Positions 1 to 64,000 of a DNA stretch of 64,000 bases are shown one piece after another (position 1 is the first letter of the stretch; the number at the start of each line of letters is the position of its first letter). Source of the stretch: Candidatus Nitrososphaera gargensis Ga9.2 (lineage in GTDB: Archaea > Thermoproteota > Nitrososphaeria > Nitrososphaerales > Nitrososphaeraceae). Under the pieces are notes generated by a model. That model saw only the letters and a list, made by a program, of their open reading frames with translations, searched no databases and was not told the origin of the DNA. The translations under genes were made by a program, and so were the position numbers. The stretch spans positions 1,736,001 through 1,800,000 of the forward strand of contig NC_018719.1 in assembly GCF_000303155.1 (NCBI RefSeq), written 5' to 3'.

Positions 1-954
1 CTTGTAAAAATGCGCGCCTGCGGGCTGTGCGGATCCGACCTTGAAAAGGTCTATGGCGAGTACGGCATGACATCCGGCAGGCTTGGGCACGAGCCGGCAG
101 GAGAGGTCATGGCTGTCGGAAAATCCGTCAAGGACTTTGCGCCTGGCGACCGCGTCTTCATTCATCACCATGTTGCGTGTTACTCGTGCCACTACTGCAA
201 GCACGGCGACCACACGATGTGCCCCTCTTACCAGACGAGCAACATCACTCCCTGCGGCCTTGCAGAGCAGTTCCTTGTGCCAGAGTGGAACGTGTCAAGG
301 GGCGGGCTCATAAAGCTGCCAGACAGCGTCAGCTACGACGAGGCATCGCTTGTGGAGCCGCTTGCGTGTTGCATCAGGGCGTGGAACAAGTGCAACTTTC
401 AAAAAGGCGACGACGTCGCGGTGATTGGAGCCGGCCCGGCCGGCTTGATGCACGTGCTATTAGCGCAGGCGTATGGCGCGCGCAAGATATTTGTAATAGA
501 TATTAACGATTTCCGGCTGAAATTTGCAGAAAAGTACGGAGTACAAGCGTTCAATCCTATGACGGATCAGGATCTGGCAGCCAAAATCAGACCCGCGACT
601 GAGGGAAGGGGCGTTGACGTATGCATTGTGGCAACTGGCAGCATGAAGGCGCTTCTGCAGTCGTTTGAGCTGACCCGAAAGGGAGGCAACATCATGCTCT
701 TTGGCGTGCCCCCGAAAGGCTCGCAGATATCATACGACATGAGCAAGCTCTATTCAAACGAACAATCGATCATCCCAAGCTACGCCGCTTCAGAGATCGA
801 GACAAACGAGGCGCTCAAGATAATCGCAGAAAAGCAGGTCGACATGACGTCGCTTATCACCCACCGGTTTGACATCGCCAAGGCCGCCGATGCGGTCAAG
901 TGCGCGCACGAGGCCAAGGACGCCATGAAGGTGATCGTGACTGCCAACTCGTAG
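1..954 (+). CDS. zinc-dependent alcohol dehydrogenase (MDR family), 5' end cut by window edge
   Basis: The reading frame is open from the first base, and roughly 25-30 N-terminal residues lie outside the window. The protein is a medium-chain dehydrogenase/reductase that oxidises an alcohol or polyol with NAD(P). The catalytic-zinc cysteine is in CGLCGSD, the catalytic His-Glu pair in GHEPAGE, and the structural zinc is held by four cysteines in the stretch CYSCHYCKHGDHTMC. A Rossmann fold follows, with GAGPAGL as the dinucleotide-binding loop. It is closest in pattern to sorbitol or threonine dehydrogenases, but substrate cannot be read from sequence. A weak inverted repeat follows the stop. 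Confidence 0.9.
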   Translation, partial: LVKMRACGLCGSDLEKVYGEYGMTSGRLGHEPAGEVMAVGKSVKDFAPGDRVFIHHHVACYSCHYCKHGDHTMCPSYQTSNITPCGLAEQFLVPEWNVSRGGLIKLPDSVSYDEASLVEPLACCIRAWNKCNFQKGDDVAVIGAGPAGLMHVLLAQAYGARKIFVIDINDFRLKFAEKYGVQAFNPMTDQDLAAKIRPATEGRGVDVCIVATGSMKALLQSFELTRKGGNIMLFGVPPKGSQISYDMSKLYSNEQSIIPSYAASEIETNEALKIIAEKQVDMTSLITHRFDIAKAADAVKCAHEAKDAMKVIVTANS

Positions 955-1133
955 ATCTAGAACTGTTTGGCTATAGAAAAGAGAGCACAAAGGGCATCAA
1001 TTCTGGACAGCTGAGTCCAAGATAGTGTCCAGATTGATTTTTGAAGGTGAACATTCTGATACCAAAAGAAAAACTAGGTACGGGCAAAACCCTTTAAGAT
1101 ATTCAAAAAAATATTTGCAAAATTAAGTTAGCC

Positions 1134-2486
1134 ATGAAGCCATTATTAATTAGAACCCTCTCAGCCAATCTTTACTATAATTCAAAGGATTCACGTGTTG
1201 TCATTATCTTATTATTGCTTATCCTAATGCATGGATAGTAAATGGTTATCGTGTACAACAGGCATAGACTATTCTACATATAGAAACAGCAGGCTTGGAA
1301 TAAGCAGCATACAGTATCCTTCAAAGTGGAACGTGGAGATAGAGTTTTGGGTGACAACACTGTTAGGTTTATCAATATCGAGCCAAGAGCTTTATTTGAC
1401 CATGCCTTTGATATCTATGTATATACAACGGGCTACCTATCTTATTATCTATCACCAGATACCCCGCTATCTGACGTAGCTGCAGGAATAATCAATGAGA
1501 CCACAAGTGATTTACAGGATATCCAGCTCTCAGATCAAATAGGTGGTCCTATAATTGATGGCAATCCACCCATATCTATAGCTTATATGTATACTGATCG
1601 ACTTTATGGTGATACCAGCGCAATTAGAACCATTACAATAGATCAAAACAACGTATATGATTTTCTATATCAAGCAAGGCCAGAATCGTTTAGTGAGGCA
1701 ATTCCAATAATGAATGAAATATTAGCCTCATTCAGAACATCATGACTCCCTCCTACTACTACTACCACACCAACAACGCTCCCACAAAATAGGCCGCCGC
1801 CACAGACTTCATGCATCGACCCACCTCCAGGATTGGTCAGTTGGTGGCCCGGCGACTGGAGCGCAGGCGACATATGGAGTAATAACGATGGTATTTTGCA
1901 AAATGGCGCGTCGTTTGGCCCGGGTGCAGTTGGCGGGGGCGGACAGGCATTTAAGCTCGATGGTGTCGATGACTATATCGAGATACCATCCACAGACATC
2001 GCCGATACTTTTACAGTTGACTTTTGGCTCAATCCGGAGTGGTCTACAAGGTACGAGCACTTGATATCAAACCACTATACGAACAATGGCAGTTTCGGGG
2101 CGCGCTATCTGAATTATGACGCTTTAGAATACTGGCAGGACGGTCAGGTGCGGTTTGTGCAAGATGTGTCAGGTGGCTCTCAAAATACTATTACCATTAT
2201 TCAACCAAACACATGGTCACACATAGCACTAGTCTACAACGGAAGCGGAATTCAAGTGTACGTCAATGGAGACGAGCAGTCGAGTATCCCCACCTCGGGC
2301 AGTGTACCGCATTCTGAGACCTTCAACAACGCGCTAAGAATTGGCTCATCAATTCCACACGAGTCGTCATATTTTCAAGGTCTTATTGATGACATAGAAA
2401 TCTATAACCGACCCCTCTTTCAGCCAGAAATACGGGCAATCTTTGAGGGAGGTAAATGCCAAAAAAGAGGTCCCAGGTTAACTTAA
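1134..2486 (+). pseudogene. secreted LamG-domain surface protein, broken by frameshifts and an in-frame TGA
   Basis: The pieces of one secreted protein lie in two frames. ATG 1134 opens a short N-terminus with a strongly hydrophobic stretch (VVIILLLLILM) that ends at TAG 1236. A second frame from 1231 carries SIQYPSKWNVE, typical of PsbP-like surface domains in this group. The same domain continues in the first frame after about 1340 (DNTVRFINIEP) up to TGA 1743. Beyond that stop the same frame stays open: a Thr/Pro linker (PPTTTTTPTT), then a LamG/concanavalin-like domain beginning LVSWWPGDWSAGD and ending at 2486. So at least two frameshifts and one nonsense codon separate signal peptide, first domain, linker and lectin domain. 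Sequence errors could explain part of this. Confidence 0.75.
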
Positions 2487-2704
2487 GATTTTAAAACTGT
2501 CAGAATAGACGTACATGAGCTTTAATGTAGACCTCTACACTGCCTTCTGCACTAGCTGAAAGCGCTATCACAATCTATACACGAGTATGGCGAATTTCGT
2601 AGTAGAATTAAAACTCCTCTCAAAGTTGCGCTCCCAATTATATCCCTTATGCTATCACGGAGCCAACAGAAATTGAGCGGGTTAGTCTTGGACAAACCAT
2701 TCAT

Positions 2705-3139
2705 CTAGATGCTCTTGAGCACTTTGAGCACGACAGGGTGGCAGTTCTTGACAGGGTCGATTGAAACACAGAGGTAGTAGTTGTTTTCGTTTGAAAGCGC
2801 GATTGTCAGGAGCTTTACCTTGCCGTACTCGGTCAGCTGGTAGTTAAGGTGGCCCAAGTCGCCTTCGAACTGCTTGTTCAGCGCAAAGATCATTCTGCTT
2901 GCAAGGAAAGTGCCGTTGGTAATTCCGGCAAGTGAGCTATTGCTTATCCCATTGCTGTCGACGACGTTTTCTTTTAACCGGCTTGCCTTTATCAAAGGCG
3001 ATTCGATGTCCTTCCGGTACTCGCCGACCAGCAGCTTGCCGGTGTCGTCTATGACTCCGGCAAACCGGATGTTCCTATCAGCCTGTAAAACCCCCATGCA
3101 TAGTTCTCTGAAGTATTCGCGCTCTTCCATACATAGCAC
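2705..3139 (-). CDS. conserved hypothetical protein of the roadblock-like archaeal type
   Basis: 144 residues, no signal peptide or membrane segment. The pattern (short N-terminal helix, then FAGVIDDTGKLLVGEYR, then a helical stretch and a second strand-rich half ending in a hydrophobic helix) resembles a family of small cytoplasmic proteins common in ammonia-oxidising archaea, possibly with a roadblock/profilin-like fold. I recognise the family by sight only and do not know its function. An alternative start is Met4. It stands alone, divergent from the aldolase gene. Confidence 0.7.
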   Translation of the reverse strand: MLCMEEREYFRELCMGVLQADRNIRFAGVIDDTGKLLVGEYRKDIESPLIKASRLKENVVDSNGISNSSLAGITNGTFLASRMIFALNKQFEGDLGHLNYQLTEYGKVKLLTIALSNENNYYLCVSIDPVKNCHPVVLKVLKSI

Positions 3140-3282
3140 CCGACTTTGGAGTGCGTAGATTTAATGGTAATAATAAGGTAAAGATTCCCGAAAATAGGAA
3201 CTAGCTATCAGCCTGCCATATGATGCATTGAACCAATTAAACTATATATAATAAAAATAGCCTGTCTGACCTTGATCATATT

Positions 3283-4128
3283 ATGGACTGGGGAATGAAA
3301 AACAGGCTATCCAAAATAATCCGACCAGAGGATGGCCGCTGCCTCATGCTTGCAGTTGACCACGGCTACTTTCTCGGACCGACAGAGCGCCTCGAGGTTC
3401 CAAGGAAAACTATAGAGCCGCTTTTGCCCTATGCCGACTCGCTCATGCTCACCCGCGGCGTCCTGAGGACATCAGTTGACCCTACGACCGATGTGCCAAT
3501 AGTTCTCCGTGTCTCTGGTGGGACGAGCATCATTGGCGAAGACCTGTCAAAGGAGACCATCACGGTATCGATTGAAGAGGCGATCAGGCTGAACGTGGTG
3601 TGCCTTGCGCTTTCAATATTTGTCGGCAGCAAGTACGAGCACCAGACGCTTACCAACCTTGCCAAGCTGGTTGATGAAGGCGAAAAGTATGGGATCCCGG
3701 TCTTGGCAGTCACGGCAGTCGGCAAGGAAATGGGCCGCGACGCGCGCTACCTCGGGCTTGCGTGCAGGGTTGCCGCAGAGCAGGGCGCGCATGTTGTCAA
3801 GACGTACTATTGCGAAAACTTTGAGCAGGTGGTGGAAGGCTGCCCGGTTCCCCTGATAATCGCAGGCGGCAAGAAACTGCCCGAGCCTGACGCACTAAAA
3901 CTTGCTCATGATTCGATCACACATGGCGCGGTGGGTGTGGACATGGGAAGGAACATCTGGCAGTCAGACTACCCTGTGGCCATGATAAAGGCAGTGCGCG
4001 CAATCGTGCACAAGAATGTCGATGCCAAGGAAGCATACGGCATTTTCCTAAAGGAAAAGGAGAAGGAGCCGATCCAAAAAGAAACCAAGGTCTTGAAGGC
4101 AGTCAGCCAGTCAGGCTCGTTTGACTAG
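3283..4128 (+). CDS. class I aldolase of the LsrF / 3-hydroxy-5-phosphonooxypentane-2,4-dione thiolase type
   Basis: 281-residue TIM-barrel aldolase of the DeoC/FbaB superfamily. The opening DWGMKNRLSKI, AVDHGYFLGPT, LTRGVLRT, the Schiff-base lysine region VVKTYYCENFE and the phosphate-binding IIAGGKKLPE and GVDMGRNIWQSD all match the bacterial LsrF pattern closely. In bacteria LsrF degrades phosphorylated autoinducer-2. In archaea without an lsr operon the real substrate is unclear, and related enzymes act in sugar or aromatic precursor metabolism. An AT-rich TATA-like stretch (actatatata) lies at 3241-3250, about 33 bases before the ATG. The stop overlaps the convergent next gene by four bases. 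Confidence 0.85.
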   Translation: MDWGMKNRLSKIIRPEDGRCLMLAVDHGYFLGPTERLEVPRKTIEPLLPYADSLMLTRGVLRTSVDPTTDVPIVLRVSGGTSIIGEDLSKETITVSIEEAIRLNVVCLALSIFVGSKYEHQTLTNLAKLVDEGEKYGIPVLAVTAVGKEMGRDARYLGLACRVAAEQGAHVVKTYYCENFEQVVEGCPVPLIIAGGKKLPEPDALKLAHDSITHGAVGVDMGRNIWQSDYPVAMIKAVRAIVHKNVDAKEAYGIFLKEKEKEPIQKETKVLKAVSQSGSFD

Positions 4129-4541
4129 CTGGCAAGTTTTGACAGGTGCTGGTGGACCATCTTCCACTGGCCTTTTTTGTCTTTATGCAAAACAACTGTC
4201 GCCCGCGACTTGTTGTTGATCGACGTGCCGCGGAAGCTGTAATCGTCGACGATCATGCCAGTGACCTGCAGTACAAAGGTGGCAATAGCTGCGTCGCCGC
4301 CACCCATGACTTCTGTCTTTAGATCTTCGATCTTGAAATCATAGTCGGAGATGCTTGCGAACTGCAGCTGCTCGAGCATCAGCGCCCGCTCAAAGTCGCG
4401 CCGGTCGTACGGCGGCGAGTCGCCAAATTTTGTGAAGTTGGTGTAGAGGAATTCTTCGATCTTTTCAATCTCTTTGGTCTTGGCGAGCTGAAAATATTTG
4501 TAAATCAAGTCTCGTATTTTAGAGGAATCCGTAGCAGTCAA
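4125..4541 (-). CDS. SnoaL/NTF2-like protein
   Basis: 138 residues with the cone-shaped NTF2/SnoaL pattern: an N-terminal helix (IRDLIYKYFQLAKTKEIEKIEEFL), a FTKFGDSPP turn, and a strand-rich C-terminal half ending KGQWKMVHQHLS, which is the usual end of DUF4440/SnoaL_3 proteins. Members range from small-molecule isomerases to ligand-binding stress proteins, so no reaction can be assigned. It is convergent with the aldolase gene and overlaps it by four bases. Confidence 0.75.
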   Translation of the reverse strand: MTATDSSKIRDLIYKYFQLAKTKEIEKIEEFLYTNFTKFGDSPPYDRRDFERALMLEQLQFASISDYDFKIEDLKTEVMGGGDAAIATFVLQVTGMIVDDYSFRGTSINNKSRATVVLHKDKKGQWKMVHQHLSKLAS

Positions 4542-4615
4542 TCAGGTCAGTGATGGTACTAAAGTACGAATCTTTATAGTTCTTGCTGTTCTGTCGCCGC
4601 TGTATCAAGATACAA

Positions 4616-5080
4616 TCAGCCCTTGCCGAAATCCAATGTTGCAAAAAAGGTCGGAGTGATTTCCAGTAGCACTGACTTGCCGCTCTTTACAGTATCAAGG
4701 ATGTATCTTGCGGTCGGATGATCAATACCGCCAAGGTATTTTGTCATTATCTTTTCAACTATTGGTAGGTTATAACTTGGGTTCTCAGATATCCTTACAG
4801 TTCACTTTCCTTTCACGCCTTTTACTGGCATGGCTTCATCATCGATGCAAAAATAGACCGCATCTCTTCTCCTTATGTTCATAGCCTTCCTTGAATCGTT
4901 GTTTATGTAGATCTTGTTATGCAGTGGCTCGTAAGGATACCAGACAGGGTGCACATTCGGGTCGCCGTCTTTCTCTACAGTTGCCAACCGGCAATTTTGC
5001 TTGCTGGTCGGCAGGAAGTTCTTTAATTCTTCCTCGCTCATTGGCGCTCCCATGCCGGGCGTTGCGTGAATTATTTTCAT
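4616..5080 (-). pseudogene. pyridoxamine 5'-phosphate oxidase-family protein interrupted by one in-frame TGA
   Basis: The frame starting at 5080 encodes a split-barrel flavin-binding protein (CRLATVEKDGDPNVHPVWYPY) and stops after GVKGK at TGA 4802-4804. The same frame then continues cleanly for about 60 codons (TVRISENPSYNLPIVEK ... VLLEITPTFFATLDF) to a second TGA at 4616-4618. The total of 155 codons equals the family length, and the related gene at 46444 reads GVRGKG at the same place, so the stop replaces a conserved glycine: GGA to TGA is one base change. Everything else is intact, which fits a recent nonsense mutation, a sequencing error, or readthrough. Confidence 0.8.
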
Positions 5081-5252
5081 ATTTCGTTATGGGAGTGTTG
5101 CTTGTATTTTAAGAGACCCGACCTTAGCAAACATGGGATTTCATAATTGATCTTTGTAGCGCAGGTGTCTTTGTAAATCCTCTAAGGATCGGTGCGGTTA
5201 TCGGCTCAGGAGCAGGCAAGCTTCTAGAATTATGCTGCCGATAAGCGTTATC

Positions 5253-5260
5253 TTTATAAA
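5253..5260 (+). promoter_or_regulatory. TATA box of the ilv operon leader transcript
   Basis: The octamer TTTATAAA is the clearest TATA element upstream of ilvB. Archaeal initiation about 25 bases downstream of its centre would fall at 5280-5284, directly before the ATG of the small leader reading frame at 5285 and about 125 bases before ilvB. This makes the leader frame the first, leaderless, reading frame of the mRNA. Confidence 0.55.
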
Positions 5261-5284
5261 TTATATCACTGCAAATTAACAAAA

Positions 5285-5344
5285 ATGCCTAGGACTGACA
5301 GCGAACATAAGGTTCATGTTCTGGTTCTGCTGGAACTTGCCTAG
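5285..5344 (+). CDS. candidate 19-residue Val/Leu-rich leader peptide upstream of ilvB
   Basis: ATG 5285 to TAG 5342-5344 reads MPRTDSEHKVHVLVLLELA. Seven of the last ten residues are valine or leucine, the end products of the operon that follows. The ATG sits where a leaderless transcript from the TATA box at 5253 would begin. Two bases after the stop a strong hairpin begins. This is the layout of a bacterial ilv/leu attenuator leader. It is a short frame and could be chance; what favours it is position, composition, the adjacent hairpin and the fact that ilvB has its own Shine-Dalgarno motif at 5393-5397. Confidence 0.5.
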   Translation: MPRTDSEHKVHVLVLLELA

Positions 5345-5345
5345 G

Positions 5346-5375
5346 GCAAACCCTGTCCAGCAAGCAGGCGTTTGC
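5346..5375 (+). promoter_or_regulatory. hairpin directly after the leader-peptide stop (candidate attenuator)
   Basis: GCAAAC (5346-5351) pairs with GTTTGC (5370-5375) and CCTG (5352-5355) with CAGG (5365-5368), giving ten base pairs with one bulged C and the loop TCCAGCAAG. The loop segment TCCAGCA (5356-5362) is also the exact complement of TGCTGGA (5328-5334), which lies over leader codons 15-17 (Leu-Leu-Glu), so an alternative pairing exists. No T-run follows, so it is not an ordinary archaeal terminator. Confidence 0.5.
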
Positions 5376-5406
5376 ATGTGAGGGAAAAATTTGGTGAAAA
5401 ATAAAA

Positions 5407-7095
5407 TTGGTTGAAATGACCGGCGCAAAGGCGTTGATTCAGGCCCTTGAGAAGGAGGGCACAGACATAGTCTTTGGACTCCCTGGAGGAGCGAACCTCC
5501 CGATATACGACGCCCTCGTAGGGGCCAACCTCAGGCACATCTTGGTAAGGCACGAGCAGTCTGCCGCCCACATGGCCGATGGCTACGCCAGAATAAAGAG
5601 AAAGGCAGGGGTGTGCTTTGCGACCTCCGGTCCTGGCGCAACCAACCTCATTACAGGAATCGCTACTGCTTATGCAGACTCGTCTCCCATAGTGGCCGTG
5701 ACCGGCCAAGTGCCACTTGCCATGATAGGCAAGGACGCCTTCCAAGAAACTGACATTATCGGGGTTGCAAACCCGTGCACGAAATACGCGTTCCAGCCAA
5801 GGGCTCCTGGCGAGATCCCCGAGATGGTCAAAAAAGCATTCTACATAGCTGAGAGCGGGAGGCCGGGCCCCGTTCTTGTAGACATCCCAAAGGATGTGCA
5901 GCAGGCTACTGCCGACATGAAGTTCCCAGACCTCATCAAGGTGAGGGGCTACAGCCCGGCAGTAGACGCAGACATCAGCGAGATGGGCAAGGCAGTTGAC
6001 ATTCTGGTAAAGGCCGAGAGGCCGATAATAATGGCCGGCGGGGGCGTGATCCTCTCTGGCGCATTTGCAGAGCTCCAGGCGCTGGCGGAGCTTCTCATGA
6101 TACCTGTGGTAACAACGTTCAAGGGCAAGGGCGCGTTCCCCGAGAACCACCCGCTTGCGATGGGGCCGATAGGCATGCACGGCCACGCAGAGGCAAACAA
6201 GATAATACTTGAGGCCGACTGCATAGTGGCGGTTGGCGCGAGGTTCTCAGACAGGTCGGTGGGCCGGTTTGACGAGTTTGGCAAGGGCATGAGCATAATC
6301 CACATGGACATCGACCCGGCCGAGATCGGCAAGAACAAGTCAGTCGACGTGGCGCTGGTGGGCGACGTCAAGTCGTCGTTGCGCACTCTAGTAAAGATGC
6401 TATCGAAAAAGATATCCAAGAGGTCTGCTGACAACCCGTGGCTCAAGCGCAGGAAAGAGCTCATACAGTATTACGCCGAGACCCTCAAGGACTATCCAAG
6501 AGAGATCACGGCCAAGAAATCGCTCAAAAAGCTCCGCGAATTGCTTCCGGCGAACGCCATAGTGACCACAGAGGTGGGGCAGTGCCAGATGTGGGCTTCG
6601 CTCCACTTTGACGTGATAGCGCCCGGCACATTCTTCAGCTCGACTGGACTTGGCACGATGGGCTTTGGATTCCCGGCATCGATAGGGGCCAAGGCAGCAG
6701 CGCCCAAGGTCCCGGTGGTGGACATTGCCGGCGACGGCTCGTTCAACATGACTGAAAACTCGCTTGCAGTGTCGGTGCTTGAAAAACTGCCGGTCATAGT
6801 ATTCCTCATGAACAACTACATGCTTGGTATGGTGGCACAGTGGCAGCGCACGTTCTACAATAGGCGCTACAGTGGCGTGCACCAGCACAACTGCCCGGAT
6901 TATGTCAAGATAGCAGAGGCGTATGGCGCTCAGGGCATAAGGGTGGGATCGATGCAGGAGCTTGACAAGGCGATTAAGGCTGCGATAAAGTCAGACGTTG
7001 CTACTGTGATAGACATCCCGATAGACCCAGACGAGGACGTGTACCCGTTCGTGGCACCGGGCACCGGCCTCAAGGACATGATAACAGGAGCATAA
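5407..7095 (+). CDS. ilvB: acetolactate synthase, large (catalytic) subunit
   Basis: 562-residue thiamine-diphosphate enzyme that condenses two pyruvates to acetolactate (valine, leucine) or pyruvate with 2-oxobutyrate (isoleucine). The catalytic glutamate is in VRHEQSAAHMADGYAR, the FAD-type middle domain contains GGGVILSG, and the ThDP/Mg motif runs from GDGSFNMTENS to NNYMLGMV. Start TTG 5407 is chosen because GGTGA at 5393-5397 is a good ribosome-binding site nine bases upstream; ATG 5416 is the alternative. First full gene of ilvB-ilvN-leuA-leuB, with ten bases to ilvN. The transcript appears to begin at a leader about 125 bases upstream. Confidence 0.95.
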   Translation: MVEMTGAKALIQALEKEGTDIVFGLPGGANLPIYDALVGANLRHILVRHEQSAAHMADGYARIKRKAGVCFATSGPGATNLITGIATAYADSSPIVAVTGQVPLAMIGKDAFQETDIIGVANPCTKYAFQPRAPGEIPEMVKKAFYIAESGRPGPVLVDIPKDVQQATADMKFPDLIKVRGYSPAVDADISEMGKAVDILVKAERPIIMAGGGVILSGAFAELQALAELLMIPVVTTFKGKGAFPENHPLAMGPIGMHGHAEANKIILEADCIVAVGARFSDRSVGRFDEFGKGMSIIHMDIDPAEIGKNKSVDVALVGDVKSSLRTLVKMLSKKISKRSADNPWLKRRKELIQYYAETLKDYPREITAKKSLKKLRELLPANAIVTTEVGQCQMWASLHFDVIAPGTFFSSTGLGTMGFGFPASIGAKAAAPKVPVVDIAGDGSFNMTENSLAVSVLEKLPVIVFLMNNYMLGMVAQWQRTFYNRRYSGVHQHNCPDYVKIAEAYGAQGIRVGSMQELDKAIKAAIKSDVATVIDIPIDPDEDVYPFVAPGTGLKDMITGA

Positions 7096-7105
7096 GTGGG
7101 GAAAA

Positions 7106-7633
7106 ATGGCTTCTTCAACAACTACTACTGCTACTACTCAAGGCGGATCGTGGTACATCGTGAGCGCGCTTGTGGAGAACAAGCCCGGTGTCCTTTTCAG
7201 GGTGACCAACCTCTTCCGCGCCCGCAATTTCAACATTGAAAGCATCACCGTGGGCTCGACAGAGCAGAAGGACTTGTCAAGGATGACGATTACCACCAAC
7301 AGCGACGAGCGGACGCTCGACCAGCTGGTAAAGCAGTTACGGAAATTGATAGACGTTGTCGAAGTCAAGGTGCTCGATACTGAAAAAACAGTATACCGCG
7401 AGCTTGCTCTGATAAAGATGAAGGCCGTCGACCCGACGACAAGGAGTGAGATAATCAACTATGCTACGATATTTCGCGGCAACATCCTCGACATCGGCAA
7501 GGAAACAATAACAGTCGAGATAACGGGCACGCCGGACAAGATAGATGCGTTCAAGAATTTGGTAGAGCACTACGGGATCGCCCAGATTTCAAGGACAGGG
7601 GTCTCGGCGCTTCCAAGAGGGGTTGAACTTTGA
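7106..7633 (+). CDS. ilvN: acetolactate synthase, small (regulatory) subunit
   Basis: 175 residues. An N-terminal ACT domain (WYIVSALVENKPGVLFRVTNLF ... NIESITVGSTE) binds the feedback inhibitor valine, and the C-terminal AHAS-SSU domain (YRELALIKMKAV ... FRGNILDIGKETITVEITG) stabilises the catalytic subunit. Length is normal for archaeal IlvN; the first ten residues are a Ser/Thr tail typical of this lineage. It starts ten bases after ilvB and its TGA overlaps the TTG of leuA, so the three genes are translationally coupled. Confidence 0.93.
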   Translation: MASSTTTTATTQGGSWYIVSALVENKPGVLFRVTNLFRARNFNIESITVGSTEQKDLSRMTITTNSDERTLDQLVKQLRKLIDVVEVKVLDTEKTVYRELALIKMKAVDPTTRSEIINYATIFRGNILDIGKETITVEITGTPDKIDAFKNLVEHYGIAQISRTGVSALPRGVEL

Positions 7634-9165
7634 GCAAGGCCAACAGCAATAACAACAACGACAATAATAAAGTAAGGATCTTTGATACTACCCTCAGGGA
7701 CGGCGAGCAGACGCCCGGCGTCACCGTCACGCCAGATCAAAAAGTCCAGATAGCCATCAAGCTCGACGAGCTTGGGGTCGACGCCATAGAGGCAGGCTTT
7801 CCGATAGTCTCGCAGGGCGAAATGCAGGCGGTAAAGACAATAGCAAACCAGGGGTTGAAGGCAGAGATATGCGGCCTTGCGCGTGCAACCGAAGCCGATA
7901 TCAACGCGGCGATAAAGTGTGACTTGAAGTACGTCCACACCTTCATTGCCACTTCTGACATCCACATGCAGTACAAACTGAAAATGACGCCCGAACAGGT
8001 GATGGACAAGGCTGTCAAGGCGGTAGAATATGCGAAAAAGCACGGTATGCAGGTCGAGTTCTCGGCAGAGGATGCGACAAGGTCTGATAGGCAGTTCCTG
8101 CTCAAGGTGTTCAAGGCGGTGACTGATGCCGGCGCAGACAGGATCGACATACCGGACACCGTGGGCTACAGGACGCCGGACTATATCGCCGAGATCGTCA
8201 GGGATGTCAAGAGCGTCACTGCCCTCCCGATAAGCGTCCACTGCCACAATGACTTTGGGCTTGCTGTGGCAAACGCTATTGCAGGCGTCAACGCAGGCGC
8301 CGCATGCGCACACGTCACGATAAACGGGCTTGGAGAGCGGGCGGGCAACGCCTCACTTGAAGAGTTTGTAATGGCACTTGAGATCCTCTACAACAAAAAG
8401 CACAACATCAACACAAAGCTGATCTATGAAACGTCCAAGTTCGTATCAAACGCGATGGGCATAATCGTCCAGCCTAACAAGGCGATAATAGGCGAAAATG
8501 CGTTCGGCCACGAGTCGGGCATCCACACCCACGGCATCATCAACAACCCGCTCACCTACGAACCCATAGCTCCCGAGCTTGTGGGCAGGAAGAGGTGGCT
8601 CCAGGCGGGCAAGCACGCCGGCGCGCACGGCATCAGGGCGATGCTTGAAGATTTCGGGATCAAGCCGACAGACGAGCAGCTCAAGCAGATAGTGGAGAAG
8701 CAAAAGAATATTGCTGACAAGGGCAAGTCCATAACGACATCAGAGCTGTTGGCTATAGCGGGCGAGATAATGGGCAGCACCGAGTTTGAAGAAAAGTTCA
8801 AGCTATACGACTTCCACATTGTGACAGGAATGAACATCATACCCACGGCTGTCGTAAGGCTGAATGCCGACGGCAAGGACCTCATTGCGTCTAACACGGG
8901 CGTAGGGCCTGTGGACGCGGCCCTCAAGGCTATACAAAAGATAGCCGGCGAAGTTGCCAACGTCAAGATAAGGGACTTTATGCTCGACTCTATCACAGGC
9001 GGCTCTGACGCGCTGGCAGTGGTCACTGTCAAGGTAGAGGACAAGGACGGCAACATCGTGTCAGCCAAAAAGGCGGGCGAGGACATTGTCGTCGCATCGG
9101 TACAGGCGATGATGGACGCCATCAACAAAGTGCTGCTAAGAAAGGTGCTCTATTCTAAAAGCTAG
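7630..9165 (+). CDS. leuA: 2-isopropylmalate synthase
   Basis: 511-residue Claisen-condensing enzyme joining acetyl-CoA and 2-oxoisovalerate, the first step of leucine synthesis. RDGEQTPGV is the family signature, and [13 protein letters not shown] supplies the metal-binding HxH. The C-terminal third (about residues 380-505, with [13 protein letters not shown] and [12 protein letters not shown]) is the LeuA allosteric domain that senses leucine. The enzymes for citramalate and homocitrate look similar; the complete regulatory domain and the operon favour leucine. TTG 7630 overlaps the ilvN stop; the first dozen residues are an Asn-rich tail. Confidence 0.88.
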
Positions 9166-9181
9166 ATTGTTGTTGATGTGA

Positions 9182-10210
9182 TTGACAAGATACAACATTT
9201 CCCTCATCAGGGGCGATGGCATTGGCCCGGAGCAGGCGGAGGCGGCGAAGAAAATCTTGGAGACGATAAGCGACAAGTCTTCTTCGACTAAATTCACGAT
9301 AAGCGAAGTTGACGCCGGCGACAGCGCGCTCGCTAAGCAAGGCAAGGCGCTGCCCGAGTCGTCGGTGGACACGATCAAAAAGTCGCAGGCGTGCCTGAAG
9401 GGCCCGGTGGGCGAGAGCGCAGCCGACGTGATAATAGTTCTGAGGCGCATGTTCGACCTCTATGCAAACGTGAGGCCGGCCAAGTCATACCCGAACATAC
9501 CAAGCCTCTCAGATAAGGTCGACCTCGTCACCGTGAGGGAAAACACAGAGGACGTCTACCTTGGCTGGGAGTTCAACGCCGACGAGAACACGGTCGTGGC
9601 CCTCAGGGTGACTTCAGAGCGCGCCAGCAGAAGGATAGCAGAATACGCGTTCAAGACGGCGACCTTGCGAAACAGCAAGCGCAGGGTGGTCGCGGTACAC
9701 AAGGCAAACGTGCTGCGCAAGGGCGATGGGCTCTTTGCAGCCACCTGCAGAGAGGTTGCAAAAAAGTACCCCAAGATACAGTACAGCGAGCTATATGTTG
9801 ACGCGTGCTCTATGAACCTTATTCGCAATCCGGAAGAGTTTGATGTCATTGTCACCACCAACCTCTTTGGCGATATCCTGTCCGACGAAGCGGCGCAGGT
9901 GGTCGGCGGGCTTGGCATGGGGCCAGCGGCCAACATCGGCGACTCGTTTGCTCTTTTCGAGCCGGTGCACGGCGCCGCTTTTGACATCGCCGGCAAGAAC
10001 GCTGCAAACCCGTCGTCAATACTGCTGTCGGCAAAGATGATGCTTGAATGGCTCGGCGATAGGCACGGCGACAAGGACGTAATCATGGAAGGCAAGCGCA
10101 TAGAGGACTCCATAGTCGGCGCGCTAAAGAAGGGGAGCAAGACAAAGGACATCGGCGGTAGGCTCTCGACAACCGAGTTTACCGAGCTTGTCGCAAAATC
10201 GATGTACTAG
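9182..10210 (+). CDS. leuB: 3-isopropylmalate dehydrogenase
   Basis: 342-residue beta-decarboxylating dehydrogenase. LIRGDGIGPE is the N-terminal signature, VRENTEDVYLGWE the substrate loop, HKANVLRKGDGLF the catalytic lysine helix, and NLFGDILSDEAAQVVGGLGM the metal-binding signature. The NAD-binding turn is EPVHGAAFDIAGKNAANP. Isocitrate and homoisocitrate dehydrogenases share this fold, so the assignment leans on its place 16 bases after leuA. Translation starts at TTG 9182. The stop overlaps the convergent membrane-bound regulator by four bases. Isopropylmalate isomerase (leuCD) is not in the window. Confidence 0.85.
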   Translation: MTRYNISLIRGDGIGPEQAEAAKKILETISDKSSSTKFTISEVDAGDSALAKQGKALPESSVDTIKKSQACLKGPVGESAADVIIVLRRMFDLYANVRPAKSYPNIPSLSDKVDLVTVRENTEDVYLGWEFNADENTVVALRVTSERASRRIAEYAFKTATLRNSKRRVVAVHKANVLRKGDGLFAATCREVAKKYPKIQYSELYVDACSMNLIRNPEEFDVIVTTNLFGDILSDEAAQVVGGLGMGPAANIGDSFALFEPVHGAAFDIAGKNAANPSSILLSAKMMLEWLGDRHGDKDVIMEGKRIEDSIVGALKKGSKTKDIGGRLSTTEFTELVAKSMY

Positions 10211-10896
10211 TTTTCACTGTCGGTCATCTCGCTGCTGTTAGACAGCAACGACAGCACCTTTATCCCGTCGTGTGTTATCGCATAATATCTCGCAGTGCCG
10301 ACCACCGTCCTTTCTTCAACGAGTCTGCTATGCAAGAGCATTTCGATGTGGTTGTCTATTGTCTTCCAATCAACGTCAAGCTCTTTTGCCAGCTGGAGCT
10401 TGTTCTTTGGGCTGCTGTTAATAGCATTGAGCAGCCTAATGCGCATTGGGCTCCCGCGCATCCTTGTGAGGAGCTTGAACGTGTCGTAGTCGTAGCCCTG
10501 CTTGCTCCAAGTCGACCGGACCTTTCCCCTCCATATCAGTGTGCCGGCCACTGTGCCCCAAGTTATAGGCAGGATGATTGGTGATGACCCGTAGATGCTT
10601 GCCGCTATCTGGTCTGTGGGGCTTGCAGTGGCAGTCTGCGCATCGGTTATCGACAGCTCAAAGCTTTGATCTTGCTTGGGTTGGGCGTCAAGGTGGGGCA
10701 AGGTGGGGCGCACTTTTGTGTCGCCTGATTCTTCAAGGTTGTTGTCGTTGTTGTTGGTTTGCGCCTGCTGCGCAGAATTGGTGTAGATAGAAAACTTGTC
10801 GGTCATGGCCTTTGCCACTACGATGGCCGTGATCAAGATGGCGACCACCACTAGCCCTATGAAAATAATGTCGATTGCAAGCTTGGCAGAAAGCAA
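10207..10896 (-). CDS. membrane-anchored winged-helix transcriptional regulator
   Basis: 229 residues. An N-terminal transmembrane helix (about residues 7-29, IDIIFIGLVVVAILITAIVV) is followed by a low-complexity Gln/Asn/Asp-rich region (45-90), a second hydrophobic stretch near ILPITWGTVAGTLIW (108-124), and a C-terminal ArsR-like winged helix (about 145-220: MRIRLLNAINSSPKNKLQLAKELDVDWKTIDNHIEML). The HTH is thus probably tethered to the inner face of the membrane. Such proteins are frequent in ammonia-oxidising archaea and their targets are mostly unknown. It is convergent with leuB. Confidence 0.8.
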   Translation of the reverse strand: MLSAKLAIDIIFIGLVVVAILITAIVVAKAMTDKFSIYTNSAQQAQTNNNDNNLEESGDTKVRPTLPHLDAQPKQDQSFELSITDAQTATASPTDQIAASIYGSSPIILPITWGTVAGTLIWRGKVRSTWSKQGYDYDTFKLLTRMRGSPMRIRLLNAINSSPKNKLQLAKELDVDWKTIDNHIEMLLHSRLVEERTVVGTARYYAITHDGIKVLSLLSNSSEMTDSEN

Positions 10897-10991
10897 TAAG
10901 CGTACTTTCCAGCTTGGCAGTATTCTAATAAAGTTTTACCCAAACGTGAATGCAACGTATGGGAAAAGATGGAGGAGAGGCCCGGAAGGGC

Positions 10992-12176
10992 TCAGTCCTC
11001 GCTCGTTTCTTCTCCTATCTCAAACTCTACCATGACAGAAACAGAGATGTCCCCATTTATGCTCTGGTAGTAGTACGGCTGGAGTATCTTGACTCCCCTG
11101 TAGAATACGTCGCCTCCGTACGGGTTCTGACCTTGGCTTCCAACGGCTTCTATAGATTTGATGCCCTTTACTTCTAGCCCAAGCGGCTCTACCATTTCAG
11201 AAGCCCTTTGCTGCGCGTTGGCTATTGCCTGTTGGGTCAGGTCTTGCCTTGCGTTGTCGATCGCTTCGTCAGATACCGATATGATGACATTCTCCACAAA
11301 GACGCCATCGACCTGCCTTATTGCGCTGCTTACCGTCTGGATGTTGTCCACGCCGGTCTTGACAATTATCTGTGTGTTTGCCTGGTACGTTGCAGTCTGG
11401 CTGGATCCATAGTACTGTGGATAGATGTTAAAGTTGTTCTGCTTGATCTGATCTTCCGAGATGTCCTGCTCTTCTAGTATCGACAGCAAGGTCCTGTACT
11501 TTGCTTCATACTCGGCTATTGCGCTTGTCAGGACGTCAGGCTTTGTGTTAAGCGACACGCCTATCGTTATCGGGTTCTTTACGCCGTCAGTTACATTTTC
11601 GCCAGATTCCACCGACCCTTTGGCGTCAGTGCTTGCCGCCACCTGCGCAAGCCGGCTGTAGTATACAGGATCGATATATACGCTTTCAAACCCAAAGCCG
11701 GCTTGTGCCAGCGCACTGACAAGATCCGAGAGGTGGTCGATGTCGGTCTGGATCGCGACTGACGCGTACACGTTAAAGGTCACATCGTTTGAGGCCGGGA
11801 CTCCGCCGCCAGAGTAGTATGGGGAGAGGTTCCGATGGCCCACCGTGACCTTGGCGCTGTCGTCGGCTGCCATCACTGCCTGCTTGATTTCCTCTATCTT
11901 GTCCGCATGCTCGTTTAGAACCATTGAGAGGTCGTCAGGCTGCGACTGGACATTTATGACAAGGGTCGCCCGGTCCGGCATCAGACTGGTCATCGCGTCG
12001 CCCGTGACTCGGATGGTCGGGTTGGATGATGATGCCAGCGATGCAGACGACGACGTCTGGCTGTACGCCTTTGGAATTGGGCTGCCCAAGGCAAAAAACG
12101 CGCCTGTGCCTACCGAAATGACGATGGCCGAAATAATGGCTATCGCCTGAAGCTTGTTTGTAGAAAAGTAATTCAT
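10992..12176 (-). CDS. SIMPL (DUF541) domain secreted protein
   Basis: 394 residues from ATG 12176, chosen because MNYFSTNKLQ followed by a hydrophobic segment (AIAIISAIVISVGTGAFFALG) makes a natural signal anchor; a longer frame to 12287 would overlap the next gene. The mature part starts with the DUF541 signature TIRVTGDAMTSLMPDRATLVINVQ. Two diverged halves (to about residue 180, and 190-394 with RQDLTQQAIANAQQRASEMVEPLG) are joined by a helical region. Family members are periplasmic or surface proteins that assemble into channel-like rings; role here unknown. Confidence 0.85.
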   Translation of the reverse strand: MNYFSTNKLQAIAIISAIVISVGTGAFFALGSPIPKAYSQTSSSASLASSSNPTIRVTGDAMTSLMPDRATLVINVQSQPDDLSMVLNEHADKIEEIKQAVMAADDSAKVTVGHRNLSPYYSGGGVPASNDVTFNVYASVAIQTDIDHLSDLVSALAQAGFGFESVYIDPVYYSRLAQVAASTDAKGSVESGENVTDGVKNPITIGVSLNTKPDVLTSAIAEYEAKYRTLLSILEEQDISEDQIKQNNFNIYPQYYGSSQTATYQANTQIIVKTGVDNIQTVSSAIRQVDGVFVENVIISVSDEAIDNARQDLTQQAIANAQQRASEMVEPLGLEVKGIKSIEAVGSQGQNPYGGDVFYRGVKILQPYYYQSINGDISVSVMVEFEIGEETSED

Positions 12177-12234
12177 AGTAAGAATAGCAATGGCTGTCTG
12201 TTTATTTAACGAATTATCCAAACGGCCTCCCACA

Positions 12235-12663
12235 CTATGAGGAGCCTCTGGGTGCCTTCCTCTGCCATGCAAGGAACAGGAAGACAAAGGGTATGGTCAT
12301 GGCGCCGGTGGCAATGAGGACAGGCTGGAAGGCGCTTGGGTCCACTTCGATGCCTGCAAGGTGTAGGAACGGGATTGGAAAGACAGTGAACAGCCAAAAG
12401 GCCACAATTATGGCGAAGAGGTAATAGTTCCTCTTTAGCATCTGAACGAGGCTGAGCCTGTTAACTTTGTTCCTGTCGCACGTCAGGCATTTTGTAGTCG
12501 AGCCAGACACTTCTACCGGAACCATGCACGAAGTGCATATCCTGCTTTCACAGTAGTAGCACTTTTTCTCTGCAAAGCGCGATCCGCAGATGGTGCATCG
12601 ATCTTGTTTCTGCAATGACGACTTTGGGTCACCCAAGGATATTACTGTTGTTGCACAAAGCAA
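12235..12663 (-). CDS. zinc-ribbon membrane protein
   Basis: 142 residues from TTG 12663; a shorter start at TTG 12636 is possible. The N-terminal half carries two to three CxxC pairs (CTICGSRFAEKKCYYCESRICTSC and CLTCDRNK), a small treble-clef or B-box-like zinc domain. Two transmembrane helices follow (LFAIIVAFWLFTVFPIPFLHL and PVLIATGAMTIPFVFLFLAW) and a short basic tail. The zinc domain would face the cytoplasm. Only 25 bases of AT-rich DNA (AAATTTAAATTT) separate its start from the divergent carA start, so the two genes share a promoter region. Confidence 0.7.
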   Translation of the reverse strand: MLCATTVISLGDPKSSLQKQDRCTICGSRFAEKKCYYCESRICTSCMVPVEVSGSTTKCLTCDRNKVNRLSLVQMLKRNYYLFAIIVAFWLFTVFPIPFLHLAGIEVDPSAFQPVLIATGAMTIPFVFLFLAWQRKAPRGSS

Positions 12664-12688
12664 AATTTAAATTTGCTTACTTTTACAG

Positions 12689-13978
12689 TTGGTGAGGGTT
12701 CAAAAAATTCCTACACTGCAACAGACCTACACGGGCTATGCGGCCAAGCTGATTTTAGAAGACGACAGTGTTTTTGACGGCATCGGCTTTGGTTACCCAT
12801 CAGAGGTTGCCGGCGAAGTTGTGTTCAACACCGGCATGGTCGGCTATACCGAGACGCTGACAGACCCGTCGTACAGGGGCCAGATATTGTGCATGACCTA
12901 TCCGCTTGTCGGCAACTATGGCGTCCCAAGCTTTAACATCAAGGACGAGTACGGGTTGCCGAAATTCTTCGAATCGGACAAGATACAGGTCAAGGCGCTG
13001 CTCATTCACGATTTATCAGATATCGCAAGCCACTGGAGCTGCACAAGGACGCTGGACCAGTGGCTGTATGAAGAGAAAATTCCTGGCATATATGGCATAG
13101 ACACACGCGCGCTGACCAAAAAGCTACGGGTGCATGGGGTGATGATGGGCGCAGTCGTCGTGTCTGAAAACGCCATAGATGAGGCGCGGCTGAAAAGGGC
13201 ACTTTCCAGCGCGAAATACGAAGGGTTGAACTTTATGCCCGAAGTGTCCACGAGCGAGCCAAAAGAGTACGGCGACAAGAGCAAGGACTGCATAGTCGTG
13301 CTTGACACTGGAGTAAAGTACAGCATTATACGCAACATCATTCGCACAGGCTATAGAGTGGTCAGGCTGCCATGGGATGCGACGTACGAGCAGGTGATGT
13401 CGTATAACCCAAAGGGTGTGGTGATAAGCAATGGGCCGGGCGACCCCAAGGTCTGCACGGACACGATCAAGACCGCTTCCAAATTGATAAAAGAGTCTAC
13501 GCCGACTCTTGGGATCTGCCTTGGGAACCAGATACTTGCCCTTGCAGGCGGCGCCAACACTTACAAGTTAAAGTTCGGCCACAGGGGGCAGAACAAGCCA
13601 TGCGTTGACAGGCGCAACAACCAGGTCTATGTCACGAGCCAGAACCACGGCTACGGCATCGATCCAAAGACTCTTGGAAAAACGGGCTTTAAGGTGTGGT
13701 TTGAAAACGCGGACGACGACACGGTGGAGGGCATCGAGCATAAGAGCAAGCCCATAATCGCGGTGCAGTTCCACCCCGAGGCGTCGCCGGGGCCGTACGA
13801 CTGCATGTACGTCTTTGACCGCTTCAAGGAAATTATCGGTAATGGAGTCAAGCCAGAGCCAGCGGTAGCTGCTGCGGCGACAACCAAGGCTGCAAAAGCG
13901 CGGCCTAAAAAGAAGACAACAAAAATAGCGGCGAAAAAGAAGAAAAAGAAAGAGGTGAGAAGAGGCGCCAAGAGATGA
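12689..13978 (+). CDS. carA: carbamoyl-phosphate synthase, small (glutaminase) subunit, with lysine-rich tail
   Basis: Class I glutamine amidotransferase that supplies ammonia to CarB for pyrimidines and arginine. The N-terminal CPSase domain is typical (GEVVFNTGMVGYTETLTDPSY), the nucleophile cysteine is in LGICLGNQ and the His-Glu partners in QFHPEASPGP. 429 residues exceeds the usual 360-385: the last 40 or so residues are an Ala/Lys/Arg tail (KAAKARPKKKTTK, then KKKKKK). TTG 12689 is probably leaderless, since the AT-rich block at 12663-12675 is about 20-25 bases upstream. Its TGA overlaps the ATG expected to open carB. Confidence 0.92.
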   Translation: MVRVQKIPTLQQTYTGYAAKLILEDDSVFDGIGFGYPSEVAGEVVFNTGMVGYTETLTDPSYRGQILCMTYPLVGNYGVPSFNIKDEYGLPKFFESDKIQVKALLIHDLSDIASHWSCTRTLDQWLYEEKIPGIYGIDTRALTKKLRVHGVMMGAVVVSENAIDEARLKRALSSAKYEGLNFMPEVSTSEPKEYGDKSKDCIVVLDTGVKYSIIRNIIRTGYRVVRLPWDATYEQVMSYNPKGVVISNGPGDPKVCTDTIKTASKLIKESTPTLGICLGNQILALAGGANTYKLKFGHRGQNKPCVDRRNNQVYVTSQNHGYGIDPKTLGKTGFKVWFENADDDTVEGIEHKSKPIIAVQFHPEASPGPYDCMYVFDRFKEIIGNGVKPEPAVAAAATTKAAKARPKKKTTKIAAKKKKKKEVRRGAKR

Positions 13979-16900
13979 GTCGATAAAGAAAGTCCTTGTG
14001 CTGGGCAGCGGGGCAATAAAAATCGGAGAAGCGGGCGAAAGCCAGTAAACTGGCCGCAAATTCGACTACTCCGGTTCTCAATGCCTCAAGGCGCTGGCCG
14101 AGGAAGGGGTCAAGAGCGTACTCATAAACCCTAACATCGCCACGATCCAGACAGACACACGCTTTGCAGACAAGGTGTATCCTGTGCCTATCAACGTTGC
14201 CACTGTCGAGAAGGTGATCCAGATGGAAAAGCCGGACTCGATCATGCTTGGGTTTGGCGGCCAGACAGCGCTCAACTGCGGAGTCGCGCTGCACGAGCAG
14301 GGCATCTTGGAAAAGTACGGCATGCGCGTGCTTGGCACCCAGATCCATGGGATCGAGATCACTGAGGACAGACAAAAGTTCAAGGACGCGATGATAAAGA
14401 GCGACGTGCCGGTGCTGCAGAGTTATGCAGTCAACTCGCTGCAAGAAGCATTCAAGGCGGCCAAAGAGATCGGCTACCCAGTCATAATCAGGGTCGCGTA
14501 CACACTCGGTGGCAGGGGAGGCGGAGTCGCGTACAATGAATATGAATTACAAGAGATCGCGCAGCGCGGCCTCAACCTCAGTATGGTACACCAGATACTG
14601 ATAGAGCGATACGTCGGGCACTGGAAGCAGATCGAATATGAAGTGATGCGCGACTACAAGGGCAACAGCGTCATCGTGTGCAACATGGAAAACGTGTTGT
14701 CGATGCGTGTGCACACCGGCGACAACATCGTAATCGCGCCGTCGCAGACGCTCAACAATTATGAGTACCACATGCTCAGGTCTGCGGCGATCAGGGCGAC
14801 CAGCTACTGCGGCATTGTCGGGGAATGCAACATCCAGTTTGGCCTTGACCCGCAGTCGGAGGAGTATACCGCTATCGAGATAAACGCAAGGTTGTCAAGG
14901 TCGTCAGCCCTTGCGAGCAAGGCTACCGGATATCCGCTGGCATACATGGCCGCCAAGATTGGATTAGGATACACGCTGCCCGAGCTGATAAACAGGATAA
15001 CCAAAGCTACAACAGCATGCTTTGAGCCGTCGCTTGATTATGTCGTATTAAAGATGCCGCGGTGGGATTTTTCCAAGTTCGAGCTGGTCAAACGCAAGCT
15101 CGGAAGCGCCATGAAGTCGGTAGGCGAAGTGATGGCTATCGGCAGGACGTTTGAAGAAGTGGTGCAAAAGGCGATCAGGATGTGCGACATGGGAAAGGAT
15201 GGTCTTGTGGCAAACGCCAACTCGCCGCCACCACCCGCTCCAGAGGACATTGAGCGGATAGAGCAGGCGCTCATACATCCAAACGACGAGATAATTTTCC
15301 ACGTGGTCCAGGCCATGAAGGCCGGCCTGTCCATCGAGCGGATCTACCAGCTGTCGTTCATAGACCCGTGGTTCTTGGTAAAGATAAAGAACATCGTCGA
15401 CATGGAGGCGCAGCTGCGCAAGACCACCTTTGACGAGAACCTTGTCAGGAAGGCGAAAAAGTTAGGATTTTCAGACAGGCAGATTGCACGCTGCCAGAAC
15501 CTTGACGAGATGCAGGTGCGGGCGTTCCGCGAGAAGTTCGGGATCAAGCCCGTTGTAAAACAGATCGACACCCTGGCTGCAGAGTGGCCCGCGAAAACAA
15601 ACTACCTCTACCTGACGTACGGCGGAAGCGAAGATGACGTCAAGGTCGAAAGCAACAACGGCAAGAGCAGCAGGATGATAGTGCTTGGTGCCGGCCCCTA
15701 CAGGATTGGAAGTAGCGTCGAGTTTGACTGGGGTACTGTCAACATGGTATGGGGCTTGAAGGAAAACGGCGTCAAAGAGATTTCAGTCATTAATTGCAAC
15801 CCTGAAACGGTGTCGACCGACTATGACATCTGCGACAGGCTTTACTTTGAAGAGCTGACGCTAGAGCGAGTGCTCGACATCTGCGGCAAGGAGAACCCGA
15901 CTGGCGTAGTGACGTGCGTGGGCGGCCAGACAGCGAACAACCTGACTCCGAAATTGGCAAAGAATGGCATCAAGATAATTGGCACAAGCGCTGAGGATGT
16001 TGATAGGGCAGAGGACAGGTCCAAGTTCGGGCAACTGCTTGACACATTAGGGATAAAGCAGCCGGCTTGGAGAAAGTTCACATCACTGACAGAAGCCAAA
16101 GAGTTTGCAGACACTGTAGGCTTTCCCGTATTGGTCAGGCCGTCGTACGTGCTATCTGGCGCGGCAATGAAAGTGGTATGGGGCGAGCAACAATTAGAGC
16201 AATTCTTGACCGACGCGACAAACGTAAGCCCTGATCATCCAGTCGTCATCAGCAAGTTCCTGCAGGACGCCGCGGAAGTCGAAGTGGACGCGGTATCTGA
16301 CGGCAATGACGTCATTATCGGCTCTGTCATTGAGCACATCGACAACGCTGGCGTGCACTCGGGCGACGCAATGATGAGCATACCGCCTTGGCGGTTAGAG
16401 AGGGAGACCATAGACACCATAGTCGACAACTCGGTCAAGATAGGCAAGGCGCTCAACGTCAAAGGGCCGTTCAACATCCAGTACCTGGTCAAGAACGGCG
16501 AGGTGTCGGTGATAGAGGCAAACGTGAGGGCTTCCCGGTCAATGCCCTTTGTGAGCAAGTTCGTTGGCTTTAATTTGATCAACTTGGCTGCTAAAGCGAT
16601 GACCGGCAGGAAACTGCCGCCTGCTGCCAAGGACTTGTGGCTCAAGACGACAGGGTTTGGGATCAAGGTGCCACAGTTTTCGTTTATGCAGCTGGAAGGC
16701 GCGGACGTCGTGCTTGGCGTAGAGATGCAGTCTACCGGCGAAGTTGCGTGCTTTGGCAATACTTTCTACGACGCGCTGTCAAAGGCGTATATGGCGGCAG
16801 GGTATTCGCTGCCGCTGTCTGGGTCTGCGCTTGTGACTGTCGGAGGGCCGAAGAACAAGGAGATGCTGCTTCCGATAGTGTCGCTCATTTCGTCGATGGG

Positions 16901-17249
16901 CTACAAGATAATGGCGACAGAGCACACAGCAGAGTTTATGGAGAACAACAACTTCAAGGATGTGCAGCTGGTCTACAAGATAAGCGAGCCGGACAGAAAG
17001 CCCAACATCGCCGACCTGCTGTACGAGCGCAAGATCGACTTTATCATCAATATACCGGCTACATCGACGATAGAGAAGTACGTAGGCATGCTGTATGACG
17101 AATATCAGATACGAAGGAAGGCGGTGGAGATGGGAATTCCGGTGCTGACTACTATTGAAGCGGCGAGCTCATTTACAAAAACATTGCAATGGTTGAGCAG
17201 CAATACGCCGACGCTTGCGCCGCTCCGAAATTATGTAAAACTAGAATAA
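13975..17249 (+). CDS. carB: carbamoyl-phosphate synthase, large subunit; 5' end disrupted
   Basis: Two ATP-grasp halves make and phosphorylate carbamate. The frame is intact from 14049 to 17249 with both halves (GTQIHGIEITEDRQKFK; VLSGAAMKVVWG) and the C-terminal allosteric domain. The 5' end is not: ATG 13975, overlapping the carA stop, is one base out of frame with the following IKKVLVLGSGAIKIGEAGE. Then 21 extra bases (14040-14060) with in-frame TAA 14046 separate this from FDYSGSQCLKAL. Removing them restores the near-invariant GEAGEFDYSG. The first in-frame start afterwards, GTG 14175, would lose about 65 essential residues. Either a recent lesion, a sequence error or unusual RNA processing. 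Confidence 0.85.
14040..14060 (+). other. 21-base in-frame insertion with palindrome inside the carB 5' coding region
   Basis: The extra bases contain GCCAGTAAACTGGC (14041-14054), a perfect five-base-pair stem with loop TAAA; the loop is the in-frame stop. Flanking CGAA (14036-14039) and TTCG (14061-14064) could also pair. The boundaries are ambiguous by a few bases because A's repeat on both sides. It does not form a canonical bulge-helix-bulge splice motif. Confidence 0.6.
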
Positions 17250-17253
17250 AATC

Positions 17254-17289
17254 AACTGATTCAGGGTTCGAGTCCTACTGGCCCTACCA
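17254..17289 (+). other. 3' fragment of a tRNA gene (candidate attachment-site scar)
   Basis: Five bases after the carB stop lies a sequence ending TTCGAGTCC ... GGCCCTACCA, that is a T-loop, the 3' acceptor strand TGGCCCT, discriminator A and an encoded CCA, followed by ATTTTTT. No 5' half (D arm, or the acceptor strand AGGGCCA) precedes it: carB coding sequence does. The T stem itself is imperfect. Tyrosine-recombinase elements in archaea usually integrate in tRNA genes and leave such 3' fragments at one end. An integrase remnant lies 2.6 kb downstream. Confidence 0.6.
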
Positions 17290-17894
17290 TTTTTTGGTGC
17301 TGGAACCATGCTTTTTGATCCATTGCCCATGGCCTAAAAATGGGCTGATGAAGATATAAACCTGCTCTTATAGGTCAGGTTTTAAAGCTATTTGTTGTTT
17401 CGTATACTCTCCTGATCTTGTTTCTATGTGACTCCGGTATTTCCGTGCCGATAGCGGTTCTGAAACGGACTGCAAATCATTATGAACAGCAGTGAGGTTA
17501 AAGCTTAAGGGATTTGATTTTGTCATGTAGTAGGGTTCATGATTCAGAGCTTTAAAGTTTAGGCATCTGAGCTCCATCGAAGCCAGAAACTAGTAGTCTG
17601 TCTATGATAACCTTCTGTACATCCAAATTTTTCCTTCAGGATTCGCCTTCTTTGTTTGATGAAACATGCACTTGTGTTCATAATACGCCGACTTGATTTT
17701 GATAGTTTGCAAAACGATATACCTGCAGGCTATCCTCTTGCCTATCTCTTGCGCCAGACCAGTACAGAACTGGCAAATCCAATAGCCTATATCCCTACCT
17801 CTCTCCTTTTTGTGAACGCCCATTCTTCCAAGCAATACTGCAAGGGTATGAGACAATTGGCACCTCCTTTACATGCTCATCATCAAGCAATTGC
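17290..17894. other. 600-bp region without a convincing gene
   Basis: AT-rich accessory DNA. Several frames of 69-86 codons exist on both strands (for example 17368-17577 and 17602-17856 on the minus strand), but none shows a recognisable motif, they overlap antisense to each other, and composition is irregular. It may be decayed coding sequence of the element whose boundary is the tRNA fragment at 17254. Confidence 0.5.
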
Positions 17895-18167
17895 CTATAT
17901 CCTATCGCGAACATAGATGTTGTAAGAGACACTTGTAATAAGCTGGATGGCAAAGAAACCAATTATCGCAACTTCTGTGACTTGCAAATACCGGACATGC
18001 TGGCTAGAGAGTATTGGTTCAAGCAGGTAAGTACTGCTAGCAAGCACTATGGCAAGGACTGTTCCTAGAACAACTAGCCACTTTGCAACACTCTTTTTGG
18101 CCTGTTGTCTCTTAGCCTTTTGTGTTTCTTTATCAAAAGAAGAGGGGTTCTGCGCCATTTCATCCAA
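17895..18167 (-). CDS. small membrane protein, two transmembrane helices, possibly a truncated channel N-terminus
   Basis: 90 residues. A basic, glutamine-rich amphipathic start (residues 1-28, with KETQKAKRQQAKKSVAKW) precedes helix one (WLVVLGTVLAIVLASSTYLL) and helix two (VTEVAIIGFFAIQLITSVSYNIY). The pattern resembles the first helices of thaumarchaeal small mechanosensitive channels, but no beta domain follows: stops occur in all nearby frames. It may be a remnant or a small stand-alone membrane protein. Confidence 0.45.
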   Translation of the reverse strand: MDEMAQNPSSFDKETQKAKRQQAKKSVAKWLVVLGTVLAIVLASSTYLLEPILSSQHVRYLQVTEVAIIGFFAIQLITSVSYNIYVRDRI

Positions 18168-18365
18168 TCTACCAAATCAAGCAGAATTAAAATCAAATGT
18201 AGCAAAAAACAAGGTCTTCTTAAGGCCGCGCCATGCCACTTACATTTTTACAAAATGTTCAAAGCTCAATTTTCAAATAGAACAATCGTTCAATTTGGCA
18301 AGACAATGAAATAGACACTTCTAGGTTTTCTGCTTGGCCTCTTCTCTATAAGCTGACTTTACCAG

Positions 18366-18727
18366 TTATGCAAGCAGGTGCGGCACAAACGGTTTGCTCA
18401 ACACGTTCTCAACTGGTGTTGAAGGAAACACCTGTTCAAATTCTCTCTTGTTCACTTCAAAAGCCATCATCATGACTACATTCATTTCCGGCCGCAGCAT
18501 CTTGACCCTTCTGACGAGCTCAAACCCATCCATTCCTAGCATTCTGATATCTGGTACTAGCAATTCACAATCTTTACAACCATCTTTGGCAATGTGATTG
18601 ATGGCCTCAAGCGGATCAGTAAACGAATGGACCCTAAAGCCCGTCCGCTGCAGGCTCAAAACAGTCGCAGTGACAACATCTTTGCGTCATCTACAACCAT
18701 TACGCTTTTGATAGTTGTGGCTACCAT
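18366..18727 (-). pseudogene. response-regulator receiver domain with a one-base frameshift
   Basis: The frame from ATG 18727 starts like a receiver domain (MVATTIKSVMVVDDAK, with the acidic pair DD) and runs into a stop. Shifting by one base gives DVVTATVLSLQRTGFRVHSF and the rest of the fold: LLVPDIRMLGMDGFELV with the phospho-acceptor Asp, and ENVLSKPF with the conserved Lys. One missing A in the AAAGAT stretch near 18685 explains the break. No output domain is present, so the intact gene would have been a CheY-like single-domain regulator, common in these archaea. Confidence 0.75.
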
Positions 18728-18808
18728 TGGGAACAATTGAGAGATTACGCCATTTAATGGAAATGGCCTGATCTTCGATAGGACAGAGAATCCATTTGTG
18801 ACTGATTA

Positions 18809-19180
18809 TTATTCTGTGGTCGCCTTTTTCCTCACCTTTCTTATTTTTCTTACAGCATAAACCCCTGTCACTAATGCTATTCCATATCCTGTGAGAATGG
18901 ACAGGATGAAAGGAGCTAGTTTAGGTGGTAATGGTGGGCGTCCCATGCTGCATGGGGAATTGGGTCCATCTAGACAGCGATGCTTTAGAATTTCAATGTC
19001 TGAGCATTTTTCAGGACTTATACCCAAGGTTTTGCATTCCTCTAGCTGCTCAGGTGTGGCAATAGCACTGACGTTATTATCATCTGTTGGTCCTAATCGA
19101 GCGTAGGCAGATGAATATGTAAGGGTTGGTAAAAGACAAAGCATTGCAATCAAAACAAAGATTTTGATTTTGACTGACAT
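18809..19180 (-). CDS. small secreted protein with C-terminal membrane anchor
   Basis: 123 residues. Signal peptide at 1-27 (KIFVLIAMLCLLPTLTYSSAYA), a short ectodomain with three or four cysteines (LEECKTLGISPEKCSD, HRCLDGPNSPCSMG), a Pro-rich hinge and one C-terminal helix (LAPFILSILTGYGIALVTGVYAV) followed by a basic tail. The layout suggests an exported protein held in the membrane with a small disulphide-bonded domain outside. No known family recognised. Confidence 0.65.
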   Translation of the reverse strand: MSVKIKIFVLIAMLCLLPTLTYSSAYARLGPTDDNNVSAIATPEQLEECKTLGISPEKCSDIEILKHRCLDGPNSPCSMGRPPLPPKLAPFILSILTGYGIALVTGVYAVRKIRKVRKKATTE

Positions 19181-19407
19181 GATTAATGATTTTCAATTTT
19201 TGCTAGATAAACCTAGTATTAGAACAACCCGATGGAACCAAATCCTCAAAGCTCGCCTTACAAAGAACCAAGCGACTAGAGGGTCATGGCAAAAAGCTCA
19301 TGAGGACTCCCCTGTTGAATGGCTACAGACCTGCGAATATTTCCGCGCTTGATAATCTGACCAAGCATACTCTTATTTAACTTCCCTCAACCTAGGTAAA
19401 CTGGACT

Positions 19408-19740
19408 TTGCAGAAACAACCTTCAAACTCCATTCGTTATATGCTAATGTATGGAAATGAATGGCTTCTGATACCTTTCGCAGTCTACGGATTTGCGGCT
19501 GGCGTAATATGGGTTTCTGCTAGTACTTGGTATAATCCAGACCTCAGTGTGATTTCAATAATAATGAACTTTCCGACTATTCTCACATTCCTTTGGATTT
19601 TTGGGGAGCATTTTACGATTCCTGTGCCAATATCAACCTGGAATGTGATCGTAATCTTATGGAGTGTTGCAGAGTGGAGTACAATAGGATTCCTTTGCTA
19701 TCGTGCATATAGACTGATACGCTATATTCCGCCAGAATGA
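19408..19740 (+). CDS. small integral membrane protein, three helices
   Basis: 110 residues from TTG 19408. Three hydrophobic segments are visible: LLIPFAVYGFAAGVIWVSAS, SVISIIMNFPTILTFLWIFG and VIVILWSVAEWSTIGFLCYRAY, with positive residues at the C-terminus (RAYRLIRY). No family recognised and no operon partner. It lies between a decayed region and an integrase remnant. Confidence 0.5.
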   Translation: MQKQPSNSIRYMLMYGNEWLLIPFAVYGFAAGVIWVSASTWYNPDLSVISIIMNFPTILTFLWIFGEHFTIPVPISTWNVIVILWSVAEWSTIGFLCYRAYRLIRYIPPE

Positions 19741-19899
19741 TGAGATACCATTTCCATACGTAGTGCAAGCTATGTTATGACTAGCATTCATGTGCTTGTC
19801 GATTCCGAGTGTTTCAATGACCGTCGCCCAAGTTCTTTAACCATGCCACGTCGCTACTAAAAGCCTAAAGCTCACTTGCAAAAAGAATAATCATTCAAT

Positions 19900-20290
19900 T
19901 TGACAACTACTATCGACGGACTAACACCATACCAAAAATTCCTCAAAGCCCTTGAACACAAATCTCCTGATACTGCAAAGCCTATGACAAGGCCCTCAAA
20001 GCCTTTGTCGCACATAAGAAACTATCAAGCCCGGACAGACCAATCAATCCAGGCCAGATAAACAAAGAGATGCGTGACTCTATCATCGACTACATACTAT
20101 ATCTAAAAGACGCTGGCAAGTCATACAGCACAATTAACAAAGCCCAATAGGCTTTGAATCATTTCAACGCAATAAACGAGACACTTCTGGGCACATATTG
20201 GAACTATATTTTACAATTTATGCCAAAACAGGAAGACAAGGAAAGCCCCGGCCATATAAGAAAGTCATCGGGTCATACGTCACTTCCTAG
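19900..20290 (+). pseudogene. tyrosine recombinase (integrase) remnant, N-terminal part only
   Basis: From TTG 19900 the translation gives LTPYQKFLKALEHKSPDTAK, then after a one-base shift near 19980 YDKALKAFVAHKKL and RDSIIDYILYLKDAGKSYSTINKAQ, then TAG 20148, then ALNHFNAINETLL. This is the SAM-like core-binding domain of archaeal tyrosine recombinases (the GKSYSTIN helix and the NHFNAIN helix are characteristic). The catalytic domain with the RHRY residues is missing. It is the remains of an integrated element, in line with the tRNA fragment at 17254. Confidence 0.7.
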
Positions 20291-20299
20291 AAAGGTTTG

Positions 20300-20653
20300 T
20301 CAGAGCGGGACTTCAACGGCTACATCAGTTTTCGGATAATACTTTTTCACGTCACCTTCACCATATTTGGACTTGAATTTGCTTACGACATAGTCAACCC
20401 TATCACTGTCTGTTATTGGTTTACCTCTGACAGTTGTTTCTGCGCCATTTGCAGAAATCTTCAATGTTGGATTGACTTGGAAGTTCTTGTACCAGTTGGT
20501 GTCGGTGCCTTGAACTGGAAGCAAATATAGAGTGTTGCCTTCATGCACAAACCAGACTGGCCTATGGATATCTCTGCCTGATTTTCTACCTTTAACGGTG
20601 AGTGTTATTTCGGACACTCTATCCAGCCTCTGGTAAAGATCGGCTTTGGACAT
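20300..20653 (-). CDS. F420H2/FMN-type nitroreductase-quinone reductase family protein (DUF385)
   Basis: 117 residues, the length of the Ddn-like split-barrel family. The sequence goes TVKGRKSGRDIHRPVWFVHEGNTLYLLPVQGTDTNWYKN, in which TxGRKSG and the VxG-xxxxWYKNF segment are the family signature that binds deazaflavin F420 (actinobacteria, archaea) or flavin. The rest (FQVNPTLKISANG) completes the barrel. Ammonia-oxidising archaea make F420, so an F420-dependent reductase is plausible. It ends next to the integrase remnant. Confidence 0.8.
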   Translation of the reverse strand: MSKADLYQRLDRVSEITLTVKGRKSGRDIHRPVWFVHEGNTLYLLPVQGTDTNWYKNFQVNPTLKISANGAETTVRGKPITDSDRVDYVVSKFKSKYGEGDVKKYYPKTDVAVEVPL

Positions 20654-21134
20654 GACATTCCATGCTGCATATGTCAGATATGGGTTTCGGGTGTTATGCT
20701 CTATATCTGAATGCTGTGAACCAATTCGCTATTAGTACTGAAAAAGGCAAAGCTCCACATTTTGGGTCAGGAGTCTTTTTCACTACTGGACACAATTCTG
20801 GACGGCCATGCGTCCAGAATTGACACTTTTCACGCTCGTATTTCTGGATTTGCGAGGTTCTAGATACTAAAGATTGTGCAAGTTCAATCCCAAATTAGTT
20901 CTTTAATAATAAAATACAAAATGTCATTATTACTCAATATCAACCAGCGGCAGATCAATGCAGCTAACAAGATAAAATAATTTTCTGCTTGGAATATTCC
21001 AGCTTGTGCTCATTATTCCGAAATTGGAATATTATTCCAGATGCAAGCGTAAAAGATGGAATAAAAATATTCCAGAGTATATGAAAGAATTATTCCGCAT
21101 TATTCTTGAACTAGAAACGCACACATTTCGAAAA
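20654..21134. other. AT-rich intergenic region with clustered TATTCC/GGAATA motifs
   Basis: No gene is visible. From about 20990 to 21110 the words GGAATATTCC, ATTATTCC, GGAATATTATTCC, GGAATAAAAATATTCC and ATTATTCCGCATTATTC follow closely, partly as palindromes. Further left is the hairpin at 20793. The right end runs into the 109-bp repeat. The cluster could be a protein-binding array or easily melted DNA. Confidence 0.5.
20793..20822. repeat. 12-bp perfect inverted repeat (hairpin)
   Basis: CAATTCTGGACG (20793-20804) and CGTCCAGAATTG (20811-20822) are exact complements around the loop GCCATG. A related but weaker element (TCTGGAC ... GTCCAGA) lies at 1002-1033 after the first gene, preceded by the same CAA-T word. 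It could be a bidirectional terminator or the trace of a small repeat family. Confidence 0.6.
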
Positions 21135-21243
21135 TGCACCATTTTTTCAATGGAAGCACATTTCGTAAATTGTAGCATTTTTTGTGCGTAAAATGCTACA
21201 TGCTACTGCATTTTTCCATATGCTCCACTGGAAACGCGCACAC
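21135..21243 (+). repeat. 109-bp structured repeat, copy A
   Basis: Identical, base for base, to the reverse complement of 41092-41200. It contains an 11-bp perfect hairpin, TGTAGCATTTT (21171-) with AAAATGCTACA (to 21200), and a smaller one around CCATTTTTTCAATGG. The right end has TCCACTGGAAACGCG, similar to the core of archaeal origin-recognition boxes. Just outside the left end a related GAAAC-GCACA word occurs. It sits ten bases from the stop of the phosphoesterase gene. Confidence 0.8.
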
Positions 21244-21253
21244 CCCCCAACAC

Positions 21254-22009
21254 CTACAATATGTGTGGCAGCACATCAACATCGCCTACCACCGACCCGT
21301 CCAGCGTCGCGACAATGCACTTCTCGACCCCGGCCTCCACTACCCTTGTAATAATGGGGGATATCGGCTTGTGATACCATCTTTCCTCTGTAGCGTACAA
21401 ATGAGGATTAAAGCTGGGTACCACCACGACCTCGATCGTTCCTTCCTGTGAAGGAAAGAGCGCTTCCTTCCTGCCCTGTATGTATATCCAGACCCGTTGG
21501 CCGTTTATCACGCTTCCCTTCTTTACAAAGACAGGGTGCACGTGCCCCATCACTATCCTGCCCACGTTTGACCGGATGTCCGACGGCATCGAGTGGCCAT
21601 GCACAAGGAGTGTGTCGCCGCCAAGCGTCATGCCCTTGGCGCTCACCACATTCACGCTTGTAGGCACAAGGTGCCGGATGTTGCTGTCGTGGTTGCCCGG
21701 CACAAGGTAGACGTCCGCCTTTGCCGCCAGCCGCTTTAAGAACGCCGGTATCTCGTCCCACTCTTGCTTGCTTATCGACCCGACAGTGTGCTTGATGTCG
21801 CCCAGGAGCACCACACCATTAACATGCTCCCGCTCCACCAGCTCCAACAGCTCACTTACCATTCCCGACGCTAGGCTTGGCATCGTCACCCCTTTCTCCA
21901 GAAGCTCGGCTTCTAGCCCGATGTGCAGGTCCGACACCGCCACATATTTGCGATCATCATCTTCTTCCAGCAACAGCGCGGCGTGCGGGTGGAGCGGCCG
22001 TATCTTCAC
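21254..22009 (-). CDS. metallophosphoesterase (calcineurin-like, archaeal YfcE/MJ0037 type)
   Basis: 252 residues from GTG 22009 (VKIRPLHPHAALL). The metal-binding motifs are in the usual order: SDLHIGLE (D-x-H), LLGDIKH (GD), VPGNHDSN (GNHD), VHGHSMPSD and MGHVHPVF (GHxH). The enzyme hydrolyses phosphomono- or diesters; family members are often found beside DNA helicases or repair genes, but not here. The frame extends further upstream to 22183, but that part lies antisense to the divergent SWIM gene and is not needed by the fold. Confidence 0.85.
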   Translation of the reverse strand: MKIRPLHPHAALLLEEDDDRKYVAVSDLHIGLEAELLEKGVTMPSLASGMVSELLELVEREHVNGVVLLGDIKHTVGSISKQEWDEIPAFLKRLAAKADVYLVPGNHDSNIRHLVPTSVNVVSAKGMTLGGDTLLVHGHSMPSDIRSNVGRIVMGHVHPVFVKKGSVINGQRVWIYIQGRKEALFPSQEGTIEVVVVPSFNPHLYATEERWYHKPISPIITRVVEAGVEKCIVATLDGSVVGDVDVLPHIL

Positions 22010-22043
22010 GCTTTTTATATACTCACAAAGGGCAAATAAATCA

Positions 22044-22355
22044 GTGTCGCGGATCGACGACGCGCTGGCGTCTGGCAGCGTCAAGCAGATGCTCTTTCTG
22101 CCAAGCGGCAAGAGGCTATGGATAGTGGTCGGCAAGGATAACGAGTACTGGACAGACCCGGATCTCGGCTTTTGTTCCTGCAAGGACTTTTACTTTACAA
22201 CCCTATCAGGCGGCGACGAGTGCTACCACTTGAAGAGTGTAAGAAAAGCGATAGAAGAGAACCGGTTTACGACAATCAAGTTTGCCGACTCTGAATACGT
22301 AGGGTACCTGCAGGCAATAGCTGAAGACAACGTCAACCTGCTAGGCCGCAGTTGA
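22044..22355 (+). CDS. SWIM zinc-finger protein
   Basis: 103 residues from GTG 22044, with a TATA element (TTTATAT, 22014-22020) placed for a leaderless transcript. The SWIM signature CxC(n)CxH is visible: FCSCKDFYFTTLSGGDECYHLKS. SWIM domains bind nucleic acid or protein and occur in recombination-associated Shu-type complexes and in transposases. Residues before it (KQMLFLPSGKRLWIVVGKDNEYW) form the usual beta lead-in. It is divergent from the phosphoesterase and its 3' end overlaps the KGG gene by 15 bases. Confidence 0.8.
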   Translation: MSRIDDALASGSVKQMLFLPSGKRLWIVVGKDNEYWTDPDLGFCSCKDFYFTTLSGGDECYHLKSVRKAIEENRFTTIKFADSEYVGYLQAIAEDNVNLLGRS

Positions 22356-22817
22356 CACGCCAGTCGTGTCTGTGGTAGTCTGTACTTCCTCAGGCTTTTC
22401 CGCGACCGTCCGGGCCTCGCCGCCCTTTCTTCCGATAGTAGAGTAGTATTCGGCGCCGCGCTCTTGCTTGACAGTCTCGCCCCCGCGCTTGCCAATCTCG
22501 CTGTAAAACTCGGTCCCGTAGCGCTCTTTCACCGCGCCTCCTCCCTTTTCGCCGATCTCACGGTAAAAGTCAGAGCCGTAGCGCTCCTTCACGACTTCGC
22601 CCCCGCGCCTTCCGGCGACAGAGAGCCCTTCCCTGTCTTGGGCCCGCGCCTCGCCGCCCGCCTTGGCCACTCGCATCCTTGTTTCCGGGTTTGCTGCTGC
22701 AAGCCCCCTTTTCTGGTGCGGCGCAATGCCGCCTTTCCTAGCAACTCTTTGTCTTGTTTCTTCGTTGGCAGATGCAAGTCCTCTGCGGGCGCGTCCCGCG
22801 TCAGCTTCCGAGCCCAT
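22341..22817 (-). CDS. KGG-repeat stress protein (GsiB-like)
   Basis: 158 residues from ATG 22817. Five or more units of about 20 residues contain [RK]GG: ARKGGIAPHQKRGLAAANPE, AKAGGEARAQ, GRRGGEVVKERYG, GEKGGGAVKERYG, GKRGGETVKQERG, GRKGGEART. This is the KGG/LEA-type hydrophilic repeat of bacterial GsiB, linked to desiccation and general stress. No membrane segment; it would be soluble, unstructured and highly charged. A TATA-like stretch (TTTTAAG near 22840) fits a leaderless start. Confidence 0.85.
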   Translation of the reverse strand: MGSEADAGRARRGLASANEETRQRVARKGGIAPHQKRGLAAANPETRMRVAKAGGEARAQDREGLSVAGRRGGEVVKERYGSDFYREIGEKGGGAVKERYGTEFYSEIGKRGGETVKQERGAEYYSTIGRKGGEARTVAEKPEEVQTTTDTTGVSTAA

Positions 22818-22911
22818 GCAAAGTAGACACGCATATCGCTTAAAAGGGGACACGAAAAAAGTAAGTGAAACTTAATCAAACAATTTATTATCCGACTGTT
22901 TTTACAGCATT

Positions 22912-24192
22912 GTGAACGTTCTTATCGTCGGCTCAGGCGGCAGGGAACACGCCATCGGCTGGAAGATCTCGCAAAGTAGGCATGTAGATAAGATCTATTT
23001 CGCACCTGGCAACGGCGGCACTTTTGAAAATCTAGATATCAAGCAGAATGACATCGACAAGTTGGTGTCGTTTGCCAAGAAGCAGAGGAGCAAGAAGCTG
23101 CTCACTATCGTGGGTCCGGAGGAGCCGCTGTCGCTTGGTATCGTTGACGCCTTTGAAAAAGAAGACCTACGCATTTTCGGTCCTACAAGGCAGGCCGCCA
23201 TGCTCGAAGCAAGCAAGGCATTTGCCAAAGAGCTTATGCGCGAAGCAGGCATCCCGACCGCGGAATTTGCCATTTTTACAGATGCACATAAGGCCAAGGA
23301 CTATGTCTCAAAACAGAGTAAGCCACTGGTAGTCAAGGCCGACGGGCTTGCAGCCGGCAAGGGGGTGGTGGTGTGCGACAATGCCGATCAAGCGATTGCG
23401 GCAATCGACAGCATGATGACCAAAAAAGAGTTCGGGGCTGCAGGCAGCAGGATTGTGATCGAGGAACGGTTGTCCGGCGAAGAGGCATCATTCATTGCGC
23501 TCTGCGATGGCATGACGATAATGTCCCTTGCCTCAAGCCAGGACCACAAGCGGGTCTCTGATGGCGACAAGGGCCCCAATACCGGCGGCATGGGCGCCTA
23601 TTCCCCGGCGCCAGTAGTCGATAACGATCTTTATGACAAGATTGTAAAGCGGGTGATGGAACCAGTGACAAGCATCATGAAAAAGCGCGGCACCCCGTTC
23701 AAGGGATTCCTCTACGCAGGCATAATGGTCGACCAAAATGGCAACCCGCATGTGCTCGAGTTCAATGCAAGAATGGGCGATCCTGAGTGTCAACCCATCA
23801 TGATGCGGATGGAGTCCGATCTGTATGAATATGTAGACGCGGCTGTCGACGGGCGGCTCGGCTCGATGCCTCCGATCCAATGGAAGGACCAGACAGCGGT
23901 GTGTGTGGTTATGGCCTCCCGTGGTTACCCCGGCAGCTACAATAAGGGCGAAGTGATCGAGGGTCTCGACTCTAAATTTGGCAATGACATTATGATCTTC
24001 CATGCAGGCACTGCAAGGGATTCACAGAACAGGATAGTGACAAACGGCGGCCGTGTTCTGGGCGTGACTGCACTCGGGCAGAATGCAAGGCAGGCGATCG
24101 AAAACGCGTACTCGGCCGTTCGCAAGATACGGTGGGGAGAAAACGGCCACTATTACAGGACAGATATTGCAAGAAGAGCCATCGTGCGCTAG
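22912..24192 (+). CDS. purD: phosphoribosylamine-glycine ligase (GAR synthetase)
   Basis: 426-residue ATP-grasp ligase, second step of purine synthesis. N domain VLIVGSGGREHAIGWKI, ATP-grasp core KADGLAAGKGVVVC, substrate signature GDKGPNTGGMGAYSPAP, metal-binding EFNARMGDPECQP and the C domain MASRGYPGSY. Length and order are normal. Start GTG 22912 is the only one preserving VNVLIVGSG. It is convergent with fthC, overlapping it by four bases; purU later in the window supplies formate for the same pathway. Confidence 0.95.
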   Translation: MNVLIVGSGGREHAIGWKISQSRHVDKIYFAPGNGGTFENLDIKQNDIDKLVSFAKKQRSKKLLTIVGPEEPLSLGIVDAFEKEDLRIFGPTRQAAMLEASKAFAKELMREAGIPTAEFAIFTDAHKAKDYVSKQSKPLVVKADGLAAGKGVVVCDNADQAIAAIDSMMTKKEFGAAGSRIVIEERLSGEEASFIALCDGMTIMSLASSQDHKRVSDGDKGPNTGGMGAYSPAPVVDNDLYDKIVKRVMEPVTSIMKKRGTPFKGFLYAGIMVDQNGNPHVLEFNARMGDPECQPIMMRMESDLYEYVDAAVDGRLGSMPPIQWKDQTAVCVVMASRGYPGSYNKGEVIEGLDSKFGNDIMIFHAGTARDSQNRIVTNGGRVLGVTALGQNARQAIENAYSAVRKIRWGENGHYYRTDIARRAIVR

Positions 24193-24710
24193 ACGTAAAT
24201 GATGCGATCTTCGGTGGCTATCGCGTCCAGCCTCTTGTCGTGCTCGCCTAATGGAAGATTGTTATCAAGCAGCTGGAAAGAGTAGGCAAGCCCGATGGAG
24301 AACACCACCTTTCTCTTGGCCAAGAACTTGTCATAGTAGCCCTTGCCGTAGCCAAGCCGGTAGCCTTTCCTGTCAAACGCGATGCCGGGGACAACCAACA
24401 AGTCCATCCTGTCCACAGGTCCATAAGGCAGGGGTTCCATTATGCCAAACCTGCCCTTAACAAGGTACTTGCCCGACGACAGCTCGTAGAATGTGAGGTT
24501 TTCGCCTTCGACGCTTGGCAGCGCGACCTTTTTCCCAAGTGCTTTTGTCTGCTCTATCACAAGATCTGTCCTTACTTCAGAGCCAAAGGCATAGTACGCG
24601 CCTACGACCTTGGCTGACTGGAACTCCTTGCTGTTTATCAAAAATTCCTGGACGCGCTTGCTGCGTTCTACAATCTCCTGCGCATCAAGCCTGTTGCGTT
24701 TTTCAAGCAT
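24189..24710 (-). CDS. fthC: 5-formyltetrahydrofolate cyclo-ligase
   Basis: 173 residues. The ATP-dependent enzyme turns 5-formyl-THF into 5,10-methenyl-THF. Substrate helix VVGAYYAFGSEVRTDLV, the phosphate-binding signature LLVPGIAFDRKGYRLGYGKGYYDKFL and a C-terminal EHDKRLDAIATED are all present. It lies 30 bases downstream of folD on the same strand, which makes a two-gene one-carbon unit: FolD makes methenyl/formyl-THF and this enzyme recycles the 5-formyl dead end. Confidence 0.92.
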   Translation of the reverse strand: MLEKRNRLDAQEIVERSKRVQEFLINSKEFQSAKVVGAYYAFGSEVRTDLVIEQTKALGKKVALPSVEGENLTFYELSSGKYLVKGRFGIMEPLPYGPVDRMDLLVVPGIAFDRKGYRLGYGKGYYDKFLAKRKVVFSIGLAYSFQLLDNNLPLGEHDKRLDAIATEDRIIYV

Positions 24711-24740
24711 CTGCTGCCGGACGTCTTTCTTTCCTGTCAG

Positions 24741-25604
24741 CTATCTGCTCATCTCTTTGGAAATAGAGGCGGCAGTCACCGTGTTCTTCAGTAGCATCGC
24801 CCGCGTCATGAGCCCTACACCGCCGGGGACAGGAGTCACCCATGACGCTTTTTGCTTCACGGATTCAAAGTCGGCATCTCCGACCAGCTTGTTGTTGAGC
24901 CGGGCTATCCCGACATCGATTACGATCGCGCCTTCCTTTATCATGTCACCGGTAAGTGTAAAGCGCTGGCGGTTGCCGACGGCAGTCACCACCAGATCCG
25001 CATTGTGCAGTTTTGCATTCAGGTCTTTGGTCTTTGAGTGGCATATTGTCACGGTCGCATTGCGCTCTAGAAGCAAGAGCGCAAGGGGCTTGCCTACTAG
25101 GTTACTGCGGTTAACTACGACCGCGTCCATGCCGGTTATGTCTATCTTGTAGTAATCCAAGAGCTCAATGATGCCAGAAGGCGTGCATGGCTTCAAGACC
25201 CCCATGCCACTCTGGAGCATGCCGGCGTTATAGGGAGTCAGGCCGTCCACATCCTTGAACGGGCTCAGTGCAGCAATTACCTCAAACTCGTCAATGTGCT
25301 TAGGTAGCGGCAGTTGCACCAGTATGCCATGAACTTCATGGTCATTGTTCAGCAGCTGCATCAGCTCTACCAGCTCACTCTGCTTGAAGGTGGATGTAAG
25401 CCGGTGGTCCCTTGTGGCGATGCCAACCTCCTTGGCGTCGCTCTGCTTGCTCCCAACGTACGTCGCAGAAGCAGGATCGTCTCCCACTAGCACGGTAGCA
25501 AGGCACGGCTGGACGCCGTTGTCTTTCAGCTGCTCTACCGCTTTTTTCACCCTAGCCTTGACATCTGCCGATACAACTTTGCCATCAATAATTCGTGCAA
25601 CCAA
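24741..25604 (-). CDS. folD: bifunctional methylenetetrahydrofolate dehydrogenase / cyclohydrolase
   Basis: 287 residues. FolD signatures are clear: the catalytic YVGSKQSDAKEVGI (Y-xxx-K), the HGILVQLPLPKHI motif, and the NADP-binding VNRSNLVGKPLALLLLERNATVTICHS, ending PVPGGVGLMTRAML. It interconverts methylene-, methenyl- and 10-formyl-THF. The start at 25604 is GTG or equivalent before ARIIDGKVVSA. First gene of the folD-fthC pair; purU and purD in the same stretch use the same cofactor pool. Confidence 0.95.
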   Translation of the reverse strand: MVARIIDGKVVSADVKARVKKAVEQLKDNGVQPCLATVLVGDDPASATYVGSKQSDAKEVGIATRDHRLTSTFKQSELVELMQLLNNDHEVHGILVQLPLPKHIDEFEVIAALSPFKDVDGLTPYNAGMLQSGMGVLKPCTPSGIIELLDYYKIDITGMDAVVVNRSNLVGKPLALLLLERNATVTICHSKTKDLNAKLHNADLVVTAVGNRQRFTLTGDMIKEGAIVIDVGIARLNNKLVGDADFESVKQKASWVTPVPGGVGLMTRAMLLKNTVTAASISKEMSR

Positions 25605-25732
25605 ACAACTAGAGTGGATTTTTACGCACTATTTTGCTTTTCTATATGTATAAGTCATAGACTGAATAATCTTACTGTAGATTACCCACGGGTTTCTTAT
25701 ATAGACCGAGGCTCCTAGAAAGAATAAGAAGA

Positions 25733-26005
25733 ATGAAATATAGAAGTAGGACCGAAATCGCTTCGCGAATTCTGGAGTCGGCTACTGGCGGCGTTACAAA
25801 GACCAAGATAATGTACAAAGCGTTCTTATCGTACGCCCAGCTGAAAGAGTACCTTACAGTGCTTGAAGAAAATGGATTGCTGGCATACGACAAGGGTGAA
25901 CAGACATACAAGACCACACAGAAGGGTTTGCACTTTCTCAATATCACTAACTCGCTGCAGGGCATGATGGAAGGAATTCCAACCACTCAGGGGCTAAAGA
26001 AGTAA
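25733..26005 (+). CDS. Sso10a-like winged-helix protein, paralogue of 48989
   Basis: 90 residues, HTH_45-type wing. MKYRSRTEIASRILE forms helix 1, GGVTKTKIMYKAFLSYAQLKEYL the recognition helices and GEQTYKTTQKGLHFL the wing. Nearly the same protein is encoded at 48989-49249. Small proteins of this kind are chromatin-associated or act as local repressors in archaea. TATA element TTATATAG (25697-25704) is about 30 bases before the ATG, so the leader is very short or absent. Confidence 0.85.
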   Translation: MKYRSRTEIASRILESATGGVTKTKIMYKAFLSYAQLKEYLTVLEENGLLAYDKGEQTYKTTQKGLHFLNITNSLQGMMEGIPTTQGLKK

Positions 26006-26064
26006 ATCTCCTTCTCTCTCTATTTTTTCAATACCCTTATGAGTGATGTTTTTCATATATTCCA

Positions 26065-27063
26065 TTGTTGAAGAATATCGGCGTGCAAGTGCGCGCCAAG
26101 CAAAGGGCATTTGACACCGCCCTGATCGTCAATCCAAACTCGTGCAGCGGGCTGACAGGCAAGAACTGGGACGAGTTGTATGCAAAGATGGAGAAAATTT
26201 TTGGAGGCAGGATAAAAGTTGCCTTTAGTAAGAAATCAGGCGACGGGACAGTCCTTGCAAGAGACATGCTTCGCAAAGGGTTTGACAAGGTAATCGCCAT
26301 CGGAGGCGACGGTACAATAAACGAGGTTGCAAACGGCTTTTTTGAAGACACAACAGGGGTGCGCGGCCACAAATTAAGGCTGATAAACCCAGACGCTATA
26401 ATGGGTGTTGTGCCGTGCGGCACAAGGAATGTGCTTGTCAAGTCGCTCGGACTTCCAGCCGGCGTGGTAGAGTGCTGCCAGAATTTTGTTGGAGGCAATC
26501 CTACAAAAATAGATGTAATAGCAATCTCGGCGACAAATCCTGACAATGGCTTTCGTCTCCGGCCGCGGATTTTTCTAAATGCGGCAGAAATAGGCGTCGG
26601 GGCAGAAATTATTGACAGGTCCAAGAAGGTAAGGAGCAAGATAAAGAGCAGGATTGTATCAACGGCGGCAGCCATAATCAGCACTGTGCCGTCGTATGAG
26701 AGCAATGCGTGCGACCTGTTCATAGATGGGCGCAAAAAGTCTACAAACATGACTATGGCAGTGGTTGCGAATGGAAAATTCTTAGGTGGCGGCTTTATGG
26801 CTGCGCCTGAGGCCAGCATGTCTGATGGCCTGCTTGATCTTCTGGTATTGAAGGATTCTGGCAGCTTGAAGATGCTTGACGAGATGGCCAACATCAAGGC
26901 AGGCAATTATGCTGGCGAAGACAACATACTGTATTCGAAGGCAAAGAAAGTGTTGATAAAGTCGATGGAGAGAGAAGTGACAGTCACGGTAGACGGCGAG
27001 CCGATCGGCATTCTGCCGGCGACTTTTCAGGTGTTCCCAAAAGCGCTAACGATTGTAACCTAG
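26065..27063 (+). CDS. diacylglycerol/lipid kinase family protein (YegS/DagK-like)
   Basis: 332 residues. The DAGK catalytic region shows LIVNPNSCSGLTGKNW, then IAIGGDGTINEVANGF (nucleotide-binding GGDGT), VPCGTRNVLVKSLGLP and a C-terminal beta sandwich (GGGFMAAPEASMSDGLLDLLVL, VTVDGEPIGILPATFQV). The enzyme phosphorylates a lipid alcohol; in archaea the substrate may be an ether lipid or a polyprenol. Cytoplasmic face of the membrane. Start TTG 26065. Convergent with the coiled-coil gene, overlapping by four bases. Confidence 0.85.
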   Translation: MLKNIGVQVRAKQRAFDTALIVNPNSCSGLTGKNWDELYAKMEKIFGGRIKVAFSKKSGDGTVLARDMLRKGFDKVIAIGGDGTINEVANGFFEDTTGVRGHKLRLINPDAIMGVVPCGTRNVLVKSLGLPAGVVECCQNFVGGNPTKIDVIAISATNPDNGFRLRPRIFLNAAEIGVGAEIIDRSKKVRSKIKSRIVSTAAAIISTVPSYESNACDLFIDGRKKSTNMTMAVVANGKFLGGGFMAAPEASMSDGLLDLLVLKDSGSLKMLDEMANIKAGNYAGEDNILYSKAKKVLIKSMEREVTVTVDGEPIGILPATFQVFPKALTIVT

Positions 27064-27647
27064 TCCTTGTCTATCTCCACTTGCTCAAGCCGCTGGAGCG
27101 CTTGCACTATTTCCTTTTGCAGCTGATCGATGCTCTTTTCCTCTGCCTTGAAGGGCTTTTGATCTACAGGAGTCGTCTGGACCTTTGAAGTCTCGGCGAT
27201 TATCTTTTGTACCCTTGCATCAATGACATCAGGAGGAGATATGCCAGGTTTCATTTGCATCAGTTTCTGATCCAGCGCAGAGATTTTGTTTTCAAGCAGT
27301 GAAACAAGGTTGTTCCGAAGTTCTGTTATATCAGCAAAGTCAGCTACCGGCTGCACAATAGCGATTTTTTGGTTGAGGGAATCAAGCTGCTGCTTGTATT
27401 TCAACAATAGTCTATCGCGCTCTAGCCGGTCTATCCTGCCTTCTTGTGATGCCTCATAGACGCGGGTTATCGCTTCCGCAGCAAGGTTCTTCTCAAACAA
27501 GAGTGAGAGCAGCTCCGCCCTGACGGCGTTTGTTGGTCTGGGCTTCTTTTTGTCGCCACCCCACAAACGAGATAGCTTTTCAATGAATGCAGCCGATATC
27601 GCGCCTGCGACAGACGAGCCAGCGATAATGGCGATTTCCGCGGACAT
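27060..27647 (-). CDS. coiled-coil protein with N-terminal membrane segment
   Basis: 195 residues. Residues 4-25 (EIAIIAGSSVAGAISAAFIEKL) are a weak, small-residue membrane segment. Two long helical regions follow: about 55-125 (RIDRLERDRLLLKYKQQLDSLNQKIA) and 150-195, with heptad-like leucines, separated by a Pro-rich hinge (MKPGISPPDVI). No family recognised. It may be a membrane-tethered scaffold. Next minus-strand gene is rpl37e, 50 bases away, probably separately transcribed. Confidence 0.65.
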   Translation of the reverse strand: MSAEIAIIAGSSVAGAISAAFIEKLSRLWGGDKKKPRPTNAVRAELLSLLFEKNLAAEAITRVYEASQEGRIDRLERDRLLLKYKQQLDSLNQKIAIVQPVADFADITELRNNLVSLLENKISALDQKLMQMKPGISPPDVIDARVQKIIAETSKVQTTPVDQKPFKAEEKSIDQLQKEIVQALQRLEQVEIDKD

Positions 27648-27696
27648 TATGATGGATTGCCTTTGGTGATGCTAAAAGAAAAGCTTTCCGTTTGTA

Positions 27697-27867
27697 TCAA
27701 ATAACCTGCCGCTTAATCCAATCGTACTTGCGCATTCTAGGATCAGGGTAGCCGCACTTGGCGCATCTCTTGCCCCGCTTGTGGTACGAGTTGTGACCAC
27801 ACCTTCTGCAGCGTATGTGGGTCTTTTTGCGGGTGAACTTGCCCATTGAAGTAGTGCCCTTCGTCAT
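27697..27867 (-). CDS. rpl37e: large-subunit ribosomal protein eL37
   Basis: 56 residues. Starts [20 protein letters not shown] and contains the zinc finger [20 protein letters not shown] (two CxxC pairs) with a basic C-terminal tail ending [11 protein letters not shown]. This is the archaeal/eukaryal L37e pattern. It follows the LSm gene by 22 bases on the same strand; the lsm-rpl37e pair is conserved in archaea and links ribosome structure with RNA processing. Confidence 0.93.
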
Positions 27868-27889
27868 TTCTCAAACTCGACCCCTGCAA

Positions 27890-28120
27890 CTACTTTGGAG
27901 GTGGTGAAATGATCACCACGTTGTCCCCTCTGACAACGATGGTGCCAAGGTCGTTTGATTTGCCCTCTTCGAGTATTTCGACCGAGTCTTCAAGCAATAG
28001 GTTCATGTGTTGATCGAAACCGTGGAGGTTACCCCTGATCACTTTGCCACCCTTCAATTTGATAAGCACAACCTTTCCAAGGCTCTCATCGAGAACCTTT
28101 ACCGCCATATCTACTGACAT
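27890..28120 (-). CDS. Sm-like (LSm) RNA-binding protein
   Basis: 76 residues from the ATG at 28120 ([19 protein letters not shown]); an upstream in-frame ATG at 28153 adds 11 residues that archaeal LSm proteins lack. The Sm1 motif ([28 protein letters not shown]) and the Sm2 motif ([15 protein letters not shown]) are textbook. It forms a ring that binds U-rich RNA. Cotranscribed with eL37. Confidence 0.92.
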
Positions 28121-28180
28121 ATATCTACCTACAGGTAAGCGCAATGTAGGCATATATTAAAATTTCATTGCATTTGGTTT

Positions 28181-28915
28181 TCAGCCAAGCTCAGTTATCG
28201 TCTTGGCCAGCCCGGCAGTGACCTCTTTTATCCACTTTTCGCCCTTTGCAGCCGTGGCCTTCCTAGGGTCGCCCCATACACCATTGCCAGTTATTTTTGG
28301 AAACGATCCAGGAGTGTTGGTGATGCTGCTGTACGCAGCCTTTGACTTTGATAGCTTTTTAGAGTTTGGCAATGCCCTGTCCATCCTGACAAGTTCCGGC
28401 GCGATTGCCAAGACAAGCGATGTTTCAACTTCGCCGGCATGGTCAAATTCACTCTTCATCATGTGCCAGTAATGTATGGTATGCACTCGAACATCCCTTG
28501 GTAGCCTGCCATGAAGCTCCTGCGCTATATACTGCAACGCGCCCATGTTGCCATGATGGCCATTTAGGATTATTATCTCCTTTATTCTATTTTCAGCAAG
28601 AGAAATACAGGCGTCGCAGATCATGGTTGAAAGCGTCGAATTGCGGAGCGACACGTTGAACATTGGCTTGTGCTCAAATGAAATACCGTATGAGATTACC
28701 GGTAGGACAAACGCGCCAACCTTCTCCGCGGCCAGCCTTGCAATGTACTCGACGATGAGCGAGTCGGTCGATACCGGCAGATGACTGCCGTGCTGCTCGA
28801 GCGATCCCACAGGGATTATCGCCCGCTTGGTTTTTTTGAGCGCGCTCCTAAAGTCATGCTCACTCATGCCAAATACAGGCACTGACATTATGTGTAAAAG
28901 CACGCTTGGCTGCAT
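28181..28915 (-). CDS. creatininase-family amidohydrolase
   Basis: 244 residues. PVGSLEQHGSHLPVSTDSLIVEYIAR gives the metal-binding Glu/His/Asp, and ILNGHHGNMGALQYIAQEL with HAGEVETSLVLAIAPELV gives the others. In archaea members include ArfB (formamide hydrolase of riboflavin/F420 synthesis) and MftE-like peptidases; the exact role here is open. It starts three bases after the purU stop, so the two are cotranscribed. Met at 28888 is a shorter start. Confidence 0.82.
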   Translation of the reverse strand: MQPSVLLHIMSVPVFGMSEHDFRSALKKTKRAIIPVGSLEQHGSHLPVSTDSLIVEYIARLAAEKVGAFVLPVISYGISFEHKPMFNVSLRNSTLSTMICDACISLAENRIKEIIILNGHHGNMGALQYIAQELHGRLPRDVRVHTIHYWHMMKSEFDHAGEVETSLVLAIAPELVRMDRALPNSKKLSKSKAAYSSITNTPGSFPKITGNGVWGDPRKATAAKGEKWIKEVTAGLAKTITELG

Positions 28916-28918
28916 TAA

Positions 28919-29815
28919 CTACTTTTTGGTTCTCTCATCGTCCTTGACGTAGACCTTGCCCCAGTACACTTCGAGCTTGTTTTCAAGGTAAAGCCTTACT
29001 GCCTCAAGCAGGGTCGCGGCCTCCATCTCTTGACCTTTCTTCTTTATCGTATCAAGCGTGTCGCCCTTTGATACCTTGAACGATTCTTGGCTTATGATCG
29101 GACCCTGATCCAGATCCTCTGTGACAAAGTGCGCGGTGCAGCCCACTATTTTTGCACCTCGCTCATAAGCCTGCACGTAGGCGTATGCACCAGGGAACGC
29201 AGGCAAGAGCGACGGGTGGATATTGATTATTCGGTTCGGGTAGCGCCAGACAAAGTTTGGGGTCAGGATGCGCATGTACCTTGCAAGAACTATCAAGTCG
29301 ATGTTATACTGATCGATCAGTTGCAGGATTTTGTTCTCTGCTTCTGCTTGGTCGATATGGGCAACGGCGTGGAATGGTATGCCGACCTCGTCTGCCATTG
29401 GTTTGAGCGTAGTGTCGCTCCCAATGACGACAGGAATGTTGGCCTTAATCTCGCCTTTCTTCTTCGCTTCGAGCAATTTCGCAAGGCAGTGTGGCTCCTT
29501 GCTCACAAAGATTGCGACATTCTGGAGCCTGTCCGGCTCTTGGTAGTGAACCTTGATCTCCATCGATAGCTTTTTGGACAACTGCTTCAGGCCGTCGTCC
29601 AGCTGCTTCCTATCGATTTCTGCAAATGACGCTTCAAGTTGCATGCCAAAGAGGCCGCGGACGACATTCTGGTTTATCTTTTCAATGTTGCCGCCGTTCC
29701 TGAAGATAAAGTTGGTAATATCTGCAACAACCCCTTTTCTATCGGGCCCCACTACCGTGACCTCGATTATCGTCTTGCCTCTGGCGGCAGCCATTGCGGA
29801 TTGATAGGACCGCAA
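28919..29815 (-). CDS. purU: formyltetrahydrofolate deformylase
   Basis: 298 residues. N-terminal ACT domain (IEVTVVGPDRKGVVADITNFIFRNGGNIEKI), then a formyltransferase-like hydrolase domain with DLIVLARYMRIL, IINIHPSLLPAFPGA (catalytic His) and GCTAHFVTEDLDQGPI (catalytic Asp). It releases formate from 10-formyl-THF, for formate-using purine enzymes. Starts about 130 bases from the left end of the transposon, which lies upstream; the insertion did not hit its coding sequence. Alternative start Met8. Confidence 0.9.
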   Translation of the reverse strand: MRSYQSAMAAARGKTIIEVTVVGPDRKGVVADITNFIFRNGGNIEKINQNVVRGLFGMQLEASFAEIDRKQLDDGLKQLSKKLSMEIKVHYQEPDRLQNVAIFVSKEPHCLAKLLEAKKKGEIKANIPVVIGSDTTLKPMADEVGIPFHAVAHIDQAEAENKILQLIDQYNIDLIVLARYMRILTPNFVWRYPNRIINIHPSLLPAFPGAYAYVQAYERGAKIVGCTAHFVTEDLDQGPIISQESFKVSKGDTLDTIKKKGQEMEAATLLEAVRLYLENKLEVYWGKVYVKDDERTKK

Positions 29816-29939
29816 GAAGATAAATAAATCTTCAGATAGAACGGGCTTTGCGCAAATAGTACTTTTTGGGGCTGACTTTTTGCACAGGCGCCTCTACTTT
29901 CTGCACAGGCATATCGCTAGAGAGTAATTATAGCAGAAA

Positions 29940-29947
29940 ATCGCTCT
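29940..29947. repeat. target-site duplication, left copy (ATCGCTCT)
   Basis: The eight bases directly outside the left inverted end are repeated in the same orientation directly outside the right end (36876-36883). IS6-family elements make 8-bp duplications, which fits the transposase inside. Confidence 0.85.
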
Positions 29948-30000
29948 AGTTCTGGTGGGAATCCGACTGATTTCGGGTGCTGGTGGAAATCGACTGATGG
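29948..30000 (+). repeat. left terminal inverted repeat of the transposon
   Basis: 53 bp, starting AGTTCTGGTGGGAATCCGAC. Inside it a 20-bp word occurs twice: CTGGTGGGAATCCGACTGAT (29952-) and CTGGTGGAAATCGACTGAT (29980-), separated by eight bases, which looks like two transposase-binding sites. Exact complement of 36823-36875. Confidence 0.9.
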
Positions 30001-30050
30001 ATAAATTGGGGTACTTCAAAAGTGCTTGTATATCAAGTCGAAACTCATAC

Positions 30051-32981
30051 TTATGCCCCCATCAAAGATTTCAAACGTGTAATTTCTTTTGTTAATGCAG
30101 GATAAAGGTATGCAAGTATCTCGTCTATTTGCCTGCCATTGAATCCTAGAACCTTCAGTATAGTTCTATCAATTTTTTGCCTTGCAGGATGTTCATTCTT
30201 CAACTGTTCAAGAATTGACGGCAATTCAGACTTTTTGATTTCATCAAATACTTTGATCAGTTCTTCCCTTTCAGCTTCTCTTAACTTGGAAGGATCCAAT
30301 ACGCTAAATTCTGCAAGCATGTATTCGGATAATTCCAGAAACGCTCCTTCTGTCTCTGATCTTTGGGCAAGGACTTGGATGATATTGATTGTGCTGTTGA
30401 ACCAAAGACAAAGGATTTTCGCATCATTGATGCGAATATTCTGAATACACCACATTATTTTTGCCGGTGTTGCATCTTCTGAAGTGAAGAAGCTCAAGAG
30501 GTTAGTTCCCGGTGCAGATATGTTAAATCTTCTGTTTACAGTGAGATTAGCAACTCTGCTCTCAACATACCTTCTCCATTTGTCTAGCTTTGCAAACGAC
30601 TTGAACTGATGGCCAAAAAAACTATCAATATCTTCAAACTTGTCAATGACAACAAAATCCAATTTGTCTGTAATATCAATGGTAGAAATGCCGGTTAACC
30701 TCCTTATTCCAAACTTTAGTACTTTTTTGGGTATTTCGACTTGGACATGGGTTACCTTATTCTCTGCTAGTACAGAATTGAGCTTCTCCTTTTTCAGAAC
30801 CCAAACATCACCACTCTTGAGAGCTCTTTCCTCCGTTCTTGAGATAAATGTAGAGAGGACAGATACCTCATCCTTTGATTCAATCTCAATACCCCTGACG
30901 ATCCCGCCTTTTACGTTTGCTAGGCAGTTCTCAAGATTGTCCATTTTCGGTTTTCCTACTTTTACGATTTGGAGCCAAATGTCAGAGACCTTCCAGTCTG
31001 AGAACGCCATAAGGACAAAAGCGTTCTTCGTTAAACCTTGCAATTCTTCTTGGTCGATAGTTTTGATTGTAAAAAGGTCGGTGGTTACAAGGTCGCCAGC
31101 CTTCATCTTTGCAGTTCTAGCTCTAATAGCGCGGGCAACCTTTACCGCGTCATCGGATGATCGGGGAATCTCTCTTAGACTTACCACCGCACATATCTTA
31201 TTCTTTAAACGTGTAACGTTCTCATCTTGTTTGAAATGCTTGCCCTTCGTTGCTATCAGTAATATCTCTCTAAATGAGGCATTCTCTGAAAATGCTGCCT
31301 TTTGCATAGTTGTTATAATATGACTTACATGATAATTGTTGAAAAGTAATTTTCTTACTCCCTCTGTAGATTGTAACCTCAGAATTGTTGCTGGCAAGAC
31401 CATTGCCAATTTTCCATTCTTGTCAAGGAGCTTGTCACCTAGGAAGATGAAGTATCCATGCAGTCCGAGTTGGCCGTGAGAATATTTTTGGTAATCAACA
31501 AATTTTCTATCAAGACTCCGCTTGTAATCTGAGGGTATTCTCGTTTGGCTAGTGAAAGGTGGATTCATTATAACAACATCGACCTTCTCAATCTCCATTG
31601 GTTTCGTTGGGGTCTCTGCCATCTTGACCACCCCCTTAACTATTTTTCTGCTTGAAGTATCAATGTTTTCTCCAATATAGTCGGTGATCTTTCCTGTCTT
31701 GAAATATTCCTTTAAGGTCTGCTGGGCAGCATCAATTGTCTCGCCCGGAGTTAATCCAGTCGAATCGTGTATTGCAATCCTCAGATTGTCTGTATAGTAT
31801 AGTGGTGATTGGAGCGCGATATGGACAGCGGCCAAATGCGCGGCAAATGGCATGATGTCTACGCCTGTTATTTGCTGCTCTGCAAAGGCCCTATGGACTT
31901 TTGCAGTGAATTGTTCGCCATCAGCAAGTATGAGATCTTTTTTTCTTCGATACGATGAGACCAAAAGAGTCCCACTGCCACAGGCCGGGTCGATTACAGT
32001 CGAATTCGCAGAATCGATAGAGAGGTTTGCGAGCAAATCCCCTGCTTCGCTTTTAGTGAAATAAGCTGCTACTACTTTTCTAATGTCTAGGGGTATGAGA
32101 TTGTGGAATATCTTCCCTAGTATGTCATGACCGTGTTTCTCTGGCGATAGTGCATTCACGACATTAATTGTAGTCTTTATTGCTTCAAGCGACTCCTCGT
32201 CTTTCAGTTTCGAGGCAATATCAAAATCAAAAATTGGCTTGTAATCTTTTAGAAGAACTTTGGCAAAGTAGGTGTTTTTCAGTTCAGCCGGTTTGGTTAT
32301 CTTCTCTGAATCGAGCACATCATAATCGTTAGTCTCTCTAGCTAATACTTGATAGAACATTATCTGGTTGACAAGCAAGTATGCCGCTGCAGTGCGCAGA
32401 TGTTGTTTTGGAACATCTTTTTCTTGTTCATAACCAAGTACACTTTCAAAGAAAGTCTTCCCTCCAAAGATGTCGTTTATCTCGCTAATCTCTAATTTTG
32501 TAAAACTGTATACCATCGAATCAACTGCTTGATTTAAGAGCCTTATCGCATCGGCTGTGTTAATTTCTCTAGGAGCTTCTGGCCGCTCAACAAAGGCTTT
32601 TATCCAATCTGACAAATTCTCAAGAGACTCTGCCCTGTACTCAATATAGTAAGGTGGTCTATCTAATAGAATAGCTGCTTCACATGGACCTTCACATTTT
32701 TGGGGATAAACTACGGCAAAGACGCCTTTTGCGCGGATGTTAGATTTTATTGTCTCTTTGTAAATGTGGGCTTTGCTGACTGCGTGAATAAGTTGAGCCT
32801 GTGGGCTTTGCTTCCCCTCTATGAAATAATATCCATCGCTTTCAATAAAAATATCAGGTTTTTTAATTCCCTCTAAAGTTGTAAAATGTCTTTCAAATGA
32901 TGCGCGTAAACCTTTCTTGTTAAGTTGTTCTGTAAGAATGGCGTTACATGTGTTTTCACCCATTCTTCCAGTTAATGCCAT
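30051..32981 (-). CDS. single-chain restriction-modification-like enzyme (N-terminal nuclease motif, N6-adenine methylase, C-terminal recognition region)
   Basis: 976 residues. Residues 40-55 (KPDIFIESDGYYFIEGKQ) fit the PD-(D/E)xK nuclease pattern (PD, then ExK). The methylase core starts near 310: motif I is DPACGSGTLLVSS, motif IV is NPPF (MNPPFTSQTR), with a helical N6_Mtase-like region before it. The last 300 residues are a divergent target-recognition region ending in a helical bundle. The order nuclease-methylase-specificity is that of type IIG/L enzymes, in which one protein both cuts and modifies. No separate HsdS or HsdR gene is present. Carried as transposon cargo beside the left end. 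Confidence 0.8.
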   Translation of the reverse strand: MALTGRMGENTCNAILTEQLNKKGLRASFERHFTTLEGIKKPDIFIESDGYYFIEGKQSPQAQLIHAVSKAHIYKETIKSNIRAKGVFAVVYPQKCEGPCEAAILLDRPPYYIEYRAESLENLSDWIKAFVERPEAPREINTADAIRLLNQAVDSMVYSFTKLEISEINDIFGGKTFFESVLGYEQEKDVPKQHLRTAAAYLLVNQIMFYQVLARETNDYDVLDSEKITKPAELKNTYFAKVLLKDYKPIFDFDIASKLKDEESLEAIKTTINVVNALSPEKHGHDILGKIFHNLIPLDIRKVVAAYFTKSEAGDLLANLSIDSANSTVIDPACGSGTLLVSSYRRKKDLILADGEQFTAKVHRAFAEQQITGVDIMPFAAHLAAVHIALQSPLYYTDNLRIAIHDSTGLTPGETIDAAQQTLKEYFKTGKITDYIGENIDTSSRKIVKGVVKMAETPTKPMEIEKVDVVIMNPPFTSQTRIPSDYKRSLDRKFVDYQKYSHGQLGLHGYFIFLGDKLLDKNGKLAMVLPATILRLQSTEGVRKLLFNNYHVSHIITTMQKAAFSENASFREILLIATKGKHFKQDENVTRLKNKICAVVSLREIPRSSDDAVKVARAIRARTAKMKAGDLVTTDLFTIKTIDQEELQGLTKNAFVLMAFSDWKVSDIWLQIVKVGKPKMDNLENCLANVKGGIVRGIEIESKDEVSVLSTFISRTEERALKSGDVWVLKKEKLNSVLAENKVTHVQVEIPKKVLKFGIRRLTGISTIDITDKLDFVVIDKFEDIDSFFGHQFKSFAKLDKWRRYVESRVANLTVNRRFNISAPGTNLLSFFTSEDATPAKIMWCIQNIRINDAKILCLWFNSTINIIQVLAQRSETEGAFLELSEYMLAEFSVLDPSKLREAEREELIKVFDEIKKSELPSILEQLKNEHPARQKIDRTILKVLGFNGRQIDEILAYLYPALTKEITRLKSLMGA

Positions 32982-33103
32982 TACAGTTTATCGGAACTTA
33001 CTGCTTGGCAAATCAGGATGATTATGTAGTAGATTCTACAGACATTGCCTCCGCTGGTTACTCATGTGAAAAAATCAGCTTTGGCAGTGAGATAGATAAT
33101 CTA

Positions 33104-34300
33104 TCAATTAGCACTCTCATGCCCCCTGTTGCTAGCATAGCGTATGAGAGATTCAATCCTGTTCGTTTCAAAGTTAAGTTTTATACCTGCTCGTTCTGCT
33201 GGTGTCTTTCCTAGAGTCGAATGTTCACGGCAGTAGTTGTAATGAATCCTCATCGCTTCAATTATTTTTTGTGCGGACTCCTTAGAGTGCATACCGCGCA
33301 TTACCTTTTCCCTATCTCTCATTGTGCCATTGAGTCTTTCAACTCTGGAGTTAAGACCTTCGTTACGTACTGATATAGAGCGAATGTTCTTGACATGCTT
33401 TCTGTCTCTAAAGTACTCCTGTCGATATGCCTTGTCATATGATGGTAATCCGTCATGGATGATCGCCTTTGGTTCGCCTGTTTTGATTCTTGCATCTTGA
33501 AACACTGCTCTAGCATCTGATACTTCTCTACGTTGACTAATCTTGCTGCTAATCCAGAACCGAGTTGTATCATCCATCAGATTCCATAGCCACGCATAGT
33601 GACCTTTTTCCATCTTTTCTCTTCTGACATGCACCATCATTTCATCTACATGGCAAATCCCACTTACATGAGGCGGAGTCATGCTATCGACAAATGGAGC
33701 TACCTCATCAGCAAATCTGTGAATCCAATCCAATATCGATGTATGATCAACCTTGACATTATGGAATTGCTTGATGTGGTCAGCTACCTTCCTAAGCGAT
33801 ACTCCTTTGAAGTAAAGGTCAATGGCTACCGTAATTATCTTGGGATTCTTCTTAGAGTGCTCAAAGCCAATATTGACGATAAATCGATAGTTACAGCTAC
33901 GGCAAAGATACTTTTGAATTGCGCCGCTTTTATTAAGTCGCTTACCGTCCTTTACAATGTTGTCTGATAGCTTGCACTTTGGACATTCAACAGATTGAGA
34001 AGCTATTGGTAGTTGCGGCGACTGTACAACATCTTGCTGTACAATTCTGCGGCGCAGCTCTTTCGAGAATCCAACCGCATAGACGTGTTTGCAGACTATC
34101 TTCCGATAGAGAAAGTCTGGACAAGAACAAGTCCATTGACCTTCTTGACGCGAATCGCCTCTGCCTGTTTCGTACGTTCTTACTACGTCGTACCATGTCT
34201 CTTCGGAAGATTGCGACTTTACCTTGTAGTGCAATTTATTGATTCTCTTTATGCAGCTGCCAATGGACACGATAGCAAGGCCACGTACCTGTCTAGCCAT
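33104..34300 (-). CDS. IS6-like DDE transposase with N-terminal SWIM zinc domain
   Basis: 398 residues from the ATG at 34300 (MARQVRGLAIVSIG); a longer frame to 34384 runs through the operators and is unlikely. The SWIM domain is WTCSCPDFLYRKIVCKH (CxC-CxH), followed by a zinc ribbon (CPKCKLSDN ... CRSCNYRF), an HTH (GVSLRKVADHIKQFHNVKVDHTSI) and the catalytic core with CHVDEMMVHV (first Asp), IIHDGLPSYDKAY (second Asp) and NSRVERLNGTMRDREKVMRG (Glu). This architecture recurs in Nitrososphaera insertion elements. An 8-bp target duplication at the element ends agrees with IS6-type chemistry. Confidence 0.88.
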   Translation of the reverse strand: MARQVRGLAIVSIGSCIKRINKLHYKVKSQSSEETWYDVVRTYETGRGDSRQEGQWTCSCPDFLYRKIVCKHVYAVGFSKELRRRIVQQDVVQSPQLPIASQSVECPKCKLSDNIVKDGKRLNKSGAIQKYLCRSCNYRFIVNIGFEHSKKNPKIITVAIDLYFKGVSLRKVADHIKQFHNVKVDHTSILDWIHRFADEVAPFVDSMTPPHVSGICHVDEMMVHVRREKMEKGHYAWLWNLMDDTTRFWISSKISQRREVSDARAVFQDARIKTGEPKAIIHDGLPSYDKAYRQEYFRDRKHVKNIRSISVRNEGLNSRVERLNGTMRDREKVMRGMHSKESAQKIIEAMRIHYNYCREHSTLGKTPAERAGIKLNFETNRIESLIRYASNRGHESAN

Positions 34301-34356
34301 TTCTTTGGTAGTACCATCCTTCGGAAATTGGTCGTTTGGTTGGATTATCACGTTTA

Positions 34357-34412
34357 TACGTCGTATATACATACAATAAGCCAATATTTAAATATATACG
34401 TTGTATATACAG
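34357..34412. promoter_or_regulatory. tandem operator-like repeats between transposase and AbrB genes
   Basis: TACGTCGTATATACAT (34357-34372) and TACGTTGTATATACAG (34397-34412) are direct repeats 40 bp apart, close to four helical turns. The second lies between a TATA element (TATTTAAATA, 34385-34394) and the AbrB ATG at 34417, so an occupied site would block that promoter. The first lies upstream of the divergent transposase start. AbrB proteins often bind such repeats in front of their own gene. Confidence 0.6.
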
Positions 34413-34416
34413 CGAT

Positions 34417-34584
34417 ATGCCATTTGAGCCTAAAGTGAAGCTAGGCAAGGTCGGAAATAGCTTCAAAGTCACGATACCTAGTGAGATGATTCAAGATTTA
34501 GGATGGAAAGAGGGCGACTTTCTCAGGATAGGCTTAGATGACAATTCCCTTACAATCCGAAAAGAAATCGCAGCTAAGAACTAG
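34417..34584 (+). CDS. AbrB/SpoVT-type DNA-binding regulator
   Basis: 55 residues. MPFEPKVKLGKVGNSFKVTIP followed by SEMIQDLGWKEGDFLRIGLDDN is the swapped-hairpin AbrB domain in full length. Such proteins serve as antitoxins or autoregulators. The start is taken at ATG 34417 because the TATA element and the second operator lie just before it; the longer frame from 34336 would translate through them. Divergent from the transposase and overlapping the convergent nuclease gene by 11 bases. It probably controls itself and perhaps the transposase. Confidence 0.85.
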   Translation: MPFEPKVKLGKVGNSFKVTIPSEMIQDLGWKEGDFLRIGLDDNSLTIRKEIAAKN

Positions 34585-35560
34585 ATTCATCTGTTTGTTT
34601 CGCCATTTTGTCGATTAGCTCTCTAACATCAACAGATCGCTCTATCCATTCACGAATAAAATAATCCAGCAAGTCTATTTCAACTCTATGATAATAAACT
34701 GTATACCCTACGGCTGTCTTATCTGCCCTTCCAAATTTGACAAAAGCGTCCATAGCATGCTCTACCCAATCCCGCGATGGAAAAGATGAATCTTTGTATG
34801 AAAAGTACAACCGTAGTTTTTCAAGGATCTCATCCACTGTAAAGCTGAGCTCGAGAGTCTTACGTCCTCTGGCTTTCCTATATGCTTCTAAAGTGGCTTT
34901 TTCTGAGAAAACCTTGTCCCAAATGACGCTCATGGTATAAGGAAGTTCAGGTTCAGAGTCATAGAACCACAACGAACTGAGTTCTTCAACTATCTCGTCT
35001 GCATTAATCGTTATGACTTGACGCAGTCTTTCACTTAATATCGAATTCGTAATATCTCCCCAAATCCTTTTCAATGTCCAGAAAGTACTGCTTTCAGAAT
35101 CTCGATTGTATTCTACTATCGCAAGTTTACGATTGAAAGTAACAGTGCCCTTCTGAATTTGCTCTTGGGTATAGTCAACTAGTGCCTGAGCACGTGGATA
35201 ATGAACAAAAAGTATCAAGTCATGATCCTTTATGTCGCCATCAGGCCAACCTTTCAATTCATCGTCGTATTTTTCAACTTGTTTTAGGTCTTGCAACCAA
35301 CGATTACGATCCTTTGGAAATCCCTTCTTGACTTCCCCTATAATTTTCACATCCGAACCCTGTGCAAGAACATCTGGCGTAACAGGTTTCTTTGCTTGCA
35401 CTCTATTCGCTGGACTTGGCTGTAATTTCTTTCCCATTCGAAATGTGCCAGAATAATAACGTATGATCACATGACCAAATGCGGTTATCGCCCCAACCGT
35501 CAATCTATAATCATCGATCTTTTCATGCAGCTTTCGAACTGCCGCTTCATTGTCTGGCAT
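34574..35560 (-). CDS. predicted PD-(D/E)xK nuclease, unknown family
   Basis: 328 residues from ATG 35560 (MPDNEAAVRKLHEKID). VTPDVLAQGSDVKIIGEVKKGFP fits the PD-(D/E)xK active site: PD on a strand, then E-x-K on the next hydrophobic strand. LILFVHYPRAQALVDY and the strand RKLAIVEYNRD resemble the rest of a restriction-like core. The C-terminal 120 residues (LSFTVDEILEKLRLYFSYK ... YTVYYHRVEIDLLDYFIREW) look like a winged-helix or helical domain. ATG overlaps the upstream gene by 14 bases, so both are translated together. I do not recognise the family; function as defence nuclease is inference. Confidence 0.65.
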   Translation of the reverse strand: MPDNEAAVRKLHEKIDDYRLTVGAITAFGHVIIRYYSGTFRMGKKLQPSPANRVQAKKPVTPDVLAQGSDVKIIGEVKKGFPKDRNRWLQDLKQVEKYDDELKGWPDGDIKDHDLILFVHYPRAQALVDYTQEQIQKGTVTFNRKLAIVEYNRDSESSTFWTLKRIWGDITNSILSERLRQVITINADEIVEELSSLWFYDSEPELPYTMSVIWDKVFSEKATLEAYRKARGRKTLELSFTVDEILEKLRLYFSYKDSSFPSRDWVEHAMDAFVKFGRADKTAVGYTVYYHRVEIDLLDYFIREWIERSVDVRELIDKMAKQTDESSS

Positions 35561-36701
35561 ACTGCATCTCTGAATAGTCTTTGATTTGACCTTCGCGGAA
35601 CCTTTCAAAAATATGATTCATTAATCTAGCAATAGAAGCTTCGCTTGCTCTGAGCTGTGGAACTACTGTCAGTCTGTTAGGAGATAGAACCCAGAGGTCG
35701 AAAGAAGATCCATCCAAGTAATCTACTAGCGAAAGGTGAACGTATGGATTTGAATGGTAGACACTGATCGACGAAAATTTCATCTGTTTCATCAATTCGA
35801 TAAAACGATGATTTTGAATGACTTCCTTGAAAATATCGTAGTCGAATTCTACTACTAAGGGAGAAGGTTTTGGTTTGCTAGGAACTCTTGCCCTGTTAGA
35901 ATATAGATTGAACTTCTTTTGAATTATTTCTACAATATAAGGAAAGATCACTGTATAGAAAGGCAAAAACCCTCGACGTGCTTTAAGGAGACCCTTTCTT
36001 GAGATATATCCCTCCAAAGCAAGCTCGCCTTTGCTTATAAGATGGAATTGGATCTTATCGACCCACCTATCATTTGCAATGGCATCTGCAAATGCTTCCT
36101 TGTATGGTCTTTCAGCATAGAAGACAGCCGATTCCTTTCTCTCAACTTTTCGGGCTTTCTTTTTGTTGCTAGCCTTGTCTAAGAACAGGCGTTGGTAGGA
36201 AATCCGCCTATAGGCAGTCATTCTATCAAGAAGAACTTCTGATTCTGTAACTGTCTCGAGCTGTTCAAGAATATCTTCTAACTCATCAGAACTCAAGAAT
36301 GCGCCAGAGATACTTGGATAATATCCCTTGAAGAATGGCCTGAGAATAGATTCAACGAACTTGCGAGATTCGTTTGTAATAGCATAATAGATTTGTTCAT
36401 GTGAACTCTGTACGATTAAGACATTGCCGAGAGCGGAGGCAGGGCTATTGCGTCTGGGCTTTCTACCTATTTTCATTGAGAAAATAGTTCCACTATCATT
36501 TGATCTCCATATTTCATTTGAGAATCCTGACGAATTAGACTCAATTACCTGCTTAATACTATTTTTGCATACGAGAAAGAGAATTGTTATTTGTTCATCG
36601 TGATTTCTCATAAGCATTTCTTCAAGAAGTCCTGCGAGTGAGTCTTCACTAGGATGGGTCATGTTATACACCCAAAACTCAGTACCATACCTAGGTCGCA
36701 T
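35547..36701 (-). CDS. unknown protein, partner of the transposon-borne nuclease
   Basis: 384 residues, no signal peptide or membrane helix. The first 60 residues (PSEDSLAGLLEEMLMRNHDEQITILFLVCKN) could be a small alpha/beta domain; the middle is basic (RLFLDKASNKKKARKVERKES); the last 120 residues have strands and helices (LVVEFDYDIFKEVIQNHRFIELMKQM, FDLWVLSPNRLTVVPQL). No known motif seen. It overlaps the nuclease gene by 14 bases, so the pair is probably one functional unit. Alternative start: Met at 36659 (MTHPSEDS). First gene of the right-hand transposon operon. Confidence 0.65.
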   Translation of the reverse strand: MRPRYGTEFWVYNMTHPSEDSLAGLLEEMLMRNHDEQITILFLVCKNSIKQVIESNSSGFSNEIWRSNDSGTIFSMKIGRKPRRNSPASALGNVLIVQSSHEQIYYAITNESRKFVESILRPFFKGYYPSISGAFLSSDELEDILEQLETVTESEVLLDRMTAYRRISYQRLFLDKASNKKKARKVERKESAVFYAERPYKEAFADAIANDRWVDKIQFHLISKGELALEGYISRKGLLKARRGFLPFYTVIFPYIVEIIQKKFNLYSNRARVPSKPKPSPLVVEFDYDIFKEVIQNHRFIELMKQMKFSSISVYHSNPYVHLSLVDYLDGSSFDLWVLSPNRLTVVPQLRASEASIARLMNHIFERFREGQIKDYSEMQYARQ

Positions 36702-36822
36702 TGGGACTTTCGATGTAATTGCATCGAATATGAACTTATAGCGAGTGTAGCAAAAATTTGTAAATCTATTACAGAATATTCATTGACGCGTAACTTTGTT
36801 GTTATTTTTTCAATTATAACAA

Positions 36823-36875
36823 CCATCAGTCGATTTCCACCAGCACCCGAAATCAGTCGGATTCCCACCAGAACT
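36823..36875 (-). repeat. right terminal inverted repeat of the transposon
   Basis: Exact reverse complement of the left end, 53 of 53 bases, including the doubled CTGGTGG word. Outside it the left-hand 8-bp sequence ATCGCTCT is repeated at 36876-36883. Confidence 0.9.
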
Positions 36876-36883
36876 ATCGCTCT
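36876..36883. repeat. target-site duplication, right copy (ATCGCTCT)
   Basis: Direct repeat of 29940-29947 immediately outside the right inverted end. Beyond it, up to 37096, I see no gene. Confidence 0.85.
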
Positions 36884-37096
36884 CTATAGGTGTTAGGCGC
36901 GCAGAAAACATTATACAAATTGTTGTCTGATCGCAAAGTTTCTAGGTACGTGAGCATACAGATCTTACCTTTGCAACCTCCATATTCACGTCTCCATCGG
37001 TTTCGTAACTGGATATTTCCTGGTAGATTTCTCTAGAATAGATATCTGAAGCTTAATGTTACTATTTTTAATAATTACAGTAGAAAATATCTTGAT

Positions 37097-37885
37097 ATGG
37101 GGATTGAACATTATTATATAAGAACATTCAGTGCTTCAAAGGCCATACTTGGGGCAGTGGTAGTTTTTAGCCGCAATTCTTGTCCTAGTCCTAGTTACGA
37201 TTTCAGCAGGGCTACAAAGCGCGTACGCCGCGAGCTTCGTGTATAGAGTGCCACCATATGCAAACGCGTGGTCTTTTCCTTGGCAGAAGTGTGAATATGG
37301 ACCGAGCGTGACGCATTGTGCATTCGCAAACAGCACCAATGGAGTAGCCAGAGTATATAACATGGATAATGCCTGCCAATATTGTACTATAGTTGGAGCA
37401 AGACACAACGTAGACCCACCAGTGGCAAACCCACTAATGACAACAACCCTATACAAGAACCTCTACTTTTACAGCCTCCTACACGGCAAATTCAAAATAA
37501 TTGCTGATGAGGCAGATGAAGGAGGAGAAATGCGATATGGCGGATGGACTGCCTTGAAGAGACCTGCAGATGGAGTATGGGTTAAGGATTACTGCTTCTA
37601 CACATACAAATCTAAGGACTGTGGTTCATCGTGCGGCTCAACTGTATACACTATCCCTAGCACAAACGTCATCTTCGTCAAGGGCTACAATGCTGGCAGT
37701 TACAGCATAGTCGTCAAGGGCTACAATGCTGGCAGTTACAGCATAGGATCGCTCTTCGATGCATACGCATGGGTGATTTCGCATTCGGCACTGAAGGCAT
37801 TGTTGATGCATATATGACCTCCCTAGGCTATGGATTCACATCTGATCAACTATCCATCCAGTGGTGTGATAGCGGAACCTGTTGA
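37097..37885 (+). pseudogene. secreted protein gene with two compensating frameshifts and a 33-bp tandem duplication
   Basis: ATG 37097 opens MGIEHYYIRTFSASKAIL and a hydrophobic stretch; at the T-run near 37170 the frame must shift to continue the signal peptide (LAAILVLVLVTISAGLQSAYA) and the main body (from 37239, with SVTHCAFAN, DNACQYCT and a CGSSCG cluster). Near 37765 the frame shifts back to the first one, giving GDFAFGTEGIVDAYMTSLGYG and the end SDQLSIQWCDSGTC at TGA 37885. A 33-bp stretch coding VKGYNAGSYSI is perfectly duplicated in tandem (about 37680-37745). Start and end are in the same frame, so the two shifts cancel. Family unknown. Confidence 0.65.
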
Positions 37886-37918
37886 AAATAGGAGAGAAAT
37901 GAAAAGAAAAGAAACACA

Positions 37919-38392
37919 ATGTTCGTGGCCATCTTCGGCGGCATTGCAGTGGCTCTGCTAGGTTTTAGCGTGTATCAGAACACGTTGGCAACCACTCCAG
38001 TGCAGCAGAACGAGGTCAGAATAGACTTTGCCGTATTTCCAGCGCAGGATGTAATTGAAGTCACAGTGGGGCAAACAGCAAGAATACCGGTGATGGTTGA
38101 AGCCCCAAGAGGCGCAGTCTGTGCTCTAGAGATGCATGTTCTTCCAATCTCTGAGAGGCTGCCAGAGCAGGCCAGCATTGGATTGGACAGGGCAATGGTT
38201 GCACTGTCTTCGCTGGACTCGCCAGTTCAGGACATTGGAGAGAACCACATCCAGAGAGCGGCAGGAGCCTTCCTAGTTATATCTATCCCGGCTGACGCAG
38301 CTCAGGGTAGCTATGACTATGCTCTCGAAGCCCGCAAAGCAACCTCTGATAACGAAGGACAGGACGTTGGAAAAATCTTTAGTGAACGTTAA
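37919..38392 (+). CDS. secreted or membrane-anchored hypothetical protein
   Basis: 157 residues. N-terminal signal anchor MFVAIFGGIAVALLGFSVYQ, then a beta-rich domain (VRIDFAVFPAQDVIEVTVGQTARIPVMVEA) resembling the immunoglobulin-like exported domains of this lineage, ending in an acidic tail. An ATG 20 bases upstream (37899) is out of frame. It follows the broken secreted gene by 33 bases on the same strand and may have been its operon partner. No family recognised. Confidence 0.6.
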   Translation: MFVAIFGGIAVALLGFSVYQNTLATTPVQQNEVRIDFAVFPAQDVIEVTVGQTARIPVMVEAPRGAVCALEMHVLPISERLPEQASIGLDRAMVALSSLDSPVQDIGENHIQRAAGAFLVISIPADAAQGSYDYALEARKATSDNEGQDVGKIFSER

Positions 38393-38464
38393 GTAGCCGT
38401 AAACTCCCTCTTTATTTTTTCTTCACTAACTTGATATACAGAATTCGCGTATCTTTCTTTGACC

Positions 38465-38629
38465 ATGGTAAGCTTTGTTGATCACATGCGGGAACTGCCT
38501 CCCTGTGTGGTTTGTGGAAGCAAAGTAGTAAAGGATAGAAGCAAGCTGAAGATTGACTGGATGGCTTGGAGAGGCGGATGGACAGGTGAATGGGTCTGCG
38601 AAAATGGTCATAAAAATGTCTTCGAATAG
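38465..38629 (+). CDS. small zinc-ribbon protein
   Basis: 54 residues from ATG 38465. Two half-sites are visible: PPCVVCGSK and EWVCENGHKN, so CxxC and CxxxH could bind one zinc. Between them is a Trp-rich segment (IDWMAWRGGWTGEW). Such stand-alone ribbons are frequent in this genome type. An 87-codon frame on the opposite strand covers the same bases but shows no motif. Confidence 0.55.
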   Translation: MVSFVDHMRELPPCVVCGSKVVKDRSKLKIDWMAWRGGWTGEWVCENGHKNVFE

Positions 38630-38768
38630 GCGATTCAAGGATTTCGTTCGCATACTTTCTACATAAGGTACTCACAAAGTGGGCACTCTAGTTTTGCCGT
38701 TTAATCATTGATTGTACGATGTGCTGCAAACTAGTTATTTCACTACAATTAGGTAACCGAGCAGACCC

Positions 38769-39275
38769 TCATTCATGCGTTTTAAAATCAGCCTGTATTC
38801 CCAGCTCGTGCATTTCCTGATTTACCACACAAATATTGTGGCAGAGTATCTTTAGAAGTACTTCATTCTTTTGTGCTGTAATGTCCCTGCTTCTAACGTA
38901 GGGACCAAATTTCTTTTTGATCATAGAAAAAGTGCTTTCTATATTGCTGCGCTGGTGATAATGCTTCATGAACTCTTCCCTATGAAGCATGAAATAGCTG
39001 TACATCTTACTCCACGTGCTAGAGCCAAATGACTTGCCGGTAGCGTTCTTTTTGAACAGGATGAAGGCAATTGCCTGCAATTCCGTTGCAAGCTCGTAGC
39101 ACCTTCTGCTTGAATAAGCCTTGTCTGCCAATATCTTGGATTGTAAACCTCTTGGCAGTATCTTCTACCAATGGACCAAATAGGCTCACATCGCCTTTGT
39201 TCTCCTCTGTTATTATTACCGAGGGGCTTTGTTTAAAAAGTCAACAATCCATGCTTGGATAGCTGTTGTTTGATT
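38769..39275 (-). pseudogene. DDE transposase fragment (IS5/IS4-like), N-terminus missing and frameshifted
   Basis: The main frame (38769-39131) reads ADKAYSSRRCYELATELQ, then a stretch ending NIESTFSMIKKKFGPYVRSR, which is the second Asp and the Y/E-helix (catalytic Glu in NIESTFS) of an IS5/IS1182-like transposase. Upstream, one base out of frame, lies its preceding part (SPSVIITEENKGDVSLFGPLV, then FTIQDI). The first catalytic Asp region is gone. No inverted ends found. A dead insertion-sequence remnant. Confidence 0.75.
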
Positions 39276-39460
39276 GCATGACTTTGTTTTTATTAGTTAT
39301 TACTTTTTACACAAAGCCGATAGAACGTCAATGCTTAAATAATAGAGTTGTTAATCGAGAGTGTTGGACGTTACCGCTTCAACATCATCTGTTTTTGAGG
39401 TACCCTAGTTGATGTATTGCCATACAACAAATTCTGCACTACCTACCTGAGGCACAATAT

Positions 39461-39652
39461 ATGAAGGCACAGCCAAGGCAACAAAAACAATCTTCTGTAA
39501 AACCAAGAAAAGACTACGACTATAACAAGCCGATAGGCAAATGTGTCGTCTGCTATACGCTGTCAGGCTGGCACTGCTATGACTGTAACAACGACTTTTG
39601 CCAGATGCACTTTCACGACCACAAGCAAAAGAACCTCTGTAAGACCGGCTAA
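39461..39652 (+). CDS. small B-box/AN1-like zinc-finger protein
   Basis: 63 residues. After a basic, Gln-rich tail the sequence GKCVVCYTLSGWHCYDCNNDFC QMHFHDHK contains a cluster of six cysteines and three histidines, the pattern of a B-box or HIT-type double zinc finger. The related cluster in the membrane protein at 12235 suggests a lineage-specific family. Function unknown. Confidence 0.65.
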   Translation: MKAQPRQQKQSSVKPRKDYDYNKPIGKCVVCYTLSGWHCYDCNNDFCQMHFHDHKQKNLCKTG

Positions 39653-39741
39653 CATGAAGCGCCTAGCCGGCCAAAAGTGTCGTAAAACTTTGCTGACAGT
39701 TGTTCTGCATTTCATAAATAAGCTAAATGGATGCTTGTTCC

Positions 39742-40836
39742 ATGAACAACCGGAAAATAGTGTTGCTGGCCGGCCTCTCTGCAGCTATAATAGCGGGAAC
39801 GGTTCTTGTCCAACCGTCCATCTACGCACCCGCGTCAGGAAGCTACAATGCAACCACCGCCGCCAACAACGACAATAACTCTACCTCCACCACTACCAGC
39901 GACGACAGCGAGCTGACCACGTTTGAAGAAGAGGCGATCAAAGCTGGAGAAGAGTTTGAAGATAATAATACTACTGCAACGACTTCAGCTAATGCGACAG
40001 CAAGCAATGAGACTTCGATAAGCAATGAAACCACCAACATGGACCAGGAAACAAGCGCAGCTGCTGCAACTGGCGATAATAAGACAATAGTCCTGCAAGG
40101 AACAGTGTCCTCGCCCGGCGAAGAAGCAGGTCCATTTCAGATCATAGATCTGCTGCCGCCAACTCTGGATGGCAACATATACACAGGCTGGGTCTCTTTC
40201 ACGGCGACAAAGCCTATACTTGTTGCGCCACTGCACACCTATAATGTGGCAAACGAAACGCTCGACCCCCGCTTTGGAGAGCTGTTCGTGTTCCCCGGGA
40301 TACCAAATGGTACCATGATAGCCCCTGCAATAACCATGCCAGATTATGCGACGCAGAATGAGATCAATTCAGACATACCGATGCCAAAGACCTACTCTGC
40401 AACCGTGCCGTTTACCGCCAGCGGGCTTTCAGTCGGCAGGCTCGATGGAAAGCAGTTCTTGGTATCATATACGCTGTATGCTACAGTACACCTCGCGGAG
40501 ACAGTAGACAACGTCGACAGCGCGATAACGAACCAAACGCAAGTGAAAGGCATTGAAGCCATCATTGTGTCCAGAGCGGCGTTCCTGAACGATACCGCGT
40601 ATTCGCCAAACCCGATCGAGATCAAAAGAGGCGACACGGTGACATGGGTCAACAAGGACTTTGACCAGCACACCGTGACATCTGGCAGCTTTGGCGAGAA
40701 AGACGCAGGTGACGAGTTCGACTCTGGCTACATGGGCCCGCAAACCACCTTTTCGCACACGTTTAAACAGAAAGGCGAGTTCGAATACTTTTGCGAGTTG
40801 CACCCCAACATGGGGGGAGTGGTAAAGGTAGAGTAA
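39742..40836 (+). CDS. secreted cupredoxin (plastocyanin-like copper protein)
   Basis: 364 residues from ATG 39742 (MNNRKIVLLAGLSAAII). Signal peptide 1-30, then about 90 residues rich in Thr, Ser, Asn and Glu with many NxT/S sequons, a probable glycosylated stalk. A middle beta domain follows (GWVSFTATKPILVAPLHTY). The C-terminal 90 residues are the cupredoxin: IEIKRGDTVTWVNKDFDQHTVTSG supplies the first His, and FEYFCELHPNMGG supplies Cys, His and Met. Ammonia-oxidising archaea replace cytochromes by such blue-copper electron carriers on the outer face of the membrane. Confidence 0.9.
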   Translation: MNNRKIVLLAGLSAAIIAGTVLVQPSIYAPASGSYNATTAANNDNNSTSTTTSDDSELTTFEEEAIKAGEEFEDNNTTATTSANATASNETSISNETTNMDQETSAAAATGDNKTIVLQGTVSSPGEEAGPFQIIDLLPPTLDGNIYTGWVSFTATKPILVAPLHTYNVANETLDPRFGELFVFPGIPNGTMIAPAITMPDYATQNEINSDIPMPKTYSATVPFTASGLSVGRLDGKQFLVSYTLYATVHLAETVDNVDSAITNQTQVKGIEAIIVSRAAFLNDTAYSPNPIEIKRGDTVTWVNKDFDQHTVTSGSFGEKDAGDEFDSGYMGPQTTFSHTFKQKGEFEYFCELHPNMGGVVKVE

Positions 40837-40906
40837 TTAACTAACCTACCCTTTCCTCCCTCTTTTTTGAGAAAAAAGCGCGATTGTTGTTACTATAGCA
40901 AAAAGG

Positions 40907-41028
40907 TGCGGGGGGTGGGATTTGAACCCACGAACCCCTAAGGGACGGGATAACCCATTCCTATGAGATCTTAAGTCCCGCGTCTCCAATTTTGTTTAGC
41001 CTATTTGGCCAGGCTCTACAACCCCCGC
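40907..41028 (-). tRNA. tRNA-Leu(UAA) with intron at 37/38 and enlarged D region
   Basis: Acceptor GCGGGGG (41028-41022) pairs with CCCCCGC; the anticodon loop CTTAAGA puts TAA at 40973-40971. The anticodon stem CGGGA/TCCCG closes only when 18 bases (40969-40952) are removed, an intron at the canonical 37/38 position. Between acceptor and anticodon stem there are about 20 more bases than a normal D arm holds, so a second intron or a divergent D loop is likely. The T arm (GTGGGTTCAAATCCCAC) is standard. No encoded CCA. Confidence 0.88.
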
Positions 41029-41091
41029 CCTGCCAAGTTGCGTTAGCGTGCATGCGTAATTAAATCTTGATCTGGGCGCGTGTATATCTGC

Positions 41092-41200
41092 GTGTGCGCG
41101 TTTCCAGTGGAGCATATGGAAAAATGCAGTAGCATGTAGCATTTTACGCACAAAAAATGCTACAATTTACGAAATGTGCTTCCATTGAAAAAATGGTGCA
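41092..41200 (-). repeat. 109-bp structured repeat, copy B (inverted relative to copy A)
   Basis: Exact reverse complement of 21135-21243 over all 109 bases. It lies between tRNA-Leu and tRNA-Thr. Outside the match, a second TGGAAACACGTGCA word (on the minus strand at about 41204-41228) resembles the TGGAAACGCGCACA word at the other end, so the unit seems framed by two related words. Confidence 0.8.
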
Positions 41201-41313
41201 ATTTCAAACATGCACGTGTTTCCAGTCCAGAAAGCAGCAGTTATAGTTCTTTTATACAAGCTGCCGACATTCCAATAATTATTATAGGGTTTTCCAACTG
41301 CATTAAAGGCAAC

Positions 41314-41387
41314 GCCTCGGTAGCTCAGCCTGGTAGAGCGTTACCTTGGTAAGGTAGAGGTCGCGGGTCCGAATCCCGCCCGAGGCT
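41314..41387 (+). tRNA. tRNA-Thr(GGU)
   Basis: Cloverleaf without intron: acceptor GCCTCGG/CCGAGGC, D arm GCTCAGCCTGGTAGAGC, anticodon arm TTACCTTGGTAAGGTAG with anticodon GGT, T arm CGCGGGTCCGAATCCCGCC and discriminator T. No encoded CCA. Confidence 0.95.
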
Positions 41388-41394
41388 TTTAACA

Positions 41395-41562
41395 TCAGCT
41401 AGACTGCCCTTCTTCCTCCTCATTCTCTTCTTCATCGTCGCCTTCTATCTCGGCCTCTGTAATGGTAAAACCCAGCTCCTTCGCTCTGTTTGCCAGCTCG
41501 GACAACTTTTGCAGGACAACAGTCCCGTCCTCTTCGATCTCCATTTCAAGCTCTACTTTCAT
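41395..41562 (-). CDS. small acidic protein
   Basis: 55 residues, ATG at 41562. KVELEMEIEEDGTVVLQKLSE and ANRAKELGFTITEAEIEG form a strand-helix-strand outline, then an acidic tail of Glu and Asp. Length and coding composition support a real gene; conserved small proteins of this kind occur in related archaea, function unknown. Its stop lies eight bases after the convergent tRNA-Thr. Confidence 0.55.
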   Translation of the reverse strand: MKVELEMEIEEDGTVVLQKLSELANRAKELGFTITEAEIEGDDEEENEEEEGQSS

Positions 41563-41662
41563 TGCATGTAGTAATCGGTCGCCACATTGATTTAAATGAA
41601 ATTGCGAAGGAACTTTTGTAAGGAGAAGATGAGGTCGCTTTTCATGATGTTGCTTGGTTTGA

Positions 41663-42301
41663 CTAGGTAGTGGCCGGCGCCTTGGCAGTAAATATCTCCC
41701 TTCTTGTGCGGAACAACATCATAAAGATCATGATTTCAATGTCCTCTGCAAACATGTAGCTGACCACCAGAGAATAATAGCCATCAAGGCTCTTGTCCGC
41801 GCTTGCTAGCGTTATCGCGATTATCTCTATCGGCGAATATTTTTGTAAGTTTTCAATCAGTTTTGCTTGCATTTGCTCGCTTGCAGTCAGCACTCCAAAG
41901 GATTCCTCGATCTCTTGCTGGTTAAAGTCCACGGCTATCAGCCTGTCGGCATAGTTCGCATATCCGTATTCAATAAAGCCGAGTATGCCACCAAGGATGA
42001 CAAGGCTGGCCATGCCGCTGATGTAAAAGAACTTTTTCCGGTACCAGTAGTTGAGCGATGAGTTTATCAGCTGGCGATATTTCTGCAGCTGTGTGTACCG
42101 GAGCGTCAGGTAAAATATCGCAAAGGTGATGGCCACCGCGCCCAGTGTCCCGATCCACGTGTGCTGCAGCACAAAGCCCAGCAGGAACCGGACGCCGATC
42201 AAAACCCCGAACCATAGCGCCAGAACAGCAATCTTGTTCTTCCCGAGCCGGTCAGTGCCGCTGCTGTTCTGTTCTAGCAAAGGTGGCTTCGAGTTTTCCA
42301 T
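41663..42301 (-). CDS. integral membrane protein, three helices plus cytoplasmic C-terminus
   Basis: 212 residues. A polar N-terminal 25 residues, then helices KIAVLALWFGVLIGVRFLLGFV, TLGAVAITFAIFYLTLRY and FFYISGMASLVILGGILGFI. A soluble part of about 85 residues follows (FNQQEIEESFGVLTASEQMQAKLIENL), with a last hydrophobic stretch (IEIMIFMMLF). No family recognised. It stands alone between tRNA-Thr and the PAC2 gene. Confidence 0.65.
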   Translation of the reverse strand: MENSKPPLLEQNSSGTDRLGKNKIAVLALWFGVLIGVRFLLGFVLQHTWIGTLGAVAITFAIFYLTLRYTQLQKYRQLINSSLNYWYRKKFFYISGMASLVILGGILGFIEYGYANYADRLIAVDFNQQEIEESFGVLTASEQMQAKLIENLQKYSPIEIIAITLASADKSLDGYYSLVVSYMFAEDIEIMIFMMLFRTRREIFTAKAPATT

Positions 42302-42491
42302 CTCTTTCTTATTAATTCTCTCATGGTGAGATATTTCGGGTCAGCTGAATTTTGTTTAATTAATGTCAAATATAAGAATATTCGCCTAAATTGGACAATT
42401 ATGAGTAGCAAAAATGTAAACGCGTGTGCCTTCCCAATCGTGCCGTGGCCGTGGAAAAGCTTTAAAGCGCATCAGTGAGCTCTCAAGCTCT

Positions 42492-43298
42492 GTGTCCGTT
42501 CGAGAGATCAAGTTTGTGTATTCTTCTCCAGACCGGCCCAAGCTCAGGTCGCCCCACCTTGTGTGCGGCTTTCCGGGCAGCGGCTACGTTGGCAAGCTGG
42601 CAGTCGACCATTTGATACAAGAGCTGCCTGCAAAGCACCTTGTCGATATCTACTCTAGCTCGTTTCCACCGCAGATCATGATCAGGACCGACGGCACGGC
42701 CGACCTGATGAAGAACAGCATTTTCTGGTGGCAGGGAGAAGAAGGTCAAGGAGGAACCGACTTGCTGTTGCTGACAGGCGACTCGCAGCCGTCAAACCCC
42801 GACTCGGAATACGCGCTGGCAGAAGAGGTGTTGGGAATAGCGGCGCAGTTTGGCACACAGCAGGTGTTTACACTTGCCGCTTATATCACCGGCGTTTTTG
42901 TCGACAAGCCCAAAGTCTTTGGCACCGCTACCGATCTGGAAACTGTCAAAGAGTTCGTAGCGCACAACATTTCAACGATGGATAGTGGGAGCATAACTGG
43001 CATGAACGGGCTCATAATCGGCATTGCAAAGCTGCGCGATATGAAGGGAATATGCCTGCTTGGCGAAACATCAGGCTACGTGGTTGATGCCAAGGCGTCA
43101 AAAGCCGTGCTTGAGACCCTGCTTGGGATAATTGACATCAAGGTAGACATGACGAATTTGGAAAAACGCGCAAAAGACACTGAAATGCTGATCCACACAA
43201 TAGAGCAACAGATGCTTGCCAGCAGAGGAGGTGGCGGCAAGTCGCTTGAAGGCCAGCAGCCGCCGCAAAAGCCGCGGGATACTGGCTACATCAGCTAG
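42492..43298 (+). CDS. PAC2-family protein (proteasome assembly chaperone-like)
   Basis: 268 residues from GTG 42492 (VREIKFVYSSPDRPKLRSP). HLVCGFPGSGYVGKLAVDHLI is the PAC2 signature with the small-residue loop; GTDLLLLTGDSQPSNPDSEY and VFTLAAYITGVFVDKPKVFGT follow as in archaeal PbaB-type proteins. In archaea these help assembly of the proteasome or bind its alpha ring. The C-terminus has a coiled coil (NLEKRAKDTEMLIHTIEQQM) and a Gly/Pro tail. Convergent with the OB-fold gene. Confidence 0.88.
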   Translation: MSVREIKFVYSSPDRPKLRSPHLVCGFPGSGYVGKLAVDHLIQELPAKHLVDIYSSSFPPQIMIRTDGTADLMKNSIFWWQGEEGQGGTDLLLLTGDSQPSNPDSEYALAEEVLGIAAQFGTQQVFTLAAYITGVFVDKPKVFGTATDLETVKEFVAHNISTMDSGSITGMNGLIIGIAKLRDMKGICLLGETSGYVVDAKASKAVLETLLGIIDIKVDMTNLEKRAKDTEMLIHTIEQQMLASRGGGGKSLEGQQPPQKPRDTGYIS

Positions 43299-43299
43299 G

Positions 43300-43587
43300 C
43301 TAGAGCTTTGTCATCTTGCCGAACTTGCCGACGCTGAGACTGTTTTCGCCCTTGAAAGTGTTGATGTAGCCGTTCTCTATAGAGATCCTGTCGCCTGCCT
43401 GTATCTTGTTGATGTCGTCGCCCCACAGCGAAAGCTTGATCTTTCCAGATTCGTCGGAGATTATCGCATCGGCTACCGTGTTGGTGCCTCCTGCCTTCAG
43501 GTTGACTGTGCGGGGCTCGCCCACGCTCTCTACCTTGGCTACAACACTTACGTTGCGCATTCCAGCCTTAAGCTCGCTTATCTTCAT
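43300..43587 (-). CDS. OB-fold nucleic-acid-binding protein (RPA/SSB-like)
   Basis: 95 residues, one OB fold: MKISELKAGMRNVSVVAKVESV, then TVADAIISDESGKIKLSLWGDDI, then GDRISIENGYINTFKGENSLSVG. This is the single-domain thaumarchaeal SSB/RPA41-like pattern. It lacks a zinc finger and C-terminal tail, so it may bind single-stranded DNA or RNA as a small module. The start at ATG 43587 is unambiguous. Confidence 0.88.
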   Translation of the reverse strand: MKISELKAGMRNVSVVAKVESVGEPRTVNLKAGGTNTVADAIISDESGKIKLSLWGDDINKIQAGDRISIENGYINTFKGENSLSVGKFGKMTKL

Positions 43588-43763
43588 GTTTTTTGCTAGA
43601 GGTGCATCTAATAATAAAGGTTAGGATTTGGCAAAAAGAAAAAAGATTGTAGGGTGGTGAAGAGTGCAGGAGCTTGGTTTTTCTCTGCTTCAATTATTTT
43701 GTAGGCAGTAGTAGCAATTCCGGGCTGTGCGAAACCAAATGGGTGACGAAGACCTATTGGGCC

Positions 43764-44261
43764 TCATATGATCGAACCTACAACAGCCTCCAGCGTTGAG
43801 TTCATTGGCTGTGATGTATGTAGCATTTCACCGTTTCCTGCGTCAACTATTACCTAATAGATTCTGTTGTCGTTGTTGACGACGGTAAAGCTGTACACCA
43901 AAAAGCCGCTAATGACTCCTAGGTTTCCGTTCAGGACTCGTCCTCCGCCATTGACTGAATCTGCAGCTATTGTGGCAGCTTATGTGAATGACACTTGTGC
44001 GCTGGACAGGATCTGGTTTGCAACTTGTTCTGTAATATTCACCGAACCATCAATATCCAGAAGTGAAAGCATTACATCCATAGCAGGACGTGCCATTACT
44101 GACCAAGTTACATTTTTGGTAGCGGTTTCGCTGCTGTCATTGTCGTTATCTTGTTGTTCTTGCGCTTCTGCTTTGTACAATAACTCGCCTGCAGTCACTG
44201 CCACAGCAACAGCGGCCAGCATAGCTATGACATGTATCGGTTTGAGTCTTGTGTCCGACAT
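43764..44261 (-). pseudogene. exported PepSY-like protein with two nonsense codons
   Basis: ATG 44261 starts MSDTRLKPIHVIAMLAAVAV, a signal peptide, and a domain with DVMLSLLDIDGSVNITEQVA. TAA at about 43980 interrupts it after AQVSFT, but the same frame continues AATIAADSVNGGGRVLNG and FLVYSFTVVNNDNRIY, is stopped again by TAG, and ends with VIVDAGNGEMLHTSQPM up to TGA 43764. VVNNDNRIYxVIVDAGNGEML is the PepSY signature. GAA to TAA and CAG to TAG each need one base change, so two point mutations suffice; no frameshift. Confidence 0.75.
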
Positions 44262-44366
44262 ATCTTTTGTCGGCGTGGTATATGGCCCAATTGTATTTAT
44301 ACCGTGTTATTTTTGTCTCTATATCAGGAAATTTTTGTCATTCATGAATCGAGAATGTGAATGTGT

Positions 44367-44972
44367 TCATGTCGGCGTTTTCGGTTGGGCTGCTGGAGTA
44401 CCTTCTGTAAACTCGGGTGCAAGATAATATTTCACAGAAATGTCTTTTGGCAAGGCTTCTATTTTCGCAGAGTATTCGTTGAGAGGCTTTAGATGCAATG
44501 TTGCTGTTGGTCTTTCTGCAATGTCGGCTGCATATCCTTCAGGTAACCACCGCACCACACCAAATTTTACATCTCGATATGATGCTGGTTGTAGCTGACT
44601 GGACGCTACGCGATCGTTTACTCCCGCTGCATATGCCATGTACACAGAAGCAAATGCTCCCATAATCATCAGCGTTGCGGTTATCCACATCATTCTTTTG
44701 CCCTTGCTCTCCGATCTGTCGGCGGGAAGATCGTTCTGCGAGGGGTTGAGAAACATAATGACGTCCCTCTTCCTATCTTTTGCCAATTCCAGCATCTCAT
44801 TGCTAAAACCTTCATTGGTAGCAACTATGAAGTTTGCTCGTTTCAAGTCTGAAATGGCGGATAATGCAAAATCGGAAGAATCGTCAGGGGAACCCTCCAC
44901 GATCTTTGACTTGCTGAGTGGAACAGTAGATTTCAGGAGGATACGCAGGATTGCAAGCTCGTACTGGTTCAT
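44367..44972 (-). CDS. membrane-anchored winged-helix regulator
   Basis: 201 residues. Residues 1-65 form a winged helix (MNQYELAILRILLKSTVPLSKSKI, then SAISDLKRANFIVATNEGFSN). A charged linker and one transmembrane helix follow (MMWITATLMIMGAFASVYMAYAAG, about 93-116), then an external domain of about 85 residues (YRDVKFGVVRWLPEGYAADI) with a Pro/Thr tail. It could carry a signal across the membrane to the HTH. Reverse order to the regulator at 10207, where the HTH is C-terminal. Confidence 0.75.
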   Translation of the reverse strand: MNQYELAILRILLKSTVPLSKSKIVEGSPDDSSDFALSAISDLKRANFIVATNEGFSNEMLELAKDRKRDVIMFLNPSQNDLPADRSESKGKRMMWITATLMIMGAFASVYMAYAAGVNDRVASSQLQPASYRDVKFGVVRWLPEGYAADIAERPTATLHLKPLNEYSAKIEALPKDISVKYYLAPEFTEGTPAAQPKTPT

Positions 44973-45075
44973 AACCTAGGATATTAGTTAGTAGTATTTA
45001 TCGACGTTTATTTCAGTACTTCATCTATTTAATGTCAATAGAAACAGACAAATAATACTTAATGTCTATCTAACC

Positions 45076-45450
45076 GTGTTGGAAGACAGGTCTTCTACCA
45101 CTACTACTGATCTGGGAACGTTGGCTAGAACTATATCATCAAGAGCAGTTGCCCAGATACTGGACTTTTTCCTGGATCACAAAGAATTCGATTATTCTCC
45201 AGCAGAGATTGCCAAAAAGACAGGCCTTTCGTTCAGGACGATTTTTAGAGAGCTTCCTATGTTGGAGAAATATCAGCTCATCTACAACAGCCGCAAGATC
45301 GGCAAGACAAACATGTACAGGCTCAATACAGATTTTAGGGCAGTGTCGCTTCTAGAGCAGTTTACGCTTGAAATGGCGCAGGTCAAAGTAGATCATCATA
45401 ATGACAGCAAAGGCAAGACTGAAATTAATACAAACATTATTGAAGAATAA
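45076..45450 (+). CDS. winged-helix transcriptional regulator
   Basis: 124 residues from GTG 45076. ISSRAVAQILDFFLDHKEFDYSPAEIAKKTGLSFRTIFRELPML is a MarR/ArsR-like winged helix, with the wing YNSRKIGKTNMYRLN and a C-terminal helix for dimerisation (AVSLLEQFTLEMAQVKVDHH). Two AATGTCWAT words at 45030-45038 and 45061-45069, 31 bp apart, precede the start and may be autoregulatory sites. Confidence 0.75.
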   Translation: MLEDRSSTTTTDLGTLARTISSRAVAQILDFFLDHKEFDYSPAEIAKKTGLSFRTIFRELPMLEKYQLIYNSRKIGKTNMYRLNTDFRAVSLLEQFTLEMAQVKVDHHNDSKGKTEINTNIIEE

Positions 45451-45463
45451 TGGCACACGCCGG

Positions 45464-45604
45464 TCACATAGTAGTCACTACTAGCGAGTACCCGCAGTCG
45501 GTGCAGACCAGCTTTGTGCCAGCCACCGTCTTTTCACGGACTTCGTGCACCGTCTTTGAATGGCATTTGATGCACAGCCTTGACACGGTTTCTGGCTTGG
45601 GCAT
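45464..45604 (-). CDS. small zinc-ribbon protein
   Basis: 46 residues from ATG 45604. Two pairs CIKCHSK and CTDCGYS, 22 residues apart, make a complete zinc ribbon; between them HEVREKTVAGTKLV is the usual beta hairpin. A 67-codon frame on the plus strand is its shadow. Convergent with the winged-helix gene. Role unknown, perhaps ribosome- or polymerase-associated. Confidence 0.6.
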   Translation of the reverse strand: MPKPETVSRLCIKCHSKTVHEVREKTVAGTKLVCTDCGYSLVVTTM

Positions 45605-45708
45605 ATATGTGCTAGCACCATTGTATACAGACAAAGCAAAATTTAACCTTTAAAGCCACAGGCTGCCGCAACTATGAAATAAGGTTCCACGGACATGACC
45701 GGTGGGCC

Positions 45709-45856
45709 GGAGGGGTAGCGAAGCCTGGTCAAACGCGCAGGACTCAAGATCAATGAATGCGCACGGCACAGCACATTTCTTCTCGCCACATTCAGAACAG
45801 CGAGATGAGTGATCCCGTCCCTTAGGGGTTCGTGGGTTCAAATCCCACCCCCTCCA
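45709..45856 (+). tRNA. tRNA-Leu(CAA) with 63-base intron
   Basis: Acceptor GGAGGGG/CCCCTCC, D arm GCGAAGCCTGGTCAAACGC, anticodon loop CTCAAGA with CAA at 45745-45747. The exon is interrupted after position 37; 45749-45811 is the intron, and exon two resumes ATCCCG at 45812. From there on, about 38 bases are identical to tRNA-Leu(UAA), including the variable arm. The A28-C42 pair in the anticodon stem is a mismatch, which suggests exon 2 was exchanged with, or copied from, the UAA gene. Confidence 0.88.
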
Positions 45857-45920
45857 CCTTTTTTTACTAAAAAGCACAAGGTTCAAATTATTTTTAGGAC
45901 GCGTGTATGTATGCTGCACA

Positions 45921-46412
45921 ATGGCGCGCAAGTCGACGGTGCTGATACCGGTCATAATCGCCGCTGTTGCAGTGGGCGCACTCGGCATAGCGTTTGTCCC
46001 GCCCGAGATCAGGGACAGGGATACTGCCTTTCCAAAAGGCACTGTGAGGATCGACGACAACGTCATAACTGTAGAGATAGCAGAGACCGCTGCTGAACAG
46101 CAGAGGTGGATGACATTCAGGCAGGACAGGCTGCCGCTTGACACCGCGATGCTGATCAAGCACGACAAGCCAGACCTTTACGAAGTGTGGATGCTCAATA
46201 TCGAGTACAACCTTGACCTTATCTGGTTTGACGAAAATGGCAACGCTGTGTACTTGAAAAAGGACGTGCCACCGTGCACCAACGTCGTTGAAACCGTCAG
46301 CTGCACATACAAGACCACAAAGAGGGCGCTTTACGTGATGGCCGCCACTTCGGGCTTTGTAGACGAGCACAACATCGACATAGGCTCCAAAATGACAATC
46401 ATTTCTGCCTAG
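45921..46412 (+). CDS. secreted DUF192 protein
   Basis: 163 residues from ATG 45921 (MARKSTVLIPVIIAAVAVGA), which gives a normal signal anchor; the six preceding codons are not needed. DUF192 pattern: VEIAETAAEQQRWMTFRQDRLP, DTAMLIKHDKPDLYEVWMLN, LDLIWFDENGNAVYLKKDV and a C-terminal YVMAATSGFVDEHNIDIGSKM. It forms a small barrel outside the cell; function not established in any member I know. Confidence 0.85.
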   Translation: MARKSTVLIPVIIAAVAVGALGIAFVPPEIRDRDTAFPKGTVRIDDNVITVEIAETAAEQQRWMTFRQDRLPLDTAMLIKHDKPDLYEVWMLNIEYNLDLIWFDENGNAVYLKKDVPPCTNVVETVSCTYKTTKRALYVMAATSGFVDEHNIDIGSKMTIISA

Positions 46413-46443
46413 CTTGCTTAATTAATGGCTACCGCCCAGTGTT

Positions 46444-46902
46444 ATGTTGTTGAGGTTCACGCTTGCAGACAGGGCCGCCAAGCCGCTTGACGAAGGCGAG
46501 CTGTCAGATTTGCTAAACAAGCCTAACATCCTCCGGCTTGCAATGATCGATGCGCGTGACGGCATGCCGCTTGTACATCCAGTGTGGTACTACTATAAAG
46601 ACTGGAAATTCTTTGCAGCCGTTGACAGGGACGGGGCGAAGGCGCGGTCGCTCCGCAAGAACCCAAACGTGTATTTCCTTGTCGATATTGATCCTGACGA
46701 CAGCCCGCCGCGCGGGGTTCGCGGCAAAGGCGTTGCGCAGGTTATCGACGATCCTGATTATGCAACAAAGGTTACCGCCCACAATGTGCTCAGGTACCTA
46801 GGGTCGCTTGAAGGCAAGGTGGCGCAAAAGCTCATCGAGATGAGCAAGGACTCTAGCGTCGTTGAAATAACACCGCGCTATATGGCCACTTGGAAGTTCT
46901 AG
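46444..46902 (+). CDS. pyridoxamine 5'-phosphate oxidase-family flavin protein
   Basis: 152 residues. Split barrel with [26 protein letters not shown], then [30 protein letters not shown] and a helical end. Binds FMN or F420 and possibly haem; substrate unknown. It is the intact relative of the broken gene at 4616 and shows the glycine (GVRGKG) replaced there by a stop. Convergent with acs, overlapping by four bases. Confidence 0.85.
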
Positions 46903-48842
46903 GAGCGCACCACTTTTTTCAAGTCTTCGTAGGCTTGCTTTACTTCATCGATAGCAGCCCCGTCTTCAAGCGTGGTGATGTCGCCTATCTTGTCGCCACA
47001 TGCAATCGATTTTAGGAGCCGGCGCATTATCTTGCCGCTGCGGGTCTTGGGGAGCTTGTTCACGAAATATACTTCGTCCGGCGTGGCGATAGGCCCAACG
47101 GTATTCCTGATGTGTGCTACGATCTCTGTGCGCATGTCGTCAGAATGCGTAAAGCCTTCTTTTGGCACCAAGAACGCGATTATCGATTCGCCCTTGGTGT
47201 TATTGGGCTTGCTGGTCACGGCCGCTTCGGCTATGGCCTTGTGAGAGACAAACGCGCTTTCAAGCTCCATCGTACCTAGCCTGTGGCCGGCTACCTTGAG
47301 CACGTCATCTGCCCTGCCCAGCAGCCAGAGGTAGCCATCCTGATCGATCATCGCATAGTCACCTGGGTAGTACATGCCGGCGAACTTGCTCCAGTATACC
47401 TGCTTGTATTTTTCGTCGTCACCCCAGAGCGTCAGCAGCATCCCCGGCCACGGCCTGCGCACCACGATGTAGCCTTTTGTCCCCGGCGGGACAGGCTTGC
47501 CGTTTTCGTCGACTACTGCCGCGTCGACCCCGGGCACAGGGAAGGTCGCCGAGCCGGGCTTCATTGGGATCGTCTCAATGCCTGTGCACATGCTGAGCAT
47601 TATACCGCCGGTCTCTGTCTGCCACCAGGTGTCGACTATGGGGCAGATCTCTTTTCCTATCGTCTTGAAATACCACATCCAGACCTCCGGGTTGATGGGC
47701 TCGCCCACGGTGCCAAGCAGCCTGAGCGAAGAGAGGTCAAACGAGTTTGGGACTACGTCGCCGTACTTCATGTACATGCGGAGCGCAGTCGGCGTCATGT
47801 ACAGGATGGTTGCCCCGTGCTTTTCCACGATGGCCCAGTACCGGTCTGGCCTTGGGTGGTCGGGAGCGCCTTCATACATTATCTCTGTCGCGCCATGCAT
47901 CAGCGGCGCGTAGACGATGTAGCTGTGGCCTGTAACCCAGCCAATGTCAGCAGTGCAGAAAAAGATATCCTGCTTGTTAAAGTCAAATACCCACTTTGCA
48001 GTAGCGTACAGGTGCGTAAGGTAGCCGCCGGTTCCATGCATTACACCTTTGGGCTTGCCTGTCGTGCCGGACGTATACAAGATGTAGAGCGGGTGGGTGC
48101 TTTCGACCGGCTCTGGTGGGCAGTAGGTCTTGGCGCCTTCCATCAGATCGTGCCACCACAGATCCCTCGGCCCCATCCCGACCTCGTTGCCGGCGCGCTT
48201 TAGCACAATGACATGATCGATCGACTGGATCGAGGGCAGCGACTCGTCTACCACTTTTTTCAGCTCGATCAGCCTACCCTTCCTTACACCGCCGTCAGCG
48301 GTGATGATTATCTTGGACTGTGCGTCGTTTGCCCTGTCTACCAGCGCCTGCGAAGAAAAGCCAGAAAATACAACAGAGTGGATCGCGCCTATCCTTGCGC
48401 ACGCAAGCATCGCAATGGGCAGCTCTGGCACCATCGGCATGTATATCGTCACCCTGTCGCCCTTGCCGACGCCCAGGCTCTTGAGGACATTGGCAAACTT
48501 GTTCACCTGCCGGTAAAGCTGGAAATAGGAAAGGGTCCTTGTCTCCCCGCTTTCACCCTCCCATATTATTGCAGTTTTGTTCTTTGTATCTGTCTTGACG
48601 TGCCTGTCAAGGCAGTTGACAGACGCGTTGAGCTGGCCTCCGACAAACCATCGGGCAAACGGCGGCTTCCAGTCAAGCACCCGATCCCATTCTTTGAACC
48701 ACACCAAGTTTCTGGCCTGCTCTGCCCAGAATTTTTCCGGCTCTGCCAGCGCCTCTTTTGAGACCTTTTCAAGACGCCTCCCTGGCGTGACGTTTACCTT
48801 GATTCTGCCACTCTCTTCATATAGCTTTGAAGGGCTCGACAA
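46899..48842 (-). CDS. acs: acetyl-CoA synthetase (AMP-forming)
   Basis: 647 residues. The adenylate-forming core shows [14 protein letters not shown], the acyl-pocket Trp in [43 protein letters not shown], and the regulatory lysine in [12 protein letters not shown]. The N-terminal ACAS domain ([16 protein letters not shown]) is complete. It activates acetate; in ammonia oxidisers close relatives may act on propionate or 3-hydroxypropionate in the 3-hydroxypropionate/4-hydroxybutyrate cycle, which sequence alone does not decide. Confidence 0.9.
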
Positions 48843-48988
48843 ACACTATGAGAAAACGAAAACCTGTCTTTAAAGCATTTGTTTGATTCTTCCTTGCATG
48901 CGCAAAAAACTAAGACAGATTTCAGAAGTTTCTTAGTAAAGAGTCTGCCGATATATTAAAAATCAAGAAAAATTACTGCTATCATAGT

Positions 48989-49249
48989 TTGAAGTACAGA
49001 AGCAGAACAGAAATAGTAGCAATGATCCTAGAGGCAGCGAACGGCGGAGCCACAAAGACGAAAATCATGTACAAAGCTTTTCTAAGCTATGCGCAGCTGA
49101 GAGAGTACCTATCGGTACTCATCGAAAATGGCCTGCTCGAATACATGGAAGGGACACAGACGTACAAAACGACAGCAAAGGGCCTGAACTTCCTAAAGAT
49201 GCACAGCGAAATAGGAGAGCTCCTGCAGACGACGGTCAGGGAACGCTGA
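48989..49249 (+). CDS. Sso10a-like winged-helix protein, paralogue of 25733
   Basis: 86 residues from TTG 48989. KYRSRTEIVAMILEAANGGATKTKIMYKAFLSYAQLREYLSVL differs from the protein at 25733 by few conservative changes up to the wing; the tails differ. TATA element GATATATTAAAA (48951-48962) is set for a near-leaderless start. Both copies probably bind DNA as dimers. Two in one window suggests a larger family in this genome. Confidence 0.85.
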   Translation: MKYRSRTEIVAMILEAANGGATKTKIMYKAFLSYAQLREYLSVLIENGLLEYMEGTQTYKTTAKGLNFLKMHSEIGELLQTTVRER

Positions 49250-49308
49250 CCTCTCTAAATTTTTTGAAAACAAGAAATTGACCGGACCACGTCCGGTCCA
49301 GCAAAAAT

Positions 49309-50124
49309 TTATTTTGTGATTACTTGGCTGAGCCAGCTTGTCTCGGACTGCTGTTCTGCTCCGTTGGCAGACAACATGGCAGGCTTTTCTCCTTCTTCAC
49401 CTGCTGTTGCGGTGGTCACCTGCTGGACTGGAGATATTTCATCGGCAGCTGGTTGGCTTGGCTCGGCTGCTGGAGCTTCTTCTCCCTTTGCAGAAGCGGC
49501 TGCCTGTTCGGTAGTAGCAGCTGCAGTAAGGTTTTCAAGTGTGTTGGCGGCCATCTTTGCCCTGACGTTGCCGATCTCTGTCCTTTCGTTGTTGATGTGC
49601 TCTATCAGCTCGTCCGTCTGGACCTTGATCTGCTGGTAGGTCTCCTCCTTCATCTCGTTGCTCCTGAACTGCAGTTTGGCGTCAAACAGCACGGCCTTGA
49701 TGTTCCTGGCCTCTGCGTCAAGCTCTGCCAACCTGGCGTTCAGCGCGTCATTGACCTGCTTTTCATTGCCTTCGAGCTCGGCCAGCTTTTTCTCGTACTT
49801 TATGTAAACCAGTTCTGCGTCTTCCTTCATAGAGTCATTCTCGGCAACGATCTCCTGCAACGCCTTTATCCTCTTTAGCGTCAGTGACTTTTGCCTCAGC
49901 AGCCTCTGCGCGTCCAGCCTCCACTTTGGAATGAAGAATACGTAATCACCCTGGATCACGAGCTGCTCGTAAGGCAGTTGCTTCAGGCCGCCAGAGCCGG
50001 TGTCGACCCCGACAGTCTCGATCTCGCCGTCTATCTCGGTTATTATACCGACTACTCTTCCGATGTAAGTACCATAGATGTCTTTGACCTGCTTGCCTAC
50101 AAATCCGAGCTTTTCTTCGCTCAT
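49309..50124 (-). CDS. cdvA: CdvA-like cell-division protein (PRC barrel plus coiled coil)
   Basis: 271 residues. The N-terminal 70 residues form a PRC barrel (GFVGKQVKDIYGTYIGRVVGIIT, then DYVFFIPKWRLD). A long coiled coil (75-195, with LLRQKSLTLKRIKALQEIV and KKLAELEGNEKQVNDALNAR) follows, then an Ala/Glu/Pro-rich linker and a short C-terminal peptide (SETSWLSQVITK) at the place where CdvA contacts the ESCRT-III protein CdvB. CdvA recruits the Cdv machinery to the membrane at mid-cell. No cdvB/cdvC nearby, as usual in this lineage. Confidence 0.8.
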   Translation of the reverse strand: MSEEKLGFVGKQVKDIYGTYIGRVVGIITEIDGEIETVGVDTGSGGLKQLPYEQLVIQGDYVFFIPKWRLDAQRLLRQKSLTLKRIKALQEIVAENDSMKEDAELVYIKYEKKLAELEGNEKQVNDALNARLAELDAEARNIKAVLFDAKLQFRSNEMKEETYQQIKVQTDELIEHINNERTEIGNVRAKMAANTLENLTAAATTEQAAASAKGEEAPAAEPSQPAADEISPVQQVTTATAGEEGEKPAMLSANGAEQQSETSWLSQVITK

Positions 50125-50247
50125 GCGAATCGTTGAGCAAGATGGTATAATGATAACGGTGTCAAAATAGTTGCATTATTTAGTAAGAGCAATTTTGCTA
50201 TTCCCTGTTGCGCAACTTTTTATTGAACATGCTTGCGGCTAGTTCTA

Positions 50248-51897
50248 TTGTCGTTTGACAGCAGGGTCTTTCTGGATAGTTTTACAGAAGAGGAAAAGGC
50301 CGAACTAAAGGGCCACTTCTCAAATGCTGACAGGGCTGTTTTTGCGATAATCACCCCCAAACAGGTCGATAGGGGGGCGCTCATGTCGCGCTACTCTCGC
50401 ACAGACAAGACCATGCGGAGGGTGTTTCTGGACGAGTTTGCAAAAAACCCGAACAGAGGCGAGGAGTTTTACAGGCGTGTCCTCCTAGAGTACGGCGACG
50501 ACTCGGTAGCCGAGCTGGGCGAGGCGCAGGTTGCCGTCGAGGGCATTTCCAACATTGCAGCAAAAAAGATAGAGGATCGCAGGATCGGCCTCTCATACTT
50601 GGAAAAGTCGTCTCGCTACGTGGCGTTTGATCAAAAGGTTGGCGGCAGATACTACCGCTACGTCAGGGAGGAGAGCATCATGGCGTCGCCTCACGCTGAT
50701 AGATACATCGAAGCGTGCGACCACTCGTTTGACACATACAGCAGGAGCATCCAGCCCCTGCAATCATTTTTGAAGGAGAGGGAGCCTATCGAGCGGTTCA
50801 GTTTTTTCAACTCGGATTTACAAAAGGAAGTGCCTTTTGGTCAGCTAAAATCGGACAAGGACATCAAGGCCGCAGAGCGGATCTACAACGTAACGATAAA
50901 GGCAAAGGCGCTCGACCTTCTCCGCGGGCTCTTGCCTGCATCCACCATGACAAACGTGGGCATAACAGGCAACGGCAGGGCGTTTGAATATTTGCTGACG
51001 TTGATGTACGGGTCAAAGCTCAAAGAGATCAGGTCGATTGCCGACCAGCTGTTTGGTGAGCTGAATGCTGTCATTCCCTCCTTTATAAGGCGCGCAAATG
51101 ACAGATACGGCCAAGCCCTGCAGGAATATGTTTCAAAAACTGAAAATGCGATAGGCAGGCTTGCCAAGGGCTACCTATCAGGAGTCCCGCCGGAGGACAG
51201 GCCAGAACTTGTAAAGCTGCTTGACTTTGAGGACAATTCCCAAGTCGAAGTAAAGGTTGCTTCTGCGATCCTGTACGAGCAGGCGCAGGGCCAGTCGCTC
51301 CAAAGGATAACAAATTATGTCAAGTCGATGCCAACTGAGGAGCGGCACAAGGTCATCAGGACATACACCGAATTTCGCGCCAACCGGCGGCATAGGCCAG
51401 GTAGAGCGTTTGAAATGGTCGACTATACCTTCGAATTGTTCACCAACTTTGGCATGTTTCGCGACCTGCACAGACATAGGGTGCTCACGATGGAGCGCCA
51501 GTTGCTGTCTACAAGGCACGGCTACGACCTGCCGCAGGAACTGATCGATGCGGGTCTGGACAAGGGCTTTGTCGAATGCATGGACCTTGCAAAACAGGTC
51601 TATGAAGCAATGGCAAAGACGATGCCCGAAGAAGCGCAGTATGTCGTCAATTTCGCGTACCGCTATCCCTACTTCGTAAAGATGAACCTGCGGGAGGCGT
51701 GTCATATGATAGAGCTCCGCACGGCACCGCAGGGTCACCCCGACTACCGCCTAGCATGCCAGAAAATGTACAGCGAAATCAAAAGAGTCCATCCAGTGCT
51801 AGCGGAAGGTATCAAGTTCGTCGACATGAATAAGTACCAGCTAGAAAGGTTTGACGCAGAGAAAAAGACCGAGAAAAAGAGGCAGCAGATCGGCTAG
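50248..51897 (+). CDS. FAD-dependent thymidylate synthase-like protein (duplicated ThyX)
   Basis: 549 residues from TTG 50248; a TATA-like TTTTTATTG at 50215-50224 suits a leaderless start there, though TTG 50233 is possible. Two ThyX-like halves: the first ([28 protein letters not shown]) and the second with the ThyX motif [19 protein letters not shown] normal ThyX has 220-260 residues, so this is a duplication or fusion; the first half has lost the RHR motif (it reads [18 protein letters not shown]). ThyX makes dTMP from dUMP with methylene-THF and FADH2. The double form is known in archaea, with uncertain activity. Confidence 0.8.
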
Positions 51898-51953
51898 ATG
51901 CTATATTAGAAAGGTACCTGCATAGTCGGCAGGTGAATCAATGGTCAGAAGAT

Positions 51954-52196
51954 TTAGTAGTTGTATATATTGAATATGGCAAAGTTCTTTGCCTTTTGCC
52001 TTGTCGTGCCATAGACTACAAACGCGGTTGCAAGCGCAGCTATGACAAACATTGCCCAAGAAAGACTTGGTTCTGTAGTGCTGCTAGCACCACAAGGCAT
52101 TGTGCATGCAGGATGGCCGTATGCCTCATTCATAAGCGCCATTTGCACTGTAAAGGCAGAAGCTACTGCAATTAGTGTTGGTGCCAGCTTAGCCAA
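51954..52196 (-). CDS. small two-helix membrane protein
   Basis: 80 residues. Helix one MAKLAPTLIAVASAFTVQMALM doubles as a signal peptide; a loop with two cysteines (HPACTMPCGASS) and helix two SWAMFVIAALATAFVVYG follow, then a basic end. Conserved-looking small membrane proteins with a CxxxC loop occur near electron-transport genes in this lineage, but nothing here shows a role. Confidence 0.55.
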   Translation of the reverse strand: MAKLAPTLIAVASAFTVQMALMNEAYGHPACTMPCGASSTTEPSLSWAMFVIAALATAFVVYGTTRQKAKNFAIFNIYNY

Positions 52197-52294
52197 CTAC
52201 TTCTATATATGCAACAATAGCTATTTTTCTTTATCATCGGTCGTTGAGCGATTGAATACAAGTATAGGTTCAGTGCGACCAATATCTGGTTTTT

Positions 52295-52370
52295 ATCACC
52301 ATTACATGGTGATAAACGTCATTATTGACCAATGTTTATATATCACCAGTAATTACCATTAAATGGCAAT
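52295..52370. promoter_or_regulatory. two palindromic operators around the promoter of the phasin-like gene
   Basis: ATCACCATTACATGGTGAT (52295-52313) and ATTACCATTAAATGGCAAT (52352-52370) share AT-ACCATTA-ATGG-AT. Between them is a TATA element (TTTATATAT, 52335-52343). The second palindrome covers the expected transcription start, just before ATG 52376; the first lies upstream of the BRE. A dimeric repressor could bridge both sites, 57 bp apart. Confidence 0.6.
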
Positions 52371-52375
52371 CAAAA

Positions 52376-52831
52376 ATGGTCGATACCAAATCACCATCAA
52401 AGGACGAAACAAGAGCAAGCGACATATACGACACCATGAGGGACAACCTCATAAGAACAGTAGACGAATTTGCAAAGGTTCAGCCGCAATATTCACAATC
52501 AATCTCTAACCTCCAGCTGGACTACATCCAGACAACCAAGAACATGATCCAGACTGCATTTGCAGCACAAAAGCAGTATGCAAGCATCTGGAACATCCCA
52601 TCAGTGCCGTACGGCGACCTGTTCACAAGACAGTCAAACGAAATGACAAACAACGCAATTAGGTCTGTCGGCATCAACAACCAGCTGACGATCAACGCGC
52701 TGGATGCGGCAAGGGAGAACCTGAAGATCTACAACAGGACAGTCGACGCAGTGACTGACTTTTCCACCAATGTCGCAAAGGCGTGGACAACGTTCTTTGC
52801 GCAACAGCAAGCACAGTTTACAAGGCAGTAA
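52376..52831 (+). CDS. phasin-like helical protein
   Basis: 151 residues from ATG 52376 (MVDTKSPSKDETRASDIYD). Entirely helical and free of Cys, with long amphipathic stretches (RDNLIRTVDEFAKVQPQYSQS, LDAARENLKIYNRTVDAVTDF) and many Gln/Asn, as in phasins that coat polyhydroxyalkanoate granules. Nitrososphaera-type archaea have PHA synthase genes. No PHA gene lies next to it, so this rests on general pattern. The two operators upstream suggest tight, autoregulator-type control. Confidence 0.55.
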   Translation: MVDTKSPSKDETRASDIYDTMRDNLIRTVDEFAKVQPQYSQSISNLQLDYIQTTKNMIQTAFAAQKQYASIWNIPSVPYGDLFTRQSNEMTNNAIRSVGINNQLTINALDAARENLKIYNRTVDAVTDFSTNVAKAWTTFFAQQQAQFTRQ

Positions 52832-52898
52832 AGAACCTGCCCTTTTCTTCCTTTCTTTTTGGCATAGTTAATAAATAAGTTAGAGTCCATACTATCTC

Positions 52899-53522
52899 GT
52901 GACTGCCACCGTAACCGAGTATGTGTGCGAAGACTGTGGCACCCTTCTGCGCCACAGCAACCCTAACACGCTAGAGAGCATGAGGGATGTTCACAATCAA
53001 TTATGCATTGTTAAAAGGCAAAAGACGATGGCTGCCCAGGCGGCCGTGCCAAAGCCGGCCGCAGCTCCAGCTGCGCCAGCAGCCGTATCTCCAACAGCTG
53101 CCGCTCCGCCACCTGCGATTCCGGCAGCTCCAAGCGCGCCAGCGGCAGGCGGTCCTACCACAATTTCGCTATCAGGCACCGGCACAAACTATGGCAAGGT
53201 TGAAGGCCCGATTGATCCCAAGTTTAAAGAGAAAAGACAACAGGTTGGCACATATCAGGGAATCAAGGTTTGGGGCCCATATGATGCTCCCGGACAGCTT
53301 GGCATTTGGGGCGACTATGTTTGCATCGACTTTGATATATGTGTGGCAGACGGCGCGTGTATTGAAGCATGCCCAGTCAACGTGTATGAATGGCTCCAGA
53401 CTCCAGGGCACCCAGCCTCTGACAAGAAGGCATTTATGATAAGAGAAAAGGACTGCATATTCTGCATGGCGTGCGAAAACGTGTGTCCTCCGCAGGCAGT
53501 CAAGATATTCAAGAAGAGCTGA
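52899..53522 (+). CDS. ferredoxin (two 4Fe-4S motifs) with N-terminal zinc finger and Ala/Pro linker
   Basis: 207 residues from GTG 52899. Residues 8-35 ([14 protein letters not shown] ... HNQLC) look like a small zinc finger. A 60-residue Ala/Pro linker follows, then the ferredoxin: [14 protein letters not shown] for cluster one and [19 protein letters not shown] for cluster two, in the archaeal zinc-ferredoxin layout with an N-terminal extension ([24 protein letters not shown]). A soluble electron carrier, for example for 2-oxoacid oxidoreductases. The zinc-finger fusion is lineage-specific. Confidence 0.88.
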
Positions 53523-53549
53523 CCGCAAGTACCTATAAATAGATAGAAG

Positions 53550-53577
53550 GGTATCACTCGTTCCGAGAGCTGATACC
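53550..53577. promoter_or_regulatory. palindrome between TATA box and start of the glycosyltransferase gene
   Basis: GGTATCA (53550-53556) and TGATACC (53571-53577) are exact inverted repeats, with CTCG/CGAG inside as a second short pair. A TATA element (CTATAAAT, 53533-53540) puts the transcription start near 53562, in the middle of the palindrome, so it is more likely a DNA operator than an RNA hairpin. The ATG follows at once. Confidence 0.5.
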
Positions 53578-55698
53578 ATGTACGGTCCGGGCCCTTTTCT
53601 CTACGTATTGTTCTTGATGATCGGCTGGATCATGATGATATACACGCTCAACTTTTACTACCTTGCATACCAGTCACGCAATAACATCAGGCACAACAAA
53701 AAGATGCGCCAAAAGACAGAGCTGCCGCCTAACCTGCCGGTGGTTACAATACAGCTGCCGCTGTACAATGAAAAGTACGTGGCAAGGCGCCTGATAGACG
53801 CGGTTTGCCGGATGGACTACCCAAAGGACAAACTGCATATACAGGTGCTTGACGACTCCGACGACGACACCATCGACCTGATAAAATCCATAGTGGACGA
53901 CTATAGGTTCAAGGGGTTTGACATTGTGCATATGCACAGGACTGATAGGTCCGGCTACAAGGCTGGCGCGCTCAAGGCGGGCATGAAGCACGCCAAGGGC
54001 GAGTTTATCGCGATATTTGACGCCGACTTTATACCGCCTGCGTCGTTCCTAAAAAGGGCGCTTGGGCACTTTTTCACTGACAAGAGGCTCGGCCTTGTGC
54101 AGTGCAAGTGGGGCCATGTCAACGAAAACTACTCTACCCTGACAGAAGCCCAGGCAGTGTCGCTTGACCTGCACTTTTTGATAGAGCAGAAGGCAAAGAG
54201 CCTCAGCCATCTCTACATGAACTTTAACGGCACGGCTGGCATATGGAGGACGGCGTGCATCAACGACGCGGGCGGCTGGCACACTACCACACTTGTTGAG
54301 GATCTCGACCTCAGCTACAGGGCTCAGATGAAAGGCTGGCGCTGCCTCTTTCTGGAGGATCTTGAGGTTGATGCCGAGCTGCCGGTGCAAATGAACGCTG
54401 CAAAGCGCCAACAGTTCCGCTGGGCCAAGGGCTCGATACAGGTGGCGCTCAAGCTGCTAAGCGACCTGATGCTCCACCGCCGGGTGCCAGTAGACACCAA
54501 GGCCCAAGCGTTCATACAGCTTACAAGGCATGCCGTCAACCCGCTCTTTCTTGCGCAGTTCCTGATATTCCCCATGCTCCTTGCAATGAGCGCTAATTCT
54601 TATGCCGTGGGCTGGGTCCCGCTCATCTCTGTTGTCATGTACATAATGATGGGGCCGGGCGGATACCTGCTTGTCATAAACCAAGCCTGGAACGGCGATC
54701 CAAGGATGCTTCGCGAAAAGGCAAGGCAGTTCTTTTTCCTGATGTTCTTTGCGTCAGGAATATCCGTCAACAACACCGTGGCAGTGTTCGACGCGGTGTT
54801 TGGCAAAAGGAACGAATTCCTGCGCACGCCCAAGTTCGGCATCGTGAACAAGGATGATGACTGGAGGAACAAAGAGTACGTTCTTCCCTTCACAAAGACC
54901 ACGCTCCTTGAGATATTCTTTGCAGTCTATGGCTGCATGGCGGTGTTCATCTCGCTTGCCTCCGGCAATGCCGTCTATGCACCTATGATAGCCGTCCCGA
55001 CGATAGGGTTCATCTATGTCACGTACCTGAGCATAGTGCACTCTTCATTTCGGAAAAAGAAGAGCGACACGCGTGGTACCTACGCCCCGGCCATTGCTGC
55101 AGGCAAGCATCATAATAATAACAATCTTGACAGCGGCGCGACAATGGCTGCTGCAAGCGTCATCACCCATACGAGAGTCGTGAACCGGCAAAAGGTTGTG
55201 CTTGCTGGGGTGCTTGCATTCCTGATCATGGGTGCAGGAATGGCGTACTATGGCTACCAGACCACGCTGTATCATGTCAACAAGGCGATAGGGTTCGTTG
55301 CGCGAGCCCAGACTGCCCAGACGCCAGAGCAGCTGGCAGAATACATCAAGCTGGCAAAAATCGAGCTGATGCCTGTCAAGGGCAACAACCCTGTCTGGCT
55401 CTTTCCAACCGCCAGAACGGACTTTGGGCTTATCCGGGAGAACCTAGATGGCATCCTGTTGAGGGCCGAGTCTGCCTCGGCAATGGTCCCGCACAGCGAG
55501 CAGTACAACATGGCAATGAGTGACATGCACAAGTCAGCAGAGAGGATCAACCTTGGACTCATGGAGGCGATCCCCTACATGTACATCAGCATCTCTAATC
55601 TTGTGATGGCCGGCCTATGGGTGGCAGCCATCATTGCCATATTTGCGGCCATGAGAAGGGCGAGGACAAGAAGAGTGCAGATAGAAAAAACAGTTTGA
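53578..55698 (+). CDS. membrane glycosyltransferase, GT2 family (cellulose synthase/BcsA-like)
   Basis: 706 residues. N-terminal helix (LYVLFLMIGWIMMIYTLNFYYL), then the GT-A core with QLPLYNEKYVARRLIDAV, LDDSDDDTIDL (first Asp), IFDADFIPP (DxD), TLVEDLDLSYRAQMKGWRC (TED-like base) and QQFRWAKGS (QxxRW), so a processive beta-glycosyltransferase using a nucleotide sugar. Four to five more helices follow (LFLAQFLIFPMLLAMSAN, LLEIFFAVYGCMAVFISLA). The C-terminal 180 residues add two helices around an external helical segment (PEQLAEYIKLAKIEL). It may export an exopolysaccharide. The TATA box and palindrome lie directly upstream. Confidence 0.88.
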   Translation: MYGPGPFLYVLFLMIGWIMMIYTLNFYYLAYQSRNNIRHNKKMRQKTELPPNLPVVTIQLPLYNEKYVARRLIDAVCRMDYPKDKLHIQVLDDSDDDTIDLIKSIVDDYRFKGFDIVHMHRTDRSGYKAGALKAGMKHAKGEFIAIFDADFIPPASFLKRALGHFFTDKRLGLVQCKWGHVNENYSTLTEAQAVSLDLHFLIEQKAKSLSHLYMNFNGTAGIWRTACINDAGGWHTTTLVEDLDLSYRAQMKGWRCLFLEDLEVDAELPVQMNAAKRQQFRWAKGSIQVALKLLSDLMLHRRVPVDTKAQAFIQLTRHAVNPLFLAQFLIFPMLLAMSANSYAVGWVPLISVVMYIMMGPGGYLLVINQAWNGDPRMLREKARQFFFLMFFASGISVNNTVAVFDAVFGKRNEFLRTPKFGIVNKDDDWRNKEYVLPFTKTTLLEIFFAVYGCMAVFISLASGNAVYAPMIAVPTIGFIYVTYLSIVHSSFRKKKSDTRGTYAPAIAAGKHHNNNNLDSGATMAAASVITHTRVVNRQKVVLAGVLAFLIMGAGMAYYGYQTTLYHVNKAIGFVARAQTAQTPEQLAEYIKLAKIELMPVKGNNPVWLFPTARTDFGLIRENLDGILLRAESASAMVPHSEQYNMAMSDMHKSAERINLGLMEAIPYMYISISNLVMAGLWVAAIIAIFAAMRRARTRRVQIEKTV

Positions 55699-55875
55699 GG
55701 TCAGATACCCTAGTACTTTCATCACAAAGCAGAAAGAGTATTCATCATCCCGTGAGAAAGGAGTGCACTTTACAATATTAACTCTTTGGATTGCCCACAT
55801 GGTTTAAAGAAATTTACTAAAACTGCTGCTCACTATCACGTCGGGATTTAAATAACAATTTTGACCCTCTACCTC

Positions 55876-56550
55876 ATGACCGCGGAGGAAAAACTGGTCA
55901 AAAGAATCCTTTCTGCGGGGTCGGCCGGCATAAAAAAGACCGATCTGCGCAAGGAACTTGGGGACATCGACGCCGCGCTGGAAAAGGTCATCAGCAAGGG
56001 CGAAGTTTTCGTTGACAAGCGCGCCGGCGCTTACTATTGCTTCCACAAGACGCACTACATCCAGAGCCTGCTCAATTCCGACCCAAGATTCAAGCTGACG
56101 TACGACATGATACAGTCGTTGCAAGCGTCAGTCAGCAGCTCAAATAAGGAGCTTGCGCACACAGTCGAAACACTCGCAAATAACATTTCCAACCTTGCAA
56201 GGTTCGTGCTGGAAATAAAGAATGACCAGCAGTCATCGCTCCACCAGCAGATGCTTGCAACAACAAACAACGTTCCAATACCCACAGCTCCAAGAAGGAC
56301 GATGAGCGTTCATGATTTCAAGGAAGAGTTTGACGTCGCACTGGCCAACTCTGGTTCGTCGATAGGCTGGGTTGAACTTGCCAAGCTGAGGAATGAGCTG
56401 TGCGATAGGTGCAACATCACTTCAGACGAATTCTACAGGCTCGTCGGCGAACTGACCAGCATGCATCAGGACAGGTACGAGCTTTCTACCGGAGGCGGAG
56501 AAGGCGTGATGATAAGAGGACTCCTCCATGGATTCGTGAGGTGCATATAA
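55876..56550 (+). CDS. double winged-helix coiled-coil protein, partner of the AAA ATPase
   Basis: 224 residues from ATG 55876 (MTAEEKLVKRILSAGSAGIKKTDL); an in-frame start five codons earlier is possible. N-terminal winged helix (to about 60, ending AGAYYCFHKTHYI), a coiled coil (70-125: MIQSLQASVSSSNKELAHTVETLANNISNLARFVLEI), and a second helical/winged domain (140-224). Six bases separate it from the ATPase, so the two are made together. It could be the DNA-binding partner. Family not recognised. Confidence 0.65.
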   Translation: MTAEEKLVKRILSAGSAGIKKTDLRKELGDIDAALEKVISKGEVFVDKRAGAYYCFHKTHYIQSLLNSDPRFKLTYDMIQSLQASVSSSNKELAHTVETLANNISNLARFVLEIKNDQQSSLHQQMLATTNNVPIPTAPRRTMSVHDFKEEFDVALANSGSSIGWVELAKLRNELCDRCNITSDEFYRLVGELTSMHQDRYELSTGGGEGVMIRGLLHGFVRCI

Positions 56551-56556
56551 TACAAA

Positions 56557-58194
56557 ATGTACCCTTACAAACTGGATCGCAACCCATACCCGAGCAGCCC
56601 GACTCCGACTCTCATTGACGCCCAGATACTTGGCGGCAGGAGGCACAAGGATGCCAAGGCTGCGCTACTGTCCTGCATTTCCGATCTTCATTCAAAGGTA
56701 AGCGCAGGGACTGCCACGGACAAGGATTTCCGCCTTGTGACTGTGATACAGGATGTGGGATCCGGCAAGACGCACTTGGCGCTCCACACAAAGGGGCTCA
56801 AGGAGGTGTCTGACAGCGCAGTGGTATCGTACGTCGACCTTTCGCAGATATCGCCACGCAACATGCACAGCCTTTACAGCGCGATGCTTGCCGGCTTTAC
56901 AGACGAATATGCAACAAGGCTGAGGCAGGCGGTAGTCGACTACCTCCGCGAAAAGGCTGAGCGCAACATCGGGAGCGCGAAAAAGATATTCAACTATGGA
57001 TTTATGGACTCGCTGACTGGCAAGAGTCTTGCAGACAAGGCTGCTCAACTCTTGCGAAACGAGTTGGTGCCCAACTATACCGCGATCACCGACACACTTG
57101 GCAAGGAATTCTCGCCGGTAGAGATCGCGATACTGAAGCTTGTCATTGAAGGCAAGTTCAGGGCTGACGAGCAGAATGTCGCAACTCTTGAAGACATCAT
57201 CGCAAGCCTGGCAGCCCTTGCAAGCCTGAACCTAAAGTTCCTGCACAGACTGACTCTGTTCCAGATTGACGAGTTTGACGCAGACAGGGAATCAGTCGAG
57301 TTCGTCAAGGCGGTGATCAACGCACACCTTCCGGCGACTGCCCTGATGCTGATATTCACGCCCTCGTCGTACGACGACATACGCAGGTCGAACGTTTCCG
57401 TGTTTGACAGGCTGGAAAAGGCAAACTACAAGGTCGATATTGCCGGCTCTAATACGCTTGAGGAGATAATGGACATCGTGCTTGAATACATCAGACACTA
57501 CGATGCAACCAAGAGCTTTGCAGAAGATCAGGAACGCGACCTGGCAGCAAAGGTCAAGGTGATCTATGACGAATTCCCAGATTTCCGTAATGTGCGCTCG
57601 ATGCTCAACATAATGTACCACGCCACAGAGAACGCGGCCAAGCGCGACATCGCCACAATAGATGAGCAAGCGATAGACGACACGATAAAGAACGTCTACC
57701 CTGGCCTCAGGATAAGGGGCAGCGTGATGGACGTGCCCATCTCGGACTTTATCAAGATCAGGCGCAACTGCAACGACATATCTATGCTTGAATCAGGCGT
57801 CAGGAATGCAGTCAAGGACCTTGTCAACTATGCCCACGAGGTGGGAGTGGTAGCAAGGCCGCACTCAACGGATGCCAAAGGCAACGGGATCGACGTCATG
57901 TACAGCGACCCGTACGGGACCAAGGTCGCCGTGGCAGTCGTGATAAACAAAGACCACGCAAAGAGCTTTGAGCAGATATCAAACACGCTCAAGTCGACAG
58001 GCTTTGTTGACAAGCTGGTGATACTGACAAACGCCAACACCACCGGCGGCACCAACGGGAGCACGCTGGTCAACATTGACAGGTGCAAGATGATAGACCT
58101 GATCTACTTTAGCAACAAGTACAAAAACAATGAGATGCAGCAAGACGATTCGCAGCGTGCGATTCTGCTAGCAAAGTCGATAAGGCTTTGCTAG
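56557..58194 (+). CDS. AAA+ ATPase with C-terminal domain of unknown type
   Basis: 545 residues. Walker A DVGSGKTHLALHTKG, Walker B LTLFQIDEFDAD, and a sensor-like TALMLIFTPSSYDD. The lid region is helical (EEIMDIVLEYIRHYDATKSF). Residues 400-545 (AHEVGVVARPHSTDAKGNGIDVMYSDPYGTKVAVAVVINKD) look like a restriction-endonuclease-type alpha/beta fold, with GIDVM and VAVVINK at the D and xK places but without a clear catalytic Glu. Overall similar to ORC/STAND-type P-loop ATPases. Likely acts on DNA with the upstream partner; the process is unknown. Confidence 0.7.
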   Translation: MYPYKLDRNPYPSSPTPTLIDAQILGGRRHKDAKAALLSCISDLHSKVSAGTATDKDFRLVTVIQDVGSGKTHLALHTKGLKEVSDSAVVSYVDLSQISPRNMHSLYSAMLAGFTDEYATRLRQAVVDYLREKAERNIGSAKKIFNYGFMDSLTGKSLADKAAQLLRNELVPNYTAITDTLGKEFSPVEIAILKLVIEGKFRADEQNVATLEDIIASLAALASLNLKFLHRLTLFQIDEFDADRESVEFVKAVINAHLPATALMLIFTPSSYDDIRRSNVSVFDRLEKANYKVDIAGSNTLEEIMDIVLEYIRHYDATKSFAEDQERDLAAKVKVIYDEFPDFRNVRSMLNIMYHATENAAKRDIATIDEQAIDDTIKNVYPGLRIRGSVMDVPISDFIKIRRNCNDISMLESGVRNAVKDLVNYAHEVGVVARPHSTDAKGNGIDVMYSDPYGTKVAVAVVINKDHAKSFEQISNTLKSTGFVDKLVILTNANTTGGTNGSTLVNIDRCKMIDLIYFSNKYKNNEMQQDDSQRAILLAKSIRLC

Positions 58195-58303
58195 CATTCC
58201 TGATCCTTTTACTTTTTTCATTAAAAACCTGTGATGCTGGAATAGCAGCATGGCATCCATGACCATTGCTTTTTGTCAGATGCATAAAAACAGTTATTAA
58301 CTT

Positions 58304-58606
58304 TTGATAAAGAGCCCTGCTTCAGAGCGTGAAAACAAAAATTCTTTTATGAATGAGCTGCCATTGATTGACGTGGGAGAAAGCGGGACAAGCGATGATC
58401 CGCGTTTTCAGTGCAACATATGTGGTAATAGGGCTGACTTTGTAGTGCAGCTTGAGCTGGTCAAGGGGAACATGAAATACAACGCTCTGCACACCGAGCA
58501 GATGCCGTTCTACCTTTGCAAGGCTCACGAATATGTCTACAAAAAGATGCAAAGGAGCATAGAGCTTAAAGATTATTTCACAGAGACAATAAAGGAAAAC
58601 CAGTAG
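58304..58606 (+). CDS. zinc-finger hypothetical protein
   Basis: 100 residues from TTG 58304; ATG 58349 (MNELPLIDVGES) is an equally good start. FQCNICGNRADFVVQLEL and FYLCKAHEYVYKKM give CxxC and CxxH, one zinc site with a strand-helix order like that of small ribosome-associated or C2C2 fingers. It lies five bases before the next gene, so both form a unit. Function unknown. Confidence 0.65.
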   Translation: MIKSPASERENKNSFMNELPLIDVGESGTSDDPRFQCNICGNRADFVVQLELVKGNMKYNALHTEQMPFYLCKAHEYVYKKMQRSIELKDYFTETIKENQ

Positions 58607-58611
58607 AAAAG

Positions 58612-59052
58612 ATGCCTAAGAGAAACTTTAGCACGCTTGAAGAGTTTAAGGCCAACCTCCACCGGGAGGGTGCCACGCTCGTCGAGTTCTCTGGTTCCAA
58701 AGTGCCCTGCATACTGCTAAACCAAAAAGAGTACGAAGAAATGCTGCAAAAGGTGTATGGCAAAAAGGTGCGGGCAGACACACTACTTGACATCTTTTAT
58801 GACGGGCAGGACGTCTTTGTAGATGTCCAGATAAAGTTCCTTGATACTGACTTTGAGGAGAACTATTTGTTGTATGCAAACAACATGATCGAGTTTTTCG
58901 AGGCACTGGCAGAGAGCGGCCTGATCTCGCTTGCGCCCGACTCGTCTACATATACAAATTCGCAGAACGTGTTCATGATCCAGCTACCAAAAAAGGACGC
59001 GGCAGAAAGGGCGCTTGAAATAATCAGGACAAACGCTAAAAAGCACGGTTAA
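58612..59052 (+). CDS. conserved hypothetical protein
   Basis: 146 residues, soluble. The first half (FSTLEEFKANLHREGATLVEFSGSKVPCILLNQKEYEEML) and the second (LYANNMIEFFEALAESGLISLAPDSSTYTNSQNVFMIQLPK) are alpha/beta with no catalytic motif I know. Coding composition is that of the core genome. It follows the zinc-finger gene by five bases and probably works with it. Confidence 0.65.
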   Translation: MPKRNFSTLEEFKANLHREGATLVEFSGSKVPCILLNQKEYEEMLQKVYGKKVRADTLLDIFYDGQDVFVDVQIKFLDTDFEENYLLYANNMIEFFEALAESGLISLAPDSSTYTNSQNVFMIQLPKKDAAERALEIIRTNAKKHG

Positions 59053-59081
59053 TAACACGCTCTTGCCAATTCTAGCTGCTG

Positions 59082-59264
59082 ATGGCCGTTGAACGCAAGA
59101 AGGAGGAACCGACAAAAGACGACCAAGGAGTGCCGCCAGAGATCGACACCCACTACCAGATGTACGGCAAGCATGCTTGGGAGGTCGAGTATGGCGAGAG
59201 GTGCCCGGCTTGCAACAAGAGGATAGATGAATTCGGCTTTTGCGCCTGCGGAAGCAGCCAATAA
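59082..59264 (+). CDS. small zinc-ribbon protein
   Basis: 60 residues. A charged N-terminus (VERKKEEPTKDDQGVPPEID) and a C-terminal ribbon CPACNKRIDEFGFCACGS (CxxC ... CxC). A conserved-looking small protein of the archaeal core; the HYQMYGKHAWEVEYG segment before the ribbon would form strands. Function unknown. Confidence 0.65.
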   Translation: MAVERKKEEPTKDDQGVPPEIDTHYQMYGKHAWEVEYGERCPACNKRIDEFGFCACGSSQ

Positions 59265-59342
59265 TATATGATATTTAAAAATTATAGTAGATCTAGACAA
59301 TTATTGTATTCATCTTATATCAGATGTTAGGCTACAGCAGAT

Positions 59343-59423
59343 ATGATATGGACAATCGTCTGGATAGTTTTGGGGATCATAGTGCTGATAATCCTGCTCA
59401 GAGTGCTGTTTGGGCTGATCTAA
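59343..59423 (+). CDS. 26-residue single-helix membrane microprotein
   Basis: ATG 59343 to TAA 59421 reads MIWTIVWIVLGIIVL followed by IILLRVLFGLI: one continuous hydrophobic helix with a single Arg. The stop is two bases before the ATG of the next gene, so translation would be coupled. Chance frames of this composition are possible, but position and compact fit favour a real gene. ATATTTAAAAA near 59268-59277 is a candidate TATA element. Confidence 0.45.
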   Translation: MIWTIVWIVLGIIVLIILLRVLFGLI

Positions 59424-59424
59424 A

Positions 59425-59646
59425 ATGATGGACAAGTTTATCGACCGGTTGATGGAGAGCGCGGCTTCGGCATATGCGCCGCGGCTGGAAGAGATGACTC
59501 GGGCAAGAAAGGCCGAGCTTGAGGAAATAAGGTCAAAGGTGAAGACGAGTCCTGATCAGGTAGAAGCGTGGTTTGATAAGGAAATCGAAAAGCTGCAGAA
59601 GATGGATGTCAAGGAAATCATGAAGAATGCGACGGCCGGGATTTGA
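59425..59646 (+). CDS. small helical protein
   Basis: 73 residues, highly charged and helical (MDKFIDRLMESAASAYAPRLEEMTRARKAELEEIRSKVK). It has a second amphipathic helix (DQVEAWFDKEIEKLQKMDVKEIM). Possibly a cytoplasmic partner of the microprotein encoded just before it. The last six codons and stop run antisense into the 3' end of tRNA-Gly. Confidence 0.55.
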   Translation: MMDKFIDRLMESAASAYAPRLEEMTRARKAELEEIRSKVKTSPDQVEAWFDKEIEKLQKMDVKEIMKNATAGI

Positions 59647-59702
59647 ACCCGGGTTACCAGATTGGCAATCTGATGTCCTAGACCAAACTGGACGACCGTC
59701 GC
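59628..59702 (-). tRNA. tRNA-Gly(GCC)
   Basis: Cloverleaf without intron on the minus strand: acceptor GCGACGG/CCGTCGC, D arm GTCCAGTTTGGTCTAGGAC, anticodon arm CAGATTGCCAATCTG with anticodon GCC, T arm CCGGGTTCAAATCCCGG and discriminator A. No encoded CCA. Its 3' 19 bases overlap the convergent small gene. Confidence 0.95.
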
Positions 59703-59749
59703 ATGCAAACTCTATCGATACTGCAACGTTATTTAAAGCGTACGTGCTG

Positions 59750-60370
59750 CTATATGAGCAGAATCAACGTGGAATATCCTCTACTTTCGGTTACATAATC
59801 GCCTTCAACCTCTTCTACCACTGCCGTGAGGGAGATAAGGTCGTGCTTTTGGCAACCCTTGGCGTCAATGATGACATAGTCGTCAAGGATGTCTGCTCCC
59901 TTCATGCTCTCTTTGCTCAACGAGAAATTGACCGGCGAACTGGCGTTGACAAGCAAGAGCTGGTCTTTATGGTAGTTGCCCACACGCGCAAGCCGGCCCG
60001 GCCGAGGCATCGCCCTGATGTTCATCCTTATCTCGCCAACAGGATGTGTCGTATAACGCTTCATCTTGTTTACAAATATGTCAAAGTTGAAGGGGTAGCC
60101 GGCAGTGCTCTCTGCCATCTTGTTCACGCCGTCGTTCATGACAATGTCTACCTTTTTGATCGTGTTGCCGTATTTCACTATCCAGTCGTTGGTCGTCTTG
60201 ACGATGCTGCTTATCGCAGCCTTCCTTCTTGCCGTCTCCTGTTCACCCAGCTGGTAGCGGTCTACCCAGTCCATGTAGTCGCGGCTGATGTCTGTAATGA
60301 ATTCGGTGCAGGTATTCTGGTAGTCCTCGATACTTGTGGCCCGCTCTGAACCAGTGTCTGTGGCAAACAT
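59750..60370 (-). CDS. conserved hypothetical protein
   Basis: 206 residues from ATG 60370 (MFATDTGSERATSIEDYQ). A helical first half (FITDISRDYMDWVDRYQLGEQETARRKAAIS ... WIVKYGNTIKKVD) and a strand-rich second half (GDYVTESRGYSTLILL at the end). An internal basic loop (RPGRLARVGNYHKD) could bind phosphate or nucleic acid. Not recognised; convergent with tRNA-Gly, downstream of hemB. Confidence 0.6.
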   Translation of the reverse strand: MFATDTGSERATSIEDYQNTCTEFITDISRDYMDWVDRYQLGEQETARRKAAISSIVKTTNDWIVKYGNTIKKVDIVMNDGVNKMAESTAGYPFNFDIFVNKMKRYTTHPVGEIRMNIRAMPRPGRLARVGNYHKDQLLLVNASSPVNFSLSKESMKGADILDDYVIIDAKGCQKHDLISLTAVVEEVEGDYVTESRGYSTLILLI

Positions 60371-60424
60371 CCAACATGTTGGTAGCACATGCCATCATAA
60401 AAACGTGAACTATTACTACTACTG

Positions 60425-61423
60425 TTACCTAGAAAGCAACTCTGCCATCTTTTTGGCCTGATAAGTTATGATCACATTGGCGCCGGCCCGCTTGATAGAT
60501 GTGAGAAACTCGGTCATTACTGCGTTCTCGTCCACCCATCCGTTCATGGCGGCCGCCTTTATCAACGCATACTCGCCAGAGACGCTGTAGGCGCATATCG
60601 GCAGGTTGGTTGCCTGCCTTGCCTTGTAGATAAGATCAAGGTAGGGTATGGCCGGCTTTATCATGACGATATCAACGCCCTCTGCAATGTCTGTCTCTAT
60701 TTCCCGCATCGCTTCTTTTGCATTTGAAAAGGGCATCTGGTACGTGCATCTGTCGCCAAACTCTGGAGCCGAGTGAGCGGCATCCCGGAAAGGCGCGTAC
60801 AGCGGGGATGCCTGTTTTGCCGAATAGCCCATTATCGCTACCTCTGAAAATCCAGAAGCGTCAAGGCCCTTGCGTATCGCCTGCACCTGCCCGTCCATCA
60901 TGGCAGATGGCGCAACAATGTCCGCGCCAGCCTTTGCGTGGCTGACTGCAACCTTTGCAAGTGTGTCGATGCTCCTGTCGTTGTCTATCTTTTTGTCAAC
61001 TACTAGCCCGCAGTGCCCGTGCGTCGTGTACTGGCACAGGCAGACGTCAGTCACTATCGCCACCTTGTTGCCAAACTGCTTGCGTACAAGTTCAACCGAC
61101 TTTTGGACTATGCCTCTGTCATCAAAGGCTGAAGTTGCTTCTGCGTCTTTATGAGACGGCAGGCCAAAGAGGATTATTGCGGAAATGCCAAGATCCATGA
61201 TGCGCTCAACCTCGCCAGCGAGCCTTGAGAGTGGCAGCCTCTGGATATCCGGCATCGAGCCGATTTCTTCGGGCTTTTTCAGCCCTTCCTGAACAAATAC
61301 TGGTGCTATCAGGTCCTTGGCTGAAAGGCGTGTCTCCTGAAGGAGATCCCGTACTGCCGGAGTGGTCCTCAGGCGCCTGAGCCTGACGTTTGGAAAAGCG
61401 TTACTGTTGCTGCTTTTCTTCAT
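60425..61423 (-). CDS. hemB: delta-aminolevulinic acid dehydratase (porphobilinogen synthase)
   Basis: 332 residues. Condenses two aminolevulinates to porphobilinogen. The zinc cysteines are in TDVCLCQYTTHGHCGLV, the first Schiff-base lysine in IMGYSAKQASPLYAPFRDAAHSAP and the second in IVMIKPAIPYLDLI. Starts within the hemA 3' end (23-base overlap), so translation is coupled. Third gene of the minus-strand haem cluster. Confidence 0.95.
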   Translation of the reverse strand: MKKSSNSNAFPNVRLRRLRTTPAVRDLLQETRLSAKDLIAPVFVQEGLKKPEEIGSMPDIQRLPLSRLAGEVERIMDLGISAIILFGLPSHKDAEATSAFDDRGIVQKSVELVRKQFGNKVAIVTDVCLCQYTTHGHCGLVVDKKIDNDRSIDTLAKVAVSHAKAGADIVAPSAMMDGQVQAIRKGLDASGFSEVAIMGYSAKQASPLYAPFRDAAHSAPEFGDRCTYQMPFSNAKEAMREIETDIAEGVDIVMIKPAIPYLDLIYKARQATNLPICAYSVSGEYALIKAAAMNGWVDENAVMTEFLTSIKRAGANVIITYQAKKMAELLSR

Positions 61424-62744
61424 ACTTGAACAACTTGGCTACTATTTTCATCAGCTCTTCGCTTTCACCTTCCTCTGTCACCTTTCTAAGGTTGTTCATG
61501 GGAGTCGAAAGGATGCCCTCGACAATAGCGTACGAAAGCTGTTCCACGATCTTGGTTTCTTCTGGCCCAAGCTTTTTGCCAAGCATCGCCAGCGCCTTTT
61601 TCAATTCGCGCTCCCTTATTGTATCGACGTTCTTGAACACTGATACGACTACCGGCTCGGCCTTCATCCTCTTCATCATCATATCGACCGACTTCATTTC
61701 GTCTTCGATCAGCTTTTCTGCCGAACTTATCTCCTTCATGCGGGAGCGCATGTTCTTGCCAACAAGCTCTGCAATCTGGTCCATGTTTACGAGCTTGACG
61801 CCGTGGATAGTCGCGACCTTTTCATCGACCGTCCTCGGGTTCGAAAGGTCAAAGATCATCATGCCTTGGCGCCTGTTGTTCTTCATGGCGTTCTCTATCC
61901 TGTTAAAAGTAAGAAGGCGGTACGGCGCAACAGTGGCAGTGAATATCAAGTCGACCTTGCGCAGCATTTCCAGCGCGCTGTCAAACGGGATTGGGGTTCC
62001 AGCGACCGTCTCGGCAAATGACCGGGCCCTTTCGGGAGCCCTGCTTGTAACCATAAAGTTGACATTGCGCTTTTTGAGCACCTTTGCCACAAGGCTTGCC
62101 GCCTCGCCAGTGCCTATCAGCATTATTGTCTTGCTCTTTAGGTCGTCAAAGTATTCCTCGGCAAGGTTCACCGCTACAGAGGCGATTGAAACGTTGCCCC
62201 TGTTGATGCCAGTAGCAGTCCTGACCCTGCTTCCAACCTTGAGTGCCCTGTCAAATATCAGAGACAGGTTTGCGCTTGCATAGCGGCCAGAGCGGGAGAA
62301 TTCTACAGCGCGCCTTACTTGGCCCAGTATCTGATCCTCGCCCACTACAAGCGAGTCAAGCCCTGACGTAAGCTTCATCAGGTGCATTACCGCTTCTCTG
62401 CCCCTGCTGACTTCGACGTTTGCAAAGTCCTTTTCTGGCAGCCCGACGGCTGAGGCCCACTCCTCAAGCAGCCTGCCCTCGTCTGGATTCTTGGACGCTG
62501 CAAACACTTCGATCCTGTTGCACGTCTGCAGGATTACACACTCTTCAAAGCCTGCCTTTTTCAGGAAAGCCTTGTGCGCGCCATCAATATCCTTGAATGT
62601 AAATTTTTCAAGTAGGTGGATGGGCGCATTGCGATAAGTGACGCGTGCATTGACGATATGAACTGGCGCGACTGTTGGTGATGATGTTGGTGATGGTGCG
62701 GCCTTGATAGCTGCCGTCGTCATTTTGTGCTTTTCCTCTCCCAT
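61401..62744 (-). CDS. hemA: glutamyl-tRNA reductase
   Basis: 447 residues. First committed step of tetrapyrrole synthesis by the C5 route. Catalytic Cys in ILQTCNRIEVFA, dimer-domain contact SGLDSLVVGEDQILGQVRRA, NADPH site IMLIGTGEAASLVAKVL and a helical dimerisation domain at the end. It overlaps both neighbours (25 bases with the upstream dehydrogenase gene, 23 with hemB). The N-terminus has a 25-residue Ala/Pro/Thr extension. Confidence 0.95.
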   Translation of the reverse strand: MGEEKHKMTTAAIKAAPSPTSSPTVAPVHIVNARVTYRNAPIHLLEKFTFKDIDGAHKAFLKKAGFEECVILQTCNRIEVFAASKNPDEGRLLEEWASAVGLPEKDFANVEVSRGREAVMHLMKLTSGLDSLVVGEDQILGQVRRAVEFSRSGRYASANLSLIFDRALKVGSRVRTATGINRGNVSIASVAVNLAEEYFDDLKSKTIMLIGTGEAASLVAKVLKKRNVNFMVTSRAPERARSFAETVAGTPIPFDSALEMLRKVDLIFTATVAPYRLLTFNRIENAMKNNRRQGMMIFDLSNPRTVDEKVATIHGVKLVNMDQIAELVGKNMRSRMKEISSAEKLIEDEMKSVDMMMKRMKAEPVVVSVFKNVDTIRERELKKALAMLGKKLGPEETKIVEQLSYAIVEGILSTPMNNLRKVTEEGESEELMKIVAKLFKYEEKQQQ

Positions 62745-63397
62745 TTTTGCAACAGCTCTAGCGTCGCGCTTTTAGCATCTTCAATCCTGTCTTCCTTAAT
62801 AAGGTTCTGGATTCGCTTGTCCTTTATCAAAGAATAGAGAAACTCCTTGCGCTCTCCCACGGTCTTGATCCTTGGCCGCGCGGCCTGCCTAGCAAACTCT
62901 TGCAGTTTTGCGTTCTCGATGTCTGCCTTTTTGATTATCCTGCGCAGCACCCGCTCAGCCCTGATCCTCACCTTGCGCGCCATTATGGGGCTCTTGCCAG
63001 AGGTAGAGATCGCGACCTGCATCACGCCTTCAATGTTGACAATGGAAGCGTAGGAAAAGTCGCTGACCTCGGGATCGTCTGCAGCATAGACGAACGCGCC
63101 CATTGACCTACCTTTTTCAACTATCATGCGGTTCAGCTCGCGGTCGTTGGTCGCCGCAAGCACCAGAAACACGTTGTCGTCGCTGTAATTATCCAGAATC
63201 TTGGCGTCGCAGAGCTTTGCCTTGACAAGCTCGATCTTGCCAAGCGCCGCCTGGTCTGATAGAAAGCGGTTAACCCTGTTGCTGATCACGATTATCTTGC
63301 AGCCCTGCCCAAGCAGGCCGCGTACCTTTCTGACGCCCTCTGTCCCGCCGCCTATCACTATGGCGCGCTTGCCCTTGACGTTCAGATCAACAATCAA
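62720..63397 (-). CDS. precorrin-2 dehydrogenase / sirohydrochlorin ferrochelatase-like protein
   Basis: 225 residues, Met8p/CysG-N type. RAIVIGGGTEGVRKVRGLLGQGCKIIVIS is the NAD-binding Rossmann fold, VFLVLAATNDRELNRMIVEKG and the YAADDPEVSDFSYASI loop carry the catalytic Asp, and a helical dimer domain ends it. It makes sirohydrochlorin from precorrin-2 and leads to sirohaem or, in archaea, also to haem via the sirohaem branch. First gene of the haem cluster; 25-base overlap with hemA. Confidence 0.88.
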   Translation of the reverse strand: MIVDLNVKGKRAIVIGGGTEGVRKVRGLLGQGCKIIVISNRVNRFLSDQAALGKIELVKAKLCDAKILDNYSDDNVFLVLAATNDRELNRMIVEKGRSMGAFVYAADDPEVSDFSYASIVNIEGVMQVAISTSGKSPIMARKVRIRAERVLRRIIKKADIENAKLQEFARQAARPRIKTVGERKEFLYSLIKDKRIQNLIKEDRIEDAKSATLELLQKWERKSTK

Positions 63398-63479
63398 TAC
63401 TATATAACACCGGCCAGAGAGACAGTGGAATTTTCCTACTTTTCTTTATTTAATCGTTCAGTTAGGGTGCAGGAATTGC

Positions 63480-63995
63480 CTAGTGCGCAATCTTTTTGAG
63501 GTAGTTTGCGTCAACAGTTACCGGTATCTGGTAAGGCGAATCGAGCAGAACTACTGTCGCCTCCTGCCTCTCATAGTCGACTCTAGTTATCTTGGCCTTC
63601 ATGGACTTGAACGGGCCGGCAATGACTTCGACCGTGTCATCAACGTTAAGCTCTGACACCATCGGCTTTTTCACCAGGTACCCTTCGATATCCTTGAACG
63701 GCAGGTCGCCCCTTATCTGGCCACGGACGTGCCTTATCCCTGCAAGCGCTTCGTATGCTACGTTAGAGTCCGGAGCCTCGACAATGATGTAACCCTTAAA
63801 GCTGTCAAGCACCATGACCGAGCGGATCCCTATCTTTTTGGCGTTCACCCTTACCTGAATCTGGCCTGCCACGACACGCTCCTGTCCGCCTGTCGTGCGT
63901 ATGGCAAAGAACTTGGAGTCGCTTGCTGGCGCCGCCTGTTCTGCTGGCGCAGGCGCCGGAGAGGCTGCCGCTGATTCGGCTGTTGTTGTTGGCAT
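63480..63995 (-). CDS. spt5: transcription elongation factor Spt5 (NusG homologue)
   Basis: 171 residues. After a 28-residue Ala/Pro/Thr tail comes the NGN domain (FFAIRTTGGQERVVAGQIQVRV, then SFKGYIIVEAPDSNVAYEALAG) and a C-terminal KOW domain (VDDTVEVIAGPFKSMKAKITRVD). Together with Spt4 it binds the clamp of RNA polymerase and promotes processivity. ATG at 63995; the gene is complete. The next gene upstream lies beyond the window edge. Confidence 0.93.
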   Translation of the reverse strand: MPTTTAESAAASPAPAPAEQAAPASDSKFFAIRTTGGQERVVAGQIQVRVNAKKIGIRSVMVLDSFKGYIIVEAPDSNVAYEALAGIRHVRGQIRGDLPFKDIEGYLVKKPMVSELNVDDTVEVIAGPFKSMKAKITRVDYERQEATVVLLDSPYQIPVTVDANYLKKIAH

Positions 63996-64000
63996 TTGCT

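Follow-up and report, generated by a model that had tools for sequence, protein, structure and literature searches.

How does a stretch of archaeal DNA with five genes, only one of them for a transposase, come to lie between perfect inverted repeats, and does it stand alone? We addressed this question for a locus in the window, by which we mean the whole 64,000-nucleotide stretch analysed, from Candidatus Nitrososphaera gargensis Ga9.2 (NC_018719.1, positions 1,736,001 to 1,800,000). The reading that we favor, at a probability of about 85%, is that of a complete single-unit archaeal transposon related to IS6, with doubled ends, from a family whose cargo changes and whose members tend to insert at the edge of core promoters.

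Structure of the element and its cargo

The element occupies positions 29948-36875 of the window (6.93 kb, five genes, one transposase). Its features are as follows.

29940..29947, no strand: left copy of the target-site duplication, ATCGCTCT, identical to 36876-36883
29948..30000, plus strand: left terminal inverted repeat, 53 bp, 100% complementary to 36823-36875
29952..29971, plus strand: outer sub-repeat of the left end, CTGGTGGGAATCCGACTGAT, a putative transposase-binding site (from the outer/inner alignment)
29980..29998, plus strand: inner sub-repeat of the left end, CTGGTGGAAATCGACTGAT (from the outer/inner alignment)
30051..32981, minus strand: cargo 1, a 976-aa DNA adenine methyltransferase with Eco57I and N6_Mtase domains
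33104..34384, minus strand: transposase, 426 aa, with SWIM motif CxC(x9)CxH, zinc ribbon C134/C137/C161/C164 and DDE triad D247, D311, E349
34355..34411, no strand: two near-palindromic 17-mers, TATACGTCGTATATACA and TATACGTTGTATATACA, at the divergent start of the transposase and AbrB-type genes
34417..34584, plus strand: small AbrB/MazE-type DNA-binding protein (from a domain search), 55 aa, divergent from the transposase
34574..35608, minus strand: cargo 2, a 344-aa protein with no family match, partner of the 384-aa gene
35547..36701, minus strand: cargo 3, a 384-aa protein with no family match, partner of the 344-aa gene
36823..36875, minus strand: right terminal inverted repeat, 53 bp, 100% complementary to the left arm
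36825..36843, minus strand: inner sub-repeat of the right end, mirroring the left end
36852..36871, minus strand: outer sub-repeat of the right end, mirroring the left end
36876..36883, no strand: right copy of the target-site duplication, ATCGCTCT, identical to the left copy

The two arms are 6822 nt apart, and their match extends to 54 if a fortuitous A/T of the duplication is included; the runner-up inverted pair in the 7.8 kb scanned is 31 nt long at 74%. Allowing up to three mismatches, these are the only two sites of the 53-mer in the 2,833,868-bp single-contig genome, and the reversed 53-mer, scanned as a control, gave zero matches. Within the left end, the outer 30 nt align with an inner copy (shuffle p = 0.003). 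The first-pass annotation had described exact 53-bp inverted ends, an 8-bp duplication and five genes with one transposase, all of which held to the letter, and had taken the locus for one unit transposon rather than an IS6 composite. This reading also stands: two directly repeated insertion sequence (IS) copies around the cargo are absent from the locus, and a single IS-type transposase lies with its passengers between one pair of inverted ends, the layout of a tIS or unit transposon.

The transposase carries a SWIM zinc finger, an InsA-type zinc ribbon and a DDE_Tnp_IS240 domain, as expected of the IS6-like SWIM transposase proposed in that annotation, and neither its zinc ligands nor the triad D247, D311 and E349 vary when it is aligned with eleven relatives. 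Kinship with IS6 was upheld for the DDE domain, which is closest to IS6, but not as strict membership, since the best curated IS model, IS6 (NF033587), gave 116.2 bits, below its cut-off of 125. The IS1, IS481, IS66 and IS256 models rank after it with far lower scores (38.4 bits against a cut-off of 150 for the IS256/Mutator model NF033543). An AlphaFold model of low confidence (pLDDT 63.5) matches DDE transposases and retroviral integrases, with ISCth4 as the top structural match. The nearest relative in the transposase tree (locus L040) is 63% identical. Searches of viral contigs and phage records found no close relatives, and plasmid matches are distant, the best of them being bacterial IS6-like proteins at less than 30% identity.

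Other elements, too, often have a small AbrB- or ribbon-helix-helix-like gene pointing away from the transposase gene, although Pfam supports only some of these assignments. This recurrence suggests that the AbrB/MazE-type protein is a probable regulator of the transposase. The near-palindromic 17-mers between the two genes form a possible operator; a DNA hairpin at the same divergence was not significant (z = -1.4).

The cargo is probably defence-related, as had been supposed, on the basis of the DNA methyltransferase with its Eco57I and N6_Mtase domains. PDB matches of this protein include BseCI, BpuSI and StySJI M, and a stretch near its N-terminus, KPDIFIES..FIEGKQ, resembles a PD-(D/E)XK nuclease when read by eye; the protein is possibly a type IIG-like restriction-modification protein. 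It also matches PADLOC type II, IIG and PglX models, mainly in the methylase region, and the remaining cargo is unmatched; neither PADLOC nor profile searches detected a complete named defence system in the window cargo. The methyltransferase region is 24% identical to a 959-aa cargo protein of another element (L108), and at this identity, confined to the methylase region, we do not claim a common cargo origin. The 344/384 gene pair recurs as a pair in two other genomes (L204 and L209); the stretch fetched at each of these loci contains nothing related to the window's transposase. In our reading by eye, a D..EVK stretch of the 344-aa protein is PD-(D/E)XK-like. The 384-aa protein yielded a usable fold model with zero significant PDB matches and a faint RnlA-like match. 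Neither Cas1, the mark of casposons, nor the TnsABC machinery of Tn7 is among the Pfam matches of the five window genes.

A family with shared ends and changing cargo

A relative of the transposase is present in 172 of 400 Nitrososphaeria genomes. At the Nitrososphaeria loci fetched, 58 elements are bounded by inverted repeats, 29 of them with an exact 8-bp duplication; they measure 2.0-6.9 kb, have a single transposase each and have ends of mostly 46-127 bp. A few relatives have a weak inverted-repeat match that draws on the duplication. A GTDB scan of all prokaryotes contributed a further eight elements with exact duplications; its loci include some from Bathyarchaeota, Thermoplasmata, Methanomicrobia and Methanomethyliaceae, and long ends and duplications occur at several of these. 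Another 17 elements with duplications came from a second set of fetched regions. Site analysis used the 54 elements whose 8-bp duplication is exact, that of the window among them. The window element, which ranks among the largest, is thus a member of a broad and large archaeal family of cargo transposons. The family is apparently undescribed so far: a literature search, with subscription journals and preprints mostly outside its reach, found no description of it or of targeting at BRE/TATA edges.

The family norm also corrects the view that a single element had gained long ends, because long ends and cargo are found throughout. From 74 ends we derived the tip consensus GGTTCTGTYAAnTCTnCGG, in which G7 is kept in 72, and an internal second copy of the motif was found at p < 0.05 in 52. 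Published IS6 tips likewise have GG, a G at position 7 and cTGTt (PMC7986276, PMC6807381). The window tip has AG in place of the GG of family tips and keeps G7; given that (A/G)(G/C)TTCTG occurs at both window ends and also in independent relatives, the window boundaries are correct. With an IS6-like tip and, usually, a second internal copy, the long end is most simply explained as a recognition site that has been doubled and passed down within the family, and the doubled motifs may bind the transposase.

The first-pass annotation had proposed a search of other thaumarchaeal genomes for further copies of the 53-bp end with different cargo. The element's own genome has no second copy of this 53-mer; other elements with different cargo were found in many genomes. 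No homologue in any other element was detected for 182 of 231 cargo ORFs, a set that takes in small ORFs and therefore includes some that are not genes. Pfam searches of 100 larger cargo proteins identified several kinds of DNA methyltransferase, a ThaI restriction endonuclease, a type I specificity subunit, HEPN_AbiV, Fic and OLD/AAA-type ATPases, and a proteasome-like domain in six. Predicted defence genes are prominent in the family cargo, alongside other loads.

Insertion beside archaeal core promoters

Reading outward from the duplication, an EM fit to 27 independent sites yielded the motif R-N-A-A-N-N-Y-T-T-A-T-A-A, with a log-likelihood of 127 versus 62 +/- 5.9 (maximum 82) for shifted sites. 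Judged by its letters, this motif is an archaeal BRE plus TATA box, the BRE adjoining the duplicated 8 bp and the TATA box starting 5 bp farther outward. Applied to 14 sites held out of the fit, the motif scored -0.41 versus -3.65 +/- 0.68, and 0 of 20000 resamples scored as high. We also scored a TTTAWA matrix of our own choosing, fixed beforehand on general grounds and independently of the sites. Its mean score was maximal at offset 13 (+2.4 versus -2.0 +/- 0.4) and near background at other offsets out to about 120 bp. A strong TATA box lies at offsets 12-16 in 25 of 41 independent sites, versus 2.2 expected; about a third of the independent sites are without one at the expected offset. These patterns suggest a preference of the family for insertion just before archaeal core promoters, at their upstream edge. 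IS256, considered as a control for target choice, had matches in only 3 of 200 genomes and was too rare to serve, leaving no control family.

On the TATA side, an ORF starts nearby downstream in 19 of 25 sites; from their translations, we read these ORFs as including TFB (three), SufB (two), aCPSF (two), alanyl-tRNA synthetase and S15. The radA and RPA promoters were each used in several genomes, and the repeatedly targeted housekeeping genes are radA, RPA, TFB, sufB and aCPSF. Many insertion sites are intergenic, and insertion leaves the core promoter of the downstream gene intact. Promoter targeting had not been anticipated in the earlier annotation.

At the radA site, the flanks of one element (L103) joined over a single TGTTTTAG have an uninterrupted match in at least 30 congeneric genomes, and in other genomes the match is broken at this 8-bp word. 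In two of the uninterrupted matches (L170 and L187) a solo element tip lies beside the promoter. Another element's tip directly abuts the duplication at 17 of 54 sites, versus 0.26 expected, and one locus (L118) holds two elements with distant transposases and three shared copies of TGTTTTAG. A single promoter can therefore be targeted repeatedly, and the youngest element of a stack would be the one nearest the promoter.

Empty sites, whose search the first-pass annotation had also proposed, were found for family members at radA but not for the window element. For the latter, only the start of a formyltransferase-like gene (28919-29815; purU in our reading) was matched in relatives and no match reached the junction, because the flanks are not conserved there. 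With neither an empty site nor a second copy of the ends, recent movement of the window copy is not demonstrated. In its left flank a TATAA stands in the right register, facing this gene. As a core promoter, however, the window's own site is not significant (local rank p = 0.28), and we do not claim it as an example of promoter targeting.

Known systems and rival explanations

The family is like IS6 in its DDE domain, its 8-bp duplication, shared by the window element and its relatives, and its tips with GG, G7 and a CTGTT-like core (PMC7986276, PMC6807381). The clostridial long-transposase clades h and i of IS6 have an N-terminal zinc finger, and the transposase here is likewise zinc-bearing. 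Unlike IS26, archaeal IS6 elements and these clostridial clades, the family has a SWIM domain, ends of 50-120 bp, several kilobases of cargo within one end pair and promoter-edge insertion. The window element, with 53-bp ends and five genes in 6.93 kb, departs from both the 15-20 bp ends of IS6 (PMC7986276) and its transposase-only elements of about 0.7-1.8 kb. One transposase with passengers inside a single end pair recalls a tIS. The only passenger-carrying IS6 member on record is ISDsp3 (PMC7986276), whereas we find a whole archaeal family with cargo of up to about 5.7 kb that is mostly element-specific. In the available part of a thaumarchaeal survey, which covers casposons, proviruses, conjugative and cryptic elements and IS counts by ISsaga, N. 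gargensis is the richest in IS and cargo-bearing IS6-like transposons are not described (PMC6563490).

In bacteria, TnGBS, ISLre2 and ISKra4 (the Mutator-like p-MULT 3 and 4) insert at a fixed distance upstream of promoters; they target sigma-A promoters 15-17 bp downstream and have IS256/Mutator transposases, and archaeal promoters are raised there for ISH6 as speculation only (PMC3942029). The archaeal family shares with them insertion upstream of promoters, a spectrum that extends from simple IS up to large cargo elements, and both orientations with near-perfect ends; it differs in the archaeal BRE/TATA right beside the duplication and in its IS6-like transposase. Fixed-distance insertion upstream of promoters, the p-MULT trait, is seen at archaeal promoters for the family as a whole, the window's own site not reaching significance (p = 0.28). 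TnGBS/ISLre2 is the nearest mechanistic precedent for the archaeal promoter-edge family. Tn7-like transposons use recurrent safe target sites next to essential genes and carry defence genes (for cargo, PMC8649781). The elements described here similarly have recurrent safe sites near essential genes and probable defence cargo, but no TnsABC or TnsD/E was seen, and they have a single transposase and many promoters rather than one att site.

In the account that we favor, the SWIM-zinc ribbon-DDE transposase would bind both 53-bp ends through two copies of the recognition motif per end, probably restrained by the divergent AbrB-type protein, and would move all DNA between them, that is, the methyltransferase-based probable restriction system and the two-gene module. 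Insertion would generate the 8-bp duplication. The family would pick the upstream edge of a core promoter, directly before the BRE/TATA, sparing the downstream core promoter, and reuse of the same promoter would build tandem stacks; the window element may still be active. The family adds a widespread class of single-unit elements with cargo to the ammonia-oxidising archaea and others, in which IS6 relatives had been recorded as bare insertion sequences, and offers an uncomplicated means by which defence genes could spread among them. The exact end and target signatures should help to find more elements, and a transposase that uses a fixed, probably harmless insertion spot before housekeeping promoters could be useful for engineering archaea that resist manipulation.

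An ordinary IS6-type IS with neighbors captured by chance, an isolated tIS outside any family pattern, would account for the best score against IS6 and the single copy in the genome, and ISDsp3 provides a precedent (PMC7986276). We regard it as very improbable in view of the dozens of relatives in many genomes that share its design and long ends but differ in cargo, when published IS6 ends are 15-20 bp (PMC7986276). It is also unlikely that the locus has decayed into an immobile island, kept in place by its defence cargo and retaining its ends as relics: its single copy and the lack of polymorphism found for the window element agree with this, but the letter-perfect ends and duplication, five open frames and intact catalytic triad point to recent insertion and intact machinery. 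Proximity to promoters could instead reflect survivorship, with insertion anywhere and persistence only upstream of genes, given that insertions in essential genes would be lost and that many sites are intergenic. The sharp TATA register at offset 13, with other offsets near background to about 120 bp, the reuse of this position at the radA, RPA, TFB, sufB and aCPSF promoters, and the identical 8-bp word reused in tandem argue against survivorship, which we consider improbable.

Promoter-edge insertion raises the question of whether the transposase of an archaeal element recognizes a core promoter to which TBP and TFB are bound. We tentatively propose, at not quite even odds, that it does recognize TBP/TFB-bound promoter DNA and directs insertion to the BRE's upstream edge, giving stacked arrays of defence cargo before housekeeping genes in an archaeal counterpart to Ty3-type targeting. 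Reading of bare AT-rich, bendable DNA rather than the assembled complex is a real if somewhat doubtful possibility, consistent with a motif that is partly degenerate AT-rich sequence; the constant distance between BRE adenines and TATA box and the recurrence of housekeeping promoters speak for the complex, although both are compatible with bare DNA too. If the TBP/TFB-bound promoter is indeed what is recognized, the zinc ribbon of the transposase, which is weakly RPA12/TFS-like, is perhaps the means.

Insertion targets and the transposase zinc ribbon

In two of the regions fetched around family loci (L170 and L187), a lone element tip adjoins the promoter of radA, as seen in matches that run continuously across the junction. 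These solo tips are possibly remnants or footprints of excision.

Elements of the family were also located ahead of genes reading as TFB in three regions (L048, L050, and L219). TFB is the protein that binds the BRE, the promoter element that adjoins family insertion sites. Within the window transposase, the zinc ribbon (residues about 104-168) has weak similarity to the ribbons of RPA12/TFS. This ribbon could possibly serve as a handle for contacting the transcription machinery.

Proteasome-like and paired cargo genes

Transposon cargo repeatedly includes proteasome-like (NTN hydrolase) proteins, as in L111, L095, and others; among the 100 larger cargo proteins surveyed, six carried such a domain. 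A second cargo-bearing relative lies in the N. gargensis genome itself, near 966 kb of the chromosome (L057, 7719-11091). Its ends are 46 bp long and imperfect, a cargo protein of it is a homologue of a proteasome-like protein from L095, and a search for a target duplication at this element found none.

Two cargo genes of the window element also recur together:
35547..36701 (-), gene for the 384-aa protein
34574..35608 (-), gene for the 344-aa protein
Their homologues stay paired in L204 (8928-11070) and L209 (7132-9194), and neither fetched stretch contains any relative of the window transposase. The two genes are a candidate two-gene system. The predicted model of the 384-aa protein bears a faint, non-significant likeness to RnlA.

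Other transposase remains

A DDE_Tnp_1 transposase fragment lies 2 kb to the right of the element (window 38769-39131, minus strand). Elsewhere in the same genome (C1:2753371-2754297; L059, 9372-10334), there is a frameshifted transposase relic of the same type as the window transposase, with which it shares up to 76% identity.
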